In this document: in pieces, positions 1 to 64,000 of the stretch
Layout of the letters: each line of letters opens with the position of its first letter
How positions within the stretch are numbered: position 1 is the first letter of the stretch
Assembly (NCBI RefSeq): GCF_000420765.1
Contig: NZ_ATVO01000003.1
Span: 310,001 to 374,000 of the forward strand
DNA from: Sandarakinorhabdus limnophila DSM 17366
Lineage (GTDB): Bacteria > Pseudomonadota > Alphaproteobacteria > Sphingomonadales > Sphingomonadaceae
Reading direction: 5' to 3'
Length of the DNA: 64,000 bases
Position numbers and translations under genes: made by a program
Notes under the pieces: model-generated
Told to the model about the DNA's origin: nothing
What the model saw: only the letters and a program-made list of their open reading frames with translations
Database searches by the model: none

Positions 1-1
1 C

Positions 2-2284
2 GATGCGTTCGATCTGCAGTCGGTGGTGCCGTCGCTGCGCGTGTCGCAGCTGCAATCGTCCGCCAACACCAATTTCATCATCCGTGGTTTCGGCAACGGC
101 GCCAACAACGTTGGTATCGAGCCTTCGGTCGGCGTGTTCATCGACGGCGTCTATCGCAGCCGTTCTGCTGCCCAGATCGGCGATCTGCCCAGCGTTGAGC
201 GCATCGAAGTGCTGCGCGGCCCGCAATCGACCCTGTTCGGCAAGAACGCGTCGGCCGGGATCATTTCGGTCGTCACCTCCGAACCGAAGTTCGAACTGGG
301 CGGTCAGGCCGAACTTTCGTACGGCAACTACAATGCGCTTATCGCGCGTGCCGAAATCACCGGGCCGATCAGCGAAACCATCGCCTTCAGCCTGGCGGGC
401 AACTATAACCGCCGCGACGGTTATGTGTATAACGAAGCGCTGAACATCAACGAGAACGAGCGTAACCGTGGCGGCGTGCGCGCCCAGCTGCTGTTCAAGC
501 CATCCGAAGATTTCAAGCTCCGCCTGATCGCTGATTACGACAAGATCGATGAAATCTGCTGCTCGGTGGTCAACCTTGTCGATGGCCCGACCGGCAATGC
601 CGTGCGCGCTCTGGGCGGCCGCATCATCTCCAACCAGCCGTTGGCCCTGCGTTCGGCGACCAACTTCCCGTCCACCAACCTAGTCGACAATTTCGGCTTC
701 TCGGCGCAGGCGGACTATAACGCCGGCCAGTTCGATCTCACCTTCATCGGTGCCTATCGCGGCGTGCGGCTTTCCACCAATGCCGACAGCGATTTCACCA
801 GTGCCGATCTGATCGGCGAAAACAGCGCCCGTAACGCCATCGACACCTACACCGCTGAATTCCGTGTCGCGTCGAAGTTCGATGGCCCGGTCAACTTCCT
901 GGTTGGCGCCTTCTATTTCCACGAGAATATCGATGCCAGCGGCGCGCTGACCTTTGGTCGGGATTTCCGCAACTATGCCAGCGCGCTTTCGGGTGGTGCC
1001 TATACCAGCCTGGAACCGACGCTGCGCGCGCTGTTGCCGGGCACACCGGCTGGCCAGTTCGGCGGCCGCGGCCAGGGCCGGTTCGAAGACTATGACTACA
1101 AGAACCGCGCCATCTCGGTTTTCGGTAGCGTGGATTGGAACATCGTCGAGGACCTGACCCTGACGCTGGGCGGCAACTACACGCACGACAGCAAGACCTA
1201 TGCCACCAACGTGGTTACCACCGATGTGTTCTCCGGCCTTGATCTGGTGCGCGCCGGTGTGAACGCCGGTGTGCCGGCCGTTGTCGCGGCCAATCCGCAG
1301 TTCAACCCCTTCCTGGGCCTGCGCGGTCTGCAGTTCATCCCGCCCTACCTCAACGTGCCCAATAGCGTTGAAGATGGCCGCACGTCGGACAGCGATTTCG
1401 CCTACACCGTGCGCCTGAACTACAAGTTCAGCGACAACATCAACGTCTATGCTACCCACGCGACCGGCTTCAAGGCGAGCTCGATCAACCTGTCGTTCGA
1501 TGCCCGTCCGCCGGCAGCGCTGTTCATCCCGGGTTCGACGGCACAGTCGCCGGCACCGGCGGCCTCGCCGATCCGCACCGCGCTGGGCGCCAACCTGCCG
1601 GTGAACCTCACCACCGGCTCGCGCTCTGCCGATCCGGAATATGCCACAGTTTATGAACTGGGCATCAAGGGGCAGTGGGAAGGATTTGGCGTCAACCTGG
1701 CTGCGTTCCGCCAGACCCTGAACGGTTTCCAGAGCAACGTGTTCTCGGGCACCGGCTTCATCCTGGCCAATGCCGAACAGCAGTCGGTGACCGGATTTGA
1801 ACTCGACGCCACCATCTCGCCGGTGAAGGATCTGCGCTTCTTCGCCAACCTCACCTATCTCGACATGAAGTTTGACAGCTTCGTGGGCGGTGCGGCCCTG
1901 CAGGCCGGCAGCTTCGCCACCCTGCCGCAGGATCTTTCTGGCCTGCCTGTGGCCGGCGTGCCGGAATTCGCTGTTTCGGTAGGCGGCGATTATACCGCTC
2001 GCCTGTCCGACCGCACCAAGCTGAACTTCCACGTTGACTATCAACACAACAGCCCGACGCAGATCGCCCAGGGCACGGTGGCGCTGCGCCGCGCGGTGGA
2101 CAATCTGAACGCCTCTGCGACGCTGGTGCTGAACAACCGGTTCGACATCACCCTGTGGGGCCGCAACCTGACCGACGAAGCCTGGGTGACCACCATCTTC
2201 CCGGGTGTGGCACAGGCCGGCACGCTGTCGGGCTATCGCAGCCAGCCCCGCACCTTTGGTGGCCTGCTGCGTTACCGCTTCTGA
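2..2284 (+). CDS. TonB-dependent outer-membrane receptor, 5' end cut off by the window
   Basis: Reading starts inside the plug domain, so the signal peptide and TonB box are missing. The plug signature FIDGVYRSRSAAQIGDLPSV and then RIEVLRGPQSTLFGKNASAG lies near the visible N-terminus. It is followed by about 600 residues of barrel with alternating hydrophobic strands, ending in the aromatic terminus GLLRYRF typical of outer-membrane barrels. Such receptors import scarce ligands with energy from TonB-ExbBD. The ligand cannot be read from the sequence. The nearest genes on the same strand are a nicotinamide-riboside-type permease and kinase, which makes an NAD precursor one hypothesis, but a terminator-like hairpin lies between them. 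Confidence 0.93.
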   Translation, partial: DAFDLQSVVPSLRVSQLQSSANTNFIIRGFGNGANNVGIEPSVGVFIDGVYRSRSAAQIGDLPSVERIEVLRGPQSTLFGKNASAGIISVVTSEPKFELGGQAELSYGNYNALIARAEITGPISETIAFSLAGNYNRRDGYVYNEALNINENERNRGGVRAQLLFKPSEDFKLRLIADYDKIDEICCSVVNLVDGPTGNAVRALGGRIISNQPLALRSATNFPSTNLVDNFGFSAQADYNAGQFDLTFIGAYRGVRLSTNADSDFTSADLIGENSARNAIDTYTAEFRVASKFDGPVNFLVGAFYFHENIDASGALTFGRDFRNYASALSGGAYTSLEPTLRALLPGTPAGQFGGRGQGRFEDYDYKNRAISVFGSVDWNIVEDLTLTLGGNYTHDSKTYATNVVTTDVFSGLDLVRAGVNAGVPAVVAANPQFNPFLGLRGLQFIPPYLNVPNSVEDGRTSDSDFAYTVRLNYKFSDNINVYATHATGFKASSINLSFDARPPAALFIPGSTAQSPAPAASPIRTALGANLPVNLTTGSRSADPEYATVYELGIKGQWEGFGVNLAAFRQTLNGFQSNVFSGTGFILANAEQQSVTGFELDATISPVKDLRFFANLTYLDMKFDSFVGGAALQAGSFATLPQDLSGLPVAGVPEFAVSVGGDYTARLSDRTKLNFHVDYQHNSPTQIAQGTVALRRAVDNLNASATLVLNNRFDITLWGRNLTDEAWVTTIFPGVAQAGTLSGYRSQPRTFGGLLRYRF

Positions 2285-2307
2285 TCAGCGGATTGCCGTG
2301 AACAACG

Positions 2308-2338
2308 GGGGGCGTGGCCAATGGCTGCGCCCCCTTTT
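2308..2338 (+). terminator. Rho-independent terminator-like hairpin after the TonB receptor gene
   Basis: A 7-bp GC stem (GGGGGCG at 2308-2314, CGCCCCC at 2328-2334) with a 13-nt loop is followed by TTTTGTTT. It lies 24 nt after the receptor stop codon and would separate the receptor transcript from pnuC at least partly. Confidence 0.5.
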
Positions 2339-2385
2339 GTTTGAGCGGCTTGCAAAGCGTATCGGTCGCGGGCTTAAGATGCCGG

Positions 2386-2940
2386 GTGAATCCGTGGGAA
2401 CTTGCGGCGTCGGCGTTCGGGCTGGCCAACATCGTGCTGCTCGCCCGGCGATCGGTGTGGAACTACCCGTTCGGCATGGCGATGGTGGCAATCCTTGCCG
2501 GCGTTTTCTGGAGCAGCAAGCTCTATGCCGTGGCTGGCCTGCAGATCTTCTTCCTCCTGGCGCAAGCGCAGGGCCTGTGGATGTGGCTCCGGGCACCAGC
2601 CGATGAAGGCCAGGTGGCCGTGCGGCGCTTGCCACGAATGGGCTGGCCGGCGGTGCTGATCAGCGGCATGATCGGCAGCGCGGTGCTGGCCCTGCTGTTG
2701 GCGCAAACCGATGCTGCTGCACCCATGACCGATGGCGCGGTGGCTGGCTGGTCGCTGGTGGCCCAGGTGCTGATCAATCTGCGCATGCTGGAAAGCTGGC
2801 CGTTATGGGTTGGCATCAACATTGTTTCGGTGGGTCTTTATGCCAGCCAGGCGCTGTGGGTGACAGCGGCGCTGTATGTGGCATTCCTCGCCGTATCGAT
2901 CTGGAGCTGGCGGCTGTGGCTGGCCGCGGAGCGGGGCTGA
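2386..2940 (+). CDS. pnuC: PnuC-family nicotinamide riboside (mononucleotide) transporter
   Basis: About 184 residues, strongly hydrophobic, with around seven membrane segments. The family-like start VNPWELAASAFGLANIVLLA and the segment RRSVWNYPFGM fit the PnuC family of facilitators for vitamin B3-type precursors. The open frame runs further upstream, but GTG 2386 is chosen because the preceding 24 codons read through the terminator hairpin and look non-coding. The next gene starts 4 nt after the stop and encodes a NadR-type kinase that could trap imported nicotinamide riboside by phosphorylation. The substrate is inferred from family and neighbour; thiamin-type PnuT proteins look similar. 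Confidence 0.85.
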   Translation: MNPWELAASAFGLANIVLLARRSVWNYPFGMAMVAILAGVFWSSKLYAVAGLQIFFLLAQAQGLWMWLRAPADEGQVAVRRLPRMGWPAVLISGMIGSAVLALLLAQTDAAAPMTDGAVAGWSLVAQVLINLRMLESWPLWVGINIVSVGLYASQALWVTAALYVAFLAVSIWSWRLWLAAERG

Positions 2941-2943
2941 ACC

Positions 2944-3480
2944 ATGCTGGGCCTGCATGTGTGTTTCACCGGTGTGGAATCGACTGGCAAGACCAGGCTG
3001 GCAGAGCGGCTGTCGCGCCGGCTGGGCGGTGTCCTGATGCCCGAATATGGCCGCGAGTATGCCGAAACCACCGGCACGGTTTTCACGCCCGACGTGCTGC
3101 GCACCATCGCCCGCATCCATGCCGAACGGCGCCACCGGCTGCAGACTGCCCGGCCTCACCTGCTGATCGAGGATACCGATGTGGTGATGACAGCGGCCTG
3201 GTTCCGCATGCTGCACGGCCACCGCGATCCCGTGTTGTCGGCGATGCCGGCCGTTGCCGAGCTTTATCTGCTGTTTGCGCCCGACACGCCGTGGGTTGCC
3301 GATGGTACACGGCAATTCGTGGGCCGCGATCGCCTGATGTTCCAGGCTGCCATTGAAGATGAGATGGCCGCGCGCAACATCGAACCGGTGCTGATAATGG
3401 GCAATTGGCAGCAACGCGAAGCCCAGGCCACCGCCGCCCTCACCCACCGGCTGGACAGCCTGCCCCAGTCGGCGTCATAG
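2944..3480 (+). CDS. NadR-type ribosylnicotinamide kinase (AAA_28-like ATPase)
   Basis: The 178-residue protein is a single P-loop domain. It has Walker A FTGVESTGKTRLAERL near residue 8, then EYGREYAETT and LLIEDTDVVMTAAW, which match the kinase half of NadR. The NMN adenylyltransferase domain and the DNA-binding domain of enterobacterial NadR are absent. It probably phosphorylates nicotinamide riboside to NMN in the cytoplasm, pulling on PnuC-mediated diffusion. The gene lies 3 nt after pnuC and 8 nt before the SDR gene, so co-transcription is likely. Activity is inferred from motifs and context. Confidence 0.82.
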   Translation: MLGLHVCFTGVESTGKTRLAERLSRRLGGVLMPEYGREYAETTGTVFTPDVLRTIARIHAERRHRLQTARPHLLIEDTDVVMTAAWFRMLHGHRDPVLSAMPAVAELYLLFAPDTPWVADGTRQFVGRDRLMFQAAIEDEMAARNIEPVLIMGNWQQREAQATAALTHRLDSLPQSAS

Positions 3481-3488
3481 GGACCTTC

Positions 3489-4190
3489 ATGGCAAATATC
3501 CTTCTCACCGGCGCATCGCGCGGCATTGGCGCAGCGGCGCGCACCCTGCTGGAACAGTCCGGCCACACCGTCCTCGGCCAATCCACGGCGGGCGACGACG
3601 GGTTGATCGCCGCCGATTTCGCACAGCCTCGCGCTGCCGATGCGCTGTGGGCCACCGCATTGGAGCAGGCCGGTGGGCGCATTGATGTGCTGGTCAACAA
3701 CGCCGGCGTGTTCGAAGCTGCCCCGATTGCCGATGCTGATGGCTTTGCCGCCACCTGGGCGCGCAGCCACGCCATCAACCTGCAAAGCGCCGCTGATCTG
3801 TGCCGCCACGCCGTCCTGCATTTCCAGGAACACGGCGGCGGCCGCATCATCAACGTCGCCAGCCGCGCCGGCCATCGCGGTGATTCGCCCCAGCATTGGC
3901 ATTATGCCGCGGCCAAGGGCGGCATGCTGGCGATGACCAAGAGCATCGCGCGGGGCTATGCCGCGCAGAATATCCTCGCGTTTGCCATCACGCCCGGCTT
4001 CACCATGACCGGCATGGCTGAAGAATATCTCGCCAGCCGCGGCGGTGACAAGTTGCTGGCCGATATCCCGCTGGGCCGCGTTGCCATGCCGGAAGAAGTG
4101 GCCGAAATGATCCGCTGGTTGGCGAGTGACGCGCCGGCGTCGATGACAGGCGCCACACTCGACATCAACGGCGCCAGCTACGTGCGCTGA
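3489..4190 (+). CDS. SDR-family oxidoreductase
   Basis: A 233-residue classical short-chain dehydrogenase. It has the cofactor motif TGASRGIG near the N-terminus, NNAG near residue 75 and the catalytic pair Tyr139/Lys143 in YAAAK, with an upstream Ser in [11 protein letters not shown] 3489 is chosen because it begins directly at the Rossmann fold ([10 protein letters not shown]). The substrate is unknown. It sits between the nicotinamide riboside kinase and purA with gaps of 8 and 14 nt, so it is probably in the same transcript without evident functional linkage. Confidence 0.88.
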
Positions 4191-4204
4191 GGACAGGACT
4201 GAAC

Positions 4205-5494
4205 ATGCCGAATGTGACCGTGGTGGGTGCCCAATGGGGCGATGAAGGCAAGGGCAAGATTGTCGATTGGCTCTCTGCCCGCGCTGATGTGGTGGTGCGC
4301 TTTCAGGGCGGCCACAACGCTGGCCACACGCTGGTTGTGGGCGAAAAGGTCTACAAGCTGTCGCTGCTGCCTTCGGGCATCGTGCGCGGCACCCTGTCGA
4401 TGATCGGCAATGGCGTGGTGTTCGATCCCTGGCATTTCCGCGACGAGGTCGCCCGCATTGCCGGCATGGGCGTGGATATCACGCCGGACAATCTGGCCGT
4501 TTCGGAAACCTGCCCGCTGATCCTGCCGCTGCACCGCGATCTGGATGCCTTGCGCGAAGATGCAATGGGCGCTGGCAAGATCGGCACCACAAGGCGCGGC
4601 ATCGGCCCGGCCTATGAAGACAAGGTGGGCCGCCGGGCGCTGCGCGTCATCGATCTGGCGCATCTGGATGAAATCGGCCCGCAGCTTGAACGCCTGCTCG
4701 CCCATCACAATGCCCTGCGCGCCGGCTTTGGCGTTGCGCCGGTGGATGCCGCCGAACTGCAACAACAACTGGCCGATGTGGCCCCGGCCGTGCTGCCCTA
4801 TATCCAGCCCGTGTGGAAACGCCTGCGCGACGCGCGCTGGCGGCGCGATCGCATATTGTTCGAAGGTGCGCAGGGCGTGTTGCTCGATGTCGATCACGGC
4901 ACCTGGCCGTTCGTCACCTCCTCCAATGTCGTTGCTGGCCAAGCCGCGGCGGGTTCGGGAATGGGGCCGGATGCCACCGGTTATGTGCTGGGGATCACCA
5001 AGGCCTATACCACCCGCGTTGGTTCCGGCCCCTTCCCCACCGAACAGGAAAACGCAATCGGCCAGCGCCTGGGTGAGCGCGGCCATGAATTCGGGACCGT
5101 CACCGGCCGCAAGCGCCGCTGCGGCTGGTTCGATGCCGTGCTGGTGCGCCAAGCGATTGCCGTTGGCGGCATCACCGGCATGGCGCTCACCAAGCTGGAC
5201 GTGCTCGACGGGTTCGACACGGTGATGATCTGCACCGGCTACCGCCTTGATGGCCGCGAACTCGACCATCTGCCTGCCCACCCGTCCGAACAGGCGCGGG
5301 TCGAGCCGATCTACGAAGAATTTGAAGGCTGGAGCGAATCGACCGCCGGCGCCCGCAGCTGGGCGCAGCTGCCAGCGCAGGCCATCAAATATATCCGCCG
5401 CATCGAGGAATTGACCGAATGCCCGGTGGCCTTGGTCTCCACCTCGCCTGAGCGGGAAGACACCATCCTGGTGAAGGACCCGTTCCGGGACTGA
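4205..5494 (+). CDS. purA: Adenylosuccinate synthetase
   Basis: A 429-residue protein of the normal family length. It catalyses the GTP-dependent joining of IMP and aspartate, the first committed step to AMP. Diagnostic segments are the N-terminal [17 protein letters not shown], with the catalytic Asp, then [12 protein letters not shown], then [20 protein letters not shown], and KLDVLDGFD in the guanine-binding region. The start lies 14 nt after the SDR stop. It appears to be the last gene of a pnuC-kinase-SDR-purA run, since a 440-nt gene-free stretch follows. Confidence 0.98.
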
Positions 5495-5936
5495 TTTGTA
5501 AACCTTATGTTAAATGTTCTTGCATTATCGTAAATTTCTAGCAGAGTGTCGGCATGTCATGTGCCGCACTCGTTGTTGCTTTAATCCGCGAGGGTAAAGT
5601 CAACGCCAGACGAGACGGACCCGACCAGCGCGATGGCGGCAATCGTCCGGCTCGCACCCTGGCCAGGCCTTGCGACCACAAGACATCGACGTACCGGAAG
5701 TGCCGGTCAACTGCAGGTCCGGGTGGGCCTGCGTGACCGGCCATCCCTAAGCCCGTCGCGACCATCTGCGGAATTCTGACCGCTCCGTGCGGGCGCACAG
5801 CGCCGCAGATGGTCGCGATACGCTAAGCCGGCTGTTCCTGGTTCGGACAGCCGCAGGGGTTGAAACATCCTGTGCGCCGTATGCGGCCACCTGAGGCCGT
5901 GCTGCGTTACGCAAACTTGGGGTGTTGGCGTTCAGA
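5495..5936. other. Gene-free stretch with several inverted repeats
   Basis: No convincing gene is visible. The first 50 nt are conspicuously AT-rich for this genome. Further on are hairpin-forming repeats: an 8-bp repeat at 5702-5709/5734-5741 with an inner GCAGG/CCTGC stem, a 16-bp perfect repeat at 5756-5771/5803-5818, and a small CGGCC/GGCCG hairpin at 5884-5899. It could hold a structured RNA, decayed repeat elements or the promoter of the following gene; nothing decides between these. Confidence 0.5.
5756..5818. repeat. 16-bp perfect inverted repeat with internal hairpin
   Basis: TCGCGACCATCTGCGG at 5756-5771 is matched exactly by its reverse complement at 5803-5818. The 31-nt loop contains a smaller GTGC/GCAC stem. 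There is no T-run on either side, so it is not a standard terminator. Confidence 0.75.
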
Positions 5937-6818
5937 ATGTTTCCGGGGGGTATCATTGCGGGGGCCATGCTGGGCAGTTTTACCTGTTTGGCGCCGGTTC
6001 ACGACAACGCCAGCACGGTGCGTTGTGCAAATCATCCGGAGGTGATCCGGTTGATGGGCTATGATGCACCAGCGATGCCGGCGACCTGCCTGCCCAGTGA
6101 AATCTGCCCCCCCGGCGATCCCTTTGCGGCCCGCGATGCCTTGCGCGGCCTTACCATGGGCCGGCCGCTCGACTGCGAGGCCGCAGGAATCGATAACCAG
6201 GGCCGCACTCTCGCTCGCTGCCGGGTCGAATCCATCGATCTTTCCTGCGCCATGTTGGCGACGAATCATGCCGTGCTCAGCAAGACGGCCGGCGATTGCA
6301 ACTGCACGCCGGTTCGCCGCCGTGCGGCCCTACTGCAATCGGTCCGTTATGAACCGGGCGCGCTCCCCGCTGGGCTGCCCCAATCACTGCCAAACCCACT
6401 GCCGGCCGGCTCCCGGATCACCCTCGATTTGGGCGACTCGAACGCTGCCAACCGCCCGCGATCGCCTGCACCGGTAGTGATGGATGCAACACCGCTGCGT
6501 GAAACGCCCTGGTCTCTGCCAGTGGCGGGCGCGTTGGTGATGATCGGCCTTTGGATGGCGATGGCCAATCTGGCGCTGCTGCAAATTGCCCATGAACGCT
6601 GGCCCTCGCGCGATCGCTGGGGGGCGCCGATGGACCGTCTGGATCCCTGGCTGTTCCTGGGGCTGGCCGCCGCCGGTGCTTCACCCGCGGCGTGGACGGC
6701 GCTGTGGACACGCCACGCCGGCCGCCAGCAGGAAGCGCTGCTGCCCCGCCTGCTGAACATAACCGGCATCCAGATCGGGCTGGTGATCGGCGCCCTTTGG
6801 TGGTGGATCGCCGGCTGA
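5937..6818 (+). CDS. SNase-like/DUF1294 fusion protein, apparently degenerate paralogue
   Basis: About 293 residues. Residues 15-125 resemble a staphylococcal-nuclease fold with paired cysteines, ending in the segment SCAMLATNHAV. Residues 195-293 are membrane-spanning and match the DUF1294 layout. It aligns almost position by position with the next gene. However, the GDN of the metal-binding loop is replaced (HDNAST, residues 22-27) and the catalytic-glutamate position of the DAPE motif is alanine (DAPA, Ala46). The DUF1294 motifs DKR and RHK are also eroded (HER, RHA). It is probably an inactive copy. ATG 5937 is chosen; GTG 5922 is possible. Confidence 0.7.
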   Translation: MFPGGIIAGAMLGSFTCLAPVHDNASTVRCANHPEVIRLMGYDAPAMPATCLPSEICPPGDPFAARDALRGLTMGRPLDCEAAGIDNQGRTLARCRVESIDLSCAMLATNHAVLSKTAGDCNCTPVRRRAALLQSVRYEPGALPAGLPQSLPNPLPAGSRITLDLGDSNAANRPRSPAPVVMDATPLRETPWSLPVAGALVMIGLWMAMANLALLQIAHERWPSRDRWGAPMDRLDPWLFLGLAAAGASPAAWTALWTRHAGRQQEALLPRLLNITGIQIGLVIGALWWWIAG

Positions 6819-6858
6819 GCCAACTTGCCAACGGGCTTGCGGCCGATAAACAGGCTAA

Positions 6859-7656
6859 ATGCCCCTGCCCATGATCTTCCTGGCCGCCGCTGCCGCCAGT
6901 TTTGTCTGCGAAAACCCCAGCCATCATGATGGTGACAATGTGCGGTGCGCAAACGTACCCGGATCGATGCGGCTGCAGGGCATTGACGCGCCTGAAATGC
7001 CAGGCGCCTGCCGACCGGGCCGCAGCTGCGTGGATGGCGACCCCGTTGCCGCCCGCGATTATTTGCGCAGTCTAACCGAGGGCAAGACCCTGCAATGCGT
7101 GCAGGAAGACACGGACAATTATGGCCGGCGCATCGTGAACTGCAACGCCGGCACGATGAACATCAGTTGCGCGATGATCGAATCCGGCCATGCCGTGCCG
7201 CGCTATGCCCCGCTGGATTGCAGCGGACCGTCGGCAGCACCGGAAATCGCCCCGGATGTGATGGTTGAATCAACAGCTGAACCGAAGTCCCGACCAGAAC
7301 CGGAACCGCCACCCGTGATCGTGCCCGCCAACCTGCCGGCGCGGCCGGGCACATCGGGCCTTGATATTGGCATGGCGCCCTTCGTCCTGCTCGGCTTGCT
7401 GCTGGTCAACCTGATCACGTGGGTGCTGTTTGCCATCGACAAACGCCGCGCTCAGGCCTTCCGTTTGCGCGAACGCATTGCCGAATCCACCCTGCTTGGC
7501 TGGGCGCTGGTGGGCGGCAGTCCGGCCGCATGGCTCGCCATGAACAGGCTGCGCCACAAATCGGCCAAGGACAGTTTCAAGCAGTCGCTGCTGCTGATTT
7601 CGGGGCTGCAGATCGGGGCCTTGATCGGCTTGCTGTACTGGCAGATTTCCGGATGA
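6859..7656 (+). CDS. Thermonuclease-like (SNase) domain fused to DUF1294 membrane domain
   Basis: 265 residues. A short hydrophobic N-terminus ending FVCENP leads into an SNase-like domain with HDGDNVRC (residues 23-30), LQGIDAPEMP with Glu46, and DNYGRRIVNC. These correspond to the metal-loop Asp, catalytic Glu and second Arg of the nuclease family. Then come a Pro/Glu-rich linker and a DUF1294 domain with two or three membrane helices, carrying AIDKRRA and RLRHKSAKDSF. The nuclease domain would face outside the cytoplasm if the N-terminus acts as a signal or anchor. Its function is unknown, and its stop overlaps the GNAT start (ATGA). Confidence 0.78.
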   Translation: MPLPMIFLAAAAASFVCENPSHHDGDNVRCANVPGSMRLQGIDAPEMPGACRPGRSCVDGDPVAARDYLRSLTEGKTLQCVQEDTDNYGRRIVNCNAGTMNISCAMIESGHAVPRYAPLDCSGPSAAPEIAPDVMVESTAEPKSRPEPEPPPVIVPANLPARPGTSGLDIGMAPFVLLGLLLVNLITWVLFAIDKRRAQAFRLRERIAESTLLGWALVGGSPAAWLAMNRLRHKSAKDSFKQSLLLISGLQIGALIGLLYWQISG

Positions 7657-8132
7657 GCGGGATTGTGTTGCATCCGGCCAGCGCTGCCGATCTCGATCTT
7701 CTGGCGCAGGGCTTTGCGCCACCCGGAGCCGGCTTGCCCGAAGGCGGTATCGAAACGCCCGAAATCCTGGCCATGCTGCGTGATCTGGCCGCCACCATCA
7801 GTCCGGATTTTGAGCCGGCAGCGTGGCTCGTGCTGGCCGGCGGTGAGATTGTCGGGCTGTTGTCGCTGGTGAAGCCGCCGGCCGATGGCATCATCACCAT
7901 CGGTTATGGCGTCGCACCGGCCCGGCGCGGGCGTGGCCACGCCACCGCAGCGGTGCGCGCTCTGTGTGAGTGGGCCCGGCAGGATGTGCGCGTGGCAGAA
8001 GTGTTTGCCGAAACCGGCGAGAATAACCGGCCATCGCAGCAGGTGCTGGCCGCAAATGGCTTTGCCTGCACTGGCCGCCGCGACGATCCGGATGATGGCC
8101 CGCTGCTGTGCTGGTCGCTCACTGTCGGTTGA
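7653..8132 (+). CDS. GNAT-family N-acetyltransferase
   Basis: 159 residues. The acetyl-CoA-binding motif A is visible as VAPARRGRGHATAAVRAL, followed by the C-terminal pattern NRPSQQVLAANGFACTGRR typical of small-molecule or protein GNATs. ATG 7653 overlaps the preceding stop by 4 nt (ATGA), which argues for translational coupling to the SNase-DUF1294 gene. The longer open frame upstream is a shadow of that gene. The substrate is unknown. Confidence 0.85.
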   Translation: MSGIVLHPASAADLDLLAQGFAPPGAGLPEGGIETPEILAMLRDLAATISPDFEPAAWLVLAGGEIVGLLSLVKPPADGIITIGYGVAPARRGRGHATAAVRALCEWARQDVRVAEVFAETGENNRPSQQVLAANGFACTGRRDDPDDGPLLCWSLTVG

Positions 8133-8199
8133 GTGGGTCGATTGCCCTGACCAGTGATTTCGATTGGCGCCGTCTGCCCGCCTGCCCTATGCGCAAGCC

Positions 8200-9540
8200 A
8201 TGAGCAGCCATGATTTCGACCTGTTGGTAATCGGTGCCGGTTCCGGCGGGGTGCGCGCCAGTCGCATCGCCGCCGGCCATGGCGCGCGCGTGGCGGTGGC
8301 CGAGGAATATCGTGTGGGCGGTACCTGCGTGATCCGCGGCTGCGTGCCCAAGAAGCTGCTGGTGTACGGATCGCATTTCGCCGAGGATCTGGAAGATGCC
8401 CGCCGCTTTGGCTGGCAGATCGAGGGCAAACGCTTCGATTGGGCTGTGCTGCGCGACAATGTGGCAGCCGAAGTGGATCGCCTGAACGGGCTTTATCAGA
8501 ACACGCTCGACAACAACCAGGTCACGACCTTGTTGGGCCATGCCCGCATCATCGATGCGCACACGGTAGAGGTCGAAGGCCAGCGCCATACGGCTGGCAC
8601 CATCCTGATCGCCAGCGGCGCGCGGCCCTTCACGCCTGATATTCCGGGCGCCGAACATGGCATCACCTCGAACGACGTGTTCCACCTGCCCACCCTGCCC
8701 CGCCGCATGGTGATTGCCGGCGCCGGTTATATCGCCACCGAATTTGCCGGCGTGTTCCACGAATTGGGCGTGGACGTGACACTGATCAACCGCAGCGAAA
8801 CGATCCTGCGCGGCTGGGAACCGGCGCTGTCCGATCGCCTGTTGCAGATCAGCATGGCCAAGGGGCTGAACTTCAAGCTGAACTGCCGGCTGGAACGGGT
8901 GGAAAAGACCGAAGCCGGCCTCGTGCTGCATTTCGCCGATGGCAAGACCATGGAAACCGATGTTGTGCTGTGGGCGCTGGGCCGGGTGCCGAATGTCGAA
9001 GGCCTCGGGCTGGAGGATGTGGGTGTTGCGCTGAACGAGAAGGGCGCGATTGCCGTGGATGCGGACAATCGCACCAACGTGCCTACCGTCTTCGCCGTCG
9101 GTGACGTGACAGACCGGGTGCAACTCACCCCCGTGGCCATCCGCGAAGGCCACAGTTTTGCCGATCGCCAGTTCGGGGAGAAGAACTGGCATGTGGATTA
9201 CAACGCCATCCCATCGGCGGTGTTTTCCAATCCGCCGTTGGGCAGCGTGGGCATGACCGAAGCCCAGGCCCGCAACGCTTATGGCCAGGTGAAGATCTAC
9301 ACCTCCGATTTCCGGCCGATGAAGAACGTGCTGGCCGGCCGCAATGAACGCGCGTTGTACAAGCTGGTGGTGGACGCCGCCTCAGACCGGGTGGTGGGCG
9401 CCCACATGATCGGCCCGGATGCGCCGGAAATCCTGCAGGCGGTGGCCATCGCGGTGAAGGCCGGGCTGACCAAGGCGCAGTTCGACGAGACCATGGCGCT
9501 GCACCCGACGATGAGCGAGGAGCTGGTGTTGATGAGGTGA
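8200..9540 (+). CDS. gor: Glutathione-disulfide reductase
   Basis: 446 residues. It reduces GSSG with NADPH in the cytoplasm. The FAD motif GAGSGGVRASR is at the N-terminus. The redox-active disulfide is Cys43/Cys48 in GGTCVIRGCVPKKLLVYGS, the plant/alphaproteobacterial glutathione reductase variant rather than the lipoamide or mercuric type. The NAD(P)-binding segment AGAGYIATEFAG and the C-terminal dimer-interface signature with HPTMSEELV are both present. ATG 8200 is chosen (MSSHDFDLLVIGAG); an in-frame extension upstream lacks homology. Confidence 0.95.
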   Translation: MSSHDFDLLVIGAGSGGVRASRIAAGHGARVAVAEEYRVGGTCVIRGCVPKKLLVYGSHFAEDLEDARRFGWQIEGKRFDWAVLRDNVAAEVDRLNGLYQNTLDNNQVTTLLGHARIIDAHTVEVEGQRHTAGTILIASGARPFTPDIPGAEHGITSNDVFHLPTLPRRMVIAGAGYIATEFAGVFHELGVDVTLINRSETILRGWEPALSDRLLQISMAKGLNFKLNCRLERVEKTEAGLVLHFADGKTMETDVVLWALGRVPNVEGLGLEDVGVALNEKGAIAVDADNRTNVPTVFAVGDVTDRVQLTPVAIREGHSFADRQFGEKNWHVDYNAIPSAVFSNPPLGSVGMTEAQARNAYGQVKIYTSDFRPMKNVLAGRNERALYKLVVDAASDRVVGAHMIGPDAPEILQAVAIAVKAGLTKAQFDETMALHPTMSEELVLMR

Positions 9541-9579
9541 CTTGCTCACCATGGTGATTTGCCGCAAAGCACCGTCATC

Positions 9580-10956
9580 ATGACGAAGATCTGGACCCCC
9601 GACAGCTGGCGCGCGCAGGAAGCCCGGCAATTGCCCACCTACCCCGATGCCGATGCGCTGCGGGCGGTGGAAACCGAGCTGCGTTCCTATCCGCCTTTGG
9701 TTTTTGCCGGCGAAGCGCGAGACCTGACGGCACGGCTCGCAGACGCGGCGTCTGGCAAGGCCTTCCTGCTGCAGGGTGGCGATTGCGCCGAAAGCTTTGC
9801 CGAATTCCATCCAAACACCATCCGCGACACCTTCCGCGTGCTGCTGCAGATGGCGGTGGTGATGACCTTTGCCAGCAAGATGCCGATCGTGAAGGTGGGC
9901 CGCATGGCAGGCCAGTTCGCCAAGCCGCGATCGGGCGATTTCGAGGAAATCGATGGCGTGTCGCTGCCCAGCTATCGCGGCGACAATGTCAACGATATCG
10001 AATTCACCGCCGAAGCGCGCATGCCCAACCCGCAGCGGATGATCCGCGGCTATATGCAATCGGCGTCGACCCTGAACCTGCTGCGGGCCTTTGCCAGCGG
10101 CGGCTATGCCAATCTGCACCAGGTGCACAAATGGAACCTGGATTTTGCTGCGCGCAGCCCCTGGGCCGAACAATATGCGCAACTCGCCGACCGGATCGGC
10201 GAGGCGTTGGACTTCATGGAAGCCATCGGCCTGTCACCCGATACCGTGCCGCAGTTGAAGGGCACCAGCTTCTTCACCAGCCACGAGGCGCTGCTGCTGG
10301 GCTATGAAGAAGCGATGACCCGGCAGGACAGCCTGACCGGCGATTGGTACGACACGTCGGCCCATATGCTGTGGATTGGCGACCGCACGCGCTTTGCGGG
10401 CAGCGCGCATGTGGAGTTCCTTCGCGGCGTGGGCAACCCGCTGGGCCTGAAATGCGGGCCGAGTTTGGAGCCGGATGACCTGATCCGCCTGCTCGATACG
10501 CTGAATCCGGGGAACCAGCCGGGCCGAATCACCCTCATCACCCGATTCGGCCATGACAAGGTTGAGGCGCATTTGCCCCGCCTGATTCGCGCCGTGAAGC
10601 GAGAAGGTCACCATGTTTTGTGGAGCTGTGACCCTATGCACGGCAATACGATCAAGGCCGGAGGGGGCCTGAAAACCCGTCCGTTCGACCGAATTCTGAC
10701 TGAAGTGACCGGATTCTTCGCGGTTCACCGCTCGGAAAATACCCATGCCGGTGGCATCCATCTGGAGATGACTGGTCAGGACGTCACGGAATGTACGGGC
10801 GGAGCCATCGCCATTTCGGACGAAGGCCTTGGCGCCCGGTATCAGACCCAGTGCGATCCCCGCTTGAACGCCAGCCAAAGCCTTGAGATGGCATTTCTTA
10901 TTGCCGAAGCCCTGAAAGCCGAACGCGAGGCCCTGGCGCACAGCGCCGCCGCCTGA
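9580..10956 (+). CDS. Class II 3-deoxy-7-phosphoheptulonate (DAHP) synthase
   Basis: 458 residues. First step of the shikimate pathway, condensing phosphoenolpyruvate and erythrose 4-phosphate. The class II (plant/mycobacterial type) signature is clear: [19 protein letters not shown] at the N-terminus, [31 protein letters not shown], and [12 protein letters not shown] with the metal-binding region. ATG 9580 begins exactly at the conserved [10 protein letters not shown]; the upstream TTG extension is unlikely. It is monocistronic, with a strong terminator after it. Which aromatic amino acid regulates it cannot be told. Confidence 0.96.
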
Positions 10957-10985
10957 ATTGCCCCCTGAAATCCCGGAACCGGTCA

Positions 10986-11027
10986 CGCCCGGCCAGCCTT
11001 GATTGGCTGGCCGGGCGTTGCTTTTTT
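10986..11027 (+). terminator. Strong Rho-independent terminator after DAHP synthase
   Basis: A perfect 13-bp stem (10986-10998 with 11005-11017) closes a TTGATT loop and is followed by TTGCTTTTTT. This is the cleanest terminator in the window. Confidence 0.93.
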
Positions 11028-11361
11028 GACCTCGATTTTCCGCACGACCGTTCAGGCTCTGGTCAGGGAAAATTAGTAATTCCACCTCGAGAGTACGTAA
11101 CGAATATCGTTGATGAATATTCATCACGACAATGCTCTGTCGTTTACATTTTTATCACCAATACGGACTAAGCAGCCTGTGAAACCGGACGTTCTAGCGC
11201 TTTAGAACATTTGGTTAATGAATGTTTTTATTTGGACTTCTTAGCCGATGTAAAAACTTCGTTACTAGTTGCTTGGCGTAACAATTTGTTCATTATTTTG
11301 TTGTGTGCGTTAACCGCAGTAACTTTTGCGTTACGCATGATGCCTGAAAGGCTCAACCACG
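11028..11361. promoter_or_regulatory. AT-rich regulatory region upstream of the subtilisin-like protease
   Basis: About 330 nt of unusually AT-rich DNA with no credible gene; a 60-codon open frame at 11211 has no recognisable features. It contains a perfect 16-bp palindrome (11111-11126), an 18-bp interrupted palindrome GTTCTA-N6-TAGAAC (11191-11208), and an inverted pair GCGTAAC/GTTACGC (11276-11282/11330-11336). I cannot assign a promoter with certainty, but the density of dyads suggests regulated transcription of the protease gene. Confidence 0.5.
11111..11126. promoter_or_regulatory. Perfect 16-bp palindrome, candidate operator
   Basis: TGATGAATATTCATCA is fully self-complementary and lies 235 nt upstream of the protease start, after a terminator that isolates it from the previous gene. 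It resembles the binding site of a dimeric transcription factor; no regulator is identified. Confidence 0.5.
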
Positions 11362-14118
11362 ATGTCTGTATTGCTGCACCGAGTGGCGTTTGAAGATGGC
11401 TTGGCCATCGCCCAATATGAGTCAGCCCAAGACGATCAGATGACCTTTGGTACGCTTGGCGTTCGCGATGGTGCTCCGGCAGTGGCAGCGCAGGCCGCCC
11501 GCCCGGTCACTGAATTGCTGGTACAGTTCCGCCCCGGCGCCAGCGCGGCCGATCAGGCTCTGGCAATCAGCAATGCCGGCGGCAGCGAAGCCAGCGTGAT
11601 CCGCAGCGCCGCCGATGGTGACCTGCTGGTGATCAAGGTGGGCGGCGGACGCAGCGCCGAAGCGGTAATGGACGCGCTGGCCAACAACCCCATTGTGGCA
11701 TTTACTGAAGCCAGTTCGGCCATCGCAGTGCAGGGCAGCAACGACACGCGCTACACCAATGGTGGTCTGTGGGGCATGTATGGTGACACCACCAGTCCGG
11801 CCAACCAGTTCGGCAGCCAAGCCGGCGAGGCCTGGGACCGCGGCTTTACTGGTTCCACCAAGACGGTGATTGGCGTCATCGATACCAGCATCGATTACAC
11901 GCACGCTGATCTTTATCTCAATATCTGGCTCAATCCCGGTGAAATTCCGAAGAATCTTGGTTTGGTCGATACCGATGGCGATACGCTGATCACCTTCCGC
12001 GATCTCAACAATGTCGCAAATACTGGTGCCGTACGCGACGTCAACGCCAACGGCCGCATCGATGCCGGCGATCTGTTGAACGACACCCGCTGGGAAAACG
12101 GCGTCGACAATGACGGAAACGGCCGCATCGACGATCTGGTTGGCTGGGATTTTGTCAACAACGACAATGATCCCATGGATGGCAATGGCCATGGCACGCA
12201 CGTTGCCGGCACCATCGGCGCCATTGGCAACAACGCGCTGGGCGTGGCCGGCGTGAACTGGGCCGTGCAGATGGTAGCTCTGAAATTCCTGCCCGACAGC
12301 GGTTCGGGCACCAGTGCCGCCGCCATCAGCGCCATCGATTACTACACCAACGCGGCCAAGGCCCATGATGCCGGCGCCGGCAACTATGTTGGCACCAACA
12401 ACAGCTGGGGCGGTGGCAGCCAATCGACGGCGATGCTGGATGCCATCGTGCGCGCCGCCAAGCAGGACCTGTTGTTTGTGGCGGCCGCCGGCAATGGCGG
12501 CAGCCATCAGGTGGGCGACAACAACGACAGCGTCGCCTATTTCCCCACCAACTATTCCACGCAGGCCGCTGCCGGTTGGGAAGCCGTGGTATCGGTGGCC
12601 AACATCACGTCCACCGGGGCCCGTGCCGACTCGTCGAACTTCGGCAAGCTCACAGTTGATCTTGGGGCACCCGGCAGCTCGATCGTTTCGACCACGCCTG
12701 GTGGCAATTATGCCGCTTACACTGGGACGTCGATGGCCTCTCCGCACGTGATGGGCGCGCTCGGCCTGCTGAGCAGTGCCAATGAAGGCCTGACCGGCGC
12801 CCAGCTGCGCGCGGCGCTGTTGAACAGTGCGGAAGCAACAACGTCGCTGACCAACATCACGGTCTCCAACGGCCGCCTCGACGTCAACGATCTGATCACG
12901 CTCGGCCTGGGCCAAACTCCGACGCCCACTCCGACGCCCACCCCTACCCCCACGCCGACTCCAACGCCGACTCCAACGCCGACCCCAACTCCGCCGCCGT
13001 CTCCAGACCAGGTGATCTTTGGCACCGACAATCCAGACACGCTGACCGGCGGCGCTGGCAACGACACCATTTCTGGCGTGGCACTCACCAGCACCAAAAT
13101 CGGCAGCCGCTCGGTGGACATTCTGACTGGCGGTGCTGGCAACGATCTGTTCATCCTGGGTGATGCGCGTGGTGCATTCTACGATGATGGACGCGCCGAC
13201 AACCAAGGTTTTGGCGACTATGCCCGCATCACCGATTTTTCCGAAGGCGATCGCATTCAGTTGGCACCCGGCACCTATTTCCTGATCGCCGGCACGCTCA
13301 ACGGGATCAACGGCACGCGGATCTTCCACGACATCAACGGCACCGGCAGATACGACAGCCCCGACGAGGCGATCGCTTTCGTGGAGGGCAGCAAGACGCT
13401 GACCATGGCCGATATCGTGTTCTCGACAGCGTCCCCGTCGCCGCCACCGACGCCCACCCCGACGCCTACCCCAACACCTACGCCGACGCCGACGCCGACG
13501 AATGTCATTTACGGCACCGACAGTCCGGACAAGGCGATCCTCGGCACGACCGGTGACGACATCATCTCCGGCGTTCCGACCAACAGCACTGCGCTGGGCA
13601 CTTTCACCGTGGACATCATCACGGGCAACCTCGGTAATGATCTCTTCGTGCTCGGCGACGGGCGCGGCGTTTTCTACAATGATGGTCGCTGGGACAAGAA
13701 TGGCGCCGGTGACTATGCCCGCATCACCGATTTCAGCGCTGGTGATCGTGTGCAGCTGCTGGCGGGGAACTATTTCCTGAACCAGGGCACCGTGGGCGGC
13801 TTCACCGGCACACGCATCTGGTGGGACAGCAACAACAACGGCAAGCTGGAAACGTTCGACGAGCTGATCGCGCTTGTTCAGGGCAGCAAGACCATCACGG
13901 CGGCGGATTTCGTTTTCGTCGCTCCCGGCTCTAATGCCGTGGGCGATATCGATCCGGTTGGGCTCGAAGCGAGCGCCATCGATGTAAGTGCCTTCACGGC
14001 GACTGGCGGCGGCGACATGCTTGCTGCTTTTGGCGGCGGGCCGTCATGGTTCAGCGATCTTGGCTCAGCCCAGCTTGGCTTTGCCCATCTTCAGCAACAG
14101 AATATCATGATCGCTTAA
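11362..14118 (+). CDS. Subtilisin-like (S8) serine protease with Thr-Pro linkers and duplicated RTX-like modules
   Basis: 918 residues, no obvious Sec signal peptide. Residues 45-115 look like an I9-type inhibitory propeptide. The S8 triad is Asp174 (GVIDTSIDY), His277 (GHGTHVAGT) and Ser457 (GTSMASPH), with the oxyanion Asn378 in AAAGN. A Thr-Pro repeat linker (about residues 518-548) leads to a module with GGAGNDT and GGAGNDLF calcium-binding repeats. A second Thr-Pro linker (about 695-713) precedes a homologous module. RTX repeats without a signal peptide suggest type I secretion guided by the C-terminus, but no transporter genes are nearby. Probably an extracellular nutrient protease. Confidence 0.92.
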   Translation: MSVLLHRVAFEDGLAIAQYESAQDDQMTFGTLGVRDGAPAVAAQAARPVTELLVQFRPGASAADQALAISNAGGSEASVIRSAADGDLLVIKVGGGRSAEAVMDALANNPIVAFTEASSAIAVQGSNDTRYTNGGLWGMYGDTTSPANQFGSQAGEAWDRGFTGSTKTVIGVIDTSIDYTHADLYLNIWLNPGEIPKNLGLVDTDGDTLITFRDLNNVANTGAVRDVNANGRIDAGDLLNDTRWENGVDNDGNGRIDDLVGWDFVNNDNDPMDGNGHGTHVAGTIGAIGNNALGVAGVNWAVQMVALKFLPDSGSGTSAAAISAIDYYTNAAKAHDAGAGNYVGTNNSWGGGSQSTAMLDAIVRAAKQDLLFVAAAGNGGSHQVGDNNDSVAYFPTNYSTQAAAGWEAVVSVANITSTGARADSSNFGKLTVDLGAPGSSIVSTTPGGNYAAYTGTSMASPHVMGALGLLSSANEGLTGAQLRAALLNSAEATTSLTNITVSNGRLDVNDLITLGLGQTPTPTPTPTPTPTPTPTPTPTPTPTPPPSPDQVIFGTDNPDTLTGGAGNDTISGVALTSTKIGSRSVDILTGGAGNDLFILGDARGAFYDDGRADNQGFGDYARITDFSEGDRIQLAPGTYFLIAGTLNGINGTRIFHDINGTGRYDSPDEAIAFVEGSKTLTMADIVFSTASPSPPPTPTPTPTPTPTPTPTPTNVIYGTDSPDKAILGTTGDDIISGVPTNSTALGTFTVDIITGNLGNDLFVLGDGRGVFYNDGRWDKNGAGDYARITDFSAGDRVQLLAGNYFLNQGTVGGFTGTRIWWDSNNNGKLETFDELIALVQGSKTITAADFVFVAPGSNAVGDIDPVGLEASAIDVSAFTATGGGDMLAAFGGGPSWFSDLGSAQLGFAHLQQQNIMIA
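12916..13002 (+). repeat. Simple-sequence repeat encoding the first Thr-Pro linker
   Basis: Imperfect tandem hexamers of the type ACNCCN encode alternating Thr-Pro between the protease domain and the first RTX-like module. Synonymous third-position variation breaks the repeat at the DNA level. Confidence 0.85.
13450..13500 (+). repeat. Simple-sequence repeat encoding the second Thr-Pro linker
   Basis: A shorter copy of the same imperfect hexamer repeat separates the two homologous C-terminal modules. Together with the homology of the flanking modules, it indicates a tandem duplication of linker plus module. Confidence 0.82.
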
Positions 14119-14148
14119 CGGGTCACGGCGCACGCGCCGTGCGGGGCG

Positions 14149-14182
14149 AGGTCGGCCAGGGACGCCTGGCCGACCTTTGCCG
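14149..14182 (+). terminator. Terminator hairpin after the protease gene
   Basis: A perfect 12-bp stem (14149-14160 with 14165-14176) with a GACG tetraloop is followed by TTGCCGTTT. The T-run is weak but the stem is very stable. Confidence 0.65.
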
Positions 14183-14285
14183 TTTGACCGGCAGCCGCCT
14201 TTGCGCCCCCTGCCCTCTCGCTTCTGGCAATGGCGCCGGTCCCTGCGGGCCGTGATGATGGTCTGTCATCAGACAGGAACCGATC

Positions 14286-15059
14286 ATGAGCTTTCCGTTG
14301 CCCAACGCGTCACACGATCTCACTGGTCAGATCGCCATTGTCACCGGTGCATCATCCGGGTTGGGCGCCCGCTTTGCCCGAGTGCTGGCAGCGGCCGGCG
14401 CCAGCGTTGCGCTGTGTGCGCGCCGGACTGACAAGCTGGACGCTCTTGTCGCCGAGATCACCGCGGCCGGCGGCACCGCCCGCACCTTCCAGATCGATGT
14501 GGCGGATCAGGCACAATGCCTAGCGCTTGCTGAATCCGTGGAAGCCGCGCTGGGGCCGGTGTCGATCCTGATCAACAATGCCGGCATTCCCGATGCCGCC
14601 CGCGCCCACAAGTTGAGCGCCGAACTCTACAATCAGGTGATGGCGGTGAATGTGAGCGCGCCGTGGCTGCTGTCCACCAGCCTTGCCGCCCGCCGCATTG
14701 CCGATGGCAAGCCGCTGCGCATCGTCAACATCGCGTCGATGGCAGCGTTTGAATATCAGGGCCATGGCGCCGCGCTCTACAGCATGACCAAGGCCGCCGT
14801 GGTGCGGATGACCGAGGTGCTGGCCGTGGAATGGGCGCGCTATCCGATCAACGTCAACGGCATCGCGCCGGGCGCCTTTGCCAGCGAGATGATGGACGGC
14901 ATGCTGAGCCGCATGGGCGACATCACGCAAAGCTTTCGCCGCAAGCGGCTGGGCGATCCGGCAATGATGGATTCCACCCTGCTCTACCTTGTCGCCCCGG
15001 CCAGTGAAGCGGTGACCGGCACGGTGATCAAGATCGACGATGGGCAATCCAACAGGTGA
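14286..15059 (+). CDS. SDR-family oxidoreductase
   Basis: 257 residues. The Rossmann motif VTGASSGLGARFA, NNAG near residue 97 and the catalytic Tyr165/Lys169 (YSMTK) define a classical SDR. It is likely NAD(P)-dependent, possibly acting on a hydroxyacyl or alcohol substrate, since an enoyl-CoA hydratase gene follows after 5 nt. The pair may belong to an acyl-CoA degradation route. The exact substrate cannot be deduced. Confidence 0.88.
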   Translation: MSFPLPNASHDLTGQIAIVTGASSGLGARFARVLAAAGASVALCARRTDKLDALVAEITAAGGTARTFQIDVADQAQCLALAESVEAALGPVSILINNAGIPDAARAHKLSAELYNQVMAVNVSAPWLLSTSLAARRIADGKPLRIVNIASMAAFEYQGHGAALYSMTKAAVVRMTEVLAVEWARYPINVNGIAPGAFASEMMDGMLSRMGDITQSFRRKRLGDPAMMDSTLLYLVAPASEAVTGTVIKIDDGQSNR

Positions 15060-15064
15060 GCGGT

Positions 15065-15853
15065 ATGACCTACGAAACCATCTCCATCGAACAGCGCGGG
15101 CCTGTTGATTGGCTGACACTCAATCGCCCCGACGCGCTGAACAGCATCAACAACCAGATGGTCGCCGATCTTTCGGATTATTTCGGCCGCCTGTTCAACG
15201 CCCGCCACACCCGCATCGTGGTGATGAAGGGCGCCGGCCGTGCATTCTGCGCCGGGTTGGACATAAAGGCGCAAGGATCGCAGGAAGCGCCCTTTGCCGG
15301 CGGCTTCGGCTTTCAGGGCTGGCTGGCTGATGTGTATGTGAAGATGCGGCGCTGCCCGCAGCCGATCATCAGCCTGATCCATGGCGCGGCCTGTGGCGGC
15401 GGTTTCGCCTTTGCGCTGGCCAGCGACATCCGTATCGCCGCGACAAGCGCTCGCATGAATGCTGCCTTCATCAAGCTGGGGCTTTCCAGCTGCGACATGG
15501 GCACATCCTATTTCCTGCCGCGGCTGGTGGGTGCCAGCCTGGCCGCCGAACTGATGATGACCGGCCGCTTCATCCATGCAGACCGCGCGCTGGCCACCGG
15601 CCTCGTGAGCCAGGTGGTGGCTGACGTGGAACTGGAAGCCGCCGGCGAGGCACTGGTGGCGGAGATGCTGGCCACTTCGCCCATTGGCTTGCGGATGACC
15701 AAGGAAGGCCTGGGCTTTGCCATCGATGCCCCCAGTCTGGAGGCGGCGATCGCACTCGAAAACCGCAACCAGCTGATGTGCGCGGCCAGCGATGACTTCA
15801 AGGAAGGGCTGGCGGCGTTTCTCGAGAAGCGCCCGCCGAATTATTCCGCCTAG
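15065..15853 (+). CDS. Enoyl-CoA hydratase/isomerase-family protein
   Basis: 262 residues with the crotonase fold. AFCAGLDIKAQG is the CoA/oxyanion-loop region, and HGAACGGGFAFALASDIRIAA contains the second oxyanion glycine. ATG 15065 is preferred over the in-frame GTG 15056 that overlaps the preceding stop. It is most likely co-transcribed with the upstream SDR gene. The reaction (hydration, isomerisation or hydrolysis) is not resolved, and the gene converges on a small lipoprotein gene with a 4-nt overlap. Confidence 0.87.
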   Translation: MTYETISIEQRGPVDWLTLNRPDALNSINNQMVADLSDYFGRLFNARHTRIVVMKGAGRAFCAGLDIKAQGSQEAPFAGGFGFQGWLADVYVKMRRCPQPIISLIHGAACGGGFAFALASDIRIAATSARMNAAFIKLGLSSCDMGTSYFLPRLVGASLAAELMMTGRFIHADRALATGLVSQVVADVELEAAGEALVAEMLATSPIGLRMTKEGLGFAIDAPSLEAAIALENRNQLMCAASDDFKEGLAAFLEKRPPNYSA

Positions 15854-16227
15854 GCGCCGATCCGCGCCATCAAGCCGATGGGATCGCCCTTCTTCACAGC
15901 CTCCCAACGCTTCAATGCAGCCTCGCTGCAATAGCGGCCCTCGCCCAGATCAGCCCGGTGGGCGCCTTGGGTCGCGGGCACGCCGGTGCGCACACTGCCC
16001 GTGGCCAGCGCTACCACGACCCGCACTGGGCCGGCACGGGTTTCGATGAGGCCGCAAACGCCGGGCCGGCCTTCGCCATCAAGCCCGGCGAGCGGTGCCA
16101 GCAGCGTGGCATTGGCATGGCCGGCGGCGTGCAGCATGGCTTCGGCGCGGTGGGCGGCGAGTTGTTCCGGCCCGGGTTCCGGGGCGCAGGCTGCCAATGG
16201 CAGGAGAAGCAGGATCAAGCGGCGCAT
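15850..16227 (-). CDS. Small putative lipoprotein
   Basis: 125 residues starting MRRLILLLLPLAACAPEPGP, a signal peptide with a lipobox (LAAC), so probably lipid-anchored after Cys14. The rest contains GVCGLIETRAGPVRVVV and a second cysteine pair region with GRYCSEAALKRW. I recognise no known domain. The start is set by the signal peptide; the open frame extends upstream without similarity. Its 3' end overlaps the enoyl-CoA hydratase gene by 4 nt on the other strand. Confidence 0.72.
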   Translation of the reverse strand: MRRLILLLLPLAACAPEPGPEQLAAHRAEAMLHAAGHANATLLAPLAGLDGEGRPGVCGLIETRAGPVRVVVALATGSVRTGVPATQGAHRADLGEGRYCSEAALKRWEAVKKGDPIGLMARIGA

Positions 16228-16283
16228 GCAGAAGCGATAGCAGAGTCCGCCACGCCCCGCCCCACTGACACGGAGTCGCGGTT

Positions 16284-16691
16284 TCAGGCTGGTTGGCTGG
16301 CCATTTTCTGCAGCATCTCGCCCATCATCTGGTGCACCATCTGGATGGCCTTCAGGGGGCGCACCATCACCTTGAAGTGGGTGATCTGGCCGGCATCGTT
16401 CCAGGTGATCATGTCGATGCCATTCACCTTGATGCCATTGATCGTATTGGCGAATTCCAGGATGGCGCTGTTGGCGTTCATCCACTCGCCGCGATAAGTG
16501 AAACCGTCACCACCCAGCACCTTGTCGGCACTGGCAAGATATTTGAACACGATCTCGCGGCCTTCCTGCGGGGTGTGCACCACCGGGCTTTCGAACACGC
16601 AATCGGGATGCAGTATGTCCCACAACACCTGATGGTCGGGATTCTTGATGTGGGCATGCCAGCGGGCGAGATTCTCGGCGGTGGTGGGCAT
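16284..16691 (-). CDS. NTF2-like (SnoaL-type) domain protein
   Basis: 135 residues forming one alpha+beta cone domain: the N-terminal helix MPTTAENLARWHAHIKN, then LHPDCVFESPVVHTPQEG, and the C-terminal strands DMITWNDAGQITHFKVMVRP. Such proteins are small-molecule-binding enzymes or ligand binders; no catalytic pair can be named. It lies downstream of the RND pump genes on the same strand but after a hairpin, so it is probably transcribed separately. Confidence 0.8.
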   Translation of the reverse strand: MPTTAENLARWHAHIKNPDHQVLWDILHPDCVFESPVVHTPQEGREIVFKYLASADKVLGGDGFTYRGEWMNANSAILEFANTINGIKVNGIDMITWNDAGQITHFKVMVRPLKAIQMVHQMMGEMLQKMASQPA

Positions 16692-16738
16692 GGGTGGGCT
16701 CCTTTGATGCGGAGCTTAACCCGGAAACCCACCCCCAG

Positions 16739-16760
16739 CCCCTCCCGCAAGCGGGAGGGG
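16739..16760 (-). terminator. Hairpin after the RND permease gene
   Basis: A perfect 10-bp inverted repeat, CCCCTCCCGC/GCGGGAGGGG with two bases between the arms, lies 3 nt past the permease stop on the minus strand. There is no T-run, so it may be a dispersed palindromic repeat serving as an mRNA end. Confidence 0.5.
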
Positions 16761-16762
16761 AG

Positions 16763-19700
16763 CTACTCCGCAGCCTCCGGCCGGAACACCGCCGCGCCGG
16801 GCAGTTCCCTCACCTGGGCCGAACCGCGCTTTTCGCGCACCCACTGCATCACGCTTTCGATGCCCAGATAGACGACCGGCGTGATGAACAGGGTGAGCAC
16901 TTGGCTCACCACTAGGCCACCCAGCACGGCAATGCCCAGCGGCTGCCGCAGCTCGGCGCCGGCACCGATGCCCAACGCAAGCGGGGCAGCGCCGGCCATG
17001 GCGGCAAAGGTGGTCATCATGATCGGGCGGAAACGCTTGGCAGCGGCTTCGCGGATGGCGTGGGCCGGAGTCCAGCCATGGGCGCGCTGACCGGCGAGGG
17101 CGAAATCGATCATCATGATGGCGTTCTTTTTCACGATCCCGATCAGCAGCACGACGCCAATGATGCCAATCACGTCCAGCGGCATGTCGAACAGCCACAG
17201 GAACATCACCGCACCGATGCCGGCCGCCGGAAGACCCGACAGAATGGTGATCGGGTGAACGAAGCTTTCATAAAGCACGCCCAGCACGATGTAGATGACG
17301 ACGATCGCCGCCAGAAACAGGATCGGCATGGACTTGGTGGAGGCCTCGAACTGCTGGGCATTGCCGCCCAGCGCGCCCGACACGCCGGCGGGCTGGCCGA
17401 TCTCGGCGGAGGCTGCTTCAATCAGTGGCTTCACTTCGCTCAGCGCGACGCCAGGCAGCAGGTTGAACGAGAGGGTGACCGCCGGAAGCTGGCTCTGGTG
17501 CGAAATGGTGAGCGGCGCGCCACCAACAGTAACGCGTGATACCGCCGACAGCGGCACAAGTGTACCCGAACTGCCGCGCACGTTCAGCCGCCCGATGGCA
17601 TCTGGGTTGGTCTGATCACGCGGATCGATTTCCATGATCACCTGATAATCTTCGGCGTCGGTAAAAATGCGGCTGATCTGCTGGTTGCCATAGGCGGCAA
17701 GCAGCACACGGCGCACGGCATCCACGGGCACGCCAAGCCGGGCGGCGGCGTCACGATCAACCTCGACAAAGGCCTGGCGGGCACCGCGCTGATAATCGCT
17801 GTTCACGTCCACAAGGCCGGGGATGGTACGCATCCGCTGTTCGAGGCGGGGGGCAAAGGCGTAGAGTTCATCCTTGTCCACGGCCGAGATGGTATATTGA
17901 TAGTTGGTCGCGGACGGCCGGCCACCCAGCTGCAAATTCTGCTGCACATTGGGGAAGGCGGAATAGCCCGGAATACCAGCGGTTGCCTTACGCAGGCGGG
18001 CCAGCACGGTTTCGATGTCGTCGCGTTCGTCACGCGGTTTCAACGGCGCAAAGATGCGACCGCCGCCGGAACCGCCCATGCCAAGGATGGCGTTGACGCG
18101 GGCGACGGCAGGATCGTCCTGCACCTTACGGGCGGCAATGGCGTGCTTCTTGGCCATTTCGTCATAACCAAGATCGGGCGCGCCTTCCGTACCGAAGAAC
18201 ACCACGCCGGTATCTTCTGACGGAAAGAAGCCCTTGGGCACAGCCATGAAGCCCCACACCGCCACCGCAACGGAGGCCACGGTCAGACCGCCGATGACCT
18301 TGCGGTGCTGCAGGGCCCAATCGAAGGCCTTCAGATAGCGTTCGGTCAGGCGGGCAAAGGCCGCCGTGGTGATGCGGGCCACGCGACCCGGTTCCTGGTG
18401 CCCGGATTTGAGCAAGCGCGCCGCCATCATCGGAATGAGGGTTAGCGACAGCACTGCCGACACCGCGATCGAAATCGTCATGGTCACGGCAAATTCGCTG
18501 AACAGCCGGCCGATGATGCCACCCATGAACAACAGCGGGATGAACACGGCGACAAGGCTGACCGAGATCGAGACAACAGTGAAACTGATCTCGTTGGCAC
18601 CGATGATGGCGGCGCTGCGCGGGTCCTCGCCATCTTCAGTGTGGCGCACGATATTCTCCAACACCACGATCGCGTCATCAACCACGAAGCCGGTGGCCAG
18701 TGTGAGCGCCAGCAGGGACAGATTGTTGAGCGTGAAGCCAAAGAAATACATGCCCGCAAACGTGCCGATCGCAGCCACCGGCAGCACGATGGCCGGAATG
18801 AACGTGGCCCGCGCATCGCCCAGCACCAGATAGATCACCAGGATGACGAGGAAAGCCGTGCCCACCAGGGTTACCTGCGCGTCGAACACGCTTTCGCGCA
18901 CCGATTCCGATCGATCGAGGATTTCGCTGATATCCACCGAAACCGGCATGGCTTCACGCACAGACGGCAGCACTTCGCGAACCGAGTCCACCAACTTCAC
19001 GACATTGGCACCGGGCTGGCGGCTGACAGCAACCGTGAGCGACGGCTCGCCATTGAAGCGCGCTCCGCCGCGCAGTCGTTCATAGCTGCTGATCACACTG
19101 GCCACGTCAGCCACCCGCACCGGCAGGCCGTTGCGATTGGCGATGATGATATTGGCAAATTCCGACGGTTTTTCGAGCGTGCCCGAGGCATCGAGAACAT
19201 AGTTGCGCGCGCCGCCGGTGATGGAACCCACCGCGATATTGCTGTTGGCTGCAGAAACCGCCGTGCGCAGATCATCAACGGTCAGGTTGCGGGCAGCCAG
19301 CGCCGCAGGATCGAACTGGATACGCACCGCATAGCGCCGATCGCCATAGGTTTGCACCTGGCCAACACCCGGAAGGGTGGAAACCCGCGGCACCAGCAGA
19401 TTGTCCACCAGGGTCTGCAGATCATTCAGGGCCCGCGTCTTGTCGCGCACCGACAGGATAATCACCGGGGAATCCGCCGGGTTAATCTTGCGAAAGCTGG
19501 GCGGATTGGGCATTTCCGGCGGCAACCGGCGGGTGACCGCCGACAGCACGGACTGCACGTCGAGCGCGGCGGAATCAATGTTGCGATCGAGTGCAAACTG
19601 CACGGTGATCTGCGTGGAGCCAGTGCTGCTGGACGAAAGCACCTGTTCGATGCCGGCAACGGTGGACAGCTGGCGTTCGATCGGCGTTGCCACCGATGCC

Positions 19701-19879
19701 GCCATGATGCCGGGGTTGGCCCCGGGCAGGCTGGCTTCGATCTGGATGGTGGGCAGATCAACCTCTGGCAGGGCCGACACCGCCAGTTGGCGATAACCGA
19801 ACAGGCCGCCGAACACGACCGCGAGAGTCAGAAGGATGGTGGCAATCGGCCGCTCGACACAGAGGCGGACAAAACCCAT
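16763..19879 (-). CDS. RND-family multidrug efflux permease (AcrB/MdtB-MdtC type)
   Basis: 1038 residues, the normal length for inner-membrane RND drug pumps with 12 membrane helices and two large periplasmic loops. The N-terminus FVRLCVERPIATILLTLAVV and SALPEVDLPTIQIEASLPGA match the MdtBC/acriflavin-resistance subgroup. Proton-relay aspartates Asp401-Asp402 stand in TGFVVDDAIVVLENI. It uses the proton gradient to export drugs or lipophilic compounds from the periplasm. The start codon overlaps the adaptor stop (TGATG). No outer-membrane factor gene is present nearby, so it probably shares a TolC-like channel encoded elsewhere. Confidence 0.96.
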   Translation of the reverse strand: MGFVRLCVERPIATILLTLAVVFGGLFGYRQLAVSALPEVDLPTIQIEASLPGANPGIMAASVATPIERQLSTVAGIEQVLSSSSTGSTQITVQFALDRNIDSAALDVQSVLSAVTRRLPPEMPNPPSFRKINPADSPVIILSVRDKTRALNDLQTLVDNLLVPRVSTLPGVGQVQTYGDRRYAVRIQFDPAALAARNLTVDDLRTAVSAANSNIAVGSITGGARNYVLDASGTLEKPSEFANIIIANRNGLPVRVADVASVISSYERLRGGARFNGEPSLTVAVSRQPGANVVKLVDSVREVLPSVREAMPVSVDISEILDRSESVRESVFDAQVTLVGTAFLVILVIYLVLGDARATFIPAIVLPVAAIGTFAGMYFFGFTLNNLSLLALTLATGFVVDDAIVVLENIVRHTEDGEDPRSAAIIGANEISFTVVSISVSLVAVFIPLLFMGGIIGRLFSEFAVTMTISIAVSAVLSLTLIPMMAARLLKSGHQEPGRVARITTAAFARLTERYLKAFDWALQHRKVIGGLTVASVAVAVWGFMAVPKGFFPSEDTGVVFFGTEGAPDLGYDEMAKKHAIAARKVQDDPAVARVNAILGMGGSGGGRIFAPLKPRDERDDIETVLARLRKATAGIPGYSAFPNVQQNLQLGGRPSATNYQYTISAVDKDELYAFAPRLEQRMRTIPGLVDVNSDYQRGARQAFVEVDRDAAARLGVPVDAVRRVLLAAYGNQQISRIFTDAEDYQVIMEIDPRDQTNPDAIGRLNVRGSSGTLVPLSAVSRVTVGGAPLTISHQSQLPAVTLSFNLLPGVALSEVKPLIEAASAEIGQPAGVSGALGGNAQQFEASTKSMPILFLAAIVVIYIVLGVLYESFVHPITILSGLPAAGIGAVMFLWLFDMPLDVIGIIGVVLLIGIVKKNAIMMIDFALAGQRAHGWTPAHAIREAAAKRFRPIMMTTFAAMAGAAPLALGIGAGAELRQPLGIAVLGGLVVSQVLTLFITPVVYLGIESVMQWVREKRGSAQVRELPGAAVFRPEAAE

Positions 19880-21096
19880 CAGCCAGCGCTCCCGGCCGGC
19901 GCGGCTGGACGATCAGGGCTGGCCGCCAACTGGGACTTGTCCGGCCCCTTCAGGCGCACAGTGTCCCCCTCTTTCAGGCGGGCAAGCGCATCGACCACGA
20001 CCTGTTCGCCAGGCTTCACGCCTCCGGCAAGATAAACCTTGCCACGCAGGCGCCCAGCGATATCCACATTGCGCATCTGCACCTTGCCGCCGGACCCTTT
20101 CGCGCCAGGCGCCTTGGCAGTACCGGAAACCGCCCACACGAAGGGGGCGTCGCGGCCGGTCTGCACCGCGCCTTCGGGCAGGGTGATATGCGGCGTGGCG
20201 CGTTCCAGTGGGAATTCAACATCGATGATGGCGCCCGGCCACAGCACGTCGCCTTCGTTGCGGAATTCCGCGCGAGCCGCGACGCCGCCGTTGCCCGGAT
20301 CGATATTATTATCAAGGAACACGAGGCGGCCGGTGGCCAGCACCTCACCGCTCTGCCGATCCCGTGCCAGCACACTGCCGCCGCCACTGGCCTGCACGGC
20401 GCGCGCCTGTTGCACGTTGGCCGCCGGCACCAGGAAACGCACGTGGATGGGAGAGATCTGGTTGATCGTCACCAGCGGCGTGGCATCGCCCTGGCGCACG
20501 GTGGCGCCCCGTCGAAAGCCAAGTTCACCGGTACGCCCGGAAATGGGCGCGGTGACGGTCAGGAACGACAATTGCACCTGCGCTGATTGCAGCAGTGCGC
20601 GGTTGGTTTCGATCTGGCTGCGGGCAGACCAGGCATTGGCCCGGGCCAGATCCCGCGCGGCGGCCGATACGAAGCCCTTCTCTACCAGCTTCTCGGCCCG
20701 CTCATAATCCAGCGTGGCGCGGCGCTCGGCCGCGATGGCGCCCTTCAGTTCGCCTTCTGCCTGGGCCACCGCAGCCCGGGCCTGGCGCGAATCGATACGG
20801 AACAACAGCTGTCCGGCGCGCACATTATCGCCCTCTCTGAAGGCAATAGACATGATCTCACCATCGCCGCGCGGCCGCACGGCCACGCTCTGGCTGGGAG
20901 TGACGGTGCCGAGCGCCAGCAAGGTGGGCGCAAAATCCTCCATGGCGGCGACCTGGGCAGACACAAGTTGCGGCGGCCGCTTGCCGCGGCCGGGTTTGCC
21001 GCCGACATTATCGCCCTCGCCGCTGGAACAGGCGGCAAGCAGCACTGCAAGCGCAAGCGCGCCGCCACGGCGGAAGAAGGGGGCATCAATGATCAT
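19879..21096 (-). CDS. RND efflux periplasmic adaptor (membrane fusion protein)
   Basis: 405 residues. The N-terminal signal ends in the lipobox LAVLLAACSSGEG, so it is a lipid-anchored adaptor. Then come a barrel-sandwich half-motif (VRPRGDGEIMSIAFREGDNV), an alpha-hairpin (RAAVAQAEGELKGAIAAERR), the second half-motif (SFLTVTAPISGRTGELGFR) and a beta-barrel domain. It links the permease to an outer-membrane channel. ATG 21096 is chosen over TTG 21111 because it directly precedes the signal peptide. The stop overlaps the permease start, indicating an operon. Confidence 0.93.
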   Translation of the reverse strand: MIIDAPFFRRGGALALAVLLAACSSGEGDNVGGKPGRGKRPPQLVSAQVAAMEDFAPTLLALGTVTPSQSVAVRPRGDGEIMSIAFREGDNVRAGQLLFRIDSRQARAAVAQAEGELKGAIAAERRATLDYERAEKLVEKGFVSAAARDLARANAWSARSQIETNRALLQSAQVQLSFLTVTAPISGRTGELGFRRGATVRQGDATPLVTINQISPIHVRFLVPAANVQQARAVQASGGGSVLARDRQSGEVLATGRLVFLDNNIDPGNGGVAARAEFRNEGDVLWPGAIIDVEFPLERATPHITLPEGAVQTGRDAPFVWAVSGTAKAPGAKGSGGKVQMRNVDIAGRLRGKVYLAGGVKPGEQVVVDALARLKEGDTVRLKGPDKSQLAASPDRPAAPAGSAG

Positions 21097-21217
21097 CGTT
21101 TTGCAGTCCAAACCCTTACGCGCTGCCCAGGGGTTTCCCCCGCGCGAATTTGAGCATGCCGTGCGTTATGCGGCTTTGGCATTCAGTGCAAATACGTCGT
21201 TGCCGCACAGCACCGGA

Positions 21218-22048
21218 TCAGGCGCGCAGTTTCCAGCCCGATTTCACCACGCGATAGCACAGGAACCACAGCGCGACGTTGACCAGCGCCAGCAGCAGTG
21301 CCGATTGACCCAGGGGCCCATCCGACACGCCGATGAAGCCGGCCCGGAAACCATCGATCACATGGAAGAAGGGATTGGCATGGGCAATTCCCGCCACCGT
21401 TGGCCCAAGCCGTTCAACGGCATAGAAGGTGCCCGACAGCAGCGTTAGCGGCTGGATCACAAAGTTTGTGGCCGCCGCGGCATGATCGAACTTGTCGGCC
21501 CACACGCCCGTCAGGATGCCGAGCAGTGCCAGCAGGATCGCGCCCATGGTGCCGAAATAGAGCACCAGCAGCGGATCTTTCACCGGCACGTTCACGCCCG
21601 GTGCCACCGCCATAACCGTCCACACCGCCAGCCCCACCAGCCAGGCCCGCGTGACCGCACCGCCCACCCAGGCCAGCATCAATTCCCCTGCCGACAGCGG
21701 CGGCATCAACACATCGATGATCGAGCCCTGCACCTTGGCCACCAGGATGGACGACGAGGTGTTGGCAAAGCTGTTCTGGATCATGCCCATCACGATCAGG
21801 CCAGGGCCGAGGAAATCGGCATAAGGCACCCCAAGGATCAGGATATCGCCGCGGCCCAGTGCCACGGCAAAGATCACCAGGAACATCAGCGTGGTGACCG
21901 CCGGCGCCCAGATGGTTTGCAGTTGCACCTTGAAAAAGCGCCGTACCTCTTTCAGATAAAGGGTCTTCAACCCTTCCGTGTTGAGCCGTGCAATCACGGG
22001 CACCCCGGGCTCCGGGTGTGCTGGCAGCTTGTTATCAGCGTTCATCAT
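21218..22048 (-). CDS. ABC-2-type transporter permease (NodJ/YadH-like)
   Basis: About 276 residues with six membrane helices. The family pattern includes a cytoplasmic N-terminal helix (EGLKTLYLKEVRRFFK) and the conserved LTLLSGTFYAVERLG before the last helices. These permeases export lipids, polysaccharides or drugs with a separate ATPase, but no ATPase gene is adjacent in the window. The preferred start is ATG 22048, the first of two in tandem (22048 and 22045). It diverges from gcrA across only 71 nt. Confidence 0.87.
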   Translation of the reverse strand: MMNADNKLPAHPEPGVPVIARLNTEGLKTLYLKEVRRFFKVQLQTIWAPAVTTLMFLVIFAVALGRGDILILGVPYADFLGPGLIVMGMIQNSFANTSSSILVAKVQGSIIDVLMPPLSAGELMLAWVGGAVTRAWLVGLAVWTVMAVAPGVNVPVKDPLLVLYFGTMGAILLALLGILTGVWADKFDHAAAATNFVIQPLTLLSGTFYAVERLGPTVAGIAHANPFFHVIDGFRAGFIGVSDGPLGQSALLLALVNVALWFLCYRVVKSGWKLRA

Positions 22049-22119
22049 CGCTAGGGGCTTACGATTGCACGCGCGCCCTGCCAAGGGGTGACACCGATTA
22101 TCTGAGGGCAAGACGCACC

Positions 22120-22674
22120 ATGGCCTGGACCGACGAACGCATCGCAAAGCTCAAGCAGGGCTGGGAAGGCGGCATGACCGCGACCCAGATTGCCGAAATG
22201 CTGGGCGAAGGCGTGACCCGCAATGCCGTGATCGGCAAGGCGCACCGGCTGGGGCTGGAAAGCCGGCCTTCACCGGTGAAGGCCACCGACGCCACGCCGG
22301 CCCCTGCCCGCGCTGCGGCCGCCGCGCCACCGCCGGCCGCCGCTGCGCCACCGCCTGCCCCGGCCCCGGTGGCCGCCAGTGCGCCAGCGATCACGCCGAT
22401 GGAAGCACCGGCCGCACGCCCTGTCGCCAAGCCGTCCACGGGTGTCAGCAAGGGCGGCAAGCAGACACGCACCAGCCTGCTCGATCTGAATGAAAAAGTG
22501 TGCAAGTGGCCGATCGGCCATCCGGGAGACGCGGATTTCCATTTCTGCGGCCGCCCGTCCAACGCCGGCTTTCCTTATTGCAATGATCATTGCCTGGTCG
22601 CCTATCAGGCGCAGATGCCGCGCAAGGATCGCCCGCGTCAGTTGCCGCCGCTGCCGGGCGCGCCCCGCCGGTAG
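22120..22674 (+). CDS. gcrA: GcrA cell-cycle regulator
   Basis: 184 residues. The conserved N-terminus MAWTDERIAKLKQGWEGGMT followed by AEMLGEGVTRNAVIGKAHRL is the helix-turn-helix of alphaproteobacterial GcrA, which in Caulobacter acts with sigma-70 at promoters carrying CcrM-methylated GANTC sites. A Pro/Ala-rich linker (residues 55-110) leads to the C-terminal domain with CKWPIGHPGDADFHFCGRPS and a further Cys/His group. It is a master regulator marking the organism as alphaproteobacterial. ATG 22120 is chosen by homology; the open frame extends upstream. Confidence 0.96.
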   Translation: MAWTDERIAKLKQGWEGGMTATQIAEMLGEGVTRNAVIGKAHRLGLESRPSPVKATDATPAPARAAAAAPPPAAAAPPPAPAPVAASAPAITPMEAPAARPVAKPSTGVSKGGKQTRTSLLDLNEKVCKWPIGHPGDADFHFCGRPSNAGFPYCNDHCLVAYQAQMPRKDRPRQLPPLPGAPRR

Positions 22675-22778
22675 CCGGCCGCTGCCGGCCTGTGCCGGTT
22701 CGTGGCCGCCCTCGCTGTTTTGCCCCATTGCCGCCAGCCCGCCCTCGCTTTACGTTCGCGTAGAGGGAGACGAGTACC

Positions 22779-24254
22779 GTGAGTTCCACTGATTTCGACG
22801 TTTTGATTGTTGGCGCCGGCCTGTCGGGCATTGGCGCGGCGGTTCATCTGCAGCAGAATTGCCCGAACGAAACCTATGCCATCCTGGAAGGCCGCGACGC
22901 CATCGGCGGCACTTGGGATCTGTTCCGTTATCCCGGCATCCGCTCTGATTCCGACATGTACACGCTGGGCTATCGCTTCAAGCCGTGGAAATCGGCCAAG
23001 GCCATCGCCGACGGCCCGTCGATCCGCAGCTACATCCGCGAAACCGCCACCGAGCATGGCATCAACCAGCACATCCGCTTCGGCCACAAGGTGACAAACG
23101 CCGCGTGGGACAGCGAAGCCGCGCGCTGGACGGTCACCACAAACCAGTCCACCCTCACCTGCCGCTTCCTCTACATGTGCAGCGGTTACTACAACTACGG
23201 CCAGGGCCACCGCCCGACGTGGGAAGGTGAGGCCGACTTCAAGGGCCAGATCATCCACCCGCAATTCTGGCCGGAATCGCTCGACTACAAAGGCAAGCGC
23301 GTCGTCGTCATCGGATCGGGCGCCACGGCGGTCACGCTGGTGCCGGCGATGGCCGATACCGCCGCGCACGTCACCATGCTGCAACGCTCCCCCACGTGGA
23401 TGGTGTCCCGCCCCGGCAGCGATGCCATCGCCAATGCGCTGAAGGCGATCCTGCCCGCGCAAATGGCCTACGACATCGTGCGCTGGAAGAATGTCACACT
23501 CGGCCAATATTTCTACAAGCAAACGCGAAACAACCCCGGCAAGGTCCGGGAATTGCTGCTGAAACGCCTCGCCAAGCTGTTGCCCGCCGATTACGATCTC
23601 GAAACCCACTTCACGCCGGGTTACAACCCCTGGGATCAGCGCCTGTGCCTTGTGCCCGATGCCGATCTGTTCAACGCCATCACCGCCGGCAAGGCCGAGA
23701 TTGTCACCGATCAGATCGCGAAGTTCGAGGCTGGTGGCATCCGCTTGCACAATGGCACGCTGCTGGAGGCCGACATCATTGTCACCGCCACCGGCCTGAA
23801 ACTGGAAGCCCTGGGCGGCATGACCGCAACGGTGGACGGCGAAACCCGCCGCACCGCCGATGCCCTGGCCTACAAGGGCATGATGTTCTCCGGCATCCCC
23901 AACCTCGCCCAGAGTTTTGGCTATATCAACGCCAGCTGGACCCTCCGGTCTGATCTCATCGCCGATTATGTCTGCCGGCTGCTCAATCACATGCGCAAAA
24001 CCGGCGTGGACATTGCCACCCCCACCCCCGCAGCAGACGTGGTGCCGGAACGGCTCGCGATGGATCTGCAATCCGGCTACGTCCAACGCGGCGCCGATGC
24101 CCTGCCCCGTTCCGGCAACCGCGCGCCGTGGATGGTGACGGCCAATTACAAATACGACCGCAAGGAACTGATGGAAGGCCCGGTGACGGACGAGATGGCG
24201 TTTGCAAAAGCCGGCGCTGTGGCGACAGAACGGGTGCTGGAGGCGGCGGAATAG
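22779..24254 (+). CDS. Class B flavin monooxygenase, probable Baeyer-Villiger type (EthA-like)
   Basis: 491 residues. FAD motif GAGLSGIGAA at the N-terminus, then GGTWDLFRYPGIRSDSDMYT, the Baeyer-Villiger fingerprint FKGQIIHPQFWP (residues 154-165) matching FxGxxxHxxxWP, and the NADPH motif VIGSGATAVTLVP. It probably inserts oxygen into ketones or oxidises soft nucleophiles in the cytoplasm. GTG 22779 is the start, with AGAGGGAG 8-15 nt before it. No pathway neighbours indicate a substrate. It converges on tspO with a 15-nt gap. Confidence 0.92.
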   Translation: MSSTDFDVLIVGAGLSGIGAAVHLQQNCPNETYAILEGRDAIGGTWDLFRYPGIRSDSDMYTLGYRFKPWKSAKAIADGPSIRSYIRETATEHGINQHIRFGHKVTNAAWDSEAARWTVTTNQSTLTCRFLYMCSGYYNYGQGHRPTWEGEADFKGQIIHPQFWPESLDYKGKRVVVIGSGATAVTLVPAMADTAAHVTMLQRSPTWMVSRPGSDAIANALKAILPAQMAYDIVRWKNVTLGQYFYKQTRNNPGKVRELLLKRLAKLLPADYDLETHFTPGYNPWDQRLCLVPDADLFNAITAGKAEIVTDQIAKFEAGGIRLHNGTLLEADIIVTATGLKLEALGGMTATVDGETRRTADALAYKGMMFSGIPNLAQSFGYINASWTLRSDLIADYVCRLLNHMRKTGVDIATPTPAADVVPERLAMDLQSGYVQRGADALPRSGNRAPWMVTANYKYDRKELMEGPVTDEMAFAKAGAVATERVLEAAE

Positions 24255-24269
24255 CCAAGGGCCTTCCCG

Positions 24270-24740
24270 TCAACGCGGGTTGAGATCAACCACCTTCCAG
24301 TTGAGCGACGCTGCAAATGCCACCCATGCCAGATAGGGCAGGATGAGCAGCGCCGCCTGGCTGTCGATGGGCCACAACCCGATCATCATCGCGAGCACCG
24401 AGGCCCACAGGAACGGCACTTCGATCAGCGCCCAATCGGGCCGCTGCAATTTGAAGAACAGCGGGCTCCAGGCCAGGTGGAACACGGCGTTCACGCCAAA
24501 CAGGATCAGCACGTCCCGCTGCTGCGCCGCATCGCCGGCATCCCAGGCGCGCACCGCCGCCCATGCCGCCAGACCAAGGATGATCGTCCACCCCGGCCCG
24601 AACGCCCAACCGGGCGGCTGCCATGCGGGCTTGCGCAGCCGGGCATACCAATCGGCCCGCGGCGTCATCAGCCCGCCCACCAGGCACAGGCCCACCATCC
24701 AGATAATCGCACTCGCAAGTGGCAGGTTGAATTCGGACAA
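24270..24740 (-). CDS. tspO: TspO/MBR-family tryptophan-rich sensory protein
   Basis: 156 residues, five membrane helices, rich in tryptophan. The family signature WYARLRKPAWQPPGWAFGPG stands after helix 1, and AWSPLFFKLQRPDW between helices 3 and 4. Bacterial TspO binds porphyrins and in alphaproteobacteria modulates tetrapyrrole and stress responses. There are no photosynthesis or haem genes nearby, so the local role is unknown. Confidence 0.93.
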   Translation of the reverse strand: MSEFNLPLASAIIWMVGLCLVGGLMTPRADWYARLRKPAWQPPGWAFGPGWTIILGLAAWAAVRAWDAGDAAQQRDVLILFGVNAVFHLAWSPLFFKLQRPDWALIEVPFLWASVLAMMIGLWPIDSQAALLILPYLAWVAFAASLNWKVVDLNPR

Positions 24741-24828
24741 GGCGGAGCCTCACTTTCAACCGCCTCCATGCAGCATCGACGCCCGGCAAGATAGGGCGGC
24801 CCCATCGCCCCCCCTTGCGGCTTTTACC

Positions 24829-25218
24829 CTATGCGCCGGCGGCGCTGCGCCTGCCCTGCCGGCGCCGGTGCCGCCGGTACAGCACCGGGGCAAAAACATG
24901 ATCATAGGCCGCGCTGGCAATCTGCCTGATCCCCGGCAACCCCACGATCCGCGCCAGCCATCGATAACGCGGCATCTGCGACCACAGCACCAGGAACGCC
25001 AGCACACCGGAAACGATCACCCCGTCACGCTGCACATACAGGCTGCGCGCAGCCGTATCGGCATCAATCCCCCACCGGTGCAGCGCATCCGTGTTCAGAT
25101 CATCGAACCGGATCGGCAACCCCGCTTCGCCCACATAACGCGCATAATGGTCAACCTCGACCTGACACACCGGGCACTGGGCGTTGTAGAGTACCGACGT
25201 TTCGGAATTTTCAATCAT
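24829..25218 (-). CDS. DCC-family (DUF393) thiol-disulfide-oxidoreductase-like protein
   Basis: 129 residues. The N-terminal VLYNAQCPVCQVEVDHYARY corresponds to the DCC motif (usually YDGDCPxC), here with Asn-Ala-Gln in place of Asp-Gly-Asp but with both cysteines kept. Downstream GIDADTAARSLYVQRDG and the conserved hydrophobic C-terminus follow the family. The start is set at ATG 25218 by the motif position. The biochemical role of the family is not established, and the C-terminus is unusually Arg-rich. Confidence 0.8.
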   Translation of the reverse strand: MIENSETSVLYNAQCPVCQVEVDHYARYVGEAGLPIRFDDLNTDALHRWGIDADTAARSLYVQRDGVIVSGVLAFLVLWSQMPRYRWLARIVGLPGIRQIASAAYDHVFAPVLYRRHRRRQGRRSAAGA

Positions 25219-25287
25219 GCGTCTCTGATAGTGGGAGGCAGAAACGGCGCCAGACCCCACCTCGCCGCAGGGCGGAGAAGGCAGCAG

Positions 25288-25330
25288 GGCCTCCGGCGGG
25301 CAGGGGCTCAGCCCCTGCCCGCCGGAGGCC
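25288..25330. repeat. 20-bp perfect inverted repeat with 3-nt loop
   Basis: The arms 25288-25307 and 25311-25330 are exact reverse complements around TCA. It lies 16 nt past the phaC stop on the minus strand. It lacks a T-run, so it may act as an RNA-stabilising or terminating hairpin, or be a copy of a dispersed palindromic repeat; only one copy was noticed here. Confidence 0.8.
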
Positions 25331-25345
25331 TCCTCACTTAGCCAA

Positions 25346-27127
25346 TCAAATCCGCTCCTTCACATACGCCCCCGGCGCGTCCTCGATCGCCTTGTAGGGC
25401 CCCTCACCCGGCACGCGTGGTTTCACCTGTTTGCCTGAGCGGGGGGTGAGCCAGGTGAGCCAGTGGGGCCACCAGCTGCCTTTGGTTTCCGTGCCGCTGG
25501 CGATGAAATCGTCGAGGGTGGCGACGGTTGGGTCACCGATCCAGTGCTGGTATTTCGTGGCAGACGGCGGGTTGACGACGCCGGCGATGTGCCCGCTGCC
25601 GGCCAGCACGAAGCGGGTTTCGCCGCTGAAGGCCTTGGTGAGTTTGAAGGCCGATTTTGCCGGCGCGATATGATCTTCCTTGCCGGCCTGGATGAAGGTG
25701 GGGGTTTTCACGGTTTTCAGATCGATGGGCACGCCGCACACGGTGAGTGCGCCGGGTTGGACCATCAGGTTTTCGCGATACAGATCCTTGATATACTGCT
25801 GGTGCCATTTGGCCGGCACGTTGGTGGCATCTGAATTCCAATAGAGCAGATCGAAGGGGAAATAGTCTTTCCCCAGCATGTAGTTGTTGACGACATAGTT
25901 CCAGATCAGGTCGTTCGATCGCAGCAGGTTGAAGGTGGTGGCCATGAAGCGGCCATCGAGCACGTGTTTGTCTTCCGTCAGCTTGTCCAGCGTTTCGACG
26001 CTGGGATCATCGACGAAGAATTTCAGTTCGCCGGCATCGGCAAAGTCCACCTGGGCGGTGAAGAAGGTGGCAGAGGTGATCTGGCTGGCCTGCCCGCGGG
26101 ATTCGAGCACGGCCATGGTGGCGGCAAGTGTGGTGCCGGCGACGCAATAGCCGATGACGTGGGCGCCTTCGGTGTTGCAGATTTCGCGCGCCACGCGGAC
26201 GCCCTGCAAAATGCCTTCTTCGACATAGGTATCGATGGTGGCATCGGCGATGCTTTCATCGGCATTTTTCCAGCTGGCGATGAACACGGTGATGCCCTGT
26301 TCGACGGCCCAGCGGATGAAGCTTTTTTCGGCGGTAAGATCGAGGATGTAGAATTTGTTGATCCACGGCGGGTAGATCACCAGCGGCACTTCGTACACGG
26401 TTTCGGTGGTGGGCGTGTACTGGATGAGCTGCAGCAGGCGGTTCTGGAAGACGACCTTGCCCGGCGTGATGGCGACGTTGCGGCCGACTTCGAAGGCGTT
26501 TTCGTCGGTCATCTTCATGCGGCCGGTTTGCAGATCGCCGAGCAGATGTTCGAGGCCCCTGAGCAGATTGGCGCCGCCGGTTTCGGCCGTGGTTTTCAGC
26601 ACTTCGGGGTTGGTGAGCGCGAAGTTGGACGGGCTCATCGCGTCCACGAACTGTTTGATCAGGAATTGCGCCTTGGCCTTTTCGGCGGGTTCAAGCCCGT
26701 CAAGCTGGTGGGCGGCTTCCATGAAGTGGCTGGCGGTGAGCAGATAGGATTGGCGCAGGAAATCGAACGCGGGGTTTTGCGACCAGGCTTCATTCGCAAA
26801 GCGTTTGTCTTTGATCGTTGGCTTTTCGGCATCGGGGCTGAGGAAGTTTTTCCACAGCATCATGGCATCGGCCATGTACTTCTGCTGCTGTTCCATCAGG
26901 CGGGCCGGATCGGACATCAGGGCGGTGATCGCCTTTTGCCAGCCGGACATGAAGCCCATCGGATCGGTGACCATCGGCGTGGCGGCATGTTCCTTCGTCC
27001 AGAATTCCATCATCATCTGCTGGCCCTTGCCCATCAGATCGGTGAATTTCTGAAAGTTTTCCTGCGCTTGCACCTGGCGGGCGCCAAGATCGGTAGGGGA
27101 TTCGGACGGTACGGGCGTGGCAGTCAT
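25346..27127 (-). CDS. phaC: Class I poly(3-hydroxyalkanoate) synthase
   Basis: 593 residues. Polymerises 3-hydroxyacyl-CoA into storage polyester granules. The lipase-like box with catalytic Cys328 is GYCVAGTTL, followed by the catalytic Asp in YWNSDATNVPA and His in AGSGHIAGVVN. The length and the segment VPLVIYPPWINKFYILDL fit class I enzymes that act without a PhaE partner. ATG 27127 is chosen because AGGAG lies just upstream; the open frame continues 8 codons further. No phaA, phaB or phasin gene is adjacent. Confidence 0.96.
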   Translation of the reverse strand: MTATPVPSESPTDLGARQVQAQENFQKFTDLMGKGQQMMMEFWTKEHAATPMVTDPMGFMSGWQKAITALMSDPARLMEQQQKYMADAMMLWKNFLSPDAEKPTIKDKRFANEAWSQNPAFDFLRQSYLLTASHFMEAAHQLDGLEPAEKAKAQFLIKQFVDAMSPSNFALTNPEVLKTTAETGGANLLRGLEHLLGDLQTGRMKMTDENAFEVGRNVAITPGKVVFQNRLLQLIQYTPTTETVYEVPLVIYPPWINKFYILDLTAEKSFIRWAVEQGITVFIASWKNADESIADATIDTYVEEGILQGVRVAREICNTEGAHVIGYCVAGTTLAATMAVLESRGQASQITSATFFTAQVDFADAGELKFFVDDPSVETLDKLTEDKHVLDGRFMATTFNLLRSNDLIWNYVVNNYMLGKDYFPFDLLYWNSDATNVPAKWHQQYIKDLYRENLMVQPGALTVCGVPIDLKTVKTPTFIQAGKEDHIAPAKSAFKLTKAFSGETRFVLAGSGHIAGVVNPPSATKYQHWIGDPTVATLDDFIASGTETKGSWWPHWLTWLTPRSGKQVKPRVPGEGPYKAIEDAPGAYVKERI

Positions 27128-27246
27128 TGGGGTGATCTCCTGATATCGCACCTTGCCCCTTGTGACGGGGCTTTGCCAAGCCGGCCATTTCAGCTAACGG
27201 CGAATTTGCTGGCACAGCGTGTGCCGGCTGCAAGGGCGTTCCACCT

Positions 27247-27342
27247 GTGACCAATCGTGCCACCATCATTGCGGCAATTGCCGGCGCTGCATCAGCAGCC
27301 GCCGCAGCTGCAACTGTGGCCGCAGGAGCGCCGCCGAGCTGA
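27247..27342 (+). CDS. Candidate alanine-rich leader peptide upstream of alaC
   Basis: A 31-codon open frame from GTG to TGA in which 15 codons are alanine (6 GCA, 5 GCC, 2 GCT, 2 GCG), including six in a row at codons 17-22. It begins MTNRATIIAAIAGAA. AAGGG lies 10 nt before the GTG. It is not in frame with alaC and ends 98 nt before it, just ahead of a terminator-like hairpin. The arrangement fits a regulatory leader peptide rather than a functional protein. Translation is not proven. Confidence 0.6.
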   Translation: MTNRATIIAAIAGAASAAAAAATVAAGAPPS

Positions 27343-27413
27343 GAGTTTCGCAACATTCGAACTCTCCAACCGGCGGCGGCGGAACAAAATGGTTCCTCCG
27401 CCGCTTTTCTTTT
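27329..27413 (+). promoter_or_regulatory. Candidate transcription attenuator of alaC (antiterminator/terminator)
   Basis: A 13-bp stem with one mismatch (27373-27385 with 27392-27404) around AAAATG is followed by TTTTCTTTT, a good intrinsic terminator only 28 nt before the alaC start. Its 5' side CGGCGGCG (27371-27378) can pair instead with CGCCGCCG at 27329-27336, which covers the last leader codons. A further 7-bp stem, GAGAGTT/AACTCTC (27341-27347/27360-27366), lies between. A ribosome stalled on the alanine codons would leave the antiterminator free; one reaching the stop would cover it. Confidence 0.6.
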
Positions 27414-27440
27414 GTCCACCTGTTGCCTAAGGACGCAGCC

Positions 27441-28652
27441 ATGCAGGACGATTTCTACCGCATCAAACGTTTGCCGCCCTATGTGATCGCGGAAGTGAAC
27501 GCCATGCGGGCCGCAGCGCGGGCCCGGGGTGACGACATCATCGATCTGGGCATGGGCAATCCCGATCTGCCGCCGCCGCCGCACGTGATCGCCAAGCTGG
27601 CCGAAGTGGCCGCCAAGCCCGATGCGCATGGATATAGCGCATCCAAGGGCATCGCCGGGCTGCGCCGCGCGCAGAGCGCCTATTATGAGCGGCGGTTCGG
27701 CGTGGATGTTGATCCCGAAACCGAGGTGGTTGTCACGCTGGGTTCCAAGGAGGGCCTGGCCAATCTGGCGCAGGCGATCACCGCGCCCGGTGACGTGGTG
27801 CTGGCGCCCAACCCGTCTTATCCGATCCACACGTTCGGCTTCATCATTGCCGGCGCGACCATCCGCAGCGTGCCGACAACGCCGGATGAGAAATATTTCG
27901 AGGCGCTGGAAAGGGCGGTGCGGTTCACTGTGCCGCGGCCGAGCGTGCTGGTGATGGGTTACCCGAGCAACCCGACTGCCGAGGTCGCCGATCTGGCCTT
28001 TTATGAGCGCGTCGTGGCGTTTGCGAAGAAGCATAATATCTGGGTGCTTTCCGATCTGGCCTATTCGGAAATCTATTTCGACGGCCAACCCACCCCGTCC
28101 ATCCTGCAGGTGCCGGGTGCCAAGGACGTGGCGATCGAGTTTACCTCGATGAGCAAGACCTATTCAATGGCTGGCTGGCGCATCGGCTTTGCGGTGGGCA
28201 ACAAGACGCTGATTTCGGCGCTGACCCGGGTGAAGTCTTACCTGGATTATGGCGCCTTCACGCCAATCCAGGCGGCGGCCGTGGCGGCGCTGAATGGCCC
28301 GCAGGATATCGTGCAGCAGAACCGCGAGCTGTATCACCGCCGCCGCGACGTGATGGTGGAAGCCTTTGGCCGCGCCGGGTGGGATATCCCGCCGCCGCGC
28401 GCCAGCATGTTTGCCTGGGCACCGCTGCCGCCGGCACTGGCGCATCTGGGCAGCCTGGAATTCTCCAAGCAATTGCTCACCGAAGCCGGCGTCGCCGTGG
28501 CGCCGGGTGTGGGTTATGGCGAGGATGGCGAAGGTTTCGTGCGCATCGCACTGGTGGAAAATGAACAGCGCCTGCGCCAGGCCGCGCGCAATATCCGGAA
28601 ATATCTGCAATCGATGGGCGTCAACACGCCTTCCGCCAACGCGGGATCCTGA
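27441..28652 (+). CDS. alaC: Alanine transaminase of the AlaC type (class I/II aminotransferase)
   Basis: 403 residues. It closely matches E. coli AlaC as I know it, including RLPPYV, GEDII/GDDII-like IIDLGMGNPD, HGYSASKGI, GSKEGLA and NPSYPIH. The PLP lysine is Lys239 in TSMSKTYSMAGWRIGF. AlaC converts pyruvate and glutamate to alanine; homologues are often labelled LL-diaminopimelate aminotransferase, so the substrate is not certain. ATG 27441 follows an attenuator-like structure. The homoserine dehydrogenase gene begins 4 nt after the stop, so both are probably controlled together. Confidence 0.88.
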   Translation: MQDDFYRIKRLPPYVIAEVNAMRAAARARGDDIIDLGMGNPDLPPPPHVIAKLAEVAAKPDAHGYSASKGIAGLRRAQSAYYERRFGVDVDPETEVVVTLGSKEGLANLAQAITAPGDVVLAPNPSYPIHTFGFIIAGATIRSVPTTPDEKYFEALERAVRFTVPRPSVLVMGYPSNPTAEVADLAFYERVVAFAKKHNIWVLSDLAYSEIYFDGQPTPSILQVPGAKDVAIEFTSMSKTYSMAGWRIGFAVGNKTLISALTRVKSYLDYGAFTPIQAAAVAALNGPQDIVQQNRELYHRRRDVMVEAFGRAGWDIPPPRASMFAWAPLPPALAHLGSLEFSKQLLTEAGVAVAPGVGYGEDGEGFVRIALVENEQRLRQAARNIRKYLQSMGVNTPSANAGS

Positions 28653-28655
28653 ACC

Positions 28656-29948
28656 ATGGTGACGCCGTTGCGGATCGGGATTGCAGGCCTGGGCAATGTG
28701 GGCGCTGGGTTGGTGAAGATCCTCACCGCCAACGCTGAGCTGGTGGCGAAGCGCGCTGGGCGGCCGATCGTGGTCACCGCCGTTTCGGCGCGCGATCGCA
28801 GCCGGGATCGCGGCGTGTCGCTCGACGGCATCGCCTGGGTGGATGATGCGGCCGAACTGGCCACCCGCGACGATGTCGATGTGGTGGTGGAATTGATCGG
28901 CGGCAGCGACGGCCCGGCACTCACGCTGGCGCGGCGCACGCTGGGCGCAGGCAAGCCGCTGGTGACGGCCAACAAGGCGATGCTGGCCCATCACGGCCTG
29001 GAACTGGCCGAAGCGGCCGAGAAAGCCGGCCTGCCATTGAATTATGAAGCCGCCGTGGCCGGCGGCATCCCGGTGATCAAGGGCCTGGCCGAAGGCGCGG
29101 CCGCCAACCGCATCACCCGCGTTTATGGCCTAATGAACGGCACCTGCAATTATATCCTGTCGCGCATGGAAGCCGAAGGGCTGGGCTTTGGCGACGTGCT
29201 GGCCGACGCGCAGGCGCTGGGTTTTGCCGAGGCTGATCCCAGCTTTGATATCGACGGCATCGATACCGCGCACAAACTTTCGATCCTCGCCGCGCTGGCC
29301 TTTGGCGCGCGCATCGATTTTGCCGGCGTGGCCTGCCATGGCATCCGCAATGTCGCCGCCGCCGATATCGCGCAGGCCGCCGCACTGGGCTTCCGCATCA
29401 AGCTGGTCGGCCTTGCCGAAGCCGAGAATGGCGAATTGTTCCAGCGCGTCCATCCGGCGCTGGTGCCGATCGATCACCCGATTGCCACCACCATGGGCAG
29501 CCTGAACGCCGTGGTGGTGGAAGGCGATTTCGTGGGCCGGTTGTTCTTCCAGGGCCGCGGTGCCGGCGAAGGGCCAACCGCCAGCGCCGTGGTGGCTGAT
29601 CTGGTCGATATCGCCCGCGGTGATGTGCGGCCGCCGCTCGTGATGCCGGTGGCTGATCTGGCTGCCCTGCCCCGCGCGCCCGCAGCAGACCGGCGCGGGC
29701 GTTATTATCTGCGCCTGTCCGTGGCGGATCGCGCCGGCGTGCTGGCGGAGCTGACAGCGGCCCTGCGCGACAGCGGTGTTTCCATCGAAAGCCTGCTGCA
29801 GCGCGGCACCTCCAGCGACGGCGATGCCATGGTGGTGATGGTCACGCATGAAGCCCGCGAAGCCGATGTGCTGGACAGTCTGGCCCGCATGGCGGCCTCG
29901 CCAGCGGTGAGCGGGCAGCCGGTGATGATGCACATCCTTGATTTCTGA
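28656..29948 (+). CDS. hom: Homoserine dehydrogenase
   Basis: 430 residues. Reduces aspartate semialdehyde to homoserine, the branch point to threonine and methionine. N-terminal Rossmann motif GIAGLGNVGAGLVKIL, then KPLVTANKAMLAHHG, NYEAAVAGGIPVIKG and NGTCNYILSRME. The C-terminal ACT domain (YYLRLSVADRAGVLAELTAA) is expected to mediate feedback control by threonine. It is a monofunctional enzyme without an aspartokinase domain and is almost certainly co-transcribed with alaC. Confidence 0.97.
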   Translation: MVTPLRIGIAGLGNVGAGLVKILTANAELVAKRAGRPIVVTAVSARDRSRDRGVSLDGIAWVDDAAELATRDDVDVVVELIGGSDGPALTLARRTLGAGKPLVTANKAMLAHHGLELAEAAEKAGLPLNYEAAVAGGIPVIKGLAEGAAANRITRVYGLMNGTCNYILSRMEAEGLGFGDVLADAQALGFAEADPSFDIDGIDTAHKLSILAALAFGARIDFAGVACHGIRNVAAADIAQAAALGFRIKLVGLAEAENGELFQRVHPALVPIDHPIATTMGSLNAVVVEGDFVGRLFFQGRGAGEGPTASAVVADLVDIARGDVRPPLVMPVADLAALPRAPAADRRGRYYLRLSVADRAGVLAELTAALRDSGVSIESLLQRGTSSDGDAMVVMVTHEAREADVLDSLARMAASPAVSGQPVMMHILDF

Positions 29949-30042
29949 CGCTTCCGCGTCGGGCTCGATTTTTGACGCCTTCCGCCCTGCCCCGTCGGGG
30001 CGTAAAGCGAAGCACGTTTGATTCGACTGTGGGAAAAAACAA

Positions 30043-31038
30043 ATGACGGCTTCAAGCCCAGTACAGCCTTCGACGGCGCTTGATCGCGTGCTCGTTCTCG
30101 AAATGGTGCGTGTCACCGAATATGCCGCCATTGGCGCATCCAAGATGATCGGCCGCGGCGACGAAAAGGCCGCCGATGCTGCCGCCGTGGAAGCCATGCG
30201 CGGCGCGCTCAACATGCTGGATTTCGATGGCACCGTGGTGATCGGTGAAGGCGAGCGCGACGAAGCGCCGATGCTGTTCATCGGCGAAAAGGTGGGCAAG
30301 GCCATCGGCACCGGCCCGCGCATCGATATCGCGCTGGATCCACTGGAAGGCACCACCATCACCGCCAAGGCCGGCCCCAACGCGCTGGCCGTGCTGGCGA
30401 TTGCCGAAGAAGGCGGGCTGCTCAACGCGCCGGACGTGTACATGGACAAGATCGCCGTTGGCCCCGGCTATCCCGACGGCGTCATCGATCTGGCCAAAAG
30501 CCCAACCGAAAATGTGAAGGCCGTGGCTGCCGCCAAGGGCGTGCCGCCCAGCGACATCATCATCTGCGTGCTCGACCGGCCGCGCCATGAAGCGCTGATT
30601 GCCGAACTGCGCGGCATTGGCTGCGGCATCATGCTGATCCCCGATGGCGACGTGGCTGGCGTGATTGCCACCACCAACCCCGATACCGGCATCGATCTGT
30701 ACATGGGTTCGGGCGGCGCGCCGGAAGGCGTGCTGGCTGCGGCCGCGCTGCGCTGCGTGGGCGGGCAGATGCAGGGCCGCCTGTTGTTCCGCAACGATGA
30801 TGAGCGTGGCCGCGCCCGCCGCTGGGGCATCACCGATCTGGATCGCATTTATGGCCTGACCGACATGGCCAAGGGCGATTGCATCTTTGCCGCCACCGGC
30901 GTGACCGATGGTTCGATGCTGAAAGGCGTCAAGCGCCGCAAGGATGGCATCATCACCACCGAAAGCGTGGTGATGCGGGCATCCACCGGCACCGTGCGCC
31001 GGGTGAGCGGCGAACATCGCGCCGATCGCCACCCGTAA
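30043..31038 (+). CDS. glpX: Class II fructose-1,6-bisphosphatase (GlpX type)
   Basis: 331 residues. Gluconeogenic removal of the 1-phosphate from fructose 1,6-bisphosphate. GlpX signatures are EYAAIGASKMIGRGDEKAAD at the N-terminus, GEGERDEAPMLFIGE, the metal-binding IDIALDPLEGTT and YMGSGGAPEGVLAAAALRC. It follows hom after 94 nt, which hold a weak GACGC/GCGTC hairpin with a T-run (29947-29974), so it may be partly independent of hom. Confidence 0.96.
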   Translation: MTASSPVQPSTALDRVLVLEMVRVTEYAAIGASKMIGRGDEKAADAAAVEAMRGALNMLDFDGTVVIGEGERDEAPMLFIGEKVGKAIGTGPRIDIALDPLEGTTITAKAGPNALAVLAIAEEGGLLNAPDVYMDKIAVGPGYPDGVIDLAKSPTENVKAVAAAKGVPPSDIIICVLDRPRHEALIAELRGIGCGIMLIPDGDVAGVIATTNPDTGIDLYMGSGGAPEGVLAAAALRCVGGQMQGRLLFRNDDERGRARRWGITDLDRIYGLTDMAKGDCIFAATGVTDGSMLKGVKRRKDGIITTESVVMRASTGTVRRVSGEHRADRHP

Positions 31039-31047
31039 GGCCGGCCC

Positions 31048-32850
31048 TTGCCTGAATCCATGCTGCGCCGCATGGATGCGTGCATGGACACCAAAGCTGT
31101 TTTCGGCATCTCCCAGTCCCTCACCGGCCAGCGCTGGGCGTGGCGCGGCGGGATTGCGCCCGGCGAAGGGCTGACCGGCCGCGCTGACGACGAGTTGCTG
31201 CACCAGTTGTTCCGTGCCCGCGGTGCTGATGCAGAGGACTTCGCCCGGCTTGCCACCCCCACCTTGCGCGACTGGTTGCCCGATCCGGCGATCTTTGCCG
31301 ATATGGAACGCGCCGCCGAACGCATCGCCGATGCGGTGAAGGCGGGCGAACATGTCATCGTCTATGGCGATTATGACGTGGACGGGGCGACATCGGCCGC
31401 CGTCATGATCCGTTATCTGCGCGGCATCGGCGGCAAGGTCGGCCACTATATCCCGGACCGGCTGCTGGAGGGCTATGGCCCTTCGGCAGAGGCGCTGGTG
31501 GCGCTGAAACAGGCGGGCGCAGATCTGGTGGTCACGGTGGATTGCGGCACGCAAGGTTTCGAGGCGCTGGAAGCGGCAAACGCGGCTGGCCTGGATGTGA
31601 TCGTGGTGGATCACCACAAGGCCGGCACGGCCCTGCCCCCGGCGCTGGCGCTGGTGAACCCCAACCGGCTCGACGAGGTGCCCGAGGCGGCCGCGCATGG
31701 CCATCTGGCAGCGGTGGGCGTGGCGTTTTTGCTGTGTGTGGCGCTCAATCGCCTGCTCAGGGCGCGCGGGCTGTTTGCCAACCGCGATGAGCCGAACTTG
31801 ATGGAGCTCATCGATCTGGTCGCGCTTGGCACCGTGGCCGATGTGGCGTCGCTCAGGGGCCTCAATCGCGCGTTCGTCACACAGGGCCTGAAAGTGATGG
31901 GCCGCCGGGCCAATATCGGCATTGCGGCGCTGTGCGATGCGGCGCGCCTCAGCAGGGCGCCGGTGTCGCGCGACCTCGGCTTTGCGCTGGGGCCGCGGGT
32001 GAATGCCGGCGGGCGCGTGGGCCAGGCAGATCTGGGCGTGCGGCTGCTCACCACCCACGATGCCGGCGAAGCGGCCCAGATCGCTGCCGAGCTTGACCGG
32101 TTGAACCAGGATCGCCGCGCCATCGAACAGGCAGTGACGGAAGCGGCGCTAGCGGGTGCAATGCCTTCGCCAGGCTGCACATTGGTGTCTGGTGCCGGCT
32201 GGCACCCCGGCGTGATCGGAATCGTCGCCAGCCGCCTGAAGGAAAAGATGAACCGCCCGGCCATCGTGATCGCGATTGGCGAGGATGGCATCGCCAAGGG
32301 TTCGGGCCGCAGCATCACCGGCGTCGATCTGGGCGCCGCCGTGCTGGCCGCGAAGGATCATGGCCTGCTGATGGCCGGTGGCGGCCATGCCATGGCGGCC
32401 GGCCTGACCGTGGCCGCCGACGGCATTGCCGCACTGGATGCGTTCCTGAACGAGCGGCTGACCGATGCGGTGACGGCGGCCACGGCCGATCGCGCGCTCT
32501 CCATCGACGCCGCTGTCGCCCCGCGCGGGCTGAACGCCGGCCTGGTGGATGTGCTTGAAACCGGCGGCCCCTATGGCCAGGGCTGGCCCGCTCCGCGCAT
32601 CGCTGCCGGGCCGTTCCAGATTGTCGACAGCCGCATCGTGGGCGAAAATCACCTGCGCTTGCAGCTTGCCGGCGCCGATGGCGGCCGCATCAAGGCGATG
32701 GCCTGGCGCCAGGGCGACAGTGAATATGGCGCGGCCCTGCAAGGGGCGCGCGGCCGCCCGGTGCATATCGCTGGCCGGGTGAAGCGTGACGATTGGACCG
32801 GCGGCAACGCCGTGGAACTGGAGCTGGACGACGCCGCATTTGCCGATTGA
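31048..32850 (+). CDS. recJ: Single-stranded-DNA exonuclease RecJ
   Basis: 600 residues. A 5'-3' ssDNA exonuclease in recombination and mismatch repair. The DHH domain shows GDYDVDGATSAAVMI, VDCGTQG and the DHH motif at residues 188-190 (VIVVDHHKAG). DHHA1 follows with GSGRSITGVDLG and GGGHAMAAGLT, and the C-terminal OB domain lies near MAWRQGDSEYG. TTG 31048 is taken as start because AAGG stands 7 nt before it; ATG 31060 or 31084 are possible. It is 9 nt downstream of glpX. Confidence 0.95.
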   Translation: MPESMLRRMDACMDTKAVFGISQSLTGQRWAWRGGIAPGEGLTGRADDELLHQLFRARGADAEDFARLATPTLRDWLPDPAIFADMERAAERIADAVKAGEHVIVYGDYDVDGATSAAVMIRYLRGIGGKVGHYIPDRLLEGYGPSAEALVALKQAGADLVVTVDCGTQGFEALEAANAAGLDVIVVDHHKAGTALPPALALVNPNRLDEVPEAAAHGHLAAVGVAFLLCVALNRLLRARGLFANRDEPNLMELIDLVALGTVADVASLRGLNRAFVTQGLKVMGRRANIGIAALCDAARLSRAPVSRDLGFALGPRVNAGGRVGQADLGVRLLTTHDAGEAAQIAAELDRLNQDRRAIEQAVTEAALAGAMPSPGCTLVSGAGWHPGVIGIVASRLKEKMNRPAIVIAIGEDGIAKGSGRSITGVDLGAAVLAAKDHGLLMAGGGHAMAAGLTVAADGIAALDAFLNERLTDAVTAATADRALSIDAAVAPRGLNAGLVDVLETGGPYGQGWPAPRIAAGPFQIVDSRIVGENHLRLQLAGADGGRIKAMAWRQGDSEYGAALQGARGRPVHIAGRVKRDDWTGGNAVELELDDAAFAD

Positions 32851-32872
32851 GACGCTTTTTTCATTTAAGCGG

Positions 32873-32900
32873 TTGACGCCAAGGCCCGAGGCCAATAACA
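32873..32900 (+). promoter_or_regulatory. Putative sigma-70 promoter of tRNA-Glu
   Basis: TTGACG (32873-32878), a 16-nt spacer and TAACAG (32895-32900) lie 17 nt before the tRNA. The -35 is near consensus and the -10 partial. Confidence 0.5.
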
Positions 32901-32916
32901 GGCGGCCTCTCGCTGC

Positions 32917-32993
32917 TGGCCCCTTCGTCTAGCGGTCTAGGACGTCGCCCTTTCACGGCGAAAACACGGGTTCGAGTCCCGTAGGGGTCACCA
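32917..32993 (+). tRNA. tRNA-Glu (anticodon TTC)
   Basis: The acceptor arm GGCCCCT pairs with AGGGGTC (one G-U). The anticodon stem TCGCC/GGCGA encloses the loop CTTTCAC with anticodon TTC at 32952-32954. The T arm ACGGG-TTCGAGT-CCCGT is canonical. CCA is encoded at 32991-32993. It stands alone, with its own promoter-like sequence and terminator. Confidence 0.97.
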
Positions 32994-33011
32994 TTCAGCA
33001 GCGAGCATTGG

Positions 33012-33042
33012 CGGCAGGCTTTCAGCCTGCCGTTTTGCGTTT
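33012..33042 (+). terminator. Terminator after tRNA-Glu
   Basis: A perfect 9-bp stem, CGGCAGGCT/AGCCTGCCG around TTC, followed by TTTTGCGTTT, 18 nt after the tRNA. Confidence 0.85.
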
Positions 33043-33100
33043 CGGGGGGTGGCAATCGCCCGCAGTGGCGCTGACGCACGCTGTAAGGCATTGACGCGCC

Positions 33101-34468
33101 ATGCTCCCCACCCGCCCGCGCACTGTTCCTTCCTCCCGCCTGTCGCGTCTGGCGGGCTTTGGCCGGCTGGCCGGCGGCATCGCCGGCAATGTGCTGGGCG
33201 GCGGCGCGCGGGAAGTGCTGAAGGGGCAGCGGCCTGATCTGCCCAGCCTGCTGCTCAATCCCGCCAATGCCAAGCGCCTGGCCGACGAACTCGCGCGGCT
33301 GCGCGGCGCGGCGATGAAGCTGGGGCAGCTGATTTCGATGGACGGCGGCGAGGTGCTGCCGCGCGAACTGTCCGACATTCTCGCTCGCTTGCGCTCCGAA
33401 GCCGATCCGATGCCGGAAAAGCAGCTGGAGCAGGTGCTGGTGGCCGGCTGGGGGCCGGACTGGCGCGCGCAGTTCCAGCGGTTCGACATGGCGCCGATTG
33501 CGGCGGCCTCGATCGGCCAGGTCCACCGCGCCGTGGCACTGGATGGGCGCGATCTGGCGATCAAGGTGCAATATCCCGGCGTCGCGGCCAGCATTGATGC
33601 CGATGTCGACAATGTGGCGACGCTGGTAAAGCTTTCGGGCCTGCTGCCGGCGGGTTTTGCGGTGGAACCGCTGCTGGACGAAGCCAAGCGCCAGTTGCAC
33701 GAAGAGGCGGACTACGCGCGCGAAGGCGAGATGCTGGCCCGCTATGGCGCGCTTGCCGCCGATTGGCCGGAGGTGGTGGTGCCGGAGCTCGCCGCCGACC
33801 TGTCGCGCCCGACCATATTGGCCATGAGCCACGTGAAAGGCGTCGCCATCGACAAAGCTGCCGCCCTGCCCCAGGCCGAACGCGACCGGCTGATGACGCT
33901 GATGCTGCGCATCCTCATGGCCGAATTGTTCGACTGGCGGGTGATGCAGACCGATCCCAACTTCGCCAATTATCGCTATGATCTGAACTCGGGCCGGTTG
34001 GTGCTGCTCGACTTCGGCGCGGCGCGGGTGGTGCCGGATCAGATCAGCGACGGATATCGCGCGCTGCTGGCCTCCGGGCTGGCCGGTGATGATGCTGCGC
34101 TGTTGGACGCGATGGCGGGCATCGGCATCCTGCCGCCCAATGCGCCGGCGGCGATGAGCGAAACCATCGTGGCCATGGCCCGCGACGGGTTTGCGCCGCT
34201 CAGGCTCGACGGCCCGTTCGATTTCGGCACCGGCGGCCTGGCCGGCAATCTGAAGGACCAATCGCAGACCCTGATCGGCCAGCGCGAACATTTCACCGCG
34301 CCGCCGCCCGATATCCTGTTCATCCAGCGCAAGATTGCCGGCATGTATCTGCTGGCGGCGCGGCTGAAGGCGCGGGTGGATGTGGCGGCGCTGGTGCGGC
34401 CCTATACGGGCGGTGGCAGCACGCAGGCATCGACCCAGCCCCGTGCCACCAGGGCGGCCATGCGCTGA
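33101..34468 (+). CDS. ABC1/COQ8 (AarF/UbiB-like) atypical kinase
   Basis: 455 residues. The family hallmark KxGQ extension is AAMKLGQLISMDG, followed by the Ala-rich loop AAASIGQVHRA, the ATP-binding Lys in LAIKVQYPG, and QTDPNFANYRY. The last resembles mitochondrial COQ8 (QTDPN) rather than enteric UbiB (DPHPGN). Relatives support ubiquinone biosynthesis or membrane lipid handling at the inner membrane. No ubiquinone genes are adjacent. Its 3' end overlaps the convergent YbaK-type gene by 67 nt. Confidence 0.92.
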   Translation: MLPTRPRTVPSSRLSRLAGFGRLAGGIAGNVLGGGAREVLKGQRPDLPSLLLNPANAKRLADELARLRGAAMKLGQLISMDGGEVLPRELSDILARLRSEADPMPEKQLEQVLVAGWGPDWRAQFQRFDMAPIAAASIGQVHRAVALDGRDLAIKVQYPGVAASIDADVDNVATLVKLSGLLPAGFAVEPLLDEAKRQLHEEADYAREGEMLARYGALAADWPEVVVPELAADLSRPTILAMSHVKGVAIDKAAALPQAERDRLMTLMLRILMAELFDWRVMQTDPNFANYRYDLNSGRLVLLDFGAARVVPDQISDGYRALLASGLAGDDAALLDAMAGIGILPPNAPAAMSETIVAMARDGFAPLRLDGPFDFGTGGLAGNLKDQSQTLIGQREHFTAPPPDILFIQRKIAGMYLLAARLKARVDVAALVRPYTGGGSTQASTQPRATRAAMR

Positions 34469-34875
34469 GGCGCGATTTCCACGGAGGATTCCCGGCATCC
34501 GGCGGCCGGAAACACCGTCGGGAAGCCTTGCAAGGATAGATCGACCCAGACCGGCACATTCGTCGCAAGGCCGAACGGGCAGACGCCGCCGACCGCATGG
34601 CCGGTCACGGCCAACGTCTCTTCCGCATCCAGCATGCGCGGTTTGCCCCCGAGCGACTCTCGCGCCTTCTTGTTGTCCAGCCTGGCATCGCCACGCGTCA
34701 CCAGCAGCAGCACTTCGCCGTTCACCCGCATCGCCAGCGTCTTCGCGATGCGCCCCGGCTCGACGCCCAATGCTGCGGCAGCTTCGGCCACCGTAGCGGT
34801 GGACGCGCCCGGCACGATCACCGGCACATCGGGAGCATGGGCAGCAAGCCAGCGCAGAACGTCATCATGAGCCAT
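34402..34875 (-). CDS. YbaK/EbsC-type aminoacyl-tRNA deacylase
   Basis: 157 residues. The YbaK/ProX fold is recognised by GVEPGRIAKTLAMRVNGEVL, RLDNKKARESLGGKPRM and TGHAVGGVCPFG. These stand-alone proteins hydrolyse mischarged aminoacyl-tRNAs (for example Ala- or Cys-tRNA-Pro) in the cytoplasm; the exact substrate is unknown. ATG 34875 is chosen as the residue directly before the conserved helix. The 3' end overlaps the ABC1-kinase gene on the opposite strand. Confidence 0.87.
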   Translation of the reverse strand: MAHDDVLRWLAAHAPDVPVIVPGASTATVAEAAAALGVEPGRIAKTLAMRVNGEVLLLVTRGDARLDNKKARESLGGKPRMLDAEETLAVTGHAVGGVCPFGLATNVPVWVDLSLQGFPTVFPAAGCRESSVEIAPQRMAALVARGWVDACVLPPPV

Positions 34876-34984
34876 GACGCTGGAATTGCCTGCAATTGCG
34901 GCGCAGCACAAGAGTATTGGTTTGACAATACACCAGCGCTGCGGCAGCGATGCTGCATCGTCATTCTATCCCAAGGGGAAGCTC

Positions 34985-35562
34985 ATGCGAATCGCATCCC
35001 GTGCGTTGGCCGCGTTGTTGCTGGCCGGCACTGCCTATCTGCCGGCCCAAGCCCAGCCCGCTGCCGAGCCCACCGCCGCCGACGCATCGTGCGCGTGAAT
35101 GGGGTGAATCTGCGTCAGCGCTTCAACCAGGCGCCCGCCACGAGCATCGGTATTGATGCAGCGATGCAGGTGCCGCTGGCCGATGGCCTCACGCTGGAAC
35201 TCACCGGTACCGCGCTTGATGCCAGCAGCGCCGGCCAGCCCCTGCTGCAACGCCCGGCGCACGAAGCAATGCTGGCGCTGGACTGGGCGCCCAAATCAGG
35301 CCTGGGCGAAGCCTTCGATCTGCGCGCCGAACTGCGCCGCATCGGCCCGGCCCGCGATCTGGCCCCCGATGGCTCGCTGGCCCGGCTGGCGCCCGCCACC
35401 GAAATCAACCTGCGCGCCCGTGTGCCGGTACTGCGGCTGGGCAAGGCACAAGTGAGTGCGACCGCGGCCATCGACAACCTCACCAACGCGGTGATCCTGC
35501 CGCAACTGGGTCTGCCGCAGCCGGGCCGCAGCATCCGGATCGGCCTTATCGTCGGGGGTTGA
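34985..35562 (+). pseudogene. Remnant of a TonB-dependent receptor gene (signal peptide joined to C-terminal barrel out of frame)
   Basis: A good ribosome site (AAGGGGAA) precedes ATG 34985, which encodes a clear signal peptide, MRIASRALAALLLAGTAYLP plus AQAQ, that stops at 35098. From about 35085 a different frame reads the end of a TonB receptor barrel: GVNLRQRFNQAPATSIGID, then AAIDNLTNAVILPQLGLPQP and a terminal GRSIRIGLIVGG. The plug and most of the barrel (about 500 residues) are missing. The simplest reading is a large internal deletion leaving both ends, hence a dead gene. Confidence 0.75.
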
Positions 35563-35595
35563 GGGCGCTGGCCCAAGTCGCTATAGCGCGAATGT

Positions 35596-35624
35596 AAAGG
35601 CGGCTTGTTTGGGCCGCCTTTGTG
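35596..35624 (+). terminator. Hairpin before argD
   Basis: A 9-bp stem AAAGGCGGC/GCCGCCTTT with an 8-nt loop, 33 nt after the TonB remnant. The T-run is short (CTTTG), so termination is plausible but not strong. Confidence 0.5.
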
Positions 35625-35682
35625 CGTTGCCGGTTTCCGCATCCTGAGGCCGCCAGTCTTCAAACGACAGGGACGAACCACG

Positions 35683-36870
35683 ATGACGATCACCCCGCTC
35701 ATGCCCGTTTATGGCCGGTGCGAGGTTGCGCCTGTGCGAGGTGAAGGCTGTTATCTGTATGACGCCGAAGGGCGCGAATGGCTGGACATGGCCAGCGGTA
35801 TCGCGGTCAATTGCCTGGGCCATGGCCACCCGCACCTGGTGCAGGCCATCCAGAAACAGGCCGCCACGCTGATGCACACCTCCAACCTCTACAAGGCGCC
35901 GGCGCAGGAGCATCTGGCCCAGCGCCTGGTGGAGCTGACCTTTGCTGATACGGTGTTCTTCACCAACAGCGGCGCCGAAGCGTTTGAATGCGCTCTCAAA
36001 ACCGCGCTGTCCTATCATTATGCTGCCGGCAATCCGCACAAGCACCGGGTGATCACCTTCTCCAACGCTTTTCATGGCCGCACCATGGCGGCGATTTCCG
36101 CCACCGATCAGGAAAAGCTGCGCAAGGGTTTCGAGCCGCTACCGGACTGGTTCAAGGTGGTGCCGTTTGATGATCTCGCTGCTGCCGAAGCGGCCATCGA
36201 CGACAGTGTTGGCGCCTTCATGGTGGAGCCGATCCAGGGCGAAGGCGGCATCCGCCCGGCGAGCGTGGAGTTCCTGACGGGCCTGCGCGCCCTGGCCGAC
36301 AAGCATGGCCTGCTGCTGATCCTGGACGAAGTGCAGTGCGGCGTCGCCCGCACCGGCAAATTGTTCGCCCATGAGTTGTATGGCATCACGCCCGACATCA
36401 TGGCGATCGCCAAGGGCATTGGCGGCGGCTTTCCGGTCGGTGCCTGCCTCGCCACCGAGAAGGCCGCCGCCGGCATGGTGATCGGCACCCACGGCAGCAC
36501 CTATGGCGGCAATCCGCTCGCCATGGCGGCCTGCGAAGCCGTGCTGGACATCGTTGCCGAGCCGGCCTTCCTGGCGCAGGTGACTGAAATGGGCGCGCGT
36601 CTGACCCAGGCGCTGGAACAGATGATCCCCAATCATGATGATCTGTTCGAAAGCGTCCGCGGCAAGGGGTTGATGGTGGGCCTGAAGCTGAAGAGCGACA
36701 GCCGCGCGTTCGTCAGCCACGCCCGCAGCCACGGCCTGTTGATGGTCGCCGCCGGGGACAATGTGGTGCGCCTGCTGCCGCCGCTCACCATCGAGGAAAA
36801 GCATATCCGCGAATGCGTGGAGCGCCTGTCGGCCGCTGCGCGTTCCTATCAGCCGGCTGCCGCTGCCTGA
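35683..36870 (+). CDS. argD: Acetylornithine aminotransferase
   Basis: 395 residues. PLP enzyme of arginine biosynthesis, possibly also succinyldiaminopimelate aminotransferase. Segments include DAEGREWLDMASGIAVNCLG, FTNSGAEAFECALK, the HGRTMAAISATDQ loop, LDEVQCGVARTGK and the PLP lysine Lys244 in IAKGIGGGFPVGA. ATG 35683 gives the usual N-terminus MTITPLMPVYGR. It is followed by argF after 78 nt, a common alphaproteobacterial pair. Confidence 0.96.
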   Translation: MTITPLMPVYGRCEVAPVRGEGCYLYDAEGREWLDMASGIAVNCLGHGHPHLVQAIQKQAATLMHTSNLYKAPAQEHLAQRLVELTFADTVFFTNSGAEAFECALKTALSYHYAAGNPHKHRVITFSNAFHGRTMAAISATDQEKLRKGFEPLPDWFKVVPFDDLAAAEAAIDDSVGAFMVEPIQGEGGIRPASVEFLTGLRALADKHGLLLILDEVQCGVARTGKLFAHELYGITPDIMAIAKGIGGGFPVGACLATEKAAAGMVIGTHGSTYGGNPLAMAACEAVLDIVAEPAFLAQVTEMGARLTQALEQMIPNHDDLFESVRGKGLMVGLKLKSDSRAFVSHARSHGLLMVAAGDNVVRLLPPLTIEEKHIRECVERLSAAARSYQPAAAA

Positions 36871-36948
36871 CCCATTGGCCGTGGGGCCTTGTGCCCCTGC
36901 TGTTGCAACACCCTTCCCCTTTGCCGGGGCGGGGAGGATATTTGAAAA

Positions 36949-37875
36949 ATGCCGCATTTCCTTGATCTCGCCACTGCAACCCCTGCCGGCCTGCGGGCCA
37001 TCCTGGATGATGCCCATGCCCGCAAGGCCGCGCGCGCCGGCTGGCCCAAGGGCCAGGTGGATGCCGATGCGCCGCTGGCCGGCCATGTGCTGGGCATGAT
37101 CTTCGAAAAGCCCAGCACGCGCACCCGCTTTTCCTTCGACATGGGGGCCCGCCAACTGGGCGCAACCACGATCGTGTCGAGCGCTGGCGAGATGCAGCTG
37201 GGCCGCGGCGAGACCGTTGCCGATACCGCCCGCGTGCTGAGCCGGATGGTCGATGCGCTGATGCTGCGCACCAACAACCATGAAAAGCTGGAACAACTCG
37301 CCGAACATGCCACGATCCCGGTGATCAACGGCCTCACCGATCTTTCGCACCCCTGCCAGGTACTGGCCGACATCATGACCTTTGAAGAGCGTGCTGGCCG
37401 CCCGGTGACAGGTTCGACCTGGGCCTATGTCGGCGATGGCAACAACATGACCAATTCCCTGATCGAAGCCAGCTCTCTGCTGAAGTTCGATCTGAAAGTG
37501 GGCGTTCCACACGGGCTGGAGCCGGATTCGGGCGTGATGGCCACCGCCTGCGCGCGCGGCGGCTGCATCGATCTGGTGCACAGTGCCGAAGCGGCGGTGG
37601 AAGAGGCCGATGTCGTCGTCACCGATACCTGGGTGTCGATGGGCCAGGCCGATACCAAGGAAAAAATGGCGGCGTGCAAGCCTTTCCAGGTGAACGATGC
37701 GCTGATGGCCAAGGCAGCGCCGGGCGCCCTGTTCCTCCACTGCCTCCCGGCCCACCGCAACGACGAAGTGACCGACAGCGTGATGGACGGCCCAGCTTCG
37801 GCGGTGTGGGACGAGGCCGAAAACCGCCTGCACGTGCAAAAATCTATCCTGCTTTGGTGTTTGGGCAAATTGTGA
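36949..37875 (+). CDS. argF: Ornithine carbamoyltransferase
   Basis: 308 residues. Transfers the carbamoyl group to ornithine to form citrulline. The carbamoyl-phosphate motif STRTR is at residues 56-60 (EKPSTRTRFSFD), HPCQVLAD follows in the middle and the ornithine-binding HCLPAHR lies near the C-terminus. GGGGAGGAT precedes the start. Its stop overlaps the hslO start (TGATG), so the two are translationally coupled. Confidence 0.97.
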   Translation: MPHFLDLATATPAGLRAILDDAHARKAARAGWPKGQVDADAPLAGHVLGMIFEKPSTRTRFSFDMGARQLGATTIVSSAGEMQLGRGETVADTARVLSRMVDALMLRTNNHEKLEQLAEHATIPVINGLTDLSHPCQVLADIMTFEERAGRPVTGSTWAYVGDGNNMTNSLIEASSLLKFDLKVGVPHGLEPDSGVMATACARGGCIDLVHSAEAAVEEADVVVTDTWVSMGQADTKEKMAACKPFQVNDALMAKAAPGALFLHCLPAHRNDEVTDSVMDGPASAVWDEAENRLHVQKSILLWCLGKL

Positions 37876-38765
37876 TGCTTGCTGAAGGGCTTGCTCCCAC
37901 TGCCGATCGCACGCTCAGCTTCATGGTGCCGGCCCGCAACGCCCGCGGCATGGTGGTGCGGTTGGATGCGACGCTGAACGCCATATTGGCCGCGCACACC
38001 TATCCCGAACCCCTGATCCGGCTGCTGGCCGAAGCACTGACACTGACCGCACTGGTTGGCGCCACCATGCGACAGGACGATGGCCAGGTGACGGTGCAGG
38101 CTTCGGCCAAGGGCGGTGTGGTCGATCTGCTGGCCTGTGACTGGCGCGCCGGCGAGCTGCGCGGTTACATGAAGTATGACGATCAAATACCTGTTTTAGA
38201 AGGCATGTCGCTGCCCGAGTTGTTCGGCAAAGGCTATCTGGCGATCACCATTGACCAGGTGAGTTCGGAAGAACGCTGGCAGGGCATCGTGCCGCTGGAA
38301 GGCCACAGCCTGGCCGGCGCACTGGAAGGCTGGTTCAGCCAATCCGAACAATTGCCCACGCTGATGCGCATTGGCGTGGCCGGCAGCGCGGCGACCGGCT
38401 GGCTGGCTGGCGGCCTGTTGATGCAACACCTGGCGCGGTCCGAAATCGGCGGCGAGCGGCTGGATGCCGGTGAACAGCACCCGGATTGGGAACATGTCGC
38501 CGCGCTGGCCGCCACCACATCGGCCGAGGAATTGACCGACGCCGAATTGTCTGCCGAGCAACTGCTGTGGCGGCTGTTCCACGAAGAACAGGTGCGCGTG
38601 GTGCCCGGCCCCAAGCCGGTGAAGGGCTGCCGCTGTTCCGCCGCGCATATCAAGGATGTGCTGATGCGCTTCCCGGAAGCCGAACGCGCCAGCATGCGCG
38701 ATGAAACCGGCGCGATTTCCGTGGATTGTCAGTTCTGCAGCCGCGTATTCGGGATCTCCGCATGA
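37875..38765 (+). CDS. hslO: Hsp33 redox-regulated holdase chaperone
   Basis: 296 residues. Zinc-binding chaperone activated by oxidation and unfolding. The redox switch is complete: Cys252 and Cys254 in KGCRCSAAH, Cys285 and Cys288 in [10 protein letters not shown]. The N-terminal core has [22 protein letters not shown] 37875 overlaps the argF stop by 1 nt, and its own stop overlaps queC by 4 nt, so it sits within a tightly packed transcript. Confidence 0.96.
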
Positions 38766-39427
38766 ACAGGCTTGCGGTCGTGCTGCTGTCGGGCGGACTG
38801 GATTCCACCACGGTGGCCGCCATGGCCCATGCGCAAGGCTGGCGCATCCTGGCGCTGACCATCGATTACAACCAGCGCCACCGCATCGAGCTGGAACATG
38901 CCGCGCGGGTGGCTGAAGCCCTGGGTGCGGAGCGCCATATCGTGCTGCCGCTTGATCTCACCGGCTTTGGCGGATCGGCGCTGACGGCGGATATCGATGT
39001 GCCCAAGGGCGGCGTCGAACCCGGCATTCCGGTCACCTATGTGCCGGCGCGCAACACCATCTTCCTGTCCGTCGCGCTGGGCTGGGCGGAAGCGGCTGGC
39101 GCGCGCGACCTGTTCATTGGGGTCAACGCATTGGATTTCAGTGGCTATCCCGATTGCCGCCCGGAATTCATCGCCGCCTTCGAAGCCATGGCCAACACCG
39201 CCACCAAGGCCGGGGTGGAGGGCGAAGGCTTCAAGGTCCACACACCGCTGATGACGCTGGACAAGGCTGGCATCATCGCGGCGGCGCAAGCGGTGAACGC
39301 GCCGCTGCACCTAACCTGGTCTTGTTATGACCCGACACCGGCCGGCACCCCGTGCGGCCTGTGCGATTCTTGCCGCCTGCGCGCCAAGGGTTTTGCCGAG
39401 GCGGGCATCGCCGATCCGGCGCTATGA
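38762..39427 (+). CDS. queC: 7-cyano-7-deazaguanine (preQ0) synthase
   Basis: 221 residues. ATP-dependent conversion of 7-carboxy-7-deazaguanine to preQ0 in the queuosine pathway. The PP-loop motif is [17 protein letters not shown] at the N-terminus. The C-terminal zinc cysteines stand in [15 protein letters not shown]. It overlaps hslO and queE by 4 nt at either end. queE and queF in the neighbourhood confirm the pathway. Confidence 0.97.
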
Positions 39428-40056
39428 GTTACGCGGTCAAGGAATTGTTCCTCACCCTGCAGGGTGAAGGTGCGCAGACCGGGCGGCGGGCGGTGTTCCT
39501 GCGCTTTGCCGGCTGCAACCTGTGGGCGGGCCGCGAGCAGGACCGCGCCAAGGCGGTTTGCACCTTCTGCGACACGGATTTCGTCGGCACCGATGGGCCG
39601 GGTGGCGGCAAATTTGCCGATGCAGAGGCGCTGGCCGCTGCGGTCGCTGCCTGTTGGGGAGAGGCGGCCGAACACCGCCTCGTTGTCTGCACCGGCGGTG
39701 AGCCGCTATTGCAACTCGATGCGCCACTGGTCGAGGCGCTCCATGCGCGCGGGTTCGAAATTGCCATCGAGACCAACGGCACGCAGGTGCCGCCCCCCGG
39801 CATCGACTGGATCTGCGTTTCGCCCAAGGCCGATGCGCCGCTGGCGCTGACGACCGGGAACGAGCTGAAACTGGTCTATCCGCAGCCCAAGGCGATGCCG
39901 GAGCGTTTCGAGGCCCTCGATTTCCAGCATTTCTTCCTGCAGCCGATGGATGGGCCGAACCAAGCCGAGAATATCCAGGCCGCCATCGCTTACTGCCTCG
40001 CTCACCCGAAATGGCGGCTGAGCCTGCAGACCCATAAGCTGACGGGGATGCCCTGA
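39424..40056 (+). CDS. queE: 7-carboxy-7-deazaguanine synthase (radical SAM)
   Basis: 210 residues. Ring-contracts carboxytetrahydropterin to CDG in the queuosine pathway. The iron-sulfur cysteines are spaced CX14CX2C (CNLWAG to AVCTFC), the expanded variant known from Burkholderia QueE, rather than the classical CX3CX2[21 protein letters not shown] precedes the cluster and [11 protein letters not shown] and IAIETNGT follow. It is the last gene of the argD-argF-hslO-queC-queE run; queD is not in the window. Confidence 0.95.
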
Positions 40057-40060
40057 GGCC

Positions 40061-41782
40061 TCAGCGCGCCACCGTCACCTTGGCCTTCTCCCGCGCCATC
40101 CAGTCCCGCATCTCTGCTTCCATCACCGGCAACGGCACCGATCCCAGGCCCAGCAGCGTGTCGTGGAAACGGCGCAGGTCAAAGCCGGCGCCCAGCGTCG
40201 TCTCGGCTTCGACGCGCAGTTTACGGATGCTCATCTCGCCCAGCTTGTAAGCCAGTGCCTGCCCCGGCCAGCTGATGTAGCGATCCACCTCGATCTCGAT
40301 ATCGTGGCGGGCCAGCGCGGTGTGCTCTTCGAGATAGGCAATCGCCTGATCGCGGCTCCAGCCCATCAGGTGCAGGCCGGTATCGACCACGAGCCGGCTG
40401 GCGCGCCAGTTTTCAAAGCTGGCGCGGCCGAATTCTTCATAGGGATTGCGATACATGCCAAGCTCACGGCCGAGATACTCGGTGTAGAGTCCCCAACCCT
40501 CGCCATAGCCGGAGAAGTAGGTCTGACGGCGGAAGGGCGGCGCGGCTGGTGCCTCCAGCGCCATGGCGCCCTGGTGGCTGTGGCCGGGCACACATTCGTG
40601 CAGGGTGAGCGCGGTGAGCATGAACAGCGGCCGCGATTTCAGATCATAGGTATTCATGTAGCAGGCATCGAGCCCGCCGCGACCAGAGGTGTAGGTGGGC
40701 GCAATCGCATCCGCCACGGGCCGGAGCGTGAAGCGGTGGCGCGGCAGCGTGGTGAAAATGTCCTTCAACTTCCCATCCATGCGCTTGATCACATAGGAGG
40801 AGAAGCCCAGCAGCTCATCCGGCGTGCGGGCATAGAATTGCGGATCGGTGCGAAGAAAGACCAGGAAATCCTTGTATTCGCCTTTAAAACCAGATTGAAC
40901 CATGGCGGCGCGCAGATCGGCATCGATGCGCGCCACTTCCTTGAGGCCGATCTGGTGGATGGCATCGGGCGTCAGATCGGTGGTGGTGAATTCCTTCACC
41001 TGATCGCGATACCAGGCAACGCCATCGGGCAGATCGCGCGCGGCAGTGCTGGCGCGGGCGCCGGGCAGATATTCGGTGCGCAGGAAGGCCAGCATCCGCG
41101 TTTGTGCCGGATTGACGATGGTCTCGATCACCTCGCGGGCTTCGGCGCGAAGCTGGTCCTGCTCGAACGCCGGAATCGACGCCGGCATCAGCGTGAACGG
41201 CGCGTAGAACGGGCTATCCTTGCCCGGCTTGATCTGATTGGCCAGCGTCGCGTCACGGCCCTTCATGGTGACGGCCGGCGGGGTAAAGCCCCGCTTCATG
41301 CCCGAGCGCATGTTAGCGGCATGTTCATCAAACCAGCGCGGAATGTCACGCATCCGGCTGATATAGTTGCGATACTCCGGCACCGAACGGAACGGAACCT
41401 GAGCCGGCAGATAGTTCCACACATTCACGTCGCTGTTGATCGGCATCTCATAGCTGCGCCACTTGATGCCCACCACTTCGGCCCGCAGCGATTCGGCCAG
41501 CACCGCCTTGTTCAAGCGCTCCGCAGGGGACAGTTCGGCATCGGGAATGGCCGCGATTTGATCAAGCACGCCCTGCCATTGGCGCTGGCGTTCCGCCTGG
41601 CAGGCCGGAGTCACGCAGGGCAGACGCGGGCCGGGCCTGGTATCCAGACCATCCTCCACCTGGCCGGTCTGCGCCAGGCGCCATTGCCATTCGGCAGTAT
41701 AAACGGCCTTCAGCCGTTGATCCGCCGTCTGGGCCTGAGCAGCGCCTGCCAGAAGCAGTGCGGTGATGATCGTGCGAATCAT
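40061..41782 (-). CDS. DUF885-family putative metallopeptidase, secreted
   Basis: 573 residues. It begins with a signal peptide (MIRTIITALLLAGAAQAQ), so it is exported. The DUF885 pattern includes LTLHECVPGHSHQGAMALE, a His-Glu-x4-His metal motif, and YGEGWGLYTEYLGRELGMY with the downstream glutamates. Characterised relatives are zinc carboxypeptidase-like enzymes. ATG 41782 is set by the signal peptide and the GGGGGAAAG upstream. It lies 20 nt downstream of queF on the same strand, so it is probably co-transcribed. Confidence 0.87.
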   Translation of the reverse strand: MIRTIITALLLAGAAQAQTADQRLKAVYTAEWQWRLAQTGQVEDGLDTRPGPRLPCVTPACQAERQRQWQGVLDQIAAIPDAELSPAERLNKAVLAESLRAEVVGIKWRSYEMPINSDVNVWNYLPAQVPFRSVPEYRNYISRMRDIPRWFDEHAANMRSGMKRGFTPPAVTMKGRDATLANQIKPGKDSPFYAPFTLMPASIPAFEQDQLRAEAREVIETIVNPAQTRMLAFLRTEYLPGARASTAARDLPDGVAWYRDQVKEFTTTDLTPDAIHQIGLKEVARIDADLRAAMVQSGFKGEYKDFLVFLRTDPQFYARTPDELLGFSSYVIKRMDGKLKDIFTTLPRHRFTLRPVADAIAPTYTSGRGGLDACYMNTYDLKSRPLFMLTALTLHECVPGHSHQGAMALEAPAAPPFRRQTYFSGYGEGWGLYTEYLGRELGMYRNPYEEFGRASFENWRASRLVVDTGLHLMGWSRDQAIAYLEEHTALARHDIEIEVDRYISWPGQALAYKLGEMSIRKLRVEAETTLGAGFDLRRFHDTLLGLGSVPLPVMEAEMRDWMAREKAKVTVAR

Positions 41783-41802
41783 GTCTTTCCCCCTCAGAAA
41801 TT

Positions 41803-42252
41803 TCAGCCGCGGCCACGATAGGTGGGCACGCCCTGATCGGGCAGCCACAGGCCGTCCGGCACCGGGCCGGATTGCCAGAAAACGTCGATCGGGATGCCGC
41901 CGCGCGGATACCAATAGCCCCCGATGCGCAGCCATTTCGGCTTCATCTCGGCCACAAGGCGCTGGCCAATGCCCACGGTGACATCCTCATGGAAGCCGGC
42001 GTGGTTGCGGAACGCGCCGAGGAAAAGCTTCAAGGCCTTTGATTCAACAATCGTTTCATCCGGCACATAGTCGATGACGATATGGGCAAAATCCGGCTGT
42101 CCGGTCACCGGGCAAAGCGAGGTGAATTCCGGGCAGGTAAAGCGCACCAGGAAAATCGCACCCGGCCGCGGGTTGGGCGGATAATCCAGCACCGCCGCTT
42201 CCGGACTGGCCGGCAAGGCGCTGCTCTGGCCCAAATGCAACACGTCCACCAC
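41803..42252 (-). CDS. queF: NADPH-dependent preQ0 reductase
   Basis: 149 residues, the short unimodular QueF form. Reduces the nitrile preQ0 to the amine preQ1. The NADPH and substrate motif is [14 protein letters not shown]. The catalytic cysteine lies in [16 protein letters not shown]. Together with queC and queE it shows that this organism makes preQ1 de novo. It diverges from sseA across 121 nt holding a long inverted repeat. Confidence 0.96.
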
Positions 42253-42294
42253 TTAATCTCTCCATGCTGTAACAAAGCGCGTATCATGGATGAC

Positions 42295-42340
42295 TATGGG
42301 GGTGACATGCGCTGCCTGCGCAATTATGTCACGCCCCATA
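42295..42340. promoter_or_regulatory. Long inverted repeat in the queF/sseA divergent region
   Basis: TATGGGGGTGACAT (42295-42308) faces ATGTCACGCCCCATA (42326-42340), complementary except for one extra base, with a smaller GCGC/GCGC stem inside. Centred between two divergent genes, it could be an operator or form a hairpin in the sseA leader. No regulator is identified. Confidence 0.5.
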
Positions 42341-42373
42341 ACGCCCAAGTTGATGACGCGTAGGGAGTGCCGC

Positions 42374-43213
42374 ATGAACCTTCTGGTGTCCACTGACTGG
42401 CTTGCCGCAGAGATGGGCAAATCCGATCTGCGTATCATTGACGCCACGTTGTTCCTGCCCGCCCATGGCCGCAACGCCCGCGCCGAATTCGAAGCAGCCC
42501 ATATTCCCGGCGCGGTGTTCTTCGACATCGAGGAAGTGTCGGACACCGCGAACCCACTGCCCACCATGCTGCCGCCGGCGGAGAAATTCGCTTCGCGTTG
42601 TCAGGCGCTTGGGCTGGGCGATGGCAGCCGGATCGTGGTGTACGACAACAGCCCGCTGAAATCATCGGCACGGCTCTGGTGGATGCTTGGCCTGTTCGGC
42701 GCGCATGAAGTGGCCATATTGGACGGCGGCTTTCCCAAGTGGCAGGCTGAAGGCCGCCCGGTGGAAAGCGGCAAACCGATCGTGCGCCACCGCCATTTCA
42801 CCGTGTGGGCCGACAAGGCGCTGGTGCGCGACATGGCCCAGATGACCGACAATCTGCGCAGCAAGGCCGAACAAGTGGTCGATGCGCGTGGTGCCGGCCG
42901 CTTTACCGGTGCCGAACCGGATCCGCGCCCCGGCGTGCGACCCGGCCACATTCCCGGTTCGAAGAACATCCCCTATTCGGCGCTGTTCAACGAAGATGGC
43001 ACCTACAAGGCCCCGGCCGACATCAAGGCGCTGTTTGATGCGGCCGAAATCGATCTGAGCAAGCCGCTGGTGGCCACCTGTGGTTCCGGCATCACCGCGC
43101 CGGTCGTGGCCTTTGGCGCGGCACTGGTGGGCAAGCCCACTGTTGCCGTTTACGATGGTAGCTGGAGCGAATGGGGCGCCAATCCGCATAACCCGGTGGT
43201 AACGGGCGCGTGA
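42374..43213 (+). CDS. sseA: 3-mercaptopyruvate/thiosulfate sulfurtransferase
   Basis: 279 residues with two rhodanese domains. The active Cys236 in ATCGSGITAPVVA has the CGSGxTA loop typical of 3-mercaptopyruvate sulfurtransferases. Domain 1 carries HIPGAVFFDIEEVSD, domain 2 GHIPGSKNIPYSALF. It moves sulfane sulfur to thiol acceptors in the cytoplasm. metC starts 8 nt after the stop, suggesting a small sulfur amino-acid operon. Confidence 0.95.
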   Translation: MNLLVSTDWLAAEMGKSDLRIIDATLFLPAHGRNARAEFEAAHIPGAVFFDIEEVSDTANPLPTMLPPAEKFASRCQALGLGDGSRIVVYDNSPLKSSARLWWMLGLFGAHEVAILDGGFPKWQAEGRPVESGKPIVRHRHFTVWADKALVRDMAQMTDNLRSKAEQVVDARGAGRFTGAEPDPRPGVRPGHIPGSKNIPYSALFNEDGTYKAPADIKALFDAAEIDLSKPLVATCGSGITAPVVAFGAALVGKPTVAVYDGSWSEWGANPHNPVVTGA

Positions 43214-43220
43214 CAGCCCG

Positions 43221-44423
43221 ATGACTGCGAGGCGTCCGCCGCGGCCTGATCTTTCGGAACTTGGACTGGGGACTCGTCTCGCCCAGGCCGGCCGCGACCA
43301 TGCGGTAGACATGGTCAATCCGCCGGTCGCGCGGGCGTCCACCATCCTGTTCGAAAATCTCGCCGATCTCGATCGGGCGCTGAAAGACCCTGATGCCGGG
43401 CTCTATTACGGCCGGCGTGGCACCCAGACCCATTGGGCACTGGAAGATGCGCTCACCCAGCTGGAGCCGGGCGCAGCGGGCACCAAGCTGTTCCCGTCGG
43501 GCGTGGCGGCGATCACCACCAGTCTGCTGAGCTGCCTGAAGGCCGGTGACGAGCTGCTGATCACCGACAGCGCCTATGAGCCGAGCCGGACATTTGCTGA
43601 TCATCTGCTGGGGCCGCTGGGCATCACCACCCGCTATTTTGATCCGCGCTGCGGCGGCGAAATCGCTGATGTGATATCTGAACAGACCAAGGCCATCCTG
43701 CTGGAATCACCTGGCTCCCTGTCGTTCGAAATCCAGGACGTGCCGGCGATTACAGCAGTTGCCCGGGCCCACGGCATCACCACGCTGATCGACAACACCT
43801 GGGCAACCCCGCTGCGGCTGCAACCGCTGGCGCTTGGTGTGGACATCAGCATTCAGGCGCTCACCAAATATGTTGCCGGCCACAGCGACGCGATGATGGG
43901 CAGCGCCACCGCAACGCCGGCGCTGTGGCCCGGCCTGAAGGCGGCGGCGTACCGGCTCGGCCATTTCGTTTCCGCCGATGATTGTGCGCTGGTGCTGCGT
44001 GGTCTGCGCACGCTGGAATTACGGCTGGATCGGCACGAGCAATCGGCCTTGAAGATCGCGCGTTGGCTGGAGACCCACCCGGCCGTGGAGCGCGTGTGGC
44101 ATCCGGCCTTGCCCTCGCACCCTGATCACGCGCTATTCTGTCGTGATTTCAGTGGTTCAACCGGGTTGTTTGCCATGGTGCTCAAACAGGGCAGCCGGCC
44201 GCACACTGCGGCGCTGATCGACGGCCTCCAGCATTTCGGGATCGGTTTTTCCTGGGGCGGCTATGAATCGCTGGCGCTGCCGGTCGAGCTGGACCGCATC
44301 CGCACCGCCACGCAAACACCCCTGCCCGGCCCGATCGTTCGGCTGTCGATCGGGTTGGAAGACGCGGACGATCTGATCGCTGATCTCGATGCCGGATTGG
44401 CACGGTATCAGGCGCAGTTTTAG
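43221..44423 (+). CDS. metC: Cystathionine beta-lyase
   Basis: 400 residues. PLP enzyme that cleaves cystathionine to homocysteine, pyruvate and ammonia. Pattern [36 protein letters not shown] and [12 protein letters not shown] distinguish it from MetB; the PLP lysine is Lys216 in [17 protein letters not shown]. It follows sseA closely and converges on prfB with a 4-nt overlap of the stop regions. Confidence 0.93.
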
Positions 44424-45548
44424 TCCACATCCTCCACGTCGACCGCTTCACCGGTCACCCGCTGTGACAGCGCCGCCGCCATGAACGGATCAACGTCGCC
44501 ATCCAGCACGTCACTGGGGCTGGTGGAGGTGACGCCGGTGCGCAGGTCCTTCACCAGCTGGTAGGGCTGCAGCACATAGGAACGGATCTGGTGGCCCCAG
44601 CCGATATCGGACTTGCCGGCTTCGGTCTTGGCGATTTCGGCCTCGCGGATGGCGAGTTCACGTTCATACAGGCGCGCCTTCAGCATCTTCATCGCGGTGG
44701 CGCGGTTCTTATGCTGGCTTCGCTCATTCTGGCAGGCGACGATCACGCCGGTGGGCACGTGCGTGATGCGCACGGCGGAATCGGTGGTGTTCACGTGCTG
44801 GCCGCCGGCGCCAGAGGCGCGATAGGTATCGATCTTGAGATCGGATTCCTTGATGTCGATGTCGATTTCATCGTCCACCTGCGGATAGACCCACACGCTG
44901 GCAAAGCTGGTGTGCCGCCGCGCCGCGCTGTCGTATGGGCTGATGCGCACCAAACGGTGGACCCCGCTCTCGGTCTTGGCCCAGCCATAGGCCTGGGCGC
45001 CCTTCACCAGAAGGGTGGCGTTCTTGATGCCGGCGGTTTCACCCGAGTTGAAGTCCATCAACTCAACCTTGTAGCCGTGTTTTTCGGCCCAGCGCTGATA
45101 CATGCGCAGCAACATCGAGGCCCAATCCTGGCTTTCGGTGCCACCAGCGCCGCTGTTGATTTCGATATAAGTGTCGTTGTTGTCGGCTTCGCCCGACAGC
45201 AAGGCGGCCACCTTGTCCATCTCCGCCTTCGCGGCCAGCGCCTGCAGAGCCGCAACGCCATCATCGGCCAGCGCCTCGTCCCCTTCCATTTCGGCGAGCT
45301 CGATCAACTCGCGCGTATCGGCCAGGTCACGCTCGATCGTACGGGTGGCGGTGATGGATTCGTCCAGCCGACGACGCTCGGTCATCAGCGCCTGGGCGGC
45401 CTTGGGATTGTCCCACAGCTTCGGGTCTTCAACCCGCGCGTTCAGTTCATCGAGACGGCGAAGGGCGCGATCCCAGTCAAAGAGACCTCCTCAGCAGGTC
45501 CAGCGCCTGCTTGATCTGGAGGGTAGCGTTTTCGGCTTCGGCTCGCAT
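44420..45548 (-). CDS. prfB: Peptide chain release factor 2, with +1 programmed frameshift
   Basis: Recognises UGA and UAA and hydrolyses peptidyl-tRNA. Translation begins at ATG 45548 ([20 protein letters not shown]) and meets an in-frame TGA at codon 24 (45477-45479); a +1 shift at CTT-TGA-C continues to 44420, giving about 375 residues, the usual length. The GGQ motif is in [21 protein letters not shown]-like sequence. The tripeptide anticodon region reads [16 protein letters not shown] where E. coli has SPF. It is the last gene of eno-amiC-mrcA-prfB. Confidence 0.96.
45476..45491 (-). promoter_or_regulatory. prfB programmed frameshift site
   Basis: Read on the minus strand the site is AGGAGGTCTCTTTGAC: an internal Shine-Dalgarno AGGAGG, the slippery CTT and the stop TGA followed by C. 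This is the autoregulatory +1 signal of bacterial RF2 genes; low RF2 favours frameshifting and restores RF2 synthesis. Confidence 0.95.
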
Positions 45549-45615
45549 CACATGTTCCAGTGAAACAACGAAGCGGCGGGATAGAGGCACAAGCGCGCCT
45601 GCGCAAGATGGCGTG

Positions 45616-48012
45616 TCAGTAGATACCGCCTTCGGATTCCAGGAATTCGGCATCCGAACGGATCGGGCCGGCGCTCCGCCTGTCGAACAGATCGGCGGCG
45701 CGGTTGATGCGGCGCGGTTCGCTGTCGGGCTTGAAGGCCTCCCAGATCACCACAGGGCGGTACCCGGGATCGGGCCACACGCCAAACACGCGCTTGCCTG
45801 AACGTCGATCAATGCGGACCATGCGTACGCCGGGCGGAATGGCAAACGGCAGAGTTGGCCAATCCTTCAGCGCCACCTGCCCCCATTGCCGCCAGATCGG
45901 CGCCGCCGTGGTGCCGCCCTGAGCATAACCACCCAAACTGCGCGGCTGATCATAGCCAAGATAGAGGCCGGCCACGACATCCTGCGTGCCGCCGACGAAC
46001 CACACATCATTGGGGCCGTTGGTGGTGCCGGTCTTTCCGGCGAGCGGCCGGTTCAGCGGCAGCAGCGCGGTGCCGGTGCCGCGCTGGATGACACCCTCCA
46101 TCACGTGCAGGATCTGAAAAGCGGTGCGCGCATCCATCACCTGTTCGATGCGGCCCTGCGGGCGCGGCATCGGCCCGCCGTTCCAATCAGGCGCGTTGCA
46201 GCCGGGGCAGCCGCGGTTGTCGCGCCGCCAGATCACCTTGCCCGAGCGGTCCTGCACATAATCGATCAGGCCCGGCTCCAGCTTGCGGCCCTGGTTGAAG
46301 ATCTGGGCATAGGCGTTGGTGAGCTTCATCACCGTGGTTTCACCCGCCCCCAGCGCGATCGACAGCACCGGCTGATAATCACCGACGCCCAGCGCCTTGG
46401 CCTGGGCAGTGATGCGATCCATGCCGGTCGCATCGGCAATGCGCACCGTCATCAGGTTGCGCGATTGTTCCAGGCCCCAGCGCAGGGTCTGCGGGCCAGC
46501 GCTGCGCATATTATTGAAATTCTTGAAGCATTTCGTACCCAGCAGTTTCGTCTGGAACACGCAGTATGAACCATCCACCACGATGCTGGCTGGGGTGAAG
46601 CCATTGTCCATCGCAGTGGCATAGACAATCGGTTTGAACGTCGATCCGGGCTGGCGATTAGCCTGGGTGGCGCGGTTGAAGGCCTGGGCGCGGGCATCGA
46701 AGCCGCCCACCATGGCCCGCACGCGGCCCGTCGCCACCTCCTCGGCCACGAAGCCGCCCGAAATCTCCGGCGGCTGCCGCAGCACCCAACCAGCGGGCGT
46801 ACGGGCAACGGCGATCACATCGCCGGGGCGCAGCACCTGCGCGGCCGACCGGTTGGAACCGCGATACGGACGCGCGGCGTTGCGGCCCGGCAGCGTGCCA
46901 CTGCTGCCATCGGTGAAGCCGATCACGCTGTCATTGCCCTGCTTGGCCAGCACCACCGCCTTGGCCCATTGGCGATAGCCCAACGCCACCGGCGTGCCAG
47001 ACAAGCGCCCCGGCCAGCCATCTCCCATCTCGATACGCGCCACTGGCCCCCGCCATGGGCGGCCGGCTTCATAACGGGTCATGCCATCGCGCATCGCCTG
47101 TTCGGCAGCGGCCTGCATCAGCGGATCGAGCGAGGTGCGAATCCAGAGCCCGCCGCCATAGACACTGTTGGTTCCGTTTTCCTGTGCCTCGCCAAATTGC
47201 GCGATCAGGGTGCGGCGCACATCCTCGATGAAATAATCGTCGCGCGGGCGCGGCAGCGCGCGATTGGGAATGGCCTCAAGCGGCCTGGCGGCCGCCGCAG
47301 CGCGTTCGGCTTCGGTGATGAAATCATTGGCCGCCATCTGGCGCAGCACATAATCGCGCCGGCCCAGCGCGCGTTCACGGCGACGAATGGGATCATAAGT
47401 GGAAGGCGCCTTGGGCAATATGGCCATGAACGCCATCTGCGCCAGATCGAGCCCATCGACCGATTTGCCGAAATAGGCCTGGGCAGCAGCTTCCACGCCA
47501 TAGGCGTTGCGGCCAAGGAAGATCTGGTTAAGGTAGATTTCAAGGATTTGCTGCTTCGACAGCGCGGCTTCCAGCCGGCGAGCCAGGATCGCTTCCCTGA
47601 TCTTGCGCCATAAGCTGACTTCGTTGCCGACCAGGCTCTTGGCCACCTGCTGCGTGATGGTGGAGGCGCCAACCGGGCGCGCATCGGAAAACAGCGATTC
47701 GATGTTGGTGAAGACGGCCGAGACAATGCCCAGCCAATCAATGCCGCCATGTTCAAAGAAGGTTTTGTCTTCAGCGGCGATATAGGCCTGCACCAGGCGC
47801 GGCGGCAATTCGGCATAGGGCACGAAGATGCGGCGCTCGCGGGTGTAGCTGGTGACAATGACACCGTTCACATCGCGCACGGTGGAGGGCAGCGCCGGGG
47901 TGAAGCTGGCCAGTTCGGCTTCACTGGGCAGGCCTTTGGTCGCCTGCCAATAGAAGAAGCCGGCCAGCAGCAGCGGCAAGCCAATCAGCAACAGAAGACG
48001 ATTGCGGGTCAC
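45616..48012 (-). CDS. mrcA: Bifunctional penicillin-binding protein 1A
   Basis: 798 residues. Inner-membrane peptidoglycan glycosyltransferase and transpeptidase. One N-terminal membrane helix (LLLLIGLPLLLAGFFYW), the GT51 domain with EDKTFFEHGGIDW and GASTITQQVAKSL, an OB-like insert, then the transpeptidase triad: Ser457 in PGSTFKP, SRN in EQSRNLMTVRI, and KTG in AGKTGTTNGPND. It follows amiC with a 37-nt gap; amiC-mrcA-prfB is a conserved alphaproteobacterial order. Confidence 0.97.
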   Translation of the reverse strand: MTRNRLLLLIGLPLLLAGFFYWQATKGLPSEAELASFTPALPSTVRDVNGVIVTSYTRERRIFVPYAELPPRLVQAYIAAEDKTFFEHGGIDWLGIVSAVFTNIESLFSDARPVGASTITQQVAKSLVGNEVSLWRKIREAILARRLEAALSKQQILEIYLNQIFLGRNAYGVEAAAQAYFGKSVDGLDLAQMAFMAILPKAPSTYDPIRRRERALGRRDYVLRQMAANDFITEAERAAAAARPLEAIPNRALPRPRDDYFIEDVRRTLIAQFGEAQENGTNSVYGGGLWIRTSLDPLMQAAAEQAMRDGMTRYEAGRPWRGPVARIEMGDGWPGRLSGTPVALGYRQWAKAVVLAKQGNDSVIGFTDGSSGTLPGRNAARPYRGSNRSAAQVLRPGDVIAVARTPAGWVLRQPPEISGGFVAEEVATGRVRAMVGGFDARAQAFNRATQANRQPGSTFKPIVYATAMDNGFTPASIVVDGSYCVFQTKLLGTKCFKNFNNMRSAGPQTLRWGLEQSRNLMTVRIADATGMDRITAQAKALGVGDYQPVLSIALGAGETTVMKLTNAYAQIFNQGRKLEPGLIDYVQDRSGKVIWRRDNRGCPGCNAPDWNGGPMPRPQGRIEQVMDARTAFQILHVMEGVIQRGTGTALLPLNRPLAGKTGTTNGPNDVWFVGGTQDVVAGLYLGYDQPRSLGGYAQGGTTAAPIWRQWGQVALKDWPTLPFAIPPGVRMVRIDRRSGKRVFGVWPDPGYRPVVIWEAFKPDSEPRRINRAADLFDRRSAGPIRSDAEFLESEGGIY

Positions 48013-48049
48013 AGCTGGAGGGATAGCGGCGGGCGGCGATGCTGGGAAG

Positions 48050-49342
48050 TCACTTCCCGGTCAGGTGGCGTTCGATGGCGCGGGCGATGCCGCGGGCCAT
48101 GCGGCGGCGGCCATCGCTGGAGAACAGCCGCTCGGCATCGGACTTGTTGGTGACATAGCCGGTTTCGAGCAGCACCGACGGCACGTCGGGCGCCTTCAAG
48201 ACGGCGAAAGCGGCGAAATGGTGGAATTCACCACGAAAGCCCACCTCCTGTTCCTCAAGCCCGTCCTGCAGTGTGTCGGCGAACTGCACGGAGACATTGT
48301 TGGTGGCGCGCCGGGCGAGATCGACCATGATCTCCCCCACTTCCGGCGCCTCCACACCCAGATTGACCCCGCCGATGATATCCGCCTTGTTTTCGCGGGC
48401 CGCGAGGCGCTCGGCGATGGCATCGCTGGCCACGGCAGACAGGGTATAAACTGAAGCGCCGCGTGCCTGATCGTTGGGTGCGCTGTCGGCATGGATAGAG
48501 ATGAACAGATCGGCGCGGGCGTCACGGGCGATGCGGACACGGCCGCCCAAGGGGATGAACCGGTCTTCATCGCGGGTCAGCTTCACCCGCACCCGGCCGC
48601 CTTCCCGCAGGATGCGGGCGGCCTCGCGGGCAATGGCCAGTGTGATGTCCTTCTCATAACCACCCGTCACTGCGATGGCGCCGACATCCTTGCCGCCGTG
48701 GCCAGCATCGATCACCACAAGCGGCTTGCCGCCTGATCGGGATTTGACGCCGCTGCGAATGGCGGGTGGTTCGGCGGGCGGCATGGGCGGCGCAGCGACG
48801 GGCAATTCGGCTGGCGCTGACGGTTTCTCGGCCGCCGCCTCTGCCGTCTTTGCGGGTTCGGCGCGCGATCGGCCGAAATCGGTCGGCAGGCTGAAACTGC
48901 CCGTGGCCGGCGTGGGCGGCGGCGGCGGGCCGTCACTGCGCAGCAACGGCAAGGGCCGGCGCCCGCGCGCCACAGCCGCCACAAACACGTCAGGAGGGGC
49001 GCGTTCCAGCACCAGCGTGACCTGGTTGCCCTGTGCCCGCGCCTCCCGAATGATCACCGGCGCTTTCAGATCGATCACCAGCCGCGCGGTACCCGGCGCA
49101 AACATGGCAGCGCGCAAAGCAGAAACGCTGTTGCTGCCCGGCGCCGAGAGGCCGGGTTGGACGACGCCAACAAAATCGACCACCAGCCGGAACGGATCGC
49201 TCAGTGCAAAGGCCTGCGCCGCCGGCAATGGCCCATCGGCGGTGATGATCACCCGGCCCGGCTGGCTTTCCAGCGCAATGATACGCGCCGCCCACAGCGG
49301 AGCGGCCCACAACAGGCACAGGATCAACAAGAGGCGACGCAC
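48050..49342 (-). CDS. amiC: N-acetylmuramoyl-L-alanine amidase (AmiC type)
   Basis: About 430 residues. The signal peptide RRLLLILCLLWAAPLWAA is followed by an AMIN domain (residues 20-120) for septal targeting, a Pro/Ala-rich linker and an Amidase_3 zinc domain with VVIDAGHGGKDVGAIA, the glutamate in ARDARADLFISIHADSAPN, and ESGYV-like LLETGYVTNKSDAERL. Cleaves stem peptides during cell separation. GTG 49342 is preferred because it begins at the signal peptide; a TTG at 49378 is the alternative. It lies in one run with eno, mrcA and prfB. Confidence 0.93.
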   Translation of the reverse strand: MRRLLLILCLLWAAPLWAARIIALESQPGRVIITADGPLPAAQAFALSDPFRLVVDFVGVVQPGLSAPGSNSVSALRAAMFAPGTARLVIDLKAPVIIREARAQGNQVTLVLERAPPDVFVAAVARGRRPLPLLRSDGPPPPPTPATGSFSLPTDFGRSRAEPAKTAEAAAEKPSAPAELPVAAPPMPPAEPPAIRSGVKSRSGGKPLVVIDAGHGGKDVGAIAVTGGYEKDITLAIAREAARILREGGRVRVKLTRDEDRFIPLGGRVRIARDARADLFISIHADSAPNDQARGASVYTLSAVASDAIAERLAARENKADIIGGVNLGVEAPEVGEIMVDLARRATNNVSVQFADTLQDGLEEQEVGFRGEFHHFAAFAVLKAPDVPSVLLETGYVTNKSDAERLFSSDGRRRMARGIARAIERHLTGK

Positions 49343-49380
49343 GGGGCCTTGGATACGGCGACCCCGGCGGCGGAGCAACC

Positions 49381-51595
<2,215 letters not shown>

Positions 51596-51599
<4 letters not shown>

Positions 51600-52093
51600 C
51601 CGAGACCGCCACCATCGAGGACCTGGCCCGCGCGGCCGATGATGCTGGCGCATCGCTGGTTGATGAGGTCAATGGCCTGGCCGATCGTCTCACCCCACGC
51701 CGGCTGGTTGATGAGGCATTGACCGTGGTCAGGACGCGCGGCACCGATCTGGCCCGTGATGCCGGCAATGTGGTCAAGGCGCACCCGGTGGCCACCGGCG
51801 CGACTGTCGCCGCCATCGGCCTGGCGCTTTATGCCGGGAACCGCATTTCCAAGGCCGAGATCGATCTGGGCCATGATCTGGACGATTATAGCGATTATGA
51901 AGACAGCGCGCTGACGGCGGCCGCCACGGACGGCGATGTGGGCGAAGAAGCCCGCGCGCTGGTGCAGGACAATCCGGTGATCGCGATTCTCGCCGGCATT
52001 GCCGCCGGCGTGGCGCTGGCGCTGCTGTTCCCGACCAGCACGGCCGAAAAGCGCAGCCTGGGTGCATTGGCCCGGCGGCTGACGAGCCGTTGA
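51596..52093 (+). CDS. Small membrane protein of the YqjD-type gene set (DUF3618-like)
   Basis: 165 residues. A helical acidic N-terminus (TIEDLARAADDAGASLVDEV), a first membrane segment near residues 65-80 (VATGATVAAIGLALYAG), an acidic Asp/Tyr-rich linker (LDDYSDYEDSA) and a second segment after the QDNPVIAILAGIAAGVALAL motif. The DNPVxA-before-helix pattern recurs in ElaB/YqjD proteins, so it may be a two-unit relative of the first gene of the trio. The function is unknown. Confidence 0.72.
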
Positions 52094-52130
52094 TGCTGGG
52101 TTCAGGCGACTCCGGCCACAGCTCCCAGCC

Positions 52131-52766
52131 ATGAAACAATTGATCCTGATCACGGCCGCGCTTGCCGCTGCCCTGCCCGCCTTTCCTGCCGCCGCCCAGG
52201 TCGGCACGGCCACCGCTGCCAATCCCGGTGATCCGGCCGCGCGCCCGTTCATCGACGGCATGATCGGCGAAGGCTTTGGCGTGCTGCGCGACAAATCACT
52301 GAGCAAGGCCGCCGCGCGGGCGAAGTTCCGCGCCATCCTGACGAAGAATGTCGCGCTGGATGATATTGGCATGCGCCTGATCCGCCGCCAGAAGGCGACG
52401 CTTTCGCCGGCCCAGCTGGACGCCTATCGCGCCGCCTTCCCGGAATTCGTGCTGAATGCCTATGCGGATCGGCTTTATGACTATGCCGATGCAAAGGTTC
52501 AGGTGCAGCGCACGCTGGGCCGCGGGCCGTTCACCGAGGTCTATACCCGCGTCACCCGCCCCGGCGCCCAGCCCATTGATACAATCTGGCAGGTGAAATC
52601 GGAGGGCAGCAGGCTCATGGTCAACAATCTGGTGGTGGCCGGTGTGAACCTGTCGCTCACCCAGGAAGCGGACTTTGCCAGCTACATCAGCAAGAACGGT
52701 TTTGATGCACTGGTGACATTCATGAAGAGCGCCAATGCCAAGAGCCTGGCGGTGAACGCGAAATAG
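52131..52766 (+). CDS. MlaC/Ttg2D-like periplasmic phospholipid-binding protein
   Basis: 211 residues with a signal peptide (MKQLILITAALAAALPAFPA) and an MlaC-type domain: FRAILTKNVALDDIGMRLI, then PEFVLNAYADRLYDYADAKV, and the C-terminal WQVKSEGSRLMVNNLVVAGV. Such proteins carry phospholipids between the outer and inner membrane for the Mla ABC transporter. mlaDEF are not here, so it is a solitary copy next to small envelope genes. Confidence 0.87.
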   Translation: MKQLILITAALAAALPAFPAAAQVGTATAANPGDPAARPFIDGMIGEGFGVLRDKSLSKAAARAKFRAILTKNVALDDIGMRLIRRQKATLSPAQLDAYRAAFPEFVLNAYADRLYDYADAKVQVQRTLGRGPFTEVYTRVTRPGAQPIDTIWQVKSEGSRLMVNNLVVAGVNLSLTQEADFASYISKNGFDALVTFMKSANAKSLAVNAK

Positions 52767-52779
52767 CAAGCGGGGTGAC

Positions 52780-53361
52780 ATGACCAGCCGGATCGACATT
52801 CATCCCACCGCCTTCGTGCACCCATCGGCCCAGATCTATGGCCATGTCTCCATCGGACCGCACGCCAGCATCTGGTGCAACGCGGTGATCCGCGCCGAAA
52901 CCGCCCATGTCGAAATCCACGAAGGCGCCAATATCCAGGATTTCGTGATGATCCACACCGATCCGGGCAAGCCGGTGGTGGTGGGCGCCTACACCAGCGT
53001 GACCCACCATGTGACGCTGCACGGTTGCCAGGTGGGCGATCATTGCCTGATCGGCATCAACGCCACGGTCTATAACGGCGCGCAGGTGGGCAGTGGCTCC
53101 ATCGTGGGCCAGCATGCCTATCTGAAGGATCGGTTCGAGGCGCCGGAAAACAGCATCATTGTCGGCAGCCCAGCCAAGGTGATCGCCACCCGCAACAACA
53201 GCCTGCCCAACCGCATCAACGCCGAATTCTACATGCGCAATGCCGAATGCTACCGCGTCGGCAATCACCGTGCCTGGGCCGGGCCGGATTTCGAGGCCTG
53301 GTTTGCCGCCACCATGCAGCGCTTGCAGGGCAAGTATGCACAAGCCGCCACTGGCGCGTAG
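52780..53361 (+). CDS. Gamma-carbonic-anhydrase/PaaY-like hexapeptide-repeat protein
   Basis: 193 residues. Left-handed beta-helix with hexapeptide repeats from residue 8 to 150. Candidate zinc histidines are in MIHTDPG and THHVTLHGCQVG, as in gamma-carbonic anhydrases. A C-terminal helix follows (HRAWAGPDFEAWFAATMQ). It could be a carbonic anhydrase or a PaaY-type thioesterase; no phenylacetate genes are present. It starts 14 nt after the MlaC-like gene. Confidence 0.85.
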   Translation: MTSRIDIHPTAFVHPSAQIYGHVSIGPHASIWCNAVIRAETAHVEIHEGANIQDFVMIHTDPGKPVVVGAYTSVTHHVTLHGCQVGDHCLIGINATVYNGAQVGSGSIVGQHAYLKDRFEAPENSIIVGSPAKVIATRNNSLPNRINAEFYMRNAECYRVGNHRAWAGPDFEAWFAATMQRLQGKYAQAATGA

Positions 53362-53386
53362 CTGAGTCTGCGGTTAGACGCCGCAC

Positions 53387-53599
53387 ATGAGCAAATTGCA
53401 TCTGGTTTTTGGTGGCCGCGTGGCCGATCCGCAGGGCGTCGATTTCATCGATCCGGCCAATCTCGACGTTGTCGGCGTCTTTCCCGATTTCAAGAGCGCG
53501 GAGACCGCCTGGCGCTCTGCCGCCCAACGCACGGTGGACGATGCGACGATGAAATATGTCGTTGTCCACCTGCACAGGTTGCTGCAGCCCGACAGCTGA
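53387..53599 (+). CDS. DUF4170 small protein
   Basis: 70 residues: MSKLHLVFGGRVADPQGVDF, then GVFPDFKSAETAWRSAAQRT and a terminal YVVVHLHRLLQPDS. I recognise it as the short alphaproteobacterial DUF4170 family, which has no known function. It has no membrane segment or cysteines and is probably cytoplasmic. It sits 25 nt after the hexapeptide protein gene on the same strand. Confidence 0.83.
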   Translation: MSKLHLVFGGRVADPQGVDFIDPANLDVVGVFPDFKSAETAWRSAAQRTVDDATMKYVVVHLHRLLQPDS

Positions 53600-53678
53600 G
53601 CCGCTTCACTCCCCTTCCATAAGGGAGGCTGTCGCATATCTCCTGCTGCCCTAGACTGGACGGTGGGGAGTATTAGAC

Positions 53679-55244
53679 ATGCCGCAAGAGCTGAGCTTTG
53701 GTGCCATTCTCGAAACCGTAGTGACCACGCTGGATCCGGCACAGCCGGCGCTGGTGCATGGCGACACGCGGCGCAGTTGGGGCGAAGTGGCCCAGCGCAG
53801 CGCCAGCTTAGCCGCCGCAATGCTGGCAGGTGGTGCCGTTGCCGGCGATCGCTGTGCACTCCTCATGCGCAACAGCGCCGAATATGCCGAAGCCATGATC
53901 GCCTGCCTGCGGGCGCGGCTGGTGCATGTGAACGTCAACTATCGCTACACCGGCGAAGAGCTGTGGTACATCCTCGACAACAGCGATGCCGCCGTCTGCG
54001 TCTATGATGCCGAATTCGCGCCGCTGGTGGATTCGATCCGGAGCCGGCTGCCGACCAAGGTCTGGATACAGCTGGGTGGCGACACGCAGGCCTTTGCGCA
54101 GGATTTCGAGGCCACAGCGAGCGCCGGCCACAGCCTGCCGCCGCAGGATCATCAACCCACCGACGTGCTGTTCATCTACACCGGCGGCACCACGGGCCTG
54201 CCAAAGGGCGTGATGTGGGATCAGGCAGCGCTGTGGGGTCTGATGAACCCCGGCGTGGAGCCAGCTCAGATCCATGATGTGGCGGCGCTCACGGCCGATC
54301 TGAAGGCTGGGGTTGGCCGCCGCAAGGCCCTCATCCTGCCGCCGCTGATGCACGGCACCGGGCTGATCGTCGCGCTGGGGACGTTGTGCCGGGGCGGCAC
54401 GCTGGTCACCCTGCCCGGCGCCAATTTCGATCCAGGCGATGCCACCACCACCTGCGCATGCGAGGGCTGCGATTATGTGGTGATCGTCGGCGATGCCTTT
54501 GCCCGTCCGATCCTGAAAGCGCTGGACGCCGGCATCGGCAGCATCGCAACGGTGGAGATCATGATCTCATCCGGCACCATGTGGTCGCCCGAAGTGAAGG
54601 CCGGTCTGCTCGGCCATGCGCCGAACCTGATGATCGTGGATTCCCTCGGCTCTTCCGAAGGCCTCGGCCTCGGCGCCGCCGCCCAGACCAAGGACAATGC
54701 CGGTGCACCGACCAAGTTCATGGCCGATGGCAACACGCTGATCATCGGTGATGACATGAAGCCGGTGCCGTCCGGCACCATGGGCCGCATCGCGCGCGGG
54801 GGCCTGATCCCGCGTGGGTATTGGAAGGACCCGGTGAAGAGCGCCGCGACCTTCCCGGAAATCGACGGCAAGCGCTATTCCATCCCCGGCGATTTCGCCA
54901 TTATCGAGGAAGACGGCAGCTTCACCCTCTTGGGTCGCGGCAGCCAGTGCATCAACACCGGCGGCGAGAAGGTGTTCCCCGAAGAAGTGGAAGAAACGCT
55001 GAAAACCCACGCCGCCATCGATGATGCGCTGGTGTTCGGCCTGCCCGATGAAAAATGGGGCCAGTGCGTGACCGCCGTGGTGGAAGCTCATGCCCCGGTG
55101 GACGTGGAAGAACTGCGCGCCCACGTGCGCCAGCACCTGGCCGGCTACAAGACGCCCAAGACGGTGCACATTGTCAAAAAGGTGCCCCGCGCGCCCAACG
55201 GCAAGGCGGATTATGCCGCGGCCAAGGCGATGGTAACAGGCTGA
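53679..55244 (+). CDS. Acyl-CoA synthetase (AMP-forming, FadD/FadK-like)
   Basis: 521 residues. Adenylates a carboxylic acid and transfers it to CoA. The P-loop-like A3 motif is FIYTGGTTGLPKGVMW, the adenylate-binding segment is MMISSGTMWSPEV-like, and the C-terminal hinge is LLGRGSQCINTGGEKVFPEE, with the catalytic lysine in PRAPNGKADYAAAK. The substrate (fatty or aromatic acid) cannot be told. It ends at a bidirectional terminator shared with rpmE. Confidence 0.9.
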   Translation: MPQELSFGAILETVVTTLDPAQPALVHGDTRRSWGEVAQRSASLAAAMLAGGAVAGDRCALLMRNSAEYAEAMIACLRARLVHVNVNYRYTGEELWYILDNSDAAVCVYDAEFAPLVDSIRSRLPTKVWIQLGGDTQAFAQDFEATASAGHSLPPQDHQPTDVLFIYTGGTTGLPKGVMWDQAALWGLMNPGVEPAQIHDVAALTADLKAGVGRRKALILPPLMHGTGLIVALGTLCRGGTLVTLPGANFDPGDATTTCACEGCDYVVIVGDAFARPILKALDAGIGSIATVEIMISSGTMWSPEVKAGLLGHAPNLMIVDSLGSSEGLGLGAAAQTKDNAGAPTKFMADGNTLIIGDDMKPVPSGTMGRIARGGLIPRGYWKDPVKSAATFPEIDGKRYSIPGDFAIIEEDGSFTLLGRGSQCINTGGEKVFPEEVEETLKTHAAIDDALVFGLPDEKWGQCVTAVVEAHAPVDVEELRAHVRQHLAGYKTPKTVHIVKKVPRAPNGKADYAAAKAMVTG

Positions 55245-55249
55245 AACGA

Positions 55250-55279
55250 AAAAGGGCGGCCCCTGCGGACCGCCCTTTT
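55250..55279. terminator. Bidirectional terminator between the acyl-CoA synthetase and rpmE
   Basis: A perfect 10-bp stem, AAAAGGGCGG/CCGCCCTTTT with a 10-nt loop, has T-runs on both strands and lies between two convergent genes. Confidence 0.88.
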
Positions 55280-55301
55280 CACATCAGCTTGATCGGCTGA
55301 C

Positions 55302-55532
55302 TTATTTCTTGCCCAGACCAAAGCTGGCGAAACGCTTGTTGAAGCGCGCCACCTGGCCGCCGGCATCGAGCATGCGGCCGCTGCCGCCGGTCCACGCCGG
55401 GTGGCTGGTCGGATCGATTTCCAGGTTCATCGTATCCCCTTCCTTCCCCCAGGTCGTGCGGGTCTGGTAGGTGGTGCCATCGGTCATCTTGACGGTGATG
55501 CTGTGGTAGGCGGGATGGATGCCGGACTTCAT
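55302..55532 (-). CDS. rpmE: Ribosomal protein bL31
   Basis: 76 residues: [20 protein letters not shown], then [20 protein letters not shown] and [12 protein letters not shown]. It is the cysteine-free (C-minus) form, lacking the zinc CxxC motifs of the classical protein. ATG 55532 is preceded by AAGGAAA. The open frame continues upstream without similarity. Confidence 0.95.
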
Positions 55533-55639
55533 GATCGTTTCCTTCGGTGCGGACCGGTTCCGACCGGCCCTGGAAAATTGAACGCGCGGCATAGCGGCTT
55601 GACCGCCCGATTGCAACAGGCGTAACCCTGCTCCCGAAC

Positions 55640-55825
55640 GGTGCCCGCCTTCGCCGGCGGGAGAATAGGGAAGCCGGTGTGAATCCGGCGCTGTGCCCGC
55701 AACTGTAAGCGGCCAGCTGTTGCTTCATATGCCACTGGGCAACCGGGCCACCGGTTTTCTGGGAAGGCGAAGCACCAGCGCCATGAGCCGCAAGCCAGGA
55801 GACCTGCCGTTCCGTCCGTAGCCAC
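55640..55825 (+). promoter_or_regulatory. Cobalamin riboswitch upstream of btuB
   Basis: The conserved core is complete: AAGCCGGTGTGAATCCGGC, GCTGTGCCCGCAACTGTAAG, GCCACTGGG, GGGAAGGCGAAGC and the B12 box AGCCAGGAGACCTGCC at 55793-55808. It senses adenosylcobalamin and lowers expression of the B12 uptake genes that follow. The boundaries are approximate. The stretch 55533-55640 between rpmE and the aptamer must also hold the promoters of both transcripts. Confidence 0.96.
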
Positions 55826-55898
55826 CCGTGGCTGCTGGCGGTCGCCCCATGCCTGCCGGGACCAGCGGTGCGTGAGATGATGGAGCAGCGCGCCTGCC

Positions 55899-55962
55899 CT
55901 TTCGTTCGAGGTGACTTCATGTCGCTCACCTGTGCCCGGCGTCTGTCCGGGCCGAACGAAAG
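55899..55962 (+). promoter_or_regulatory. Three-way-junction structure sequestering the btuB ribosome site
   Basis: The outer stem CTTTCGTTCG (55899-55908) with CGAACGAAAG (55953-55962) is a perfect 10-bp match. Enclosed almost without spare bases are AGGTGA/TCACCT (55909-55914/55926-55931) and GCCCGG/CCGGGC (55934-55939/55947-55952). The GAAAG at 55958-55962, 9 nt before ATG 55972, is the ribosome site and is buried in the outer stem. It looks like the translational expression platform of the riboswitch. Confidence 0.7.
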
Positions 55963-55971
55963 TCCGTGTCC

Positions 55972-57879
55972 ATGCTTCCGCTCATCGTGCTGGCCAGCCA
56001 GGCCGCCATTGCCGCAACGCCGGCCCCACCCAACAATCAGCCCATCTTCATTCGTGAAACAGCCGCGCCCTTCACTGTTACCGCCAGCCGCAGCACCATC
56101 CGCCTTGCTGAGACCGGCATCAGCATCAGCCAGATTGATCTGCCGCAGATCAAGGCACTCAGCCTGCCGCTGGTGAAGGATTATCTTACACTCATCCCCG
56201 GCGTGGCCGTCGCCCAGACCGGGCCGCTTGGCGCACAGACCCAGATCCGCATCCGCGGTGCCGAAGCCAATCACAGCATCAGCTTCATCGATGGCATCGA
56301 GATGAACGATCCCGCCTCATCGGGCGAGTTTCGCATCGACACGCTGTTGAGCCACGGCGTCGAGCGCATCGAAGTGCTGCGCGGGCCGCAATCGGCGCTG
56401 TGGGGCAGCCAGGCCATCGGCGGCGTGATCAGCATCACCACCCGTGCGCCAGTGCGCGGCACCGAAGTTTATGGCGAACTGCAGGGCGGCAGCCTGGGCA
56501 CGGTGCGCGGCGGCATCGGCGGCGGCTGGGCCGGCGAAACGCTGACCGTGAGCGGGCAACTCTCCGGCCTGTCCACCGATGGTTACGATATCGCCCGCAG
56601 CGGCGGCGACAAGGACGGCTATGACAATGTCACCGCCCATGGCCGCATCGAGTGGCGGGCGAGCCCGCAATTGACGCTGCTGCTGGTCGGCCGGCATCAG
56701 GATTCGACGTCGCGTTTCGATGGTTTCGATTATGATGCCGGGGGGCCGGTGGACGAACCGTTGGCCACGCAGAGCCGCCAGAGTGCCGTGCGTGCCGAAG
56801 CGGCGCTGGCGCTGCTGAATGGCGACTGGACGACGCGGGCCAGTTTCATGGCAGTGCGCGCCGACAACATCAACCGCCGCGCCGGCGCCTTCGAAAACCG
56901 CAGCGATGGCGAGCGTGACCTGTTCCGCCTGCAATCCACCGGCCGTTTTAAGACCGGCGGCCTCGCGCACAATCTGACCGCCGCCCTGGACGTGGAGACC
57001 GAGCGTTTCACCAGCCGCGATGCCAACGCCCAGGCGGACTCCAACCAACGCCAGCGCCGCCGCCAGACCAGCCTGGTCGGCGAATATCGGTTGAGCAGCA
57101 GCAATGGTCTTTCGGCCGGTGCCGCCGTGCGCCACGACATGAACGACCGCTTCGCCGATGCCACCACGGTGCGTTTCGATGCGGTGGCGGCGATCGGAGC
57201 CGTTAGCCTGCATGCCGCTTTCGGCACCGGCATCGCCGATCCCACCTTCTTCGATCAGTTCGGCTTCTTCCCAGGCTCCTTCCAGGGCAACCCCAATCTG
57301 GTCCCGGAACGCAGCCGCAGCGTCGAGGCCGGCATCGGCTGGGCGGCGGGTGGCCACAGTTTCGATCTCACCCTTTTCGATGCCAATCTCACCAACGAAA
57401 TCATCGGCACCTTCAACAGCACCACCTTCATCGCCGGCGTTGCAAATGCCAGCGGCCGCAGCACGCGGCGCGGGGTGGAAGTGGCAGGCCGGGCGGCGCT
57501 GGCCAGGGGGCTCACGCTCAACACCAGCTACACCTATCTTGATGCCAACCAGCAGCAGGTCGCCGGCAGCGCATTGGTCCGCGAAGTGCGACGGCCGCGC
57601 CACAGCGGCAGCATCGCGCTCAACTACAGCAGCCGGCCGTTCGATCTGTCTGCCGCCGCCGCCATCACAGGTGCACGCGGTGACACGGATTTCGCCCGCT
57701 TCGTGCCCGTCACCTTGCCGGCCCACACGTTGCTCACGCTGGCCGGCGCGTGGCACATCAGCCCCCGTATCGATCTGACCGCACGGGTGGAAAACGCGCT
57801 GGATGCCAGCCAGGTTGACGTGTTCGCCTATCGCGGGCCGGGCCTTACGGCCCACGGCGGCATCAGGTTCCGGCTGTGA
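55972..57879 (+). CDS. btuB: TonB-dependent vitamin B12 receptor
   Basis: 635 residues. Outer-membrane import of cobalamin. A short signal peptide (MLPLIVLASQAAIAA), the plug with IRGAEANHSISFIDGIEMND and RIEVLRGPQSALWGSQAIGG, then the barrel with a terminal FRL. Substrate assignment rests on the upstream cobalamin riboswitch and the btuFCD genes that follow. ATG 55972 is chosen because GAAAG stands 9 nt before it; GTG 55966 is possible. Its stop overlaps btuF. Confidence 0.95.
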   Translation: MLPLIVLASQAAIAATPAPPNNQPIFIRETAAPFTVTASRSTIRLAETGISISQIDLPQIKALSLPLVKDYLTLIPGVAVAQTGPLGAQTQIRIRGAEANHSISFIDGIEMNDPASSGEFRIDTLLSHGVERIEVLRGPQSALWGSQAIGGVISITTRAPVRGTEVYGELQGGSLGTVRGGIGGGWAGETLTVSGQLSGLSTDGYDIARSGGDKDGYDNVTAHGRIEWRASPQLTLLLVGRHQDSTSRFDGFDYDAGGPVDEPLATQSRQSAVRAEAALALLNGDWTTRASFMAVRADNINRRAGAFENRSDGERDLFRLQSTGRFKTGGLAHNLTAALDVETERFTSRDANAQADSNQRQRRRQTSLVGEYRLSSSNGLSAGAAVRHDMNDRFADATTVRFDAVAAIGAVSLHAAFGTGIADPTFFDQFGFFPGSFQGNPNLVPERSRSVEAGIGWAAGGHSFDLTLFDANLTNEIIGTFNSTTFIAGVANASGRSTRRGVEVAGRAALARGLTLNTSYTYLDANQQQVAGSALVREVRRPRHSGSIALNYSSRPFDLSAAAAITGARGDTDFARFVPVTLPAHTLLTLAGAWHISPRIDLTARVENALDASQVDVFAYRGPGLTAHGGIRFRL

Positions 57880-58742
57880 TGCAGGCGCCTGCCCCCCTTC
57901 CCCTATCATACTGGCGCAGGCGAACATCCACCGTTGAGCAGGGCGTGCCTTTGGCCACGGCTTGGGCGCTTGCGGCGCGGTGGATGCTGGCCTGCGCCAT
58001 CATGACTACGGGGGCAGTGAGTGCCACCACCCCTGCGCGCGTCGTCAGCCTCAACCTGTGCACGGATGAATATCTGCTGCTCACTGCGCGCCCTGGCCAG
58101 ATCGCAAGCATCAGCCGGCTTGGCGCCGACGAACAGGAAAGCCCGCTGGCCAGGCAGGCGCGTGGACTTGCCATCAATTCGGGGCAGCTGAGCGAGGTCA
58201 TCGAACAGCGGCCTGATCTGGTGCTGACCATGGGCCATGATCCGCAAGGCGTCGCACTGGCGGCACGCCTGCGGATCAGGCTGATCGCCCTGCCCTACCC
58301 CACCAGCCCGGCGGCGGTGGTAGCACAGGTGCAGCAGGTCGCCGCCTTGGTGGGCAATACGCCTGCGGGTACCACATTTGCTGCCCGTGTTGCCGCGCTC
58401 ACGGCCTCTGCACCAAAGGCGCAACCCGGCCTGATGATTGGCGGCAGCGGACTTGCCCCTGCAATGGACGGGTTGGCCGCCGGCTGGCTGCGGCTGGCCG
58501 GCATAGCGCAGCAACAGAGTGGGCAGATCAGCCTGGAACGTCTGTTGGTGCAGCCGCCGCCGATCCTGATCCGCAATGTCTATCGGCGCGGGCAATTGTC
58601 TGGCCCGCAGGCGTGGAGTCAGCACCCCGCGCTCCGCCAGTTGCGCGTCACCCAGGTGGAGGCCGATGGCCGCGCCTTCCTGTGTGGCGGCGCCGCGATG
58701 CCGGCAGAAATTGCCCGGCTGCGAAAGGCGCTGGCCGCATGA
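57879..58742 (+). CDS. btuF: Cobalamin-binding periplasmic protein
   Basis: 287 residues. A long N-terminal stretch precedes the hydrophobic export segment (LACAIMTTGAVSATT), followed by two lobes of a helical-backbone binding protein: ARVVSLNLCTDEYLLLTARP, then EQRPDLVLTMGHDPQ. This matches BtuF-type proteins. It delivers B12 to the BtuCD importer. ATG 57879 overlaps the btuB stop (TGATG), and its stop overlaps btuC by 4 nt. The true start could be further downstream, nearer the export signal. Confidence 0.88.
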   Translation: MQAPAPLPLSYWRRRTSTVEQGVPLATAWALAARWMLACAIMTTGAVSATTPARVVSLNLCTDEYLLLTARPGQIASISRLGADEQESPLARQARGLAINSGQLSEVIEQRPDLVLTMGHDPQGVALAARLRIRLIALPYPTSPAAVVAQVQQVAALVGNTPAGTTFAARVAALTASAPKAQPGLMIGGSGLAPAMDGLAAGWLRLAGIAQQQSGQISLERLLVQPPPILIRNVYRRGQLSGPQAWSQHPALRQLRVTQVEADGRAFLCGGAAMPAEIARLRKALAA

Positions 58743-59677
58743 GGACAGGCCTCGCCCTGCTCTGTGCCGTGCTGGCACTGGCCTCGCTGGCGCTGGGGCC
58801 GGTCGATCTTGCGGCGCTGTGGGCACGCGATCCCGAACTGGCGCGCAACCTGTTCATCGAGCTGCGGTTGCCGCGCACGGTCCTCGCGCTGCTGATCGGG
58901 GCCGGGCTGGGTGCATCGGGAGCGGCGGCACAGGCACTGTTTCGCAATCCGCTGGCTTCGCCCGATTTGCTGGGGCCATCCAGCGGTGCGGCGCTGGGCG
59001 CGGTGCTGGCCGGCTATTTCCTCGGAGCCGGGGTGATCGGCATGGCCATTGGTGGCCTGGCCGGGGCCGGGTTGTCGTTGCTGCTGTTGCTGGCGCTGGC
59101 CGGGCGTGGCGCCGGTGCAACGCGGCTGGTGCTGGCCGGCGTCGCCGTTTCCATGATGCTTGGCGTCGCCATCAACCTGGCGCTCAGCCTCGCGCCGTCG
59201 CCCTTCGCGCTTTATGATCTGATGTTCTGGCTGATGGGCAGCCTGAATGATCGCAGCCTGCCGCAACTGGCGCTGGCAGCACCCCTCATCCTGATCGGCA
59301 TCGTCCTGTTGCTGCGCGCGGCCCCGGCGCTGGACACGCTGGCGCTGGGGGAAGAGGTGGCGCAGTCGCTGGGCGTTGGCCTCTCTGCTGTGCAGGCGCG
59401 CGTGGTGCTCGCCATCGCGCTGGCGACCGGTGCCGGCGTGGCGGTGGCGGGCAGCATCGGCTTCATCGGCCTGATCGTGCCGCATCTGGTGCGACCTTTT
59501 GTGCGCCACCGCCCCGGCGCGGCAATCGCGCCTTCTGCGCTGGCCGGTGCGGCCCTCTTGAGCGCTGCGGACATCGCGGTGCGGTTGCTGCCGGCCGGGC
59601 TCGATCTGCGGCTGGGCGTGCTCACCGCCTTGATCGGCGCCCCCTTCTTCCTGTGCCTGATCATGGGGCGACGCTGA
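58739..59677 (+). CDS. btuC: Cobalamin ABC importer permease (FecCD family)
   Basis: 312 residues with about ten membrane helices. The family signature is LRLPRTVLALLIGAGLGASG, then QALFRNPLASPDLLGPSSGA and GFIGLIVPHLVRPFVRH. It forms the inner-membrane channel with BtuD. Overlapping start and stop codons link it to btuF and btuD. Confidence 0.94.
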   Translation: MRTGLALLCAVLALASLALGPVDLAALWARDPELARNLFIELRLPRTVLALLIGAGLGASGAAAQALFRNPLASPDLLGPSSGAALGAVLAGYFLGAGVIGMAIGGLAGAGLSLLLLLALAGRGAGATRLVLAGVAVSMMLGVAINLALSLAPSPFALYDLMFWLMGSLNDRSLPQLALAAPLILIGIVLLLRAAPALDTLALGEEVAQSLGVGLSAVQARVVLAIALATGAGVAVAGSIGFIGLIVPHLVRPFVRHRPGAAIAPSALAGAALLSAADIAVRLLPAGLDLRLGVLTALIGAPFFLCLIMGRR

Positions 59678-60378
59678 TGCTGGAAGCCATTGATCTCGCC
59701 CGCCCGCCGATGCTGGCACCGACCAGCCTGACGCTGCACCCCGGCCAGCTGACAGGCGTGATCGGCCCAAATGGCGCCGGCAAGACCACGCTGCTCAAGG
59801 CACTGGCTGGGCTTTCGCGCGGGCCTGGAACGGTGCGGCTGGACGGGCACCCCTTCCTACCACACCCGCAGCGGCTGGCCTGGCTGCCAGCAAGCCGCGA
59901 TGCCGTTTGGCCGATCCCGGCGGCGGCGTTGGTGCAGCTTGGCCTGGGCCCGGCGGCCGCGCCCGATCCGGCCGCGGTCTCCGCCGCGCTCAGTGCCTGT
60001 GATGCCACGGCGCTGGCGCATCGCCCGGTGGCCCAGCTTTCCACCGGCGAACGCGCCCGGGTCTTGCTGGCACGCGCCATTGCGGCGCGGCCGGCGTGGC
60101 TGCTGCTTGATGAACCGATCGCCAATCTCGATCCTGGACACCGGCTGGACGTGATGGCGTTGCTGGCGTCCGAAGCCGCGCGGGGCGCTGGCGTGGTGCT
60201 GGCGCTGCACGATCTTGATCTGGCTCGGCGCTGTGACCGGCTGCTGTTGATTGCCAACGGCGCGGTGATCGCCGATGGCCCGCCGCATATGGTGTTGAAC
60301 ACAGACCAGCTTGGCCGTGTCTTTGGGGTCCAGCATGGTCCTGACGGTTGGGTTCGCTGCAGTCGCTTTGACCATTGA
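59677..60378 (+). CDS. btuD: Cobalamin ABC importer ATPase
   Basis: 233 residues. Walker [13 protein letters not shown] near residue 31, a signature [15 protein letters not shown] (LSTGE where most have LSGGQ), Walker [15 protein letters not shown] and the switch histidine in [12 protein letters not shown] 59677 overlaps the btuC stop (TGATG). Only 32 nt separate it from the carboxylase gene that follows, with no terminator seen. Confidence 0.94.
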
Positions 60379-60410
60379 GCGCATGGCCAACATCGGCCAT
60401 ACCCGCCGAC

Positions 60411-61985
60411 ATGCCCCGCATTGGTCAACCCCTTCCCCCGTCAGCCCGCACCACGGCTGCTGCCATGGCCGAATTGGTCACTGAACTCCGCGAAAAGGCC
60501 GCGCGCATTGCCCTTGGTGGGCCGGCGGCGGCGCGCGAAAAACACGTGGCGCGCGGCAAGCTGCTGCCACGCCAGCGCGTTGAAGCGCTGCTCGATCCGC
60601 ACAGCGCCTTCCTCGAAATCGGCCAGTTCGCTGCTCACGAGGTTTATGGCGAAGATGTGCCCGCCGCCGGCCTGATCGCAGGCGTTGGCCAGGTGGAAGG
60701 CAGGCTGTGCGTGATCGTGGCGAACGACGCCACCGTGAAGGGCGGCAGTTACTATCCAATCACCGTGAAGAAGCATCTGCGCGCCCAGGAAATCGCGGCG
60801 CAGAATGGCCTGCCCTGCCTTTACCTGGTCGATAGCGGCGGCGCCAACCTGCCCCGGCAGGACGAGGTGTTTCCCGATCGCGATCACTTCGGCCGCATCT
60901 TCTTCAATCAGGCCAACATGAGCGCCAATGGCATCCCGCAGATCGCCGCCGTGCTGGGCAGTTGCACCGCGGGCGGCGCCTATGTGCCGGCGATGGCGGA
61001 TGAATCGATCATCGTGAAAAACCAGGGCACGATCTTCCTCGGCGGGCCGCCACTGGTGAAGGCCGCCACCGGCGAGGAAGTGACCGCCGAGGATCTGGGC
61101 GGCGGTGATGTGCACACGCGCATTTCCGGCGTCGCCGATCACCTCGCCGAGAATGACGAGGATGCACTGAGCATCGCCCGGCGCATCGTCGCCACCCTGC
61201 CCGCCGCACCCGCCGTGGCGCGCGGCCCGGCGCGGCCGCCGTTGTTTGATGCGAGCGAACTGAATGCGCTCGCCCCCATCGACACCCGCGTGCCGGTGGA
61301 CGTGCGCGAGATCATTGCCCGAATGGTGGATGGTTCGGAACTGCAGGAATTCAAGCCACGTTACGGCGAAACGCTGGTGACCGGCTTTGCCCATATCGAA
61401 GGCTATCCGGTCGCCATCATCGCCAACAACGGCATCCTGTTTTCCGAAAGCGCCCAGAAAGGCGCGCATTTCATCGAACTGGCCTGCCAGCGCCGTATTC
61501 CGCTGTTGTTCCTGCAGAATATCAGCGGCTTCATGGTCGGCCGCCGCTTCGAGAATGAAGGCATCGCCAAGCATGGCGCCAAGCTGGTGACGGCCGTGGC
61601 CTGCGCCGCCGTGCCGAAAATCACCGTGGTGACCGGCGGCAGTTTCGGCGCCGGCAATTATGGCATGTGCGGCCGGGCTTACTCCCCGCGCTTCCTGTGG
61701 ATGTGGCCGAACGCCCGCATTTCCGTGATGGGCGGCGAACAGGCGGCGAGCGTGCTGGCGGCGGTGAAGGGCGGCGGCTTCAAGAACACCGCCGACGAAG
61801 AGGCGTTCAAGGCGCCAATCCGCGCGCAATATGAAGCGCAGGGCAACCCCTATTACGCCAGCGCCCGCCTGTGGGACGATGGCATCATCGCGCCGGAAGA
61901 CACGCGCGCCGTGGTGGCGTTGAGCCTGGCGGCATCATTGCAGCAGCCGGTGCCGGAAACTCGGTTCGGCACGTTCCGGATGTGA
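60411..61985 (+). CDS. liuB: Methylcrotonyl-CoA carboxylase, carboxyltransferase (beta) subunit
   Basis: 524 residues. Transfers CO2 from biotin to 3-methylcrotonyl-CoA in leucine degradation. [56 protein letters not shown] and [20 protein letters not shown] match MCC beta rather than the propionyl-CoA type. ATG 60411 gives the usual N-terminal helix ([20 protein letters not shown]); ATG 60465 is a shorter option. liuC and the biotin-carboxylase subunit follow. Confidence 0.92.
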
Positions 61986-62770
61986 TGGCGATGCTGGACG
62001 AAACCCTCGACGATTGGGGCACGGCGCGGCTGACGCTGAACCGGCCGGAACGGCACAACGCCTTCAACGCCGAACTCATTGCCGCGCTGGAAGAAGCCTT
62101 CACCCGGTTGGGCCAGGCTGACGAGGTGCGCGCCATCGTGCTGGCGGGCAACGGCAAGAGCTTTTCGGCTGGCGCCGATCTGGACTGGATGCGCGATGCG
62201 GCCGGCTGGAACGAAGCGGAGAACCAGGCCGACGCCATGGGGCTTTCCAACATGCTGGCCGCCATCAATGATTGCGCGAAACCGGTGATCGTTGTTGCCC
62301 ACGGCCATGTCACCGGCGGCGGTGTGGGACTTGTCGCCTGTGCGGACATGGCGGTGGCCATCGAGGGCGCGCAGTTCCGCCTTTCCGAAGTGCGGTTGGG
62401 CCTGACACCGGCGACCATCTCGCCCTTCGTACTGGCAAAGATCGGTGCGGCGGCGCGGCGCTGGTTCCTTACTGCGGAGGCGTTTACCGCTGACGAAGCA
62501 CTGGGCATGGGGTTGGTGAACGAAACCGCCATTGATGAAGACGCGGCCGAAGCCGTGGTGGCACACTGGCTGGCCCACATCGGACAGGCCGCGCCCGGCG
62601 CCGTGGCAGATGCCAAGCTTCTGGCGCTGGATTTCGCCGGTGCCGCAATCAGTGAAGAGCTGCGCGAGGAAAGCGCCCGCCGCATCGCCGCGCGACGGGT
62701 AAGTGAAGAAGGCCGCGAAGGCATATCTGCCTTCCTAAGCAAGGGGAAACCATCATGGGTCATCGAATAA
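61985..62770 (+). CDS. liuC: Enoyl-CoA hydratase family, probable methylglutaconyl-CoA hydratase
   Basis: 261 residues with a crotonase fold: TLNRPERHNAFNAELIAALE, FSAGADLDWMRDAAG and GHVTGGGVGLVACADMAVA. The motif ADLDWM and the position between the two MCC subunit genes identify it as 3-methylglutaconyl-CoA hydratase. It overlaps liuB by 1 nt and the next gene by 16 nt. Confidence 0.88.
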   Translation: MAMLDETLDDWGTARLTLNRPERHNAFNAELIAALEEAFTRLGQADEVRAIVLAGNGKSFSAGADLDWMRDAAGWNEAENQADAMGLSNMLAAINDCAKPVIVVAHGHVTGGGVGLVACADMAVAIEGAQFRLSEVRLGLTPATISPFVLAKIGAAARRWFLTAEAFTADEALGMGLVNETAIDEDAAEAVVAHWLAHIGQAAPGAVADAKLLALDFAGAAISEELREESARRIAARRVSEEGREGISAFLSKGKPSWVIE

Positions 62771-63219
62771 AGCCGCTGTTCGCCGCCGCGATGTTGCTGG
62801 CTGCACCTGCTGCCGCTGCGCCCAAGGACGAAGTGCTCGCGGCCACCAATGCCTTCATGGATGCGCTCAACAAGGGCGATGCCAATGGTGCCGAGGCGAT
62901 GACGCATCCGACGCTGACCATCCAGGTGCTGCGCTTCCCGCCAGAGGGCGGCAGCAAGTTCGGCGTGATGACCCGCCAGCAATTGTTCGACAATTTCCGC
63001 GCAGCGCCGCCGCAGCGCAAGTTCGACGAACGCATCGTGCGCTCGAAAATCCTCGTTACCCGCGATTATGCCCATGTCTGGGCGCCTTACACGCTCGATA
63101 TCGACGGCAAGCGCATCCATTGCGGCGTGGACAGTTTCGGCTGGAGCAAGATCGACGGCAAATGGCTGCTGACGACGTTCGGCTGGACGGCCGATCCGAA
63201 GGGCTGCCCGCCGAAGTGA
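62755..63219 (+). CDS. Secreted NTF2-like protein within the leucine-degradation cluster
   Basis: 154 residues. The signal peptide MGHRIKPLFAAAMLLAAPAA leads to an NTF2-like domain (EVLAATNAFMDALNKGDANG to SKIDGKWLLTTFGWTADPK), similar in layout to DUF4440-type proteins. A periplasmic protein inserted between two cytoplasmic catabolic genes is unexpected; no role in leucine breakdown is evident. It overlaps liuC by 16 nt and ends 5 nt before liuD. Confidence 0.8.
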   Translation: MGHRIKPLFAAAMLLAAPAAAAPKDEVLAATNAFMDALNKGDANGAEAMTHPTLTIQVLRFPPEGGSKFGVMTRQQLFDNFRAAPPQRKFDERIVRSKILVTRDYAHVWAPYTLDIDGKRIHCGVDSFGWSKIDGKWLLTTFGWTADPKGCPPK

Positions 63220-63224
63220 GAGAC

Positions 63225-64000
63225 ATGCAGAAAATCTTGATCGCCAATCGCGGGGAAATCGCCCGCCGCATCATCCGCACAGCGCACCGCATGGGCATTG
63301 CCACAGTTGCCGTGCATTCGGCTGCTGACGCGCATGCGCCGTTCGTGCGCGAAGCCGGCCAGGCCGTGCCGCTGGCGGGGGACCGCGCCTATCTCGACAT
63401 GGATGCCATCATCGCAGCGGCCAAGCGCACGGGCGCCGATGCCATTCACCCCGGCTATGGCTTTCTTTCCGAGAATGCCGATTTCGCCAAGGCGCTGAAA
63501 AAGGCCGGGATCATCTTCATCGGCCCGCCGGAAAGCGCCATGCGGGTGATGGCGCTGAAGGACACCGCCAAGGCTGCGATGAACAAAGCCGGCGTGCCGA
63601 TCACGCCGGGCTATCAGGGCACGGACCAGAGCCTGGTGCGACTGCAGAAGACCGCCGAAGGTGTCGGTTTCCCGCTGCTGATCAAGGCGGTGGCCGGCGG
63701 TGGCGGCAAAGGTATGCGCGCCGTGCATTCGGCAGACGAATTCCAGGAAGCCCTGATGGCCGCTCAGCGCGAAGGCGAGACCGCCTTCGGCAATGCGGGC
63801 GTGATGCTGGAAAAACTGATCCAGCGCCCGCGCCACGTGGAAGTGCAGTTGTTTGCCGACAGCCATGGCAATGCCGTCCACCTGTTCGAGCGCGATTGTT
63901 CACTGCAGCGCCGCCACCAGAAGGTGATCGAGGAAGCCCCCGCCCCGGGCCTGTCCGACCAATTGCGCCACACGCTGGGTGTCGCTGCCGTTACCGCCGC
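63225..64000 (+). CDS. liuD: Methylcrotonyl-CoA carboxylase, biotin-carboxylase (alpha) subunit, cut off at the window end
   Basis: 258 codons are visible. The biotin carboxylase N-domain begins MQKILIANRGEIARRIIRTA, followed by HPGYGFLSENADFAKALKKA, the Gly-rich ATP loop KAVAGGGGKGMRAVHS, and HVEVQLFADSHGNAVHLFERD with RDCSLQRRHQKVIEEAPAP. The biotinyl domain lies beyond the window. The assignment to MCC rather than propionyl-CoA carboxylase rests on the liuB and liuC neighbours. Confidence 0.93.
   Translation, partial: MQKILIANRGEIARRIIRTAHRMGIATVAVHSAADAHAPFVREAGQAVPLAGDRAYLDMDAIIAAAKRTGADAIHPGYGFLSENADFAKALKKAGIIFIGPPESAMRVMALKDTAKAAMNKAGVPITPGYQGTDQSLVRLQKTAEGVGFPLLIKAVAGGGGKGMRAVHSADEFQEALMAAQREGETAFGNAGVMLEKLIQRPRHVEVQLFADSHGNAVHLFERDCSLQRRHQKVIEEAPAPGLSDQLRHTLGVAAVTA

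Follow-up and report, generated by a model that had tools for sequence, protein, structure and literature searches.

A short alanine-rich reading frame and an intrinsic terminator lie directly in front of an alaC-like aminotransferase gene and hom in Sandarakinorhabdus limnophila DSM 17366. Does this region control the two genes by transcription attenuation, and is alanine the signal? Leader-peptide attenuation in proteobacteria controls the his, trp, phe, thr, ilv and leu genes. To our knowledge, alanine is missing from the usual list of amino acids whose genes are attenuated by leader peptides in proteobacteria. The window analysed here is the whole stretch of 64,000 nucleotides that carries the locus. 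A preliminary description of it, made from the sequence alone, had proposed that scarcity of alanyl-tRNA stalls the ribosome on the leader and switches on alaC and hom. The best reading of the locus is a ribosome-mediated transcription attenuator that would read the supply of alanyl-tRNA before alaC-hom, and the sequence comparisons below make this reading fairly probable. Alanine is most likely the signal, judging by the composition of the leader. The architecture of the proposed alanine attenuator is backed by comparison among relatives, whereas alaC may have a promoter of its own downstream and the best NCBIfam model names the enzyme an LL-diaminopimelate (LL-DAP) aminotransferase.

Table 1. 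Features of the alaC leader region, with positions in the window
Feature	Position	Strand	Basis or remark
Promoter-like pair CTTTGC + GCTAAC(G)	27171..27199	+	spacing 16 to GCTAAC, 17 to CTAACG
5' UTR hairpin GGCACA-GCG-TGTGCC	27211..27225	+	sequence
Shine-Dalgarno-like AAGGG of the leader	27232..27236	+	10 nt before GTG
Alanine-rich leader reading frame	27247..27342	+	31 codons, 15 Ala; GTG at 27247, TGA at 27340-27342; Pro-Pro one codon short of the stop
Run of six Ala codons (codons 17-22), proposed stall site	27295..27312	+	sequence, ribosome-position scan
Antiterminator 5' strand CGCCGCCG	27329..27336	+	within the last codons of the leader; core GCCGCC
Hairpin P2	27341..27366	+	arms 27341-27347 and 27360-27366; overlaps the leader stop; lies inside the antiterminator
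Antiterminator 3' strand CGGCGGCG	27371..27378	+	common to the terminator 5' arm
Intrinsic terminator with tract TTTTCTTTT	27373..27413	+	fold -25.2 kcal/mol; one G-C/A-U pair changed on both sides; stem 27373-27385 with 27392-27404, tract 27405-27413
Conserved TTGCCTAAGG(A), left half of the YTGCCTAAGGCAR palindrome of the relatives	27423..27433	+	TAAGGA in Shine-Dalgarno position for alaC
alaC-like class I/II aminotransferase gene, presumed regulated	27441..28652	+	profile match
hom, homoserine dehydrogenase gene, presumed co-transcribed	28656..29948	+	3 nt downstream of alaC

The leader, MTNRATIIAAIAGAASAAAAAATVAAGAPPS, was found base for base as first described, with 15 alanine codons among its 31 and six of them consecutive (Table 1). 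In all six frames of the 64-kb window it is the sole open reading frame of 20-45 amino acids that has at least 40% alanine and an alanine run of at least five. A poly-GCA pattern gave no match in its own genome. GCA accounts for six of the 15 alanine codons of the leader. The suggestion that GCA is less favoured in this genome agrees with the counts of A- or T-ending alanine codons, whose share is 8 of 15 in the leader and, across six genes nearby, 53 of 404 (Fisher P 0.0004). Upstream of the frame, most relatives carry, by eye, CCGGC/GCCGG-type repeats at the position of the 5' UTR hairpin.

AlaC is present in all 24 genomes of the genus, and the leader unit in 12 of them (L001-L011 and L024). 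The open leader frame and its start codon are kept in all 12 of these loci, the start being GTG in nine and ATG in three. Each of the 12 has a Shine-Dalgarno-like pentamer 5-10 nt 5' of the start, in L007 solely by virtue of CGGGA. The leaders are 25-33 residues long and contain 12-17 alanines. Peptide sequence and length drift among the relatives, and the alanine content remains high. In a protein-guided alignment of 11 of the 12 loci (L003 excluded), synonymous and non-synonymous codon differences number 407/574 in frame versus 115/796 and 58/806 in the shifted frames. A frame-blind alignment of six of the 12 loci points in the same direction less strongly, with 46/91 in frame versus 30/109 and 3/124 in the shifted frames.

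The 13-bp terminator stem with one mismatch and the 8-bp alternative pairing, both proposed beforehand, are present base for base. The single mismatch among the 13 stem positions is C.T, and CGCCGCCG pairs with CGGCGGCG over 8 bp with no mismatch. The terminator does precede the alaC ATG, and 27 bases separate its end at 27413 from the ATG at 27441, where the earlier figure was 28. A consensus scanner called neither a terminator nor a sigma-70 promoter in 27100-27480; the mismatch in the stem probably accounts for its missing the terminator. Rfam covariance models, those for the T-box included, gave nothing in 26000-29000 beyond chance-level matches to snoZ206, sR43 and mir-981, up to E 5.

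The same two alternative folds are predicted throughout the leader-bearing loci. A terminator with TTTTCTTTT occurs in all 12, with energies of -22.8 to -25.2 kcal/mol. In the nascent RNA, before the 3' arm of the terminator is added, all 12 fold into a long hairpin of -23.7 to -34.3 kcal/mol in which GCCGCC and the terminator 5' arm are paired. P2 is nested in this hairpin, and its 5' side overlaps or adjoins the leader stop in every one of the 12. Relative to dinucleotide shuffles of the upstream 60 nt, the nascent fold has z values of -1.56 to -3.77 in the 12 leaders, and the shuffle fraction is below 0.05 in 11 of them and 0.077 in L007. The controls were leaderless loci of the genus with a terminator at the same place, and their z values lie between -1.23 and +0.64. 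Of the 12 loci of the genus that lack the leader, ten served as controls, L013 and L014 being set aside as not comparable; the arm used for L020 is uncertain. Two of these controls have alanine-rich short frames, namely L021 (z +0.55) and L023 (z -1.23).

Covariation was examined in two alignments. In alignment A1, which has 11 distinct rows, 97.9% of the cells of P2 and the terminator are standard pairs, and 10 cells carry a change on both sides, against a shuffle mean of 3.4; none of 500 shuffles attains either value. Slid controls for the same structures give at most 63.6% paired and 2 such cells. The stricter measures on A1 are not significant: three pairs are changed on both sides (162 of 500 shuffles) and seven further pair types are found (392 of 500). 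One terminator pair is compensated, being G-C in seven rows and A-U in four, and two pairs of P2 are compensated in A1, two to three over all the analyses. A permutation test that reassigned entire P2 arms within a set of 10 of the 12 loci gave P 0.00005, the arms being anchored at the predicted closing pairs, which biases the result towards structure; L003, the same stretch as L001, and L006, with a shifted hairpin, were excluded.

For the antiterminator, 89.3% of the cells of alignment A2 are paired and seven carry a change on both sides, a number that none of 500 shuffles attains. The values for changed pairs and pair types are weak, being reached by 35 and 44 of 500 shuffles. Sliding the antiterminator by -2 lowers the paired cells to 41.1%, yet this control exceeds the structure in changed pairs (6 vs 3), cells (8 vs 7) and types (11 vs 9). 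Compensation in A2 is confined to P2, and the pairs of the outer stem are invariant or broken. Covariation appears to support both P2 and the terminator well, and the outer antiterminator stem would be a case of conservation without covariation. GC-rich alanine codons readily pair with a GGCGGC arm, which counts against the attenuator reading.

Two promoter-like elements flank the leader and the terminator. Upstream, CTTTGC is found in 11 of the 12 leader loci, and in 10 its distance to the start of the leader frame is 65-76 nt. The exceptions are L006, whose copy is 41 nt before its ATG, and L010, which has CTGGCG. A TA-containing hexamer follows CTTTGC after 16-17 nt. Downstream, TAAGG is present in all 12 loci, about 28 nt before the alaC ATG except in L001-L003. 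By eye, a -10-like GTAAGG stands at the matching distance before alaC in several Sphingomonas loci. Since the conserved TAAGG matches the position of this GTAAGG, a putative alaC promoter may follow the terminator. In L001-L003 about 20 nt before the alaC ATG are missing, and TAAGGA takes the Shine-Dalgarno place. If TAAGGA acts as a Shine-Dalgarno sequence there, the alaC message should start further upstream in the lineage of the window. The alternative for L001-L003 is a nearly leaderless alaC message.

The downstream element belongs to the most probable rival explanation, namely an independent small gene whose product is the alanine-rich peptide, with the hairpin as its own terminator and an alaC promoter around TTGCCTAAGG. 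We consider this unlikely. The near-constant distance of TAAGG from the alaC ATG outside L001-L003 would suit such a promoter, but no -35-like site is seen 16-18 nt before TAAGG, and in the window's own lineage TAAGGA is in the Shine-Dalgarno position. Most leaderless members of the genus do have a separate small secreted-type gene and a terminator at this place, and CTTTTCTTTTG-like terminator tails follow unrelated genes in the family. Behind an ordinary gene, however, P2 and the antiterminator would be unexpected, and the ten controls have no comparable folding. The drift of the peptide under a persistently high alanine content also counts against the small-gene reading.

The end of the leader carries a second signature. 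Poly-proline motifs slow ribosomes. Pro-Pro is found in all 12 leaders, zero to four codons from the stop (codons 27331-27336 in the window), and Pro-Pro-Pro in eight. The codon preceding Pro-Pro ends in G in 11 of the 12, and the residue there is A, T, R, G or V. Because the G-ending codon persists in 11 of 12 despite five different residues, GCCGCC appears to be held as RNA.

Attenuator switches rely on kinetic trapping, and the ribosome positions were scanned by equilibrium folding, with the end of the footprint set 12 nt past the start of the A-site codon. With the ribosome at the leader stop, the terminator has a probability of 1.0 in all 12 loci in this equilibrium scan. When the A site occupies the final codons of the alanine stretch, the antiterminator reaches at least 0.8 in nine of the 12. 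In L004, L005 and L007 almost every position favours the terminator; codons 7-8 of L004 give a balance, and L007 forms neither structure at codon 14. Stalls in the middle of the run favour the terminator in L001, L003, L008, L011 and L024, and with a ribosome held at Pro-Pro the terminator stays favoured, again by equilibrium folding.

The Pro-Pro motif near the stop in every leader, extended to Pro-Pro-Pro in two thirds of them, could belong to an attenuator that senses translation generally, responding to antibiotics or to proline/EF-P status via Pro-Pro and not to alanine specifically, and a ribosome stalled anywhere before the switch might have the same effect. The scan goes against a role of this kind, since the ribosome at Pro-Pro leaves the terminator favoured, and a general sensor would not call for 12-17 alanine codons ahead of a gene for an AlaC-group transaminase, with the rare ones enriched in the window's own leader. 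We hold such a general sensor to be quite improbable. Chance, that is, a spurious alanine-rich frame in GC-rich DNA before an ordinary terminator, is the most improbable reading of all and is disfavoured: the unit is limited to one clade and the leaderless L021 and L023 also have alanine-rich short frames with no strong antiterminator, but the frame is the sole one of its kind in 64 kb, frame, start and Shine-Dalgarno-like site are kept in 12 of 12 loci, and the folding exceeds that of shuffles and is accompanied by compensatory changes.

An attenuator that reads alanyl-tRNA would work as follows. Transcription would start at the promoter near 27171-27199, and the ribosome would trail RNA polymerase, translating the alanine-rich leader. 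With ample alanyl-tRNA, the ribosome should reach the stop and cover CGCCGCCG together with the 5' side of P2; the terminator at 27373-27413 is then computed to form, and transcription would stop short of alaC. With scarce alanyl-tRNA, the ribosome would stall near the end of the alanine run. CGCCGCCG and P2 could then capture the terminator 5' arm, and alaC-hom would be transcribed, as computed for nine of the 12 loci and presumed for the rest. The Pro-Pro(-Pro) motif may keep the ribosome on top of the switch as long as alanine is abundant, or it may merely reflect the pairing constraint on GCCGCC.

The identity of the enzyme bears on the signal. The alaC-like gene had been described as encoding an alanine transaminase. 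Its product does belong to the LL-DAP aminotransferase/alanine transaminase group, but the best model is that of the LL-DAP aminotransferase, NCBIfam PRK09148 (754.3 bits, cut-off 648), and the alanine transaminase model PRK08175 stays below its cut-off (584.1 bits, cut-off 647). The database name, LL-diaminopimelate aminotransferase, conflicts with the alanine in the leader composition. A dapD gene is present in the same genome, barely above the cut-off (377.2 vs 375.4 bits), and lysine synthesis thus need not depend on the alaC-like gene. No alanine dehydrogenase scores above the cut-off in this genome. The presence of dapD and the lack of an alanine dehydrogenase over the cut-off agree with an alanine role for the alaC-like gene. 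The alaC leader, if real, would show from the side of regulation what the enzyme truly acts on, where database name and leader disagree, and if the reading is true, the gene family PRK09148 (LL-diaminopimelate aminotransferase) would move to alanine synthesis.

The alaC leader shares several traits with the classical attenuators of proteobacteria. Both have a short open reading frame with a run of regulatory codons and a terminator before the first gene, and in both the antiterminator uses the terminator 5' arm, and a ribosome that has reached the stop would mask it. Unlike the classical attenuators, the alaC leader has alanine codons and Pro-Pro near the stop. We noticed in it no protector hairpin of the kind that forces termination in untranslated RNA, and its one hairpin at the stop lies within the antiterminator. 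The leaders in Rfam, the T-box among them, are likewise cis-acting leaders before amino-acid genes, and they differ in that no such covariance match is found in 26000-29000.

The closest parallel comes from another phylum. PMC11550727 describes actinobacterial whiB7/wblC as having an upstream open reading frame (uORF), a Rho-independent terminator and an antiterminator, with attenuation also under amino acid starvation. PMC13236596 reports uORF stalling at whiB7 and counts aspC, a gene of alanine biosynthesis, among the members of the regulon, and PMC10727445 states that WhiB7 is required in alanine starvation. The whiB7/wblC uORF has in common with the alaC leader a leader reading frame, a terminator, an antiterminator and a link to alanine starvation. 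The difference is that whiB7 is a transcription factor gene, whereas the alaC switch stands directly before an enzyme gene. The earlier remark that no alanine version was known is too wide, as the mycobacterial whiB7 leader reading frame and regulon are tied in these papers to amino acid or alanine starvation. A literature search that lay largely outside the subscription literature and the 2004 survey of proteobacterial attenuators turned up no alanine attenuator described upstream of alaC, nor one from the proteobacteria, and the word alanine is absent from the main texts of PMC2965389 and PMC1262725. One further candidate, PMC5039519, is unrelated; there, the Trp codons of trpL were swapped for alanine codons in a reporter. 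The alaC leader would thus be a new variety of a well-known type of control, with the whiB7/wblC uORF as its nearest known case.

The distribution of the leader unit is narrow, a single clade, and this speaks against the attenuator reading. Outside the 24 genus genomes it was found in three of 80 further named loci (L025-L027), whose 300 nt upstream are identical to those of L002, L008 and L010. In a tree of alaC, built without the partial gene of L024, the eleven leader-bearing rows form one clade with support 100/100, adjoining the leaderless L014 and L013. The terminator pattern, with up to 3 mismatches, occurs in seven of 397 genomes of the family, all from the same genus, where it is present in seven of 11 sampled genomes. 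The RNA model R1, which was built from the 12 leader sequences and matches them by construction, scores above 80 bits in 12 of the 24 genus genomes. Other matches within the genus have at most 33.5 bits, and several of these weak ones are the same terminators read on the opposite strand. Among 147 genomes of the order R1 gave 14 matches, two from the same genus above 100 bits and 12 others of at most 44.1 bits. At eight weak R1 loci inspected (L163-L170), no alanine leader before alaC was noticed. In L163 and L168, from other Sphingomonadaceae, a similar terminator with a CTTTTCTTTTG tail lies behind Flp-pilin-like frames.

At the level of the class, 29 alaC loci (3 from the same family and 26 from other families, the best 29 of 135 genomes with a match among 289) contain no open reading frame of at least 10 codons at 30% alanine, and seven of the 29 have a crude terminator-like hairpin. 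Among L042-L104, some of which have less than 400 nt upstream, an alanine run of at least five occurs in a frame of one of 63 (L091). Three of the 14 loci L028-L041 have alanine-rich frames (L029, L034 and L036), which are the same as those of L016, L021 and L023. The check for conservation in relatives that was suggested at the outset turned out in favour of the leader within the clade, with frame and structures kept in 12 of 12 leader-bearing genomes, and the unit is absent from the other relatives searched.

The leaderless sister L014 is informative on the origin of the unit. Its intergenic region upstream of alaC is about 120 nt, versus about 313-343 nt in six of eight leader loci measured (L008 and L024 have no clear phaC start). 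A CTTTGC site stands 60 nt upstream of alaC in L014. The position of this site and the short intergenic region fit the gain of a leader module between promoter and gene. A wider claim would be that this is the first attenuator to read alanine by a leader peptide directly before the gene of an alanine-making enzyme, that it arose a single time, in one clade, between a promoter and a gene older than itself, and that it is equipped with a poly-proline brake; we put this forward tentatively, and with somewhat more doubt than belief. With 12 versions sequenced, a switch that is restricted to one clade and has sister species without the leader makes a good case for studying the origin of such devices.

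Other leaderless loci show what else can occupy the leader position. L012, L015-L020 and L022 have there a gene for a small secreted-type protein with two Cys, followed by a terminator. Most of these small proteins contain an alanine-rich stretch, and those of L017 and L022 have a Thr run in the tail. The one such protein tested gave no Pfam match. Short alanine-rich frames, without a strong antiterminator, precede the terminator in L023 (identical to L036) and L021 (identical to L034). These short frames are possible forerunners of the leader.

The surroundings of TAAGG also differ among the leader loci. A perfect palindrome, YTGCCTAAGGCAR, is centred on TAAGG in L004, L005, L007-L011 and L024, with a T-A/C-G exchange at its ends. 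L006 has a variant of it, and L001-L003 have lost the right half. The 24 genomes contain nine exact sites, eight of them at alaC, which rules out a regulon-wide operator role. As RNA, the palindrome, which is nearly unique to the alaC locus, would form a weak hairpin of -3.9 to -5.5 kcal/mol.
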